A stretch of DNA of 22,463 nt, from the IMG/VR virus record IMGVR_UViG_3300015371_001884, positions 1-22,463 of that record. The stretch is one strand, 5' to 3'. The translations under genes and the position numbers were made by a program. Under the pieces are notes generated by a model. It made no database searches. It saw only the letters and a list, made by a program, of their open reading frames with translations, and was not told the DNA's origin. Shown in pieces: positions 1 through 22,463 of the stretch. The DNA is from a virus. Every line of letters begins with the position of its first letter. The stretch's first letter is position 1.

Positions 1-323
1 CCGAGCGTGGCCTGGAAGTCGACCAGCCCGCGCGCGCCGAAGATGGCCGCCAGCCCGGTGGCGCGGCGCATCAGGAAGCCGTGCAGCGGCACGACCACCA
101 GGGGCGCGGCCGACCGGGGGTCGAACGCCTCGTCGTCGTTGTCATCGCCCCAGGCGCTGCGCGCCAGCGGGACGAGCGAATCGATCCGCTCGATGTCGAA
201 GGCCCACACCCCGCCGCGCATCCAGGCGCGCGGGTCGGTGTCGCCCAGCAACGTCACGGCGGCCGGCGGCGTGATCGCCGGGACGGCCGGCGGGTCGATC
301 AGCTTGCTTTCGGGAGCAGCCAT
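1..323 (-). CDS. Capsid maturation protease, S49/ClpP-like, N-terminal part (runs off left edge)
   Basis: About 107 codons are visible from an ATG at 321-323, preceded by GGAGG with 7-nt spacing; the frame stays open to the window edge. The segment VVVPLHGFLMRRATGLAAIFGA matches the first core strand and turn of phage S49/SppA-like head proteases, where a hydrophobic strand plus a 'G-x-L-x-x-R' turn precedes the catalytic region. Its start overlaps the portal 3' end by 25 bp, the usual portal-protease order. Such enzymes cleave the scaffold or delta domain of the capsid during head maturation. The catalytic Ser and Lys would lie beyond the window, so the family call rests on this short match and on position. 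Confidence 0.72.
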   Translation of the reverse strand, partial: MAAPESKLIDPPAVPAITPPAAVTLLGDTDPRAWMRGGVWAFDIERIDSLVPLARSAWGDDNDDEAFDPRSAAPLVVVPLHGFLMRRATGLAAIFGARGLVDFQATL

Positions 324-1618
324 TGTGGCCTCCACGAGAGGATCTCCGCGACGCGTGCGGCGATCTTCTCGGTCGCGCCCGGATCACTGGCCGGGTCGCC
401 TGGGTTCTGGTCCGCCGCCGATGCCGTGGTGGTGTTCATCGGCATCAGGAGTTCGTCGCCGCCGTCGAGGTGCGGCAAGTTCAGGCGCGAGCGGCCCTCG
501 TTCCTCGTCATGACAGGCCCGCCGACGAGCACTTGGATCGCCCGCGCCTGCTCTTCGAAGCTCCCTTTCAGCTTCTCGGAGATGTTGAACTCCGTGTAGA
601 CGCGGTCGGGGTCGTGGTACTCGGGCAGCAGGCCCAGGTTGACCTCGTCCTCCAGCTGCACGGTGATCGGCGCGAGGCAGTCCTGATAGAGCTGCTTGTG
701 CTGCTCGCGGACGTTGCTGAACGTCGCGTGTTCGAGGATGCCGACGTTCGTCAGGGGGATCTGATAGACCCGCGCCACTTCTTCGATGTTCAGCTGCCGG
801 GTCTTGTTGGCTTCCGTGTCCGCCATCGAGTAGGCCGCCTGCTTCCAGGTCATGCCGTCCTCCAGGATGGCGACACGCCCCGCGCGCGCCGGGCCGGTGT
901 ACTTCTCTTCCCACTGCTGGCGGAACTTCTCGCGCGCCGGATCGGACCACTGCCCCGATTCCTTCGGGCGCTCGATCACGCCCGCGATGCGCGCGCCGTT
1001 CCGCCACAGCGCAAGGCGATGGTCGGAGGCGGCCCGTTCCTCCGCGAGCGTGCGCCGGAGCGTTTCCAGCGGGGAGCAGCTGGCCCACTCGCTCTCGGGG
1101 TCGTAGAAGCGGAAGTGCAGCACGTCCTGCGGCCGCAGGTCGTAGGTCGCGGTGTCGGTCGTCCAGGTGTAGTGGTCCGGGCCGAACGTCGAGGGCTCCA
1201 GGCTGATCGTCGGGGGCGGCACGCGCCACAGCGCCTTGCGCGCGCCCGGCCGGCCGACCTTCACCCAGAAGGCGTGCCCGAAGATCGACAGGTCCGCGAC
1301 CGTCCCGGCGATCAGCCGCGACGGCGTGCACTGCGGGTTGGGGTGCGCCAGGAGCTGCGCGAGGCCGCCATCCCGATTGCGGTCCCGGCCGTTGGTCTGG
1401 TCGTTGCGCTCGAACACCTGGAGCGCGAGCTGGCCGATGTTGCGGCTGAGGAAGTCGACGCAGACGCGGACGTTGGGCTGCGTCCGGTACAGCTGCCCGT
1501 AGTCGCCGCGCAGCCCGCCGACGCCACTGACGAGCGCGCTGTCGACGCCGCCCCAGGACGGGCCGGCTCGCGCGGTATGCATCGCGCGCGTGGCGCCTTC
1601 AGTCAGGATGACGGGCAC
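299..1618 (-). CDS. Phage portal protein, HK97 family
   Basis: This 439-aa protein would form the dodecameric portal ring at the capsid vertex through which DNA is packaged and to which the tail attaches. Family-typical segments are NVRVCVDFLSRNIGQLALQVF (about 50-70), AHPNPQ and IFGHAFWVK in the first third, then a central GPARAGRVAILEDGMTWK and the IEEVARVYQIPLTNVGI stretch common in PF04860 portals. Length fits the family. The outermost start is GTG (1618) without a clear ribosome site; an ATG 12 codons in (1582) is preceded by GAAGG at long spacing, so the exact start is uncertain. It lies downstream of the terminase genes and overlaps the protease by 25 bp. Confidence 0.93.
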   Translation of the reverse strand: MPVILTEGATRAMHTARAGPSWGGVDSALVSGVGGLRGDYGQLYRTQPNVRVCVDFLSRNIGQLALQVFERNDQTNGRDRNRDGGLAQLLAHPNPQCTPSRLIAGTVADLSIFGHAFWVKVGRPGARKALWRVPPPTISLEPSTFGPDHYTWTTDTATYDLRPQDVLHFRFYDPESEWASCSPLETLRRTLAEERAASDHRLALWRNGARIAGVIERPKESGQWSDPAREKFRQQWEEKYTGPARAGRVAILEDGMTWKQAAYSMADTEANKTRQLNIEEVARVYQIPLTNVGILEHATFSNVREQHKQLYQDCLAPITVQLEDEVNLGLLPEYHDPDRVYTEFNISEKLKGSFEEQARAIQVLVGGPVMTRNEGRSRLNLPHLDGGDELLMPMNTTTASAADQNPGDPASDPGATEKIAARVAEILSWRPQWLLPKAS

Positions 1619-1671
1619 GAATCGAGAGGGTGCGCGTGCGACACACGCCTCGACAAGGGGGTGCCCTACAG

Positions 1672-1690
1672 ATGGCGCCTAATGGCGCCT
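1672..1690. repeat. Tandem 10-bp direct repeat between HTH gene and portal
   Basis: ATGGCGCCT occurs at 1672-1680 and 1682-1690, separated by one base; each copy contains the palindrome GGCGCC. It lies in the only gap of this gene block (1619-1716), between the small HTH gene and the portal. It could be a binding site controlling portal-onward transcription, but no clear -35/-10 pair accompanies it. Confidence 0.4.
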
Positions 1691-1716
1691 GATGACACCT
1701 ATTCGACCAGGAGCGC

Positions 1717-1935
1717 CTAGCCGAAATCGTCGCTGCCGTCGTCGTCCAGGCCCGATGCCTCGGGATAGGACACGCGGACGCCAGTGCGGGGGCCGCGCCG
1801 CGAGACATGCAGCAGCCCCTTGTCGACCCAACGCCACGCGGTGCGCCGCGAGATGCCTTCCTGCTCGCACAGGTCGCGCACGCGCATCCGACCGGCCGGC
1901 GGTGAGGGCGGCGGGGCTGTTCGGGAATCGCTCAT
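1717..1935 (-). CDS. Small HTH (excisionase/MerR-type, HTH_17-like) DNA-binding protein
   Basis: A 72-aa protein with a helix-turn-helix at about residues 17-50: MRVRDLCEQEGISRRTAWRW followed by VDKGLLHVSRRGP. This matches the HTH_17/excisionase pattern in which an 'S-R-R-T-A-W-R-W-V-x-x-G-L' recognition helix and wing contact DNA. The N terminus is Pro/Ser rich and the C terminus acidic (ending DDDGSDDFG). Its start codon overlaps the stop of the upstream membrane-protein gene (ATGA), so it is co-translated with the packaging genes. It may regulate the portal and later genes across the following 98-bp gap. The HTH call is firm; its regulatory target is inferred. Confidence 0.8.
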   Translation of the reverse strand: MSDSRTAPPPSPPAGRMRVRDLCEQEGISRRTAWRWVDKGLLHVSRRGPRTGVRVSYPEASGLDDDGSDDFG

Positions 1936-2210
1936 GGCAGTACCTGCAGGAAGAGGACCCGGGTCCGGGGCACGAACGTCTGTCCGTCCAGCTTCGGCGG
2001 CTCACCGGGGTGGCCCAGCAGTTCCGCCTGCGCCACCACCAGCCAGTCGCCGGTGACGCCGACCAGCACGCCGCGCACGGCGGTGTCGTCGTCGTAGTTG
2101 ATCAGCACCCGGCGCTTGATCGCCGGCATCCGGGTCCGCCACCAGAGCAGCGCGAGGGTGGACACCCAGGCCCCGATCACCGACGCCAGCGCCAGCAGGA
2201 GTATAGCCAC
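1932..2210 (-). CDS. Small single-TM membrane protein
   Basis: A 92-aa protein with one N-terminal membrane segment, VAILLLALASVIGAWVSTLALLWW (about residues 1-24), followed by RTRMPAIKRR and a soluble beta-rich domain (VLINYDDDTAVRGVLVGV...). Basic residues just after the TM suggest the soluble domain is cytoplasmic. The start is GTG, preceded by GAGGAA at 4 nt; that ribosome site overlaps the terminase stop codon, so translation is probably coupled. Small one-TM proteins with this kind of domain sit between terminase and portal in many actinobacterial and proteobacterial phages, but I do not know a function. Confidence 0.8.
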   Translation of the reverse strand: MAILLLALASVIGAWVSTLALLWWRTRMPAIKRRVLINYDDDTAVRGVLVGVTGDWLVVAQAELLGHPGEPPKLDGQTFVPRTRVLFLQVLP

Positions 2211-2216
2211 GTTTCC

Positions 2217-3926
2217 TCACCAATCATCGAGGGTTGGGAAGCCCGGGTCACCGCCGTCGCCGGATTCGACGGTCATCAGGTCGTGGTCCTCGTAGGCCGA
2301 CCCGATCATGTGCCGCAGCAGCCGGTCCAGGCCCATCAGCAGCGCCACGATGCCATCGATCTTGTCGACCGCGCGCTTCTTGTCGGGCTTCATGTTGCCG
2401 GCCGCATCGCGCGACGCGACCATGTTGCCGGCCATCCACCGCAGCACCGGGTGGCCGCCGTGGCGCAGCTTTCCGCTCACGACCCGTGAGCCGAGTTCCG
2501 CCATCGGGTTGGTCATCGTCGCGTAGCCCTGCCGCGTCTGCACCATCAGCAGCCCGGCCTGCTCCAGCTCCAGGGCGAGCTGCAGCGCGTTCCACGGGTC
2601 GTAGCCGACCTCGCTCACGCCCCAGGTGTCGCACAGCGCCAGGGTATCGGTCTTGACCCGGGCGAAGTCGATCACGTTGCCCGGCGTGACGGACAGGACG
2701 CCCTCGTTCACCCACTGGCCGTAGGGCACGCGGTCGTTGCGCGTGCGCTCCTCCAGCTTGGCCTCGGGAATCCACAGCCGGGGGATCACCTCGATCACCT
2801 CGTCACCGGCGTTGATGACCACGCAGCACGCCGCGAGGTCGCGGGTCGACGCGAGGTCCAGGCCCGCGTAGGCTGGGCGGCCCTGGTCGCGGGTCGTCGT
2901 GATGGCGCCGGCGCAGAGGTCCCAGGCCCGCATGTCGATCCACCGCTCGGCCTGCTCCGTCCACTGGTTCAGGTGCTTCTGGCGGAACACGTTCTGCGCC
3001 GCCGGCAGCTGGCGCGCCTTGGCCGCCTTGTCCTTCAGGTAGTCGGGCTTCACCGAGATGCCGAAGTTCGGGTTGGCCTTCTGCCATGTCGCCTCCTGGG
3101 TGTAGTCGTCGTCCGCTTCGGCGTGGGCGATGAACGCGAACCACGCCGGGTCGACGAAGGCGTCCGCCGTGAAGCCGTCGAGCAGCTTCGCCGAGTAGTC
3201 GTGGTGGCGCCAGCAGATCGACAGCTGCCCGACGCCGGCCGTCGTGATCTCGACCTGCAGGGGCTGGCGCCGCGCCGCCATCGACGTCTCGATCACGTCG
3301 ACCACGCCGCTGTTGCGGTGGGCGTGGAGCTCGTCGATGATCGCCCCGTGCGTGTTCAGGCCGTCCATCGTGGTGTCGTCGGCGCTCACGGCCTGGAGCG
3401 TCGAGGCGGACGCCTCCTGGCTGATCGCGTGCTTGCCGACCTGGATGCGCTTCCTGAGCGGGGGCGAGAGCAGGACCATCTGCCGGCACGCCTCGAACAC
3501 GATGCGCGCCTGCTCCCGCTTCGTCGCCGCGCAGTAGACCTCGGCGCCGGGCTCGCGGTCGATGAACGCGAGGTACAGCGCGATGCCGGCGCCGATGGTG
3601 CTCTTGCCGTTCTTGCGCGGCAGCTCGATGTAGGCGACGCGGAACCGGCGCAGGCCGTCGTCGCGCCGCCAGCCGAACAGGCACCCGATCACGAACTCCT
3701 GCCACGGCTCCAGGTGTAACGGTTGGCCGCGCCACTCGTTCTTCCAATGGCGCAGGTAGCCGCTGAAGAACTGGATCGCGTGCAGCGCGTGGCCGAGCGA
3801 CCAGTGGTGGCCCGCGAGGTGCTTCAGGTCGTGGAGGTGCCGGGCGCACGATGCCTTGTGGAGCGAGCCGCACAGCACCTTGCCGGCGACCACCGTGCGG
3901 GCGTAGCTGAGGACTGGATCGGTCAC
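2217..3926 (-). CDS. terL: Terminase large subunit (packaging ATPase/nuclease)
   Basis: This 569-aa protein drives ATP-dependent DNA packaging and cuts concatemers. The ATPase half shows the deviant Walker A motif LPRKNGKS at about residues 102-109 and Walker B with catalytic Glu at AIIDE (195-199). The nuclease half shows the RNase H-like acidic residues D357 (GLDLAST), D443 (GYDPW) and D524 (KIDGIVAL). This is the Terminase_1/YmfN-like type used with P27 small subunits and HK97 portals. The start is GTG at 3926, four bases after the small-subunit stop, with no strong ribosome site, so translational reinitiation is likely. Full family length and all key residues are present, so it should be functional. 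Confidence 0.96.
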   Translation of the reverse strand: MTDPVLSYARTVVAGKVLCGSLHKASCARHLHDLKHLAGHHWSLGHALHAIQFFSGYLRHWKNEWRGQPLHLEPWQEFVIGCLFGWRRDDGLRRFRVAYIELPRKNGKSTIGAGIALYLAFIDREPGAEVYCAATKREQARIVFEACRQMVLLSPPLRKRIQVGKHAISQEASASTLQAVSADDTTMDGLNTHGAIIDELHAHRNSGVVDVIETSMAARRQPLQVEITTAGVGQLSICWRHHDYSAKLLDGFTADAFVDPAWFAFIAHAEADDDYTQEATWQKANPNFGISVKPDYLKDKAAKARQLPAAQNVFRQKHLNQWTEQAERWIDMRAWDLCAGAITTTRDQGRPAYAGLDLASTRDLAACCVVINAGDEVIEVIPRLWIPEAKLEERTRNDRVPYGQWVNEGVLSVTPGNVIDFARVKTDTLALCDTWGVSEVGYDPWNALQLALELEQAGLLMVQTRQGYATMTNPMAELGSRVVSGKLRHGGHPVLRWMAGNMVASRDAAGNMKPDKKRAVDKIDGIVALLMGLDRLLRHMIGSAYEDHDLMTVESGDGGDPGFPTLDDW

Positions 3927-3929
3927 GCA

Positions 3930-4457
3930 TCAGCGCTTGAACGGCAAGACGGTCGGGCCGGCGAGGAACGTGTCGAACGGGTCCTCGTCGCCAGCGTCCT
4001 GGGTCACGACCTTGCTGCTCGTCGCCGGGCTCAACCCGAACTCGCCCAGGAGGCGCATCAGGAGATCCGACTGCCCGCGCAGCTGCTTGACGAGCGGGTT
4101 GTCGACGATGCGCGTCCGGTGCTTGCCCTGGATGTCATCCCAGCTCTGGACGATCACGCTCTTGCGCCCCATCAGCGCCCACTCTTCCCGCTTCCGCCGA
4201 TAGTCCGCCAGGGCCTCGGCCAGCACCGTCAGCATGTGCCCGTGCGCCGGGCTGAGCACCTTGGCGGTCTCCAGCATCGGCGTGAGGTCGTTCCAGGCCG
4301 CGACCGCATAGGGGTCGTCCGCGACGTGCGGGGGCATCGCCGGCCGGCCCTGGCCGCCCCAGGTCGGTTCCCGGCTGACGTCGTGGCGGATGACCGAGCC
4401 CCGCAGGCGCTTCGTCTCAGTCGGGATGCGGCGTCGGCCGCTGCGCTTGTTGCCCAT
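3930..4457 (-). CDS. terS: Terminase small subunit, P27 family
   Basis: A 175-aa protein starting at ATG 4455-4457 (MGNKRSGRRR), preceded by GAGGA; a longer open frame upstream overlaps the previous gene and lacks a ribosome site. The basic N terminus is followed by a region typical of P27/Terminase_4: PHVADDPYAVAAWNDLTPML, a long helical stretch EALADYRRKREEWA, and the conserved C-terminal NPLVKQLRGQSDLLMRLLGEFGLSP. Family members bind the packaging initiation site and stimulate the large subunit. It lies immediately upstream of that gene (3-bp gap), and its 5' end overlaps the preceding small gene by about 40 bp. Confidence 0.92.
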   Translation of the reverse strand: MGNKRSGRRRIPTETKRLRGSVIRHDVSREPTWGGQGRPAMPPHVADDPYAVAAWNDLTPMLETAKVLSPAHGHMLTVLAEALADYRRKREEWALMGRKSVIVQSWDDIQGKHRTRIVDNPLVKQLRGQSDLLMRLLGEFGLSPATSSKVVTQDAGDEDPFDTFLAGPTVLPFKR

Positions 4458-4698
4458 CGGGTCCTCGGAGCTGATAGCGGTACTGGCGCGGGTTGGAACG
4501 GTCCACGGCGACGATGCGGCCTTCACGGCGCAGCGCCGCCATCAGCCCCACGCCGTGTCGGGCTTGCCCGCTGAGCGCCCGCGCGACCACCGCGACGTCG
4601 GCGGCGCCGAAGGTGTCCTCGGGGAAGTCGCGGAGGATCTCCACGGCGTTTTGCAGCTCCCAGGTCGACCAACGCCACACGCGCCCGTGACGCGGCAT
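4417..4698 (-). CDS. Small hypothetical protein, winged-helix-like
   Basis: A 93-aa protein beginning MPRHGRVWRWSTWELQNAVE; the same frame stays open far upstream, but the true start is the ATG at 4696-4698, which shares one base with the stop of the upstream gene (TGATG). The pattern helix, then FGAADVAVVARALSGQ, then GLMAALRREGRIVAVDRSNPRQYRYQL resembles a winged helix: two helices followed by a beta-hairpin ending in an 'R-Q-Y-R' strand. It may bind DNA, conceivably as a terminase accessory or regulator, but this rests on pattern only. The C terminus overlaps the terminase small-subunit start. Confidence 0.72.
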   Translation of the reverse strand: MPRHGRVWRWSTWELQNAVEILRDFPEDTFGAADVAVVARALSGQARHGVGLMAALRREGRIVAVDRSNPRQYRYQLRGPDGQQAQRPTPHPD

Positions 4699-5090
4699 CA
4701 GTGCTTTCTCCCGAACAGGTCGCCCTGCGCCGACGGCGGCGGCGTGCTCGCGTCCGCGTCGTCCGCCAGGGCGGCCCGGATGGCGAGGTACTCCTGCGAG
4801 GCTTTCGGGCTGCGCGAACACGCCAAGCTCACGTCCTGCGGGCAGCACGGCGAGAAGTAGAGCCGGCCCTTGAACCGCTTGCCACCCCGCTCCCGGACCT
4901 TGCTGATGATCGCCCCGCAGGTCACGCAGGGGTCCTTGATGCCTTGCAGGCGCCGCAGCTCCCGGCCATCGGTCGGGCGCACGACCTCCAGGCGCACCCG
5001 CGCGCCACGGCTGCCCGTGTCCCGCGCGTAGCGTTCGGCCCGCAGGTGCCGCTTCAAGAGCGGCCACTCGGGATGCGCCAGGATTGACAT
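4698..5090 (-). CDS. Zinc-ribbon-like hypothetical protein
   Basis: A 130-aa protein with a Cys4-type element in the middle: DPCVTCGAIISKVRERGGKRFKGRLYFSPCCP, i.e. CxxC, about 25 residues, then CC. This looks like a small zinc ribbon. The N terminus (HPEWPLLKRHLRAERYARDT) is basic and helical, the C terminus Pro/Ser rich ending DLFGRKH. Phage proteins of this form are common just before terminase genes, sometimes as HNH-like relics, but no HNH catalytic motif is visible here. Its stop overlaps the next start (TGATG), showing operon organisation. Confidence 0.75.
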   Translation of the reverse strand: MSILAHPEWPLLKRHLRAERYARDTGSRGARVRLEVVRPTDGRELRRLQGIKDPCVTCGAIISKVRERGGKRFKGRLYFSPCCPQDVSLACSRSPKASQEYLAIRAALADDADASTPPPSAQGDLFGRKH

Positions 5091-5094
5091 CGGG

Positions 5095-5586
5095 TTACTC
5101 CTTCCGCAGGCTGCGCCAGTGCTGCTCGTGCCACACGGCGAGGCGGCGGCAATGCGCGCAGCGGATGTAGCACGGCCACGCGACCACCAGCCGCGCGTCG
5201 ACCAGGATGAAGTGCTGGCACCAGCAGCAGGTGAACAGCCGGTGATCGGTCGTCGGCGGCGCCGGCTTCGGCTTCTCGGTGCGGACCACTTGTCGATACT
5301 CCCCGTCGGGCTGGGCGATGGTCGGCACCCCAGGGCTGGGGTTCAGCGGGCACCGGCGGAAGCCGCGCACGAACGGGGCGACCCGGGGATCGCCGCTGCG
5401 GAAGCCGACCGTCAGGTCGACCGCCGAGTGCTGACCGACGTTCTGCGCGCCGGCCACCAGGAGCGCGTCGATCCGTTCGTACATCGGGCCGGCGAACCAG
5501 TGCGCGTTGAACTCGTGCCGCTCGGCCTCGGTCGGGATGTGCGCCGGGCTGGGTGATCGGAAGCCGCGCCGCCGGGCGAGCGCCAT
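5095..5586 (-). CDS. Hypothetical protein with C-terminal zinc ribbon
   Basis: A 163-aa protein starting MALARRRGFRSPSPAHIPTE at ATG 5584-5586, overlapping the methyltransferase stop (TGATG). The same frame is open far upstream, but that part only mirrors the methyltransferase gene. Residues 20-105 have no recognisable domain. Residues 119-147 form a ribbon, FTCCWCQHFILVD...YIRCAHCRR, with paired CxxC knuckles 20 residues apart and a Trp/His-rich tail (VWHEQHWRSL). Metal binding is likely; the role is unknown. It sits between the methyltransferase and another zinc-ribbon gene, so a DNA- or RNA-related job is plausible. Confidence 0.78.
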   Translation of the reverse strand: MALARRRGFRSPSPAHIPTEAERHEFNAHWFAGPMYERIDALLVAGAQNVGQHSAVDLTVGFRSGDPRVAPFVRGFRRCPLNPSPGVPTIAQPDGEYRQVVRTEKPKPAPPTTDHRLFTCCWCQHFILVDARLVVAWPCYIRCAHCRRLAVWHEQHWRSLRKE

Positions 5587-6944
5587 CACGCCTCCTTCGG
5601 GCGCCGGGGCGCCTTCGCCACCTTCGCGCGCCGCCGTTCCGGCTTCACGCCGGTGAACTTCTCGAACCGCTTCACGATCACGTCGCAATAGATGGGGTCC
5701 AGCTCCATCAGCCGCGCGACGCGGTTGTTCATCTGGCACCCGATCAGCGTCGACCCGCTGCCGCCGAACAGGTCGAGGACCAGTTCGTCGGGCCGCGACG
5801 AGAACGTGAGCGCCTTGGCGCACAGTTCGACCGGCTTCTCGGTCAGGTGCAGCATCGCGGTGTGGGTGAGCTTCTTGGCCTGCCAGAGGTCGGTGGCGTT
5901 GGGCGGCCCGAAGTAGCGGTGCGGCTTGCCCTCGCGCCAGCCGTAGAACGCCATCTCGTAGGCGAACATCATGTCGCTGCGGGTCAGGACCGGATGCATC
6001 TTGTCCCAGACGATGACCTGCGACGGGTGGAGGTGCGCCGTCGAGAACGCCAGCGGGTAGGCGCCCAGGTTCATGAAGCCCGACCAGCAGTAGAACGTGT
6101 GGCCGGGCCGCAGCACGCGCGCGATCTGCGTGCACCACCCGATCAGCAGCGCCGCGAACGCCTTGTCGCCGACCCAGTCGTTCAGCAGCGGCCGGTCCTT
6201 GGCGCGCATCGCCTGATCGGTTTTCTTCAGCCCGACCGCCTTGCGGCCCCACCGCTGCTTGTTGCTGACCATCGCGTTGTTCGAACGCGGCTCCACCTTC
6301 ACGTTGTAGGGCGGGTCGGTGTAGACCAGATCGATGCCGGGGTCGCCCTCCAGCAGGCGGTCGACGTCGGCCGGGTCGCCGGCATCGCCGCACACCAGCC
6401 GATGCCGCCCGAGCAGGTAGAGGTCGCCGCGCTGCGTCTCGGCCACCTTCGGCGCCTCGGGCACGTCGTCGGGATCGGTGAGCCCGTCCTCGGGCGCCGG
6501 GTTGAGCAGCCGCGCGAGGTCCTTCTCCTGGAAGCCGAACAGCGTCATGTCGACGTTGCCGGCCACGCCCTGCAGCTCCTGGGCAAGGAGTTCGACGTGC
6601 CACGTCGCCAGCTCGCTGGTCTTGTTGTCGGCGATGCGATAGGCGCGGGCCTGATCGTCCGTCATGTCGAGGGCGACGTGGACCGGCACCCGTGGCAGCT
6701 CGAGGAGCAGCGCGGCCTTCCAGCGCGTGTGGCCGACGACGATCACGTCGTCCTTGTCGACCACGATGGGCTGCCGGAAGCCGAAGTGCTTGATGCTCTC
6801 CGCGACCGACGCGATGGCGCCCTCGTTCACGCGCGGGTTGGTCGCGTAGGGCTTCAGGGTGTGCGGGTCGCGCCACTCGACGGTCCAGTGCTTCAGGAGC
6901 GGGTCGCTGGCGGCTTCGACGGCGGCAACAGTGGCGGTGGTCAT
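5586..6944 (-). CDS. ParB/Srx-domain fused to DNA adenine/cytosine-N4 methyltransferase
   Basis: A 452-aa fusion. Residues 25-110 form a ParB/Srx-like N-terminal domain (LKPYATNPRVNEGAIASVAE, then GHTRWKAA in the place of the ParB 'GERRxRA' nucleotide box, then DNKTSE). Residues about 180-430 are an S-adenosylmethionine-dependent amino-methyltransferase: catalytic motif IV DPPY at 210-213 precedes the AdoMet-binding motif DLFGGSGS at 391-398, the order of the beta class (N6_N4_Mtase). Such fusions occur in many phages and modify phage DNA, often against host restriction. No cognate restriction enzyme is adjacent. The start overlaps the upstream 59-aa gene by ATGA. Substrate base and target sequence cannot be read from the sequence. 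Confidence 0.93.
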   Translation of the reverse strand: MTTATVAAVEAASDPLLKHWTVEWRDPHTLKPYATNPRVNEGAIASVAESIKHFGFRQPIVVDKDDVIVVGHTRWKAALLLELPRVPVHVALDMTDDQARAYRIADNKTSELATWHVELLAQELQGVAGNVDMTLFGFQEKDLARLLNPAPEDGLTDPDDVPEAPKVAETQRGDLYLLGRHRLVCGDAGDPADVDRLLEGDPGIDLVYTDPPYNVKVEPRSNNAMVSNKQRWGRKAVGLKKTDQAMRAKDRPLLNDWVGDKAFAALLIGWCTQIARVLRPGHTFYCWSGFMNLGAYPLAFSTAHLHPSQVIVWDKMHPVLTRSDMMFAYEMAFYGWREGKPHRYFGPPNATDLWQAKKLTHTAMLHLTEKPVELCAKALTFSSRPDELVLDLFGGSGSTLIGCQMNNRVARLMELDPIYCDVIVKRFEKFTGVKPERRRAKVAKAPRRPKEA

Positions 6945-7120
6945 GCGGGGGATCTCATCCAGAACAGGAACGCGACGACGGCGACGGCCGCCGCCCAGGC
7001 CAGCAGCATCACAACGACCCAGACCAGGACGGCGCCGCTCGGGTCGGGCGGTTCATTCAGCGCGTCCAGCCGTCTCACGATCTCGGTGCGGTGCGGCTCC
7101 GGGGCGTCGAGTCGTTTCAT
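6941..7120 (-). CDS. 59-aa single-TM membrane protein
   Basis: A short gene: ATG at 7118-7120, stop TGA at 6941-6943 overlapping the methyltransferase ATG (ATGA). The N-terminal 27 residues are charged and soluble (MKRLDAPEPHRTEIVRRLDA), and residues about 31-55 form a strongly hydrophobic helix (VLVWVVVMLLAWAAAVAVVA). The likely ribosome site is AAAGG about 9 nt upstream. It overlaps the upstream 259-aa gene by 68 bp, which is unusual but supported by the clean TM segment and the junction. A membrane anchor or small holin/antiholin-like role is possible but unproven. Confidence 0.68.
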   Translation of the reverse strand: MKRLDAPEPHRTEIVRRLDALNEPPDPSGAVLVWVVVMLLAWAAAVAVVAFLFWMRSPA

Positions 7121-7832
7121 CGCGGCCGCCTTTCGTCTCAGCGTTCACGCCATCCGTCTCGCGTCGCGCCGGCACGAGAACCAGCGCCCGGGCGACCGCG
7201 AGGTCCAGCGCCGCGACCGCGTCGTCGCCGTCGGCCCGGGCGGCCTCCTGTAGCGCCGGCAGCCCGGTCAGGATGGAATCGAGCACTTCCCAGCGCGTCG
7301 CCGGGCGCCCTTGGCAGAACCACAGGCATTCCTCGGGGTCGCCGACCTGGAACAGCACGCCCGACCGGATCGGCGCGCCGGCCTTGAAGTCGCGCGGGTG
7401 GATGTGGTCGACGCGATAGCTCGTCGTGATCCAGACCAACGCGACGCCGGGATTGCGGTCCAGGCCCATGCCGGCCGGCTGCTGCCCGTCCGCTGGCATC
7501 CCCTGCGGCCGCCGGGGCCGGGACGGCTGCGTCAGGAACGGGCACGCCTGGGCGGCGTAGACCGCGCAGTCGCGGTGCGAGGGCGGTTCCGACGAGACGC
7601 GGTTGATCGCGCACATCGGCCCGATGTTGAACGCGAGGTGACGCCCGAGCGTCTGCCCGCAAAGCCAGCACAACTTCTCGCGCACCGCCTGGGTGGCCTT
7701 GGCGCCGTCCATCACCCGGAAGTCGGGCTCGCCGTTGACGTAGCCGACGAACCAGGGCACGAGGTAGCCGCGTCGGTCACGCGGCAGGCGGGCCATCTTC
7801 GGGGGCGCGGGCACGGGGTCCTGGTTGGGCAT
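7053..7832 (-). CDS. Conserved Cys-rich phage hypothetical protein
   Basis: A 259-aa protein, start ATG 7832 with GGAGGG at 6 nt. The core is KLCWLCGQTLGRHLAFNIGP then MCAINRVSSEPPSHRDCAVY and AAQACPFLTQPSRPRR, a cysteine-rich signature (CxxC ... C ... C ... C) that I recognise from recurrent uncharacterised proteins of high-GC phages and bacteria, probably a zinc- or cluster-binding domain. Downstream, GVALVWITTSYRV and GVLFQVGDPEECLWFCQGRPATRWE look like beta strands of a second domain, and a helical tail follows. The last about 22 residues overlap the 59-aa membrane-protein gene. Function unknown. Confidence 0.8.
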   Translation of the reverse strand: MPNQDPVPAPPKMARLPRDRRGYLVPWFVGYVNGEPDFRVMDGAKATQAVREKLCWLCGQTLGRHLAFNIGPMCAINRVSSEPPSHRDCAVYAAQACPFLTQPSRPRRPQGMPADGQQPAGMGLDRNPGVALVWITTSYRVDHIHPRDFKAGAPIRSGVLFQVGDPEECLWFCQGRPATRWEVLDSILTGLPALQEAARADGDDAVAALDLAVARALVLVPARRETDGVNAETKGGRDETTRRPGAAPHRDRETAGRAE

Positions 7833-7845
7833 CGGTTCCCTCCGG

Positions 7846-8112
7846 TCAGGTGCGTTTGGCCTGTCGCGTGCGCCAGGACGTCGCCTGCGGGCACGTCGAC
7901 CAGTGGACCTCGGCGCGGGGCAGGTCCCCGATCCAGCGCCGGTCCGGGTCCAGCAGGTCGCGGCGGACGTTGTCGACCTTTGGGGACCCGTTGAACGGCA
8001 TCTTTTTGCCGCCGAGCGTTTCGTACCAGACGATGTTCGCGTTGCAGCTGCGGCACTTGCCCCGGCCGCCGTAGCGGCCCGACAGGCGCACGATGATGAT
8101 GGGGTCGATCAT
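7846..8112 (-). CDS. Small zinc-finger-like phage protein
   Basis: An 88-aa protein beginning MIDPIIIVRLSGRYGGRGKC at ATG 8110-8112, which overlaps the upstream stop by ATGA. The pattern GKCRSCNANIVWYETLGGKKMPFNG ... VHWSTCP is a widespread small phage family: a CxxC knuckle, a short 'I-x-W-x-x-T-x-x-G-K-x-M-P' hairpin, and a distal H-x3-C that completes a metal site. Its role is not known. The preceding gene is also a zinc-binding candidate, so the two may work together. Confidence 0.82.
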   Translation of the reverse strand: MIDPIIIVRLSGRYGGRGKCRSCNANIVWYETLGGKKMPFNGSPKVDNVRRDLLDPDRRWIGDLPRAEVHWSTCPQATSWRTRQAKRT

Positions 8113-8411
8113 GCGGCCGGCTCCGGGCTGTCGAGGAGCGGAAGCGCCGCCGGCTGCGCCCGGCGCGGCCGCGACGGGCGGCGCATCTGGGCGGCGAGCT
8201 GGCGGCAGGGCGGACTGCAGTAGATGCGGGCGCCCTGGCGGCCCTTGGCCGGGCGCACGAAGAGCCCCAGGCAGACGACGCACACGCGGATGCGGGCCTC
8301 GTCGTACCACGCGTCGAGGATCGCCAGGGCCTGATCGAGGTGGCGCCGGGCCGCTGCGTGCCCCAGCTCCCGCGACCGCGCGCGCAGCGGCAACGTCAGG
8401 CTCCGAACCAT
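8109..8411 (-). CDS. CGNR/zinc-finger-like small protein
   Basis: A 100-aa protein with a helical N terminus (LRARSRELGHAAARRHLDQA) and a knuckle pair RVCVVCLGLFVRPAKGRQGA followed by RIYCSPPCRQLAAQMRR. The arrangement CxxC ... Y-C-S-x-x-C-R-Q resembles the CGNR-type zinc finger, in which the last Cys starts a DNA-contacting helix rich in Arg. The tail is basic and Pro/Ala rich. The start ATG lies inside the 3' end of the upstream TM gene (16-bp overlap). DNA binding is likely; the target is unknown. Confidence 0.78.
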   Translation of the reverse strand: MVRSLTLPLRARSRELGHAAARRHLDQALAILDAWYDEARIRVCVVCLGLFVRPAKGRQGARIYCSPPCRQLAAQMRRPSRPRRAQPAALPLLDSPEPAA

Positions 8412-8629
8412 CGCAGCAGCTCGATGATGAGCGTGGCCAGCACGAAGCCGAGCCCGGCCCAGGTCCAGCGGCGGATGCGGGCCGCGCGCAGGTTGCGCTG
8501 GAGGTTGTCGCGGAGGAGCTGAATCTGCGCGGCGCGGACGTCAGGCGCGGCGGCCGCCCCAGATCGAATCCTGATTCGTCCGCCGGCTGTGGCACGAGTG
8601 GCAGAGCCCCCGGAGGTTCGACCGCTCAT
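8396..8629 (-). CDS. Small C-terminally anchored membrane protein
   Basis: The downstream part is convincing: an amphipathic basic helix (VRAAQIQLLRDNLQRNLRAA) followed by one TM segment (WTWAGLGFVLATLIIELLRW) at the C terminus. The nearest standard start in frame is ATG at 8627-8629, giving 77 aa but overlapping the HNH gene by 89 bp; no ATG, GTG or TTG exists between the HNH stop and the helix, so the true start could be a rare codon such as ATT near 8520. It is placed between HNH and zinc-finger genes with overlapping ends. Function unknown. Confidence 0.55.
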   Translation of the reverse strand: MSGRTSGGSATRATAGGRIRIRSGAAAAPDVRAAQIQLLRDNLQRNLRAARIRRWTWAGLGFVLATLIIELLRWFGA

Positions 8630-8927
8630 CGGTCCCCTCCGGCTTCGGCAGGATGTGGTCGACGTGCGCCGACGGCGTCCGCCGGCCGGCCGCCGTGCAC
8701 AGCCGGCACCAGGGTTCTTCCTGCAGGACCTGCTCCCGGATGCGGCGCCAGGACTGGCCGTAGCCCCGGGCAGTCGACGACCCACGCCGCGCTTCGCGGA
8801 AGAACTGATGCACCGAACAGAACGGGTCGCCCGAACCGGCGAGGCGATGGCAGCCCGGCCAGCCGCAGGCACGACCTGGGGCGAAGGGCATATGCGGGAC
8901 CACAAGCACCAACGGTGCCACACCCAT
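8541..8927 (-). CDS. HNH endonuclease
   Basis: A 128-aa protein with a complete HNH motif: a zinc knuckle WCRLCTAAGRRTPSAHVDHI (CxxC then the first catalytic D-H), the central N of NLRGLCHSCHSRRT, and a second CxxC-H-S pair. An upstream Cys/His cluster (CGWPGCHRL...FCSVH) is typical of phage HNH proteins that begin 'MPFAPGR-C', so an alternative start is the ATG at 8891; the ATG at 8927 has a better ribosome site (GGAAG). In HK97-like phages HNH proteins stimulate cos cleavage by terminase, and this gene lies upstream of the terminase genes on the same strand. Homing or generic nicking activity is an alternative. Confidence 0.92.
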   Translation of the reverse strand: MGVAPLVLVVPHMPFAPGRACGWPGCHRLAGSGDPFCSVHQFFREARRGSSTARGYGQSWRRIREQVLQEEPWCRLCTAAGRRTPSAHVDHILPKPEGTDERSNLRGLCHSCHSRRTNQDSIWGGRRA

Positions 8928-8933
8928 TGTCGC

Positions 8934-9365
8934 TCACTTCCGGGCTCCGTGATGCGAGACGTGAAACGGCTGGTTGAACAGGCGTCGCCCAATCGAACAC
9001 TCGCAGGCGTCCTCGCGGTCGCCCGGCATCTGGCGGTAGCCGCAGTCGGCGCAGAGCGGACAGGTCCGGTCACACGCCCTCAGGGCCTGCTGCATCGCCA
9101 GCTCCAGGCTGGCGCTCGTGCAGGTCCAGTCGCCGTGGGCGAAGTTGCGCACGATGGAGCGCATCACGCGCTGGTAGATGAACGGGTGCGGAATCCGGTC
9201 GTCCAGGTGGTGGCGCAGGAGCGCGCGCGCCAGCTCCGCGCAGGCGGCGCCCTCGTAGCCCCACTCGAACGCCTGGGCGTGCGTGCCTTCAACCAACAGC
9301 AGCGCCCCGTCCACCGTCACCTGGGTCCGACCGTCGCTGCTCCGATGACCTGCGTAGGCGGACAT
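8934..9365 (-). CDS. DUF6166-like protein with Cys-rich tail
   Basis: A 143-aa protein, start ATG 9365 with a near-ideal GGAGGAGG ribosome site at 7 nt. The N-terminal part, TVDGALLLVEG ... FEWGYEGAACAELARALL, followed by an 'F-I-Y-Q-R-V' stretch and ASLELAMQQAL, matches what I recall of DUF6166, a small alpha/beta family of unknown role in mobile elements. The C-terminal part adds a cysteine cluster (ACDRTCPLCADCGYRQ ... ACECSIGRRL) that may bind a metal. It precedes the HNH gene by 6 bp. The family assignment is from memory and should be treated as probable. Confidence 0.72.
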   Translation of the reverse strand: MSAYAGHRSSDGRTQVTVDGALLLVEGTHAQAFEWGYEGAACAELARALLRHHLDDRIPHPFIYQRVMRSIVRNFAHGDWTCTSASLELAMQQALRACDRTCPLCADCGYRQMPGDREDACECSIGRRLFNQPFHVSHHGARK

Positions 9366-9561
9366 GGTTCGCCTCCTCCCCGTCCTCGATGGCGTCGTGG
9401 TAAATCTGGCCGACCTCGCGCAGGGCGTAGCGCAGCGAGCCCATCTGGCCCGCGACGGCCGGGACCTGCTTCCGGCTGAGGATGCTCAGCACCTGATCGA
9501 GCGCTTCGGCGTCCTCGACGAGCGTGCGCAGGGTGGCTTCGGGTACGGCGATGCAACGCAT
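9289..9561 (-). CDS. Small helical hypothetical protein
   Basis: A 90-aa protein starting MRCIAVPEATLRTLVEDAEA three bases after the initiator-like gene. Residues 8-60 are predicted helical with alternating Leu/Val and charges (LDQVLSILSRKQVP, LRYALREVGQIYHD), compatible with a helical bundle or coiled coil. The last 25 residues are Arg/Gly rich and overlap the DUF6166-like gene by 77 bp in another frame. No known family recognised. Position directly after the replication gene invites, but does not prove, a replication-accessory role such as a helicase loader; it is too short for lambda P-like proteins. Confidence 0.65.
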   Translation of the reverse strand: MRCIAVPEATLRTLVEDAEALDQVLSILSRKQVPAVAGQMGSLRYALREVGQIYHDAIEDGEEANHVRLRRSSEQRRSDPGDGGRGAAVG

Positions 9562-9564
9562 GGA

Positions 9565-10374
9565 TCACGCTCGCTTGAGTTGGCGGGCCATCCGGGCGTC
9601 GCTGAGGACGCGGCCGCACAGGTTGCCGTCGTAGCCCGCGATGCCGTGCGTGGCGCACAGCGTCTTGAGCGCTTCCATCCGGTCGGTCTCGGGCTCCCGC
9701 TGCAGAGCGCCGACGTGCTGCTGGGCGAGGCGCAGCACCGCCCAGAACGGGCTCGTCCGTGGGCCGCCCGCGTCAGCGGGCGGTGTATTTGTACGTGGAT
9801 CTTTGTACTTGTACTTGATCCGGAGATGTGTTCGTGGAACCGTTCCGCGAACCGTGCCCGAACCGTTCGACGAACCGTTCGTCGAACCATCCCCGCCCCC
9901 TGGCCCGGTCCGATGGCCCCCGCGCGCACGCCCTGGTTTCGCCTTCGGCGGGGCCTGGAACGCCTGCCGGAAGGCCGGCGGGAAGTCCCGCAGAAACACG
10001 GTGATCGCCGTGCCGATGATGTCGCGGAGCCCGCACTCCGGCACCTCGTGGTCATACGCCTTTCGCCAGCCGCGCACGACGTTCGGGTTGGACGGCTTGT
10101 TGTGGTTGAGTGCGTTCGGCAGCCAGATCAGATCCCCCTCGTAGGCGACCATCCCGGCCTCCGCGAGCGCCGCGACCTGCATCAGGCCGGCACGCTGCGA
10201 CCACCCGAATTGTGTAAAAACTGTGGAAAAGTTGTGCCTGATCACGCCGGGGATCAGCGTCCGCTCCGGGCACGTCAGCAGGTAGAGGAACAGGAACTGC
10301 GGGTTCGGCGGCGGCGGGCCAAACTCGCGGAACTGCCGGTCGTGCCAGAGCCGAAGATCGACGCGTGCGTACAT
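9565..10374 (-). CDS. Phage replication initiator-like protein (candidate origin inside the gene)
   Basis: A 269-aa protein starting MYARVDLRLWHDRQFREFGP at ATG 10374, with GGGAGG at 8 nt. Residues 1-135 resemble N-terminal helix-turn-helix domains of phage replisome organisers: FLFLYLLTCPERTLIPGVIR, a winged-helix core GWSQRAGLMQVAALAEAGMV, and IWLPNALNHNKPSNPNVVRG. Residues 140-205 are a low-complexity Gly/Ser/Thr/Lys linker, then a helical C-terminal domain (SPFWAVLRLAQQH..., DRMEALKTLC). A domain-linker-domain layout whose linker DNA is a repeat array mirrors lambda O. DNA repeats and DnaA-box matches lie within the gene (separate entries). No helicase or primase motif is seen. Confidence 0.75.
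   Translation of the reverse strand: MYARVDLRLWHDRQFREFGPPPPNPQFLFLYLLTCPERTLIPGVIRHNFSTVFTQFGWSQRAGLMQVAALAEAGMVAYEGDLIWLPNALNHNKPSNPNVVRGWRKAYDHEVPECGLRDIIGTAITVFLRDFPPAFRQAFQAPPKAKPGRARGGHRTGPGGGDGSTNGSSNGSGTVRGTVPRTHLRIKYKYKDPRTNTPPADAGGPRTSPFWAVLRLAQQHVGALQREPETDRMEALKTLCATHGIAGYDGNLCGRVLSDARMARQLKRA
9784..9828. other. AT-rich tract beside the iterons (candidate DNA-unwinding element)
   Basis: Within otherwise very GC-rich coding DNA this stretch reads GTATTTGTAC, GATCTTTGTACTTGTACTTG and so on, with the element TTGTAC repeated three times. It encodes the KYKYK part of the initiator linker. It lies just downstream of the iteron array in the direction of the gene, the same order as iterons and AT-rich region in lambda ori. 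Origin function is inferred. Confidence 0.45.
9837..9892. repeat. Five iteron-like repeats of about 12 bp within the initiator gene
   Basis: GAACC begins at 9837, 9849, 9860, 9872 and 9884 (spacing 12, 11, 12, 12). The best units read CGAACCGTTCG, an 11-bp near-palindrome that could bind a dimer. They encode the Gly/Ser/Asn/Thr linker of the initiator-like protein, and the 11-bp step breaks the codon phase, which argues that DNA sequence rather than peptide repeat is being kept. A candidate initiator-binding array. Confidence 0.6.
10211..10230 (-). other. Two direct DnaA-box matches
   Basis: On the minus strand TTTTCCACA (10222-10230) and TTTTACACA (10211-10219) both match the DnaA consensus TTWTNCACA exactly and follow each other 11 bp apart in the same orientation. 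They lie in an A/T-rich island within the initiator gene (codons about 49-54). Together with the iterons about 320 bp away they suggest a DnaA-assisted phage origin. Confidence 0.5.
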
Positions 10375-10390
10375 GGGCGGGCCTCCCAGG

Positions 10391-10684
10391 TCAGTGCTTG
10401 GTGCGCTTCCGGGCGGCCGGCCGCCCTCGGCGCCGGCGGGTGGGCGCCTCGGGCTCCGGGACGGGCTGGTCCTCACCGACGGGGGTCCAGTCGTCCTCTT
10501 GAATCGTGGCGTCGAGGTCGGTCTGCTTCCAGAGCAGCACGCGGCCGGGCGACCGGCGCCGCGCTTTGATGCGCAGGCGGCGGGCCCACTGGCGGAAGGT
10601 CCGCACCGTGTGGAAGCCCATGTAGCGGGCGGCGGTCTTGCTGTCGAAGTAGACGCTCTCGGGGGCTTCCACGGCGTCGATCAT
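10391..10684 (-). CDS. HTH_17 DNA-binding protein, first gene of the replication operon
   Basis: A 97-aa protein, ATG 10684 with GGGAGA at 8 nt. Residues 10-52 form a MerR/excisionase-type HTH: VYFDSKTAARYMGFHTVRTF then RQWARRLRIKARRR and GRVLLWKQTDLDA, where the last strand-helix is the wing typical of HTH_17. The C-terminal 40 residues are acidic then strongly basic (RRRRGRPAARKRTKH), probably a DNA-contacting tail. It is the first gene after the 10685-11107 control region and 16 bp before the initiator-like gene, so an early regulator, or an excisionase given the integrase upstream, are both reasonable. Confidence 0.82.
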   Translation of the reverse strand: MIDAVEAPESVYFDSKTAARYMGFHTVRTFRQWARRLRIKARRRSPGRVLLWKQTDLDATIQEDDWTPVGEDQPVPEPEAPTRRRRGRPAARKRTKH

Positions 10685-10719
10685 TGGTGCATCTCCCAGG
10701 GCAACCTACGGGGACACCC

Positions 10720-10743
10720 TGTATAGCAAATCCTTAGCAGGAT
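10720..10743 (-). promoter_or_regulatory. Promoter/operator motif upstream of the replication operon
   Basis: On the minus strand 10739-10720 reads TGCTAAGGATTTGCTATACA, ending in a -10-like TATACA and containing two TGCTA units 11 bp apart. The overlapping + strand 10730-10743 is the palindrome ATCCT-TAGC-AGGAT. The same arrangement recurs at 16783-16802 and, with one more base, at 13366-13386 and 13623-13644. It lies 36 bp upstream of the HTH gene start. A -35 element is weak. Confidence 0.5.
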
Positions 10744-11000
10744 CGGAAGGCACAAGATGTAGGGGGCCTTCGTCCTCTGCGCCGAGGCGAGCGTAGGAAG
10801 GGATGACCAGACGCCCGGCGCCCCCCGGAGCGATTGGGGGGCGTCGGTTGGGCGACGGTAGCGACCCCCCGGGCTCGGAGCGAACGTCGGGCAACGTCGC
10901 GGCCCGGCGAGGCCGGCTGGCGTCGGCTACGGAGGCGCGGGGAAAAGTCGCGGCTGGCCCGGAGGCGGAATATTACGCAGGCATGACGTGCGGCCGCAAG
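10744..11000. other. Gene-free GC-rich spacer
   Basis: I see no convincing gene here on either strand. It holds an 8-bp hairpin (CGCCCCCC at 10819-10826 and GGGGGGCG at 10836-10843) and a block, 10857-10892, that resembles 21183-21228 in the gene-free right-hand region (GGTAGCGACCCCCC and AACGTCGGGC in the same order). Short open frames here have no ribosome site and no recognisable composition. Confidence 0.5.
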
Positions 11001-11026
11001 CCCAAAAAGCGCCCTCGTGGGCGCTT
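11001..11026 (-). terminator. Rho-independent terminator ending the integrase operon
   Basis: A perfect 8-bp stem (AAGCGCCC at 11007-11014 with GGGCGCTT at 11019-11026) and a TCGT loop. Read on the minus strand it is followed by a run of five T (11008-11004), two of them in the stem. It lies about 80 bp downstream of the 137-aa gene stop, isolating the integrase operon from the replication operon. Confidence 0.75.
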
Positions 11027-11077
11027 ATAGGACTAAGGTCGTACAACCAGAGGTAAACGGCTGAGTTCAGGGGAGAT

Positions 11078-11100
11078 GGGGGCGCCCGGGCGGCGCCCCC
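11078..11100 (-). terminator. GC hairpin just after the 137-aa gene
   Basis: GGGGGCGCC (11078-11086) pairs perfectly with GGCGCCCCC (11092-11100) around a 5-nt loop, 8 bp past the stop codon. No T tract follows, so it is more likely an RNA-stabilising or pause hairpin that assists the stronger terminator at 11001-11026. Confidence 0.45.
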
Positions 11101-11107
11101 CAGCCGG

Positions 11108-11521
11108 TCAGGCGGTGCGCCGGCGCCGGGGCGGCGCCTTGTCACGGTCCTTGCGGGCCTGGGCGCGGTGCTTCAGGGTGTTGAAGGTCACCGTCTCGCC
11201 GTACCACGCCGCGACCGCCTTGTCCGAGTGCCGCTGTGCGCGTTGCCAGCACAGGAACAGGTAGAGCGTCGTCACGCCGACGCCGGGCAGGTCGGCCAGA
11301 TCTTCCGCCCGGATCTCCAGCGCCGCCTTCGCGGTCTTCACGCCCAGCGACTTCAGCGCCGCCGTGAGGATGCCCATCGACTTCTTCGTGACCGGGCAGT
11401 CGATGTCGTGGGCGACGTCGTAGCGCGTGAACGTCTGGTCGCCGATGGTGAGCGCGGCTTCGCCGTAGGTCTTCACGAAGCTCGCGCCGAGGTACGCCTG
11501 GAACTGCGCCGGGGCCGGCAT
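11108..11521 (-). CDS. Hypothetical protein with helix-hairpin-helix-like segment
   Basis: A 137-aa protein, ATG 11519-11521, beginning 1 bp after the upstream stop. Residues 60-90 (KTAKAALEIRAEDLADLPGV then GVTTLYLFLCWQR) contain 'L-P-G-V-G', the signature turn of helix-hairpin-helix DNA-binding elements, flanked by helices. The C terminus is highly basic (KDRDKAPPRRRRTA), also consistent with nucleic-acid contact. The N-terminal half (AYLGASFVKTYGEAALTIGD) is not recognised. It is the last gene of the integrase operon before two hairpins. Could be a recombination accessory or superinfection gene; function unknown. Confidence 0.72.
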   Translation of the reverse strand: MPAPAQFQAYLGASFVKTYGEAALTIGDQTFTRYDVAHDIDCPVTKKSMGILTAALKSLGVKTAKAALEIRAEDLADLPGVGVTTLYLFLCWQRAQRHSDKAVAAWYGETVTFNTLKHRAQARKDRDKAPPRRRRTA

Positions 11522-11522
11522 C

Positions 11523-12023
11523 CTAGTTCACGACCTCGTGGCCCGCGCCCGGCACCGGGGTCGCGTTGAGCAGCGCTTGCGCGCCGGCCAGCTTCGCGGC
11601 GTTGGCCTTGGTCGGCGTCGCCAGCCCGAAGCGGATCTGCCGGCCGGCGTGCTGCACCCGCCGCAGCACCTTGGCCGCAACCAGCTTCTTCAGCTCGATG
11701 GCCATCACCGTGTCGGGGGTCTTGGACAGCGTGCCCCAGCCCTTGCGCTTGGCGAAGTCCACGATCTCCCGGTTGGTGGCGAGGCCGAGTTTCCGCACCG
11801 CCGCCAGCGCGTAGGCTTTCGCGGCGGTCGGCACCACCTCCGGCGGCTGGGCGGCGCGCGCACGCCGCTTCGGCTTGGCGCGGCGCTCGGCCGGCGGCAG
11901 GACGCTGAGGGGGTCGACCTTGATCTTATCGAGCACCGCGATCAGCTCGCGGTAGTGGTCAAGTTGCTGGACCGCGAAGCGGCGCATCGCGTCGAGGGTC
12001 ATCGGAGGGGACGTTCGCTTCAT
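11523..12023 (-). CDS. Winged-helix-like hypothetical protein
   Basis: A 166-aa protein; the ATG at 12021-12023 (MKRTSPPMTLDAMRRFAVQQ) has AGGAG at 9 nt and is preferred over an ATG 14 codons upstream. Residues 5-40 are helical, residues 50-65 a basic Ala/Arg linker (RRAKPKRRARAA), and residues 70-140 look like a winged helix: AAVRKLGLATNREIVDFAKR, then DTVMAIELKKLVAAKVLRRV and a hairpin QHAGRQIRFGL. This is the helix-helix-wing pattern of MarR/PadR-like DNA binders. It lies 50 bp downstream of the integrase stop and may regulate the lysogeny genes. Confidence 0.75.
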   Translation of the reverse strand: MKRTSPPMTLDAMRRFAVQQLDHYRELIAVLDKIKVDPLSVLPPAERRAKPKRRARAAQPPEVVPTAAKAYALAAVRKLGLATNREIVDFAKRKGWGTLSKTPDTVMAIELKKLVAAKVLRRVQHAGRQIRFGLATPTKANAAKLAGAQALLNATPVPGAGHEVVN

Positions 12024-12073
12024 CGAAAGCACTCCTGGTTGTGGGGGGGGCTGGTTGGCGGCCAATGCGCGGC

Positions 12074-13282
12074 TTACCCGTGCTTCGGGAAGTCCACGAC
12101 CTTGGGCGCGCAGAAGGCATCGAGGCGCTTCATCGCCTCGTTGCTCGTGCTGGGGAACACATGGCCGTAGGTGTTGAGGGTGATCTGAATGTTGGCGTGC
12201 CGCAGCTGCATCGAGACGTATTTGATGTTCGGTTCCTGGTTAATCAGGATGCTCGCGTAGGTGTGGCGCAGCGAATGCGGCGTGGCCGAGTCGCGGAGTT
12301 TCAGCGCCGCCAGGACGTGGACGTCATAGAACTCGCTCAGCTCGTTCGGCAAGAACATCTTCGTCGCCAGCTTGCCGACCGGGTTCTGTAGCACGAAGGC
12401 GCCCGGCGCCGTGGAGCGCCCCTCGGCCTCCTGGCTCGCCTTGTGGTCGCGCAGCAGGCGCAGCAGCGTGGCCGGAATGTCGATGAGCGCCCGGGAGGCT
12501 TCCGACTTCGGCTGCGTGCGCAGGACCCCGTCCGAGACGGCCTGCGTGACCCGGAGCTTGCGCTCGTCCCACTTCACGCCGATCCACGTCAGCCCGGCCA
12601 TTTCGCCCCGGCGCAGGCCCGCGAGCAGCCCGAGCGCCGCGATGACGCGCGGCGTCGTCGGCCCGGCGGCGCGGATGAAGCTGAGCACCCGGTCGATCTC
12701 GTCCTCGGTGAGAAACTTGGCGATCTCCTCTTCCTCCGTCAGTGCCAGGGTAGCGGGCCGGTCGATCTTCGCGTCGGACACCCAGTTGGCCGTGACCAGC
12801 TCGTTGACCTTGGCCCACTCGACGACGGTCGACATCAGATTGATGATGTTCGCCATCGACTTGTTGGAGAGCGGCTCGCCGTCCTCGCGGGTGGCGGTGA
12901 GCGTTTCGGCCCACGCACGACAGGTCTTGCGATTCATGTCGAGGACCTTGTAGTGGCCCCAGTACGGCTCCAGGTGGGTGCGGATGACGCTGCGGTAGCT
13001 CGACGCGGTCGAGGGCGCGAGGCGCCCGATCTTCACGCGGTGCTCGATGTGGCTCGCGTCGAACTTCTCAAAGAGCTGGCCCCAGGTATCCGTCGTCGGC
13101 GCGATGTGGTGGCCGCTGCGAATCTCGCCCAGCTTCGAGGCGAGGAAGGCGTCGGCGGCGTCGCGCGTGGGGAAGGAGCGCCAGATCTGCTTCTTGCGCC
13201 CCCGGGCGTCCCGGTGCTTGGGGTCGCTGTAGATCGCGGTGTAGCTGCCGCCGCGTTTCAGGATCGTGCCGTTCTGTGCCAT
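12074..13282 (-). CDS. int: Tyrosine-type site-specific integrase
   Basis: A 402-aa recombinase for phage integration and excision. Residues 1-60 form an arm-type DNA-binding domain (NGTILKRGGSYTAIYSDPKH), 65-170 a SAM-like core-binding domain (TWGQLFEKFD..., STASSYRSVIRTHLEPYWG), and 190-390 the catalytic domain with all active-site residues: R224 (AGLRRGE), K259 (QPKSE), H336 and R339 (PHSLRHT), H362 (LRHANI) and nucleophile Y372 (NTYGH). The frame is open 121 codons further upstream, but the ATG at 13282 gives the standard family N terminus and follows a purine-rich site (GGAGAG/AGAGG). The extension is noncoding in character. It precedes two accessory genes in one operon. Confidence 0.96.
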   Translation of the reverse strand: MAQNGTILKRGGSYTAIYSDPKHRDARGRKKQIWRSFPTRDAADAFLASKLGEIRSGHHIAPTTDTWGQLFEKFDASHIEHRVKIGRLAPSTASSYRSVIRTHLEPYWGHYKVLDMNRKTCRAWAETLTATREDGEPLSNKSMANIINLMSTVVEWAKVNELVTANWVSDAKIDRPATLALTEEEEIAKFLTEDEIDRVLSFIRAAGPTTPRVIAALGLLAGLRRGEMAGLTWIGVKWDERKLRVTQAVSDGVLRTQPKSEASRALIDIPATLLRLLRDHKASQEAEGRSTAPGAFVLQNPVGKLATKMFLPNELSEFYDVHVLAALKLRDSATPHSLRHTYASILINQEPNIKYVSMQLRHANIQITLNTYGHVFPSTSNEAMKRLDAFCAPKVVDFPKHG

Positions 13283-13324
13283 GCCTCTGCTCTCTCCGTA
13301 GGGGGGCCGCCGGCCATCGGCGAG

Positions 13325-13343
13325 GACCCATAGCGACCCATAG
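13325..13343. repeat. Direct repeat GACCCATAG x2
   Basis: Two exact 9-bp copies separated by one base (13325-13333, 13335-13343), 43 bp upstream of the integrase start. Tandem sites of this size and place are typical for integrase arm-type sites or repressor operators. Confidence 0.5.
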
Positions 13344-13365
13344 GGATATACGAACGCTTGGCATA

Positions 13366-13386
13366 GGTCTAGCAAAATAATTAGCA
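13366..13386 (-). promoter_or_regulatory. TGCTAA-N2-AT-N3-GCTA motif upstream of int
   Basis: Minus strand TGCTAATTATTTTGCTAGAC, the 12-bp-spaced version of the motif found upstream of the replication operon and the tailspike. It starts about 85 bp upstream of the integrase ATG. Candidate operator or promoter element. Confidence 0.4.
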
Positions 13387-13622
13387 ACTCGGGCTGCGCG
13401 AGTGCGGGTGGCAGGTCAATTTCTCTTGGATTCATTGGCGAAAACCGCGTTGTGCGGAAGGCGGCCCCAAGTGCGAATCTTGGTATGTCCGCCCAACGGA
13501 GGCGCGTGTCCTCTAACAACCTATAAGAGCCTACGGAGGCCATTCTACCAATGAAACCGGGCTCTTTTCTCGCCTGATATACCTCCCGTAAGGGAACACG
13601 CGGACCTATTAGATTCGCGTCC

Positions 13623-13644
13623 ATCTTTAGCGGGATGGTTAGCA
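13623..13644 (-). promoter_or_regulatory. TGCTAA-N2-AT-N3-GCTA motif at the right end of the int control region
   Basis: Minus strand 13644-13623 begins TGCTAACCATCCCGCTAAAG; a further TTTAGC overlaps at 13648-13652. It lies 35 bp downstream of the last gene of the tailspike block and about 340 bp upstream of int, so it would control int or mark the boundary of that region. Confidence 0.4.
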
Positions 13645-13679
13645 AGTTTAGCGGCCGGGCGCGGCCCGCTGGGGCGGCG

Positions 13680-13907
13680 TCAATGCGGCGGCCGCGTGGG
13701 CGCCGGCATGACGACGACGTAGCGCCACCCGCCCTCGATGAAGCGCGCCCGCCAGGACCACCGGCGGCCGCAGTTCCCGCAGGTGAACTCGATGTCGGCG
13801 ACGAGCCCGTGCGTCGGGCCCTCCTCCAGCGCGCCGTGCAGGTCCTCGCGCCGGATCACAAGGTCCGGGCCTTGCTCCAGGCAGACGAGGCAGTGCGCGC
13901 CCTTCAT
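13680..13907 (-). CDS. Small zinc-ribbon protein
   Basis: A 75-aa protein starting MKGAHCLVCLEQGPDLVIRR at ATG 13905-13907, overlapping the stop of the 27-aa peptide gene (ATGA). Two knuckles, HCLVCL near the N terminus and TCGNCGRRW at 43-50, are 35 residues apart and would form a four-Cys zinc ribbon; the loop between them is acidic. The C-terminal WSWRARFIEGGWRYVVVMPA looks like a beta hairpin. Last gene of the tailspike-led block. Role unknown. Confidence 0.75.
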   Translation of the reverse strand: MKGAHCLVCLEQGPDLVIRREDLHGALEEGPTHGLVADIEFTCGNCGRRWSWRARFIEGGWRYVVVMPAPTRPPH

Positions 13908-13987
13908 TGCCACAGCGCTCGCAGCACGTCGAGCGCCGCCGCCGTCAGCAGTCCGTACACGAACCACCGCCGCTGGAGGGGGGTCAT
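13904..13987 (-). CDS. 27-aa membrane peptide
   Basis: A very short gene that both neighbours support: its ATG (13985-13987) overlaps the upstream TGA and its TGA (13904-13906) overlaps the downstream ATG, both as ATGA. The peptide begins MTPLQRRWFVYGLLTAAALD and ends VLRALWQ: a short basic N terminus, a hydrophobic helix of about 18 residues, and no tail. It fills the gap between two zinc-ribbon genes exactly. Possibly a membrane anchor or lysis-related micro-protein; function unknown. Confidence 0.6.
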   Translation of the reverse strand: MTPLQRRWFVYGLLTAAALDVLRALWQ

Positions 13988-14217
13988 CCCTCGCCGAAGT
14001 CGTCCAGGGTGTCGTCGTCGCGGGCGTCAAGTTCGGCCAGCCGCTGCCGGAGCCGGGCGGCGTCGTTCGGGTCCACGAACGCCAGATGGTCGAGGATCGC
14101 CGGCACGATGCCCAGGTCAACGCACGCCGCGCAGCAGCGCATCGGCTCGTGCGCCTGTTCCTCGGACCCGGCCTCGTAGAGCGCCCCGCAGCGGCCGCAG
14201 ACGGTGATGTTCGGCAT
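13984..14217 (-). CDS. Small zinc-ribbon protein
   Basis: A 77-aa protein starting MPNITVCGRCGALYEAGSEE at ATG 14215-14217; the frame is open further upstream but only as a mirror of the next gene. Knuckles VCGRC and CCAAC (29-32) make a classic ribbon about 20 residues apart. The remainder is helical and acidic (HLAFVDPNDAARLRQRLAEL ... DDDTLDDFGEG); a similar D-rich DDFG tail occurs in the HTH gene at 1717-1935. Eight bp after the upstream stop; the stop overlaps the 27-aa gene. Confidence 0.75.
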   Translation of the reverse strand: MPNITVCGRCGALYEAGSEEQAHEPMRCCAACVDLGIVPAILDHLAFVDPNDAARLRQRLAELDARDDDTLDDFGEG

Positions 14218-14225
14218 GGCCGACC

Positions 14226-14567
14226 TCACATGCGGATGTCGACGCCGGTCGCCTTCGACATCAACCGGATCGTCGCGCGCTTCAAACTGGCTGGGTCGTC
14301 GGGCGCGTAGAACTCGATGCCGTTGGCGAGGGCCTTCACGCGCCCGGGCAACACCGCGCCCTCCGGCGCCAGGATGAAGATCGGCTTGTCGAGCAACACG
14401 GCGGCCGCGAACTGGAGCGCCGCGACGGGCTGCTCGCTGATGTTCAGGATCGACGGCGCCCAGAGCATCGTGAAGATATGCGACTCGCCGACGCCACGCA
14501 GCGCGTGCTTGGCCCAGGTCCGCAGCTCCTCGACCGCCTCCTCCTCGCGCTTCTTCTTCTTCCCCAT
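14226..14567 (-). CDS. Hypothetical alpha/beta protein
   Basis: A 113-aa protein starting MGKKKKREEEAVEELRTWAK at ATG 14565-14567, which shares a base with the holin-like stop (TGATG) and has GAGG upstream. After a charged helix, FTMLWAPSILNISEQPVAAL then QFAAAVLLDKPIFILAPEGA and VLPGRVKALANGIEFYAPDD suggest a small Rossmann-like fold: beta strand, helix, 'D-K-P-I-F-I-L' strand, then helix and strand. This resembles nucleotide-sugar or deoxyribosyltransferase-type folds, but no catalytic residues can be assigned. Function unknown. Confidence 0.7.
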   Translation of the reverse strand: MGKKKKREEEAVEELRTWAKHALRGVGESHIFTMLWAPSILNISEQPVAALQFAAAVLLDKPIFILAPEGAVLPGRVKALANGIEFYAPDDPASLKRATIRLMSKATGVDIRM

Positions 14568-14749
14568 CACGGCCTCGACCACGGGCCGAGCGCGCCCGCA
14601 AACCGGAGCAACCAGATCAGCAGGATGACGAGGCAGACGGCGACCGCCGCCTGGAAGAACTGCGGGTCCAGGAGGCGCTTCGCCAGCCCCATGATCAGCC
14701 CCAGGACCAGGATCAGAATCAGGAGTTCGATCAGCACGACGGGCCTCAC
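14567..14749 (-). CDS. Two-TM small membrane protein, holin candidate
   Basis: A 60-aa protein with two hydrophobic segments, LIELLILILVLGLIMGL (6-22) and FFQAAVAVCLVILLIWLLRF (31-50), separated by a short basic/acidic turn (AKRLLDPQ). Size and topology fit class II/pinholin-like holins, which permeabilise the inner membrane to release or activate the endolysin. The start ATG at 14749 follows GAGGAAGTGAGG. No endolysin is recognised next to it, so holin function is inferred from topology and its place in the late-gene block after the tailspike. Confidence 0.65.
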   Translation of the reverse strand: MRPVVLIELLILILVLGLIMGLAKRLLDPQFFQAAVAVCLVILLIWLLRFAGALGPWSRP

Positions 14750-14770
14750 TTCCTCGAGTGTCAGCGGGAC

Positions 14771-14808
14771 GTGGACTACTTCGCAGCCCCCGCCGCGAAG
14801 TAGTCCAC
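14771..14808. repeat. Perfect 14-bp inverted repeat, 10-nt loop
   Basis: GTGGACTACTTCGC (14771-14784) and GCGAAGTAGTCCAC (14795-14808) are exact complements around AGCCCCCGCC. It lies just after the stop of the 56-aa gene and 22 bp upstream of the holin candidate. No T run follows on either strand, so it is not a standard intrinsic terminator; it may attenuate transcription into the holin gene, protect mRNA, or be a protein-binding or recombination site. Confidence 0.8.
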
Positions 14809-14812
14809 TGCC

Positions 14813-14983
14813 TTACTTCGGCTTGGCCGGCGGCGGCGTGTCCGCCGGCAGCTGCGTCGGCTCGCCGGGCTTCTGGTCCGGGCGGTCGCCGGGGCTCCCT
14901 GGCCGGCCGGGGTCGCGGTCGCGGTCACGGTCCTTGTCGCGGTCGGGGCGCTCGTCGGGTTGCTGCGAGGGGGTCGGTGACAT
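14813..14983 (-). CDS. 56-aa disordered Pro/Asp/Arg-rich protein
   Basis: A short gene with an excellent ribosome site (AAGGAGA, 6 nt before ATG 14981-14983). It begins MSPTPSQQPDERPDRDKDRD, continues with alternating Arg-Asp repeats, and ends PADTPPPAKPK. It has no hydrophobic core and should be intrinsically disordered. It lies 24 bp after the tailspike stop and just before the perfect inverted repeat. It could be a tailspike accessory or chaperone, or a spacer peptide; no family recognised. Confidence 0.68.
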   Translation of the reverse strand: MSPTPSQQPDERPDRDKDRDRDRDPGRPGSPGDRPDQKPGEPTQLPADTPPPAKPK

Positions 14984-15007
14984 CGGGTTCTCCTTCGGGT
15001 GCGGTCG

Positions 15008-16657
15008 TTACAGAGCGGCGAGGAGGGCGTCGCGGTACTCCTCGATGGCGTGCTGCGCGGCGGTCTGCGGCGCGACGTCGCCGCCGATGTCCGCCACGGT
15101 CTCCAGCGCGTCGTCGGCCAGCGTCTGGATCGTTTCGGCGCTGACGCCGCCGCACGCGGGCGGCTCCACGGGCGGCTCGATGGGCGGCTCGATGGGTTCG
15201 GTGGGCGTCCCGAACGCCGCTTCCAGGGCGTCCATGTCGACGCCCAGGCCGATGAACGGGCTGCCCTCCACGAGGCGGAAGTTCCCGGTCGACGGGTCCA
15301 CGAACTGGTCCGCCAGCTCCGCGCAGCTCGGGAAGTGCTGGCCGGGGTACTGGTCATAGACCTTCGGCGTGCAGCCGGCGAGCACGTTGTCGGTGAACAC
15401 GCTGGCCGGGTAGCCCTCGACGTTCGCCGCGTACCGCTGCAGCGCCGGGTTGCCCTCGCCCACCTGATCCCCGAACACGCCGTAGGTGTCGTAGGGGTCC
15501 ATCGACTTCTGGACGATGTTGCCCTTGAACACGAAGCCCGGCATCGGGTCGCCGCTGAGGGCGGTGATGTTCCCCGTGATCGAGCCCGCGCCCATCGCCG
15601 TGTTGTTGATGATCTGCAGGTTGCGGGGCGCGCCGGTGATCTGCACGAACACGCCGGCGCCCAGGTTGCCGTTCGGCGCCTTCCAGTCCTGGCGGTCGAT
15701 CTCGTAAATCAGGTTGTTGCGGATGACCACGTCGTCCATCGGCGTGCTCGGGTTGACGCCGCCGCTGCCGGTCTGATTGTCGAGCCCGAGGATATTGAAC
15801 ACGCTCGCCACGTTGCGGACGATGTTGTGCTCGAAGAGGACGTGCTGAATCGTGCTCCACGGGGCGTTCGCGCTGTTGGCCCGGACCGTAAAGACGATTC
15901 CGAAGCCCGACTGCCCATCGACCCAGTTGTTCTCGAACAGGTTGCCCTGGGCGACGACGTTCTTCGCGTTCTTCAGCTCGAACAGGTTCTTGATGCCGGC
16001 GATGGTGCCGTGGTGGTCGAGCGGCCGCGTGACCGTGTTGCGCTTGAACGTGATGTCGCTCGGGATGAGGTTCGGGATCGCCGCCCCCGCGCCCCCGAAC
16101 AGCACGCCGATGCTGCCGGCCTCGATGTAGTTGTCCTCGATGGTGAACGGGCCGGGGCCGTTCCAGCCGCAAATGGCCTGCGTCTCCACGCCCGTGTAGC
16201 GGATGCCCTGGATGCAGCAGCCGCGAACGGTCGTCGCGGCGCTGTTCAACTGGATGCCGCGCTTGGCGCGGGTGGTGGCGGTGATCGCGCAGCGGTCGAA
16301 CGCGAGGTCGCGCGGCAGGCCCGCGAGGTCCGCGATCAGCCCGTCGCCCAGCAGGACGACGTCGCAGTCGATGCTGTTGGCGGCGAGGTGGATGCCGCTC
16401 AGCCGCCACCCCGACGCTGGCCCCACCGTGCGCAGGGCGGCGCCGTTCGTGGTGGCGCGCAGCGTCGGCAGGCCGGCAACGTCCTGCGGCGTCAGTGGGC
16501 GCTCGGGCAGCACGCCCGAGGTGGTCATGGTGACGGGACCGGCCGCCGAGAAGCAGCCCTCGAAGGTCGCACCGGCCTCCAGGACCAGGACGTCACCGGG
16601 AGCGAACGCGTCGATAGCCGCCTGGAGATTGCCGCCCGCGTTGACAGGGATGTTCAT
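15008..16657 (-). CDS. Tailspike/tail fibre with right-handed parallel beta-helix
   Basis: A 549-aa protein. The N terminus MNIPVNAGGNLQAAIDAFAP followed by GDVLVLEAGATFEG is the capping segment of pectate-lyase-like beta-helices. Residues about 70-420 carry repeated rungs ending in N-[ILV]-[IV] or NN turns (DITFKRNTV, VAQGNLFENN, HVLFEHNIVRN, DVVIRNNLIYE, LQIINNTAMG, FVFKGNIVQ). A Pro/Glu/Ile linker at about 485-500 (TEPIEPPIEPPVEPP) joins a 49-aa helical, acidic C-terminal domain. Such proteins bind or degrade surface polysaccharide on the host. No catalytic residues can be assigned. The start ATG has GGAAGG upstream. It heads the minus-strand block ending at 13680. Confidence 0.82.
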   Translation of the reverse strand: MNIPVNAGGNLQAAIDAFAPGDVLVLEAGATFEGCFSAAGPVTMTTSGVLPERPLTPQDVAGLPTLRATTNGAALRTVGPASGWRLSGIHLAANSIDCDVVLLGDGLIADLAGLPRDLAFDRCAITATTRAKRGIQLNSAATTVRGCCIQGIRYTGVETQAICGWNGPGPFTIEDNYIEAGSIGVLFGGAGAAIPNLIPSDITFKRNTVTRPLDHHGTIAGIKNLFELKNAKNVVAQGNLFENNWVDGQSGFGIVFTVRANSANAPWSTIQHVLFEHNIVRNVASVFNILGLDNQTGSGGVNPSTPMDDVVIRNNLIYEIDRQDWKAPNGNLGAGVFVQITGAPRNLQIINNTAMGAGSITGNITALSGDPMPGFVFKGNIVQKSMDPYDTYGVFGDQVGEGNPALQRYAANVEGYPASVFTDNVLAGCTPKVYDQYPGQHFPSCAELADQFVDPSTGNFRLVEGSPFIGLGVDMDALEAAFGTPTEPIEPPIEPPVEPPACGGVSAETIQTLADDALETVADIGGDVAPQTAAQHAIEEYRDALLAAL

Positions 16658-16883
16658 GGCTGGAGTCCTTCCGGCCGGCCGGGCTGATGGATTGAGGGGA
16701 AGTCACGACGGGCCACACGGAGGTGGCCGCCTCCGATGCGGGCCCCCGGGTGAGCCCACGAGCGGCCCGTCGCGCGCTGCGGATCATAGCGCATCGTTAG
16801 CAGCCTGCCGCCGGGTATGTATCACAAAGCTGCGCCCGGCGTAGAATGACGCCGTTCTGCAGGCCCGCAGAAAGGCACGACCG
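16658..16883. promoter_or_regulatory. Divergent control region between tailspike and capsid genes
   Basis: A 226-bp region between oppositely oriented genes. It contains the promoter-like motif at 16783-16802 for the minus strand and, for the plus strand, a weak -10 candidate TAGAAT (about 16842-16847) followed by the ribosome site AAAGG 9 nt before the capsid ATG. No gene is apparent. Confidence 0.5.
16783..16802 (-). promoter_or_regulatory. Promoter/operator motif upstream of the tailspike
   Basis: Minus strand reads TGCTAACGATGCGCTATGAT, nearly the same as the motif upstream of the replication operon (14 of the first 17 positions agree) and ending in a good -10 hexamer TATGAT. It lies 126 bp upstream of the tailspike start and within the divergent region shared with the capsid gene. 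Confidence 0.5.
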
Positions 16884-17807
16884 ATGAGCGCTTCCCTGTC
16901 GCCCGTCCGCCAGGAGCTGGCGGAACTCTGCGCGGCCATTCTCCCCGGGCTGCACGGCGCGCCCGGCAGCCACGCCCACACGATCTCGCCCGAGCTGTGG
17001 GCCGCCCTGGTGGACTTCACGCCGCCTCAGCCCGGCAGCTTCACGGGCTTCCGCCTGCCGACGCCCGGCCCGAGCACGGCGCGCCGCAGCTTCCTGGAGG
17101 CCATCCCGGTGGTGCCGGCGGCCGGGGCGCTCTACGTGCCCGAGCTGACCATCCAGCCGGCGCCGTGGTCGATGCATGGCCCCCCGGGCAACCCGAAGGG
17201 CTCGACGGCGCTGCTCCTGGACGGCGCGAACGAACTGCTGCGCACCATCGCCACGACCATGTCGGTCAGCGACGAGCTGCTGGACGACGTCCCGCAGCTG
17301 GAGGCGTGGCTGCGGCTCTGGCTGCGGTTCCTCGTGACGCTCACCGAGGAGTACCAGGTGATGAACGGCGACGCCACGGCGAACGGCGTCAACGGCTTCA
17401 CGAAGCGACCCGACATCGTCGAGGGGGGCTCCGGCGCCACCCGCACCGAAGTCATCGCCAGCGCCTATCACGAGATCGTCGCCAGCACCGGCTTCGTGCC
17501 CGACGCCGTCGTGATCGACTTCCTGGGGTCGCTGCTGACCGACCTGTCCATCGACTGGGTCGACGGCCAGCCGACGATCTTCGGGATGCGGATCTACACC
17601 TCGCCGAACCTGAACGCGGGCGTGATCGGCTGCTTCGGCATCGGGTCGGTGATCGGCCGCAACGGCGGCATCACCGTCAGCGGCACCAACTCGCACGACC
17701 TCGACTTCACCAAGAACCTCGCGGCCATCCGGGCGGAATCGCGCCTCGCGCTGGGCGTCATCGCGCCGCAGCTGTTCCGCACGCTCGCGTTCCCCACCAC
17801 GCCGTAG
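16884..17807 (+). CDS. HK97-fold major capsid protein-like
   Basis: A 307-aa protein in the opposite orientation to the other head genes, start ATG with AAAGG upstream. The match to HK97-type capsids (PF05065) is good: ARRSFLEAIPVVPAAGALYV at the arm; an E-loop-like segment; TIATTMSVSDELLDDVPQLE for the conserved 'T-I-A-x-x-x-x-V-S-x-x-x-L-D-D-x-P' spine helix; LTEEEYQ-like 'L-x-E-E-Y-Q-V-M-N-G-D' for the 'K-E-x-Q-L-L-N-G-D' motif; and LAAIRAESRLALGVIAPQLF for the C-terminal strand before the P-domain end. The N-terminal 65 residues are divergent and short, so little or no scaffold (delta) domain is encoded. Normally the capsid gene follows the protease; whether another copy lies beyond the left edge cannot be seen. 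Confidence 0.85.
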   Translation: MSASLSPVRQELAELCAAILPGLHGAPGSHAHTISPELWAALVDFTPPQPGSFTGFRLPTPGPSTARRSFLEAIPVVPAAGALYVPELTIQPAPWSMHGPPGNPKGSTALLLDGANELLRTIATTMSVSDELLDDVPQLEAWLRLWLRFLVTLTEEYQVMNGDATANGVNGFTKRPDIVEGGSGATRTEVIASAYHEIVASTGFVPDAVVIDFLGSLLTDLSIDWVDGQPTIFGMRIYTSPNLNAGVIGCFGIGSVIGRNGGITVSGTNSHDLDFTKNLAAIRAESRLALGVIAPQLFRTLAFPTTP

Positions 17808-17817
17808 GAGCCCGCTC

Positions 17818-18090
17818 GTGCGGATCAGCGTCGAGGAGTGGGTCCGTCACTATCAGGCCGGCACCGCCTATCAGGTGTTCCTGGACGGCAAGGACGTCAC
17901 CCGCAAGTGTGCTTATGCGAACGACGAGACAGGCGTCGTTCGCCTTATGGAACGCGACCCGGTCGACGGCAGCGTGCGCGTGAACAAGCAGGGCAAGCCC
18001 CACACGTTCGAGAAACACGGCGAGGTCGAGATCCGCAAGCTGTCCCGGGCCGACTGGGACAAGTTCTTCGGGGAATGCCAGGGCTGGTGA
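17818..18090 (+). CDS. Small hypothetical protein downstream of the capsid gene
   Basis: A 90-aa protein with a GTG start at 17818 and AGGAG 8 nt before it, 10 bp after the capsid stop, so clearly in the same operon. The sequence RISVEEWVRHYQAGTAYQVF then LDGKDVTRKCAYANDETGVV suggests a small beta-barrel or beta-sandwich with the 'F-L-D-G-K-D-V-T' hairpin, followed by a charged beta region and a helical end (SRADWDKFFGECQGW). It could be a capsid decoration or head-tail completion protein by context only; no family recognised. Confidence 0.75.
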   Translation: MRISVEEWVRHYQAGTAYQVFLDGKDVTRKCAYANDETGVVRLMERDPVDGSVRVNKQGKPHTFEKHGEVEIRKLSRADWDKFFGECQGW

Positions 18091-18228
18091 GGGAGAAGAG
18101 ACGGGGCCGGATGCCGCATTGGACCGGGTGGCCCGCCCTCACCGGCAAGCCCGATCCGCAGGTGGCCCGATGTCAGGGATCGGCGGCCCCGCCCACAAGG
18201 TAACACAAGGCCCGCCAGCGAGGACCTG

Positions 18229-18306
18229 ATGATCGCAGCGATTCTCCTGGTGTTCGCGCTCGCGGGGCTCCTGGTGCTGCTGATCAAGGCCAGACGCGAC
18301 CGTTAG
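18229..18306 (+). CDS. 25-aa membrane peptide
   Basis: A very short gene with GAGGA 5 nt before its ATG. The peptide is MIAAILLVFALAGLLVLLIK followed by ARRDR: one TM helix with a basic C-terminal tail, so the tail faces the cytoplasm. Its stop overlaps the stop of the converging minus-strand gene. The preceding 138 bp (18091-18228) hold no convincing gene; a 30-codon frame from 18112 lacks support. Function unknown. Confidence 0.5.
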   Translation: MIAAILLVFALAGLLVLLIKARRDR

Positions 18307-18533
18307 TGCCGGCCTTTGACCTCGGTCTGGACCGCCTGTGGCGTCCCCAGGCGGCGCAGCTCCCCCAGCACGCGCTCTTGCTTCGCCAGCGCCTGCTCCG
18401 CCAGCTCGCAGAAGCGGGTCGCCTGGGCCTTGATGTCGATGGCGTCGCGGTACAAGCGGACCGCGCTCCGCAGGTACCACGCGGAGAGTGCGAACAGACC
18501 CGAGGCGATTCCCAGCAGAATGTGCGTCATCAT
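18303..18533 (-). CDS. Small membrane-anchored coiled-coil protein
   Basis: A 76-aa protein, start ATG 18531-18533 sharing a base with the upstream stop (TGATG). Residues 4-24 (HILLGIASGLFALSAWYLRS) form a TM helix; residues 30-65 (DAIDIKAQATRFCELAEQAL then AKQERVLGELRRLG) are a heptad-like coiled coil. This is the layout of small phage inner-membrane proteins such as Rz-like i-spanins or anchored regulators. No paired outer-membrane lipoprotein gene is nested in it, so a spanin role is only a suggestion. Confidence 0.75.
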   Translation of the reverse strand: MMTHILLGIASGLFALSAWYLRSAVRLYRDAIDIKAQATRFCELAEQALAKQERVLGELRRLGTPQAVQTEVKGRH

Positions 18534-18868
18534 CACCTGATCGCCGTCTCCAGCCACGCGGCCAGAGACCGAAACACGCGCCGATCTCCCCGCAGCTTGG
18601 CCGGGTCCAGGCCGCCGATGCGACTCGCCAGCTGGAACCACGTCGTGCTCGACGCGAGGTTGCGCTGGAACAGGATCGACCCGGCGCAGGCCGACTCGGT
18701 CGCCCGCCGACGCCGGGTGTGGTTCACGGTCTTGTGGCAGGGGAACGGCGAGCCCGGCTCCACCAGGAGCGCCTGCGCGATCTCCCCGATGCGCGGCGCC
18801 GTCAGCCGGATGCCGCCCTTCACCAGGAACGGGCAGTCGTCGCACGGCGCGATGCGGTCAAACTTCAT
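18533..18868 (-). CDS. DUF6283-like Cys/His protein
   Basis: A 111-aa protein starting MKFDRIAPCDDCPFLVKGGI, with GGAAGT upstream. The signature C-x2-C-P-F near the N terminus, followed by RIGEIAQALL, PFPCHKTVNH and ACAGSILFQRN, matches DUF6283, small proteins of phages and plasmids that seem to hold a metal or iron-sulphur site with Cys9, Cys12, Cys44-His45 and the Cys of CAG. Biochemical function is unknown. It sits between two small genes with overlapping ends. Confidence 0.85.
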   Translation of the reverse strand: MKFDRIAPCDDCPFLVKGGIRLTAPRIGEIAQALLVEPGSPFPCHKTVNHTRRRRATESACAGSILFQRNLASSTTWFQLASRIGGLDPAKLRGDRRVFRSLAAWLETAIR

Positions 18869-19265
18869 CGCCGGTGACTTCCGACTTCCAGGGCTTCGCC
18901 AGCTCCCGCAGGGTCTGCATGTATTCGCGCTCTGCGCGCGGCGGTGGCGGCTCGGCCGCGCCGCTGATTTGCAGCAGTTGGCGATCCAGCTCCTGCCGGC
19001 GGTCCAGGTCCTCGGCCACCAGCGCGAACCGCCACGCCGCCCGGGCCGCGTGCGCCACCATCGCGCCGAAGATGGCGAGAGTGTCCTGGTCGGGTGCCGC
19101 GTCGGTCGGCTCGCCGTCCTGCAGATCGGTGATCTGCGTGCCGATGAGGTCGAGCGTCAGGCAGCCGTGCAGCCGCGCCAGCCGGGCCAACGCCTCGGCC
19201 GGATCGCCGCAGGCGGTGACCGACATCGGGTTGGCGTACTCCGGCAGAATCCAGTCGCTGTTCAT
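18858..19265 (-). CDS. Hypothetical helical protein
   Basis: A 135-aa protein, start ATG 19263-19265 with AAGGAAA at 7 nt; the longer upstream frame only mirrors the next gene. After MNSDWILPEYANPMSVTACG the rest is largely helical: PAEALARLARLHGCLTLDL, DTLAIFGAMVAHAARAAWRF and ALVAEDLDRRQELDRQLLQI, then a Pro-rich hinge and a final helix. No catalytic motif. Ends overlap the neighbouring small genes. Function unknown. Confidence 0.75.
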   Translation of the reverse strand: MNSDWILPEYANPMSVTACGDPAEALARLARLHGCLTLDLIGTQITDLQDGEPTDAAPDQDTLAIFGAMVAHAARAAWRFALVAEDLDRRQELDRQLLQISGAAEPPPPRAEREYMQTLRELAKPWKSEVTGDEV

Positions 19266-19459
19266 GGCGTTTCCTTCTCGTCGGCGCGCACCTTCTTGTC
19301 GCATGCCTCGCAGGACACATCGAGGTCGACTTCTTCGATGTCCCGCAGCCACCACCACCGGCCACAGGCCAGCTGCACGCGCTGGCGGTCGCCGGGCCGA
19401 AAGCGCGCCGCGTGAACGACCGACGTAATCCGCACCACCCGCATCGGCCACGCGCTCAT
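19262..19459 (-). CDS. Small hypothetical protein with C-terminal CxxC
   Basis: A 65-aa protein starting MSAWPMRVVRITSVVHAARF at ATG 19457-19459, overlapping the upstream stop (ATGA) and with AAAGGCGGG upstream. The RFRPGDRQRVQLACGRWWWL segment looks like beta strands of a small SH3-like barrel, and VSCEACDKKVRADE adds a CxxC knuckle that, with the Cys of LACGR, may bind zinc. Function unknown; it is part of the five-gene minus cluster. Confidence 0.7.
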   Translation of the reverse strand: MSAWPMRVVRITSVVHAARFRPGDRQRVQLACGRWWWLRDIEEVDLDVSCEACDKKVRADEKETP

Positions 19460-20067
19460 GTCGGCCCGCCTTTCCGAATCGCGCGCTCGACGGCATCGGT
19501 CGCGGCGCGCACGTAGTCGCGGTCGCTGTTCCAGTCCGGGGCCGCCCGGAAGGCGTCATTGGCGTCGTTCCGCTCGTAGCGCACGAAGAGCGCCTGGGTG
19601 CCCGGCGCGCCCGGCAGAATCCGCCCCGTGGCGGGCCGGTCGGCCGGCCACACCTCCGCCAAGGCCGGGGGCACGGGGGCGCCCAGGCGCGGCCGGCCGA
19701 ACTGTTGGAAGTCGAGATCGACCAGCAGCGAGCGCGACGGCACGAAGGTCACCAGATGGCCCGCCCAGTCCTTCGGTCCCAGCGGCCGGCCTTCGGCCGG
19801 CAGCCCGGCGATCACCGCCCAGGCGCCCGGCGGCGCGCCCGCTACGCTGGCCTCGGGGTGATCGGCCAGGAAGCATTGCCAGTTCTCATACTCCTGGTTG
19901 CTGACCTGACAGATGACCGGGCGCGGCTCGGCGGCGATGCCGAAGCGCTCCAGGACGTCGATGCCGACGCGGGTGGTGAGGATGCACCGCGACGACACCA
20001 GCGGCATCGCCGCGAAGAGCTGGGGCGCCCAGTGCAGTAGCCGGGCGATGACCTTCCCTGGCGTCAT
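19456..20067 (-). CDS. Putative Cys-His-Asp (transglutaminase/cysteine-protease-fold-like) protein
   Basis: A 203-aa protein from ATG 20067 (MTPGKVIARLLHWAPQLFAA); upstream frame is noncoding in character. SSRCILTTRVGIDVLERFGI (Cys28 at a helix start), GAWAVIAG, then WAGHLVTFV (His104) and LLVDLDFQQF (Asp117) follow the Cys-His-Asp order and spacing of transglutaminase-like and related cysteine-peptidase folds, where 'C-x-x-x-T-R-x-x-x-x-x-L-x-x-x-G' begins the core helix. The C-terminal region (FVRYERNDANDAF, helical DAVERAIRK) may bind a partner. Catalysis is unproven. There is no Shine-Dalgarno; a -10-like GATACA lies close upstream, so the mRNA may be leaderless. Confidence 0.65.
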   Translation of the reverse strand: MTPGKVIARLLHWAPQLFAAMPLVSSRCILTTRVGIDVLERFGIAAEPRPVICQVSNQEYENWQCFLADHPEASVAGAPPGAWAVIAGLPAEGRPLGPKDWAGHLVTFVPSRSLLVDLDFQQFGRPRLGAPVPPALAEVWPADRPATGRILPGAPGTQALFVRYERNDANDAFRAAPDWNSDRDYVRAATDAVERAIRKGGPT

Positions 20068-20076
20068 TCCGGGGTA

Positions 20077-20090
20077 ATGTATCGCAATCC
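20077..20090 (-). promoter_or_regulatory. Possible -10 element for the Cys-His-Asp gene
   Basis: Minus strand ATTGCGATACATT lies 10-20 bp upstream of the ATG at 20067 and resembles the TTTGCTATACA of the 10720 promoter. It is so close to the start codon that the transcript would be nearly leaderless. A TCGACC about 17 bp upstream could act as -35. Weak evidence. Confidence 0.3.
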
Positions 20091-20129
20091 CCTGGGGCTG
20101 GTCGAGTCCTTGTGGGTGCTTGTGTTGCC

Positions 20130-20143
20130 GTTCCACGTGGAAC
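20130..20143. promoter_or_regulatory. parS: Perfect parS-type palindrome (ParB-binding core)
   Basis: GTTCCACGTGGAAC is a perfect 14-bp palindrome and matches the bacterial chromosomal parS core GTTNCACGTGNAAC at every position. Flanking bases are C and C rather than the consensus T and A. It lies in the 93-bp divergent spacer between the 203-aa gene and the 66-aa gene, 17 bp upstream of the latter's ATG. It may recruit host ParB or serve as an operator. No partition-type parA/parB pair is in the window. Confidence 0.65.
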
Positions 20144-20160
20144 CGTGATAGGAGGCGCGG

Positions 20161-20361
20161 ATGATGGTCCCAGACGAATCGACCCGGCGGTTCTACGCCA
20201 GCCTGACCCGGCAGCAGCTCCTGGAGATGCGCGCGGCATTCACCTGCGACCGCGCCGAAGCCCTGAAGCTGGGCATCCCGACAGAGTTCCACGACAGCCG
20301 GCTGGCCTTGATCGCCGCCGTCCTGCGCGACCGCCAGAACTGGGCCGCTGGGGCACCTTAG
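20161..20361 (+). CDS. Small hypothetical protein
   Basis: A 66-aa protein with a strong ribosome site (AGGAGG) before ATG 20161; a second ATG is the next codon. The sequence ESTRRFYASLTRQQLLEMRA then AFTCDRAEALKLGIPTEFHD and SRLALIAAVLRDRQNWA is all helical, two or three helices, with a single Cys. It could be a small regulator or an immunity-type gene, but no family is recognised. It is the last phage-like gene before the compositional change and is followed by an inverted repeat. Confidence 0.7.
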   Translation: MMVPDESTRRFYASLTRQQLLEMRAAFTCDRAEALKLGIPTEFHDSRLALIAAVLRDRQNWAAGAP

Positions 20362-20366
20362 CCGGT

Positions 20367-20383
20367 GTCACACATCGTGTGAC
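20367..20383. repeat. Inverted repeat after the 66-aa gene
   Basis: GTCACAC (20367-20373) and GTGTGAC (20377-20383) are exact complements around ATC, 6 bp after the stop codon. The short loop and lack of a T run make a binding site for a dimeric regulator as likely as a terminator. Confidence 0.6.
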
Positions 20384-20398
20384 GCCCCTGAATACCCT

Positions 20399-20422
20399 CC
20401 AAAACACCCCCCAAAACACCCC
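20399..20422. repeat. Tandem CCAAAACACCCC x2
   Basis: Two exact 12-bp copies abut at 20399-20410 and 20411-20422, and are followed directly by TTGACT. They lie near where base composition and repeat content change. Confidence 0.55.
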
Positions 20423-20695
20423 TTGACTCCCCCGCCGGGCTCGGGTCCGTGCTCGTGCGGCCTGCGGTGATCGTGTTTCGGTTTTTCAGCATCGCTCGCG
20501 GGCGACGGGTCTGGTCCCGCCGGAGATGTGGGCTGGCGATTTGGACCGCCCCCCCCCCAGCCCGCACGGTGGTCGTCCACTCGCCCGCATCGCGCCCGGC
20601 CTGCGCCCGTAACCCCTAGCGTTTGCGCCCGTTCGGGGGGTGGTGGGCGTCCTCTCGCGGCCCGGGCCTGGGCCAGTGGCTATGCCGCATGAGCC

Positions 20696-20920
20696 CTTGA
20701 CCTCGGGCCGGGGGTATGCCCGGGCGCGCCCCCGGCCGCTTGCGTCCATAGCCGCGCCCTGGTTGTCAACGGCTACCCCGAAAAGAAATACCTTGCAAAC
20801 CATAACGGGATACGGATGGCAACCCCCCGGCTACCAGGGCGCCGCTTGACTCCTGGCGCCCGGCATGGGCGCGCCCCCGGGCCGGGCGCCGGCGCCGCTT
20901 GACCTCGGGCCGGGGGTATG
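20696..20920 (+). repeat. 23-bp exact direct repeats
   Basis: Identical 23-bp copies at 20696-20718 and 20898-20920, each beginning CTTGACCTCGGG and ending GGGGTATG. A related form, starting CTTGACTCC and ending GGCATG at the same length, lies between them near 20846-20868. They resemble promoter -35 boxes (TTGAC) but the spacing to TATG is too short for a standard sigma-70 site. Confidence 0.6.
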
Positions 20921-21036
20921 AATCGGGCCGGCGCGCCCGGCCGGCGCCCCCGCTGATTTTGCTTGCAATCCAAAAAGTCAAGGGGGGTTGAGCGTCGGGC
21001 GCTCATTCGACCAGGGCGCGGCCGGCGCCCCCGGCC

Positions 21037-21072
21037 GGGCGCCATTCCGGGCGCCATCCCGGGCGCCATTCC
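21037..21072. repeat. 12-bp tandem repeat x3
   Basis: GGGCGCCATTCC, GGGCGCCATCCC and GGGCGCCATTCC follow one another without gaps. Each has the palindrome GGCGCC. CATTCC is unusually frequent in the following coding DNA as well. Confidence 0.65.
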
Positions 21073-21335
21073 GGGGGGGTTGACTTCGTATGGCATACCG
21101 AGCCTGGGGGGGTAGGCGCGGGGGGGTAGGCGGCCGCGCCGTTTGGCGCCTATCGGGCGCGCCCCCGGGGGGCTGATACGGGGGTAGCGACCCCCCCGGG
21201 CCGGCGCGCCCCTACGCCAACGTCGGGCCACGTCGGGGGTATCCCGGGCGCCGGCCGGGGGCGCCCTCGCGGGGGCGGATACGGGCGCCGGGCGCGCCCC
21301 CCGCGCCGGCCGCGCCGGGGGGCGCCGGGCGCCGC

Positions 21336-21364
21336 TTGCTGCGGCCGCTACGCTATGCCATACT
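21336..21364 (+). promoter_or_regulatory. Candidate promoter of the HARE-HTH gene
   Basis: TTGCTG (21336-21341), a 17-bp spacer and CATACT (21359-21364) form a weak sigma-70-like pair. CTATGCCATAC (21353-21363) overlaps the -10 and echoes GTATGGCATAC at 21088-21098, so it may be an operator. Confidence 0.35.
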
Positions 21365-21426
21365 TACCAAGTCGATTCGATGCGCCCTGCCAATTACGGC
21401 CGGCCCGATACGGCAACCAGGGGGCA

Positions 21427-22059
21427 ATGGCGCCCCCATCCAACGAAATGGATTACGCAATGACCAGCAAGAACGATACCATCCCGGCCGCCGACAAGAT
21501 GAATGCCAAGCAGCGGAAGGCCGCCGAAAAGGCGCGCCGCGCCCAGGCCGGCGCCGGCCCGGTCCCGCCGGCCATCCCGGCCGCGCCCCCGGCCATCCCG
21601 GCGCCGGCCGCGCCCCCGGCCATCCCGGCCGCGCCGGCTACCCCCCCGGCCATCCCGGCGGCCGCGCCGGCCGCCCCGGCCGTATTCCATTGCCCGGCGC
21701 CCGGCTGCGGCGCGCCCATCGAAATCGGCGCCCTGCTCGGCATGGCGGAAATCGAGCAGGCCCTGATCGCGGCCGGATGGCGCGCCCCCCGCGCCGGCCG
21801 CAAGGCCGCGCCGGCCGGCCCGAAGCGTGTTTCGGCGCTCGATGCGGCCGCGCAGGTTTTGGCCGGCGCCGGCGAGCCGATGGGCGCGAAGGCGCTGATC
21901 ACGGCGATGGCGGTTTCGGGCCTTTGGGAATCGCCCGGGGGCGCGACGCCGGATGCCACGCTGGCGGCCGCCATCGTCCGCGAAATCGCTGCGAAGGCCG
22001 ACAAGGCCCGCTTCATCAAGGTCGCGCCCGGCATGTGGATCGCGCGCGCGGCCGCCTAG
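21427..22059 (+). CDS. HARE-HTH domain protein
   Basis: The open frame gives 210 aa from the ATG at 21427 (MAPPSNEMDYAMTSKN...), preceded by AGGGGG; an ATG at 21460 (MTSKNDTIPAADKMNAKQRK) is an equally good start. A basic helix is followed by a Pro/Ala linker of repeated PPAIPAA units (about 45-85 from the first ATG), a segment FHCPAPGCGAPIEIGALLGM, then the C-terminal 75 residues: RVSALDAAAQVLAGAGEPMG, AKALITAMAVSGLWESPGGA, TPDATLAAAIVREIAAK and DKARFIKVAPGMWIA. That is the HARE-HTH winged helix (also in RNA polymerase delta and ASXL), thought to link transcription and DNA. Its copies are, to my recollection, numerous in Planctomycetes. A strong terminator follows. Confidence 0.85.
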   Translation: MAPPSNEMDYAMTSKNDTIPAADKMNAKQRKAAEKARRAQAGAGPVPPAIPAAPPAIPAPAAPPAIPAAPATPPAIPAAAPAAPAVFHCPAPGCGAPIEIGALLGMAEIEQALIAAGWRAPRAGRKAAPAGPKRVSALDAAAQVLAGAGEPMGAKALITAMAVSGLWESPGGATPDATLAAAIVREIAAKADKARFIKVAPGMWIARAAA

Positions 22060-22079
22060 CACGGGCTTTTGCCCCATCC

Positions 22080-22110
22080 GGCCGGCGCCCCCCGGGGGCG
22101 CCGGCCTTTT
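22080..22110 (+). terminator. Intrinsic terminator of the HARE-HTH gene
   Basis: A perfect GC stem of up to 13 bp (GGCCGGCGCCCCC pairing with GGGGGCGCCGGCC) followed by TTTT at 22107-22110. It lies 20 bp after the HARE-HTH stop codon. Confidence 0.85.
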
Positions 22111-22191
22111 GGCGTCCGCCCAATCATTCCCGTGTCGCATAGCGGCCATTCCAACACGTCGGCCTGTCCCGGCCGGCCGGAGTATTCCACG

Positions 22192-22463
22192 ATGTCATTG
22201 CGCCCATTCCTCGTCGTCATTCCATTCCTCGCCGGCTGCGCGGGGGCGTCACCTTTGGCGCCATCCCGGCCGGCCGCCAGCCATTCCGCCATCATCGAAG
22301 AAGGCCCGGCGCGGCCGGCCGATGTCATCGATTTGCCGGCGCGGCCGCGCCCGCATCTCTGCTATACGAAGCCCCGCTGGTACTGCTCGGCCGACGTGGC
22401 GACGTGTTGGCTTGAGGTCGATTCCTACTGGCAGGCGGACCCGTGCCCGACGGTTCCCATCGA
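22192..22463 (+). CDS. Cys-rich lipoprotein, N-terminal part (runs off right edge)
   Basis: Ninety codons from ATG 22192, with GGAG about 9 nt upstream. MSLRPFLVVIPFLAGC is a short signal peptide with an Arg, a hydrophobic core and a lipobox L-A-G-C (Cys16), so the product should be lipid-anchored after export. The rest is a Pro/Ala-rich segment, then PHLCYTKPRWYCSADVATCW and DSYWQADPCP, with four more cysteines that could form disulphides outside the cytoplasm. Use of CCATTCC/CATTCC and GCC codons differs from the phage genes. No family recognised. Confidence 0.7.
   Translation, partial: MSLRPFLVVIPFLAGCAGASPLAPSRPAASHSAIIEEGPARPADVIDLPARPRPHLCYTKPRWYCSADVATCWLEVDSYWQADPCPTVPI

Follow-up and report, generated by a model that had tools for sequence, protein, structure and literature searches.

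In the logic of ori-lambda, an initiator binds iterons and opens an adjacent tract, and the helicase is brought in (PMC7466680, PMC6022878, PMC5043065). The origin lies within gene O of lambda, as it does in the Stx phages 933W and P27; the initiator has an N-terminal DNA-binding domain, the iterons encode its flexible linker, and the AT-rich unwinding tract lies on the downstream side of the iterons (PMC7466680, PMC6022878). The C-terminal part of lambda O contacts the helicase loader, and gene P comes next (PMC7466680, PMC6022878). A second system with an origin inside the initiator gene is that of the RepA_N initiators, such as that of pSK41 from staphylococci. According to the available part of the published account, the Rep boxes occupy the centre of the rep gene, where they code for a linker that is dispensable, an N-terminal winged helix binds the boxes, and a variable C-terminal domain interacts with the host (PMC5703833).

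The window, by which we mean the whole stretch of 22,463 bp that was analysed, is a fragment of an uncultured phage. We infer that it very probably contains a phage replication origin embedded in the coding sequence of the phage's own initiator gene. This locus shares with lambda the iterons inside the initiator gene and the AT-rich tract downstream of them, and is also like the RepA_N genes in its domain order and in the central position of its repeats. Comparison of homologous sequences supports a conserved layout in which a predicted DNA-binding domain is followed by iterons in the linker, a low-melting tract and a C-terminal domain. The elements in the window, in the direction of the gene, are:

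9565..10374, minus strand: replication initiator gene P0001, 269 aa, probable start ATG at 10374, reading frame open to a GTG at 10476
10021..10371, minus strand: winged-helix DNA-binding domain, residues 2-118, matching phage 'DNA replication protein O' and 'primosomal protein' and phrog_25711
10222-10230 and 10211-10219, minus strand: two DnaA-box-like sites, TTTTCCACA and TTTTACACA, 11 bp apart
9757..9882, minus strand: linker codons (residues 165-206, predicted disordered, pLDDT < 50)
9877..9888, minus strand: iteron 1, GGTTCGACGAAC
9865..9876, minus strand: iteron 2, GGTTCGTCGAAC
9854..9864, minus strand: iteron 3, GGTTCGGGCAC, 11 bp, a step that shifts codon phase
9842..9853, minus strand: iteron 4, GGTTCGCGGAAC
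9830..9841, minus strand: iteron 5, GGTTCCACGAAC
9818..9844, minus strand: 27-bp spacer, counted from where the last full core begins up to the hexamer tract, AACGGTTCCACG AACACATCTCCG GAT
9784..9828, minus strand: AT-rich low-melting tract that includes the hexamers; candidate unwinding element
9800..9817, minus strand: tandem hexamers CAAGTA CAAGTA CAAAGA, counterpart of (CAGGAA)n in homologues, here in frame 2 and read as KYKYK
9568..9753, minus strand: C-terminal helical domain of the predicted structure, residues 208-269, presumed to contact a helicase or loader

The earlier note on this DNA had called the gene an initiator without an alignment, and that assignment is now backed by homology, fold and the gene context of homologues. 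A tblastn search of isolated phages returned two matches, each covering residues 2-117/118 at about 36% identity. The first was 'DNA replication protein O' of Citrobacter phage Chris1 (residues 2-118, 36%, E 7e-18), whose gene O is flanked by cII-like and P-like genes, and the second was the 'primosomal protein' of phage vB_Apl-pPE4. Among the PHROGs the protein belongs to phrog_25711 (E 4e-12), a family annotated as of unknown function; the DnaD-like helicase loader family phrog_1701 gave a weak profile match (E 0.13). The N-terminal motifs conserved in the family (Y..W.D..F, PG, WLPNA, NVV..W and C.L) are present in the window protein. AlphaFold predicted the wHTH domain with confidence, a disordered stretch at residues 165-206 and a helical C-terminus. 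A fold search of BFVD matched the 'Replisome organizer' of Podoviridae sp. ctrub15 (E 4.8e-8). In a fold search of the PDB, the N-terminal domains of RepA_N initiators scored Z 7.3-7.8 over 85 residues, a longer stretch than any other listed match covered and a score at the same level as that of CRP-type winged helices; the matched chains are 2014 structures that we take to be RepA_N plasmid initiator domains. A sequence search of the PDB with the domain profile found no match, and the Pfam RepA_N profile did not match the window protein at E 1. From these data we conclude that the product of the gene (10374-9565, minus strand) is a replication initiator of the winged-helix type.

Five repeats at steps of 11-12 bp had been described in the linker codons, and they are present as a head-to-tail array at 9830-9888 on the strand of the gene, with steps of 12, 12, 11 and 12 bp. 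The 11-bp step breaks codon phase at iteron 3, as had been proposed. The iteron core in the window is 7 bp long and has the form AASSSTT (AACGGTT or close variants), and the last full core, AACGGTT, starts at 9844. Apart from the first few bases of the array, the iterons and the hexamer tract fall within the linker codons 9757..9882. When synonymous codons were redrawn according to the codon usage of the phage itself, with the protein kept, 0.2 copies of GGTTC were expected in the gene compared to the 5 observed, and none of 5000 redraws reached 5. A general self-alignment score of the stretch was less extreme, with 5 of 400 redraws equally high.

The AT-rich tract that had been placed at 9784-9828 does lie downstream of the iterons in the gene direction. 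It is 60% AT compared to a window mean of 30%, and only 0.07% of 45-bp stretches are equally AT-rich. Local stability, which the earlier note had named as a check, was computed, and few parts of the gene melt as easily as the tract, which stands at the 0.6th percentile in the window (family median, 5.7th). Within the tract, at 9817-9800, lie the tandem hexamers, which were absent from the earlier note and number only about 2.5 copies in the window. Immediately past the tract in the gene direction, a GC-rich hairpin of 9 pairs can be drawn at 9763-9784 (GCCGCCCGC-GTCA-GCGGGCGGT). A conserved hairpin after the tract was considered as a further element and rejected; it was found in 6 of 86 homologues compared to 1.7% of control segments, an excess that is too weak.

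Further upstream in the gene, the two TTWTNCACA matches reported earlier are real and are the only ones in the window, where 0.14 would be expected. We considered the possibility that the embedded origin is real and that host DnaA also acts on it directly through the two TTTTNCACA boxes, making it a DnaA-assisted origin. The pair is improbable by chance, also given the encoded protein (0 of 50000 codon redraws reproduced it), its members are 11 bp apart, and few places in the window are as AT-rich as the one where it sits. However, the boxes lie about 320 bp from the iterons, and no such pair was found in any other homologue. We therefore reject a family-wide role for the boxes, which are not part of the conserved design, and consider a direct action of DnaA at this one locus unlikely.

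Conservation of the embedded origin was examined in 86 homologues that remained after dereplication. The second contig found with the initiator gene (L002/L007) is 99.9% identical and was therefore of no use as a conservation test. AASSSTT sites are repeated at steps of 11-12 bp in most linkers: 282 sites were counted compared to 73 expected with the proteins held fixed, and 70 of the 86 linkers have at least two. Consecutive sites are spaced by 12 bp in 131 cases, by 11 bp in 9 and by 23-24 bp in 30. Pairs at 12 bp occur at 4.62 per kb in the linkers compared to 0.13 per kb elsewhere in the same loci, a difference of about 35-fold. The iterons lie in different reading frames among the homologues and are followed by a tandem tract, usually (CAGGAA)n. 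This tract reads QEQEQE in most homologues, whereas in four of them (L117, L121, L167 and L199) CAGGAA-type DNA is read as GTGTGT or similar. In the enterobacterial members and in L088, L178, L198 and L200 the tract unit is 7 bp, so that no peptide repeat results.

Counted from where the last full iteron begins to where the tract begins, the distance equals 27 bp in 40 of 69 members; in 65 of the 69 it is 27 bp or differs from this by whole steps of 11-12 bp. It is exactly 27 bp in the window, in its nearest relative found (L098, with a (CACCAA)n tract) and in L117, L121 and L167, which are frame-shifted. Across iterons, spacer and tract, members that use different frames stay in register when their DNA is aligned, and the consensus of 72 members is AAggCTTccgcn AAGcCTTccccn AAGgCTaTGcCt AAT CAGGAA CAGGAA CAGGAA CAGGAa. 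The domain tree places L117 and L121 together with L099, whose tract is in another frame, with only moderate support (87/77); the window is a divergent, long-branch member. As the DNA pattern is kept across all three frames and in the 7-bp versions, it outlives the protein linker. The earlier note would have given up its proposal if homologues kept the linker peptide and lost the DNA repeats; the reverse was found, with the repeats persisting where the peptide changes. These comparisons support the view that iterons and tract are conserved as DNA and not as protein. Two variations on the pattern were seen: in three related phages (L261, L265 and L304) a 5-bp AACCC tandem tract replaces the hexamers after the iterons, and in L168 and L267 one initiator gene contains two iteron arrays, before and after the hexamer tract.

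The genes next to the homologues are often those of replication. A gene just downstream in more distant homologues encodes a DnaB-like helicase (L144, L141, L087 and L155), a DnaC-like loader (L127 and L128) or another helicase loader (L151), and in an E. coli phage-plasmid the same initiator gene is followed by 'replication protein P'. No helicase or loader match was found downstream in 3 of the 10 homologue loci tested, and none could be recognised in those ORFs of the 22-kb fragment that were tested. The window encodes a portal, terminase, capsid, integrase and ParB-methyltransferase, and its full-length nucleotide search against isolated phages returned no match. Cumulative GC skew was rejected as a pointer to the origin; its peak near 16.5 kb lies close to a switch in gene direction and is uninformative for the initiator site.

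Several other genes of the window were noted. A DUF6166 protein (8934-9365, minus strand, E 6e-14) lies just downstream of the initiator. A fusion of a ParB N-terminal domain with an N6/N4 DNA methyltransferase (5586-6944, minus strand) adjoins the packaging genes. A right-handed beta-helix protein of 549 aa (15008-16657, minus strand), which may be a tail spike or depolymerase, is on the opposite strand to the next gene, capsid. A HARE-HTH domain protein (21355-22059, plus strand, E 9e-12) contains a long stretch of Pro-Ala tandem repeats at 21548-21681.

A winged-helix protein with its own phased sites could also be an autorepressor, and conserved iterons alone would equally fit an operator or other binding site. 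The iteron array might serve, for example, in autoregulation, in partition or in controlling the copy number of a plasmid-like prophage, and the ParB-methyltransferase fusion carried by this phage would suit such a use. However, the homologues occupy the position of lambda O, beside P, DnaC or DnaB genes, and the sites are in the middle of the gene and not at a promoter; a scan of 9400-11100 confined to sigma-70-like promoters found no site. Moreover, tandem tracts that melt easily and keep a fixed phase are a feature of origins and not of operators. We consider it very unlikely that the conserved elements serve one of these other uses.

The embedded-origin reading was also approached from DNA alone, by scanning 2.9 million viral contigs for the pattern. 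The module of spacer and tract fell inside ORFs with the initiator domain in 54 of 55 testable stretches. Among the matches listed for four iterons at 12 bp, 60 of 110 were in initiator-domain ORFs, and of these 25 had their iterons in frame 0, 27 in frame 1 and 8 in frame 2; the other matches listed included ends of contigs, genes of other families and simple tandem repeats. Downstream of the iterons, the DNA was strongly repetitive at 6 bp in 44 of the 58 initiator-borne arrays among the matches listed, and in these 58 repeats at other lags were rare apart from the harmonic at 12 (5-bp units three times, 7-bp units twice). The letters of the hexamer vary by lineage (CAGGAA, CAGGAT, CACCAA, CAGTAA, GAATCT, CCCCGT and others), while its period and place are constant. 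Six further genes (L283, L272, L294, L332, L339 and L340), which gave no domain-profile match, have linkers of the NPSGNPSGNPS type with the same 12-bp AASSSTT periodicity in their DNA and may represent further initiator families that share this origin design. It is hardly credible that the repeats are a mere coding trace of a flexible low-complexity linker, left by codon preference or replication slippage and with no role as DNA: the linker is predicted to be disordered and is simple in most homologues (QEQEQE, KPSxKPS), and short tandem repeats do expand by slippage, but the tract occurs in each of the three reading frames and its 7-bp units destroy the peptide repeat, the iterons lie in different frames and their 11-bp steps shift the frame, the iteron-tract spacing stays in helical phase across frames, DNA-only searches return to the same initiator, and codon redraws fail to reproduce the repeats.

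We propose that the embedded origin would work as follows. The N-terminal winged-helix domain would bind the helically phased AASSSTT iterons and build a nucleoprotein complex, which would melt the adjacent low-stability tract, whose start keeps a fixed helical phase relative to the last iteron. The initiator or a partner would then capture one strand via the short tandem hexamers, which on the simplest reading would serve the initiator or a helicase partner as a repeated single-strand site. The C-terminal domain, together with the downstream gene, would bring in the helicase or its loader. More tentatively, these loci may form a widespread and largely uncultured class of origin, in which a tandem opening array of 6-bp (5-7 bp) units is held in fixed helical phase with iterons of 11-12 bp, is maintained as DNA in any frame, and would provide a single-strand landing site that sets the loading of initiator or helicase.

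This analysis proposes a function for phrog_25711, and with the DNA signature, sequence alone is enough to locate candidate replication origins in many uncultured phages. Overlapping DNA and protein functions are separable here, because the DNA element persists through changes of frame. The phased tandem hexamers also offer a direct way to test how an initiator selects one strand of a melting origin and keeps hold of it.

A search of the literature outside subscription papers found nothing relevant on the QEQEQE or CAGGAA tract or on this class of in-gene origin. Among described systems, the phage replisome organizers and DnaD-like initiators are related here by fold, through the ctrub15 protein, and by a weak profile match. 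RepA_N initiators differ in belonging to plasmids of low-GC Gram-positive bacteria, and the available part of their account does not mention a hexamer tract. The O protein of Chris1 and the DnaT-like protein of phage-plasmid p727A3-47K are true homologues in the N-terminal domain, and their linkers contain iteron-like repeats and a 7-bp CAG tract; their annotations mark no origin, and they differ from the window protein in a C-terminal part that is DnaT-like by annotation and by matches to phage primosomal proteins. As for lambda itself, its O protein gave a BLASTP E of 0.66 outside the domain and an hhalign probability of 0.3%; gene O has no AASSSTT sites, and lambda lacks such a 6-bp tandem tract. 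Lambda iterons are four inverted repeats of 18-19 bp, bound by dimers and spaced 20-24 bp apart, whereas those of the window are head-to-tail at 11-12 bp with the 7-bp AASSSTT core. The earlier description of the origin as lambda-like thus stands for the layout and not for descent: with different iterons and without detectable homology to lambda O, the embedded origin would work like ori-lambda without being a member of that family.
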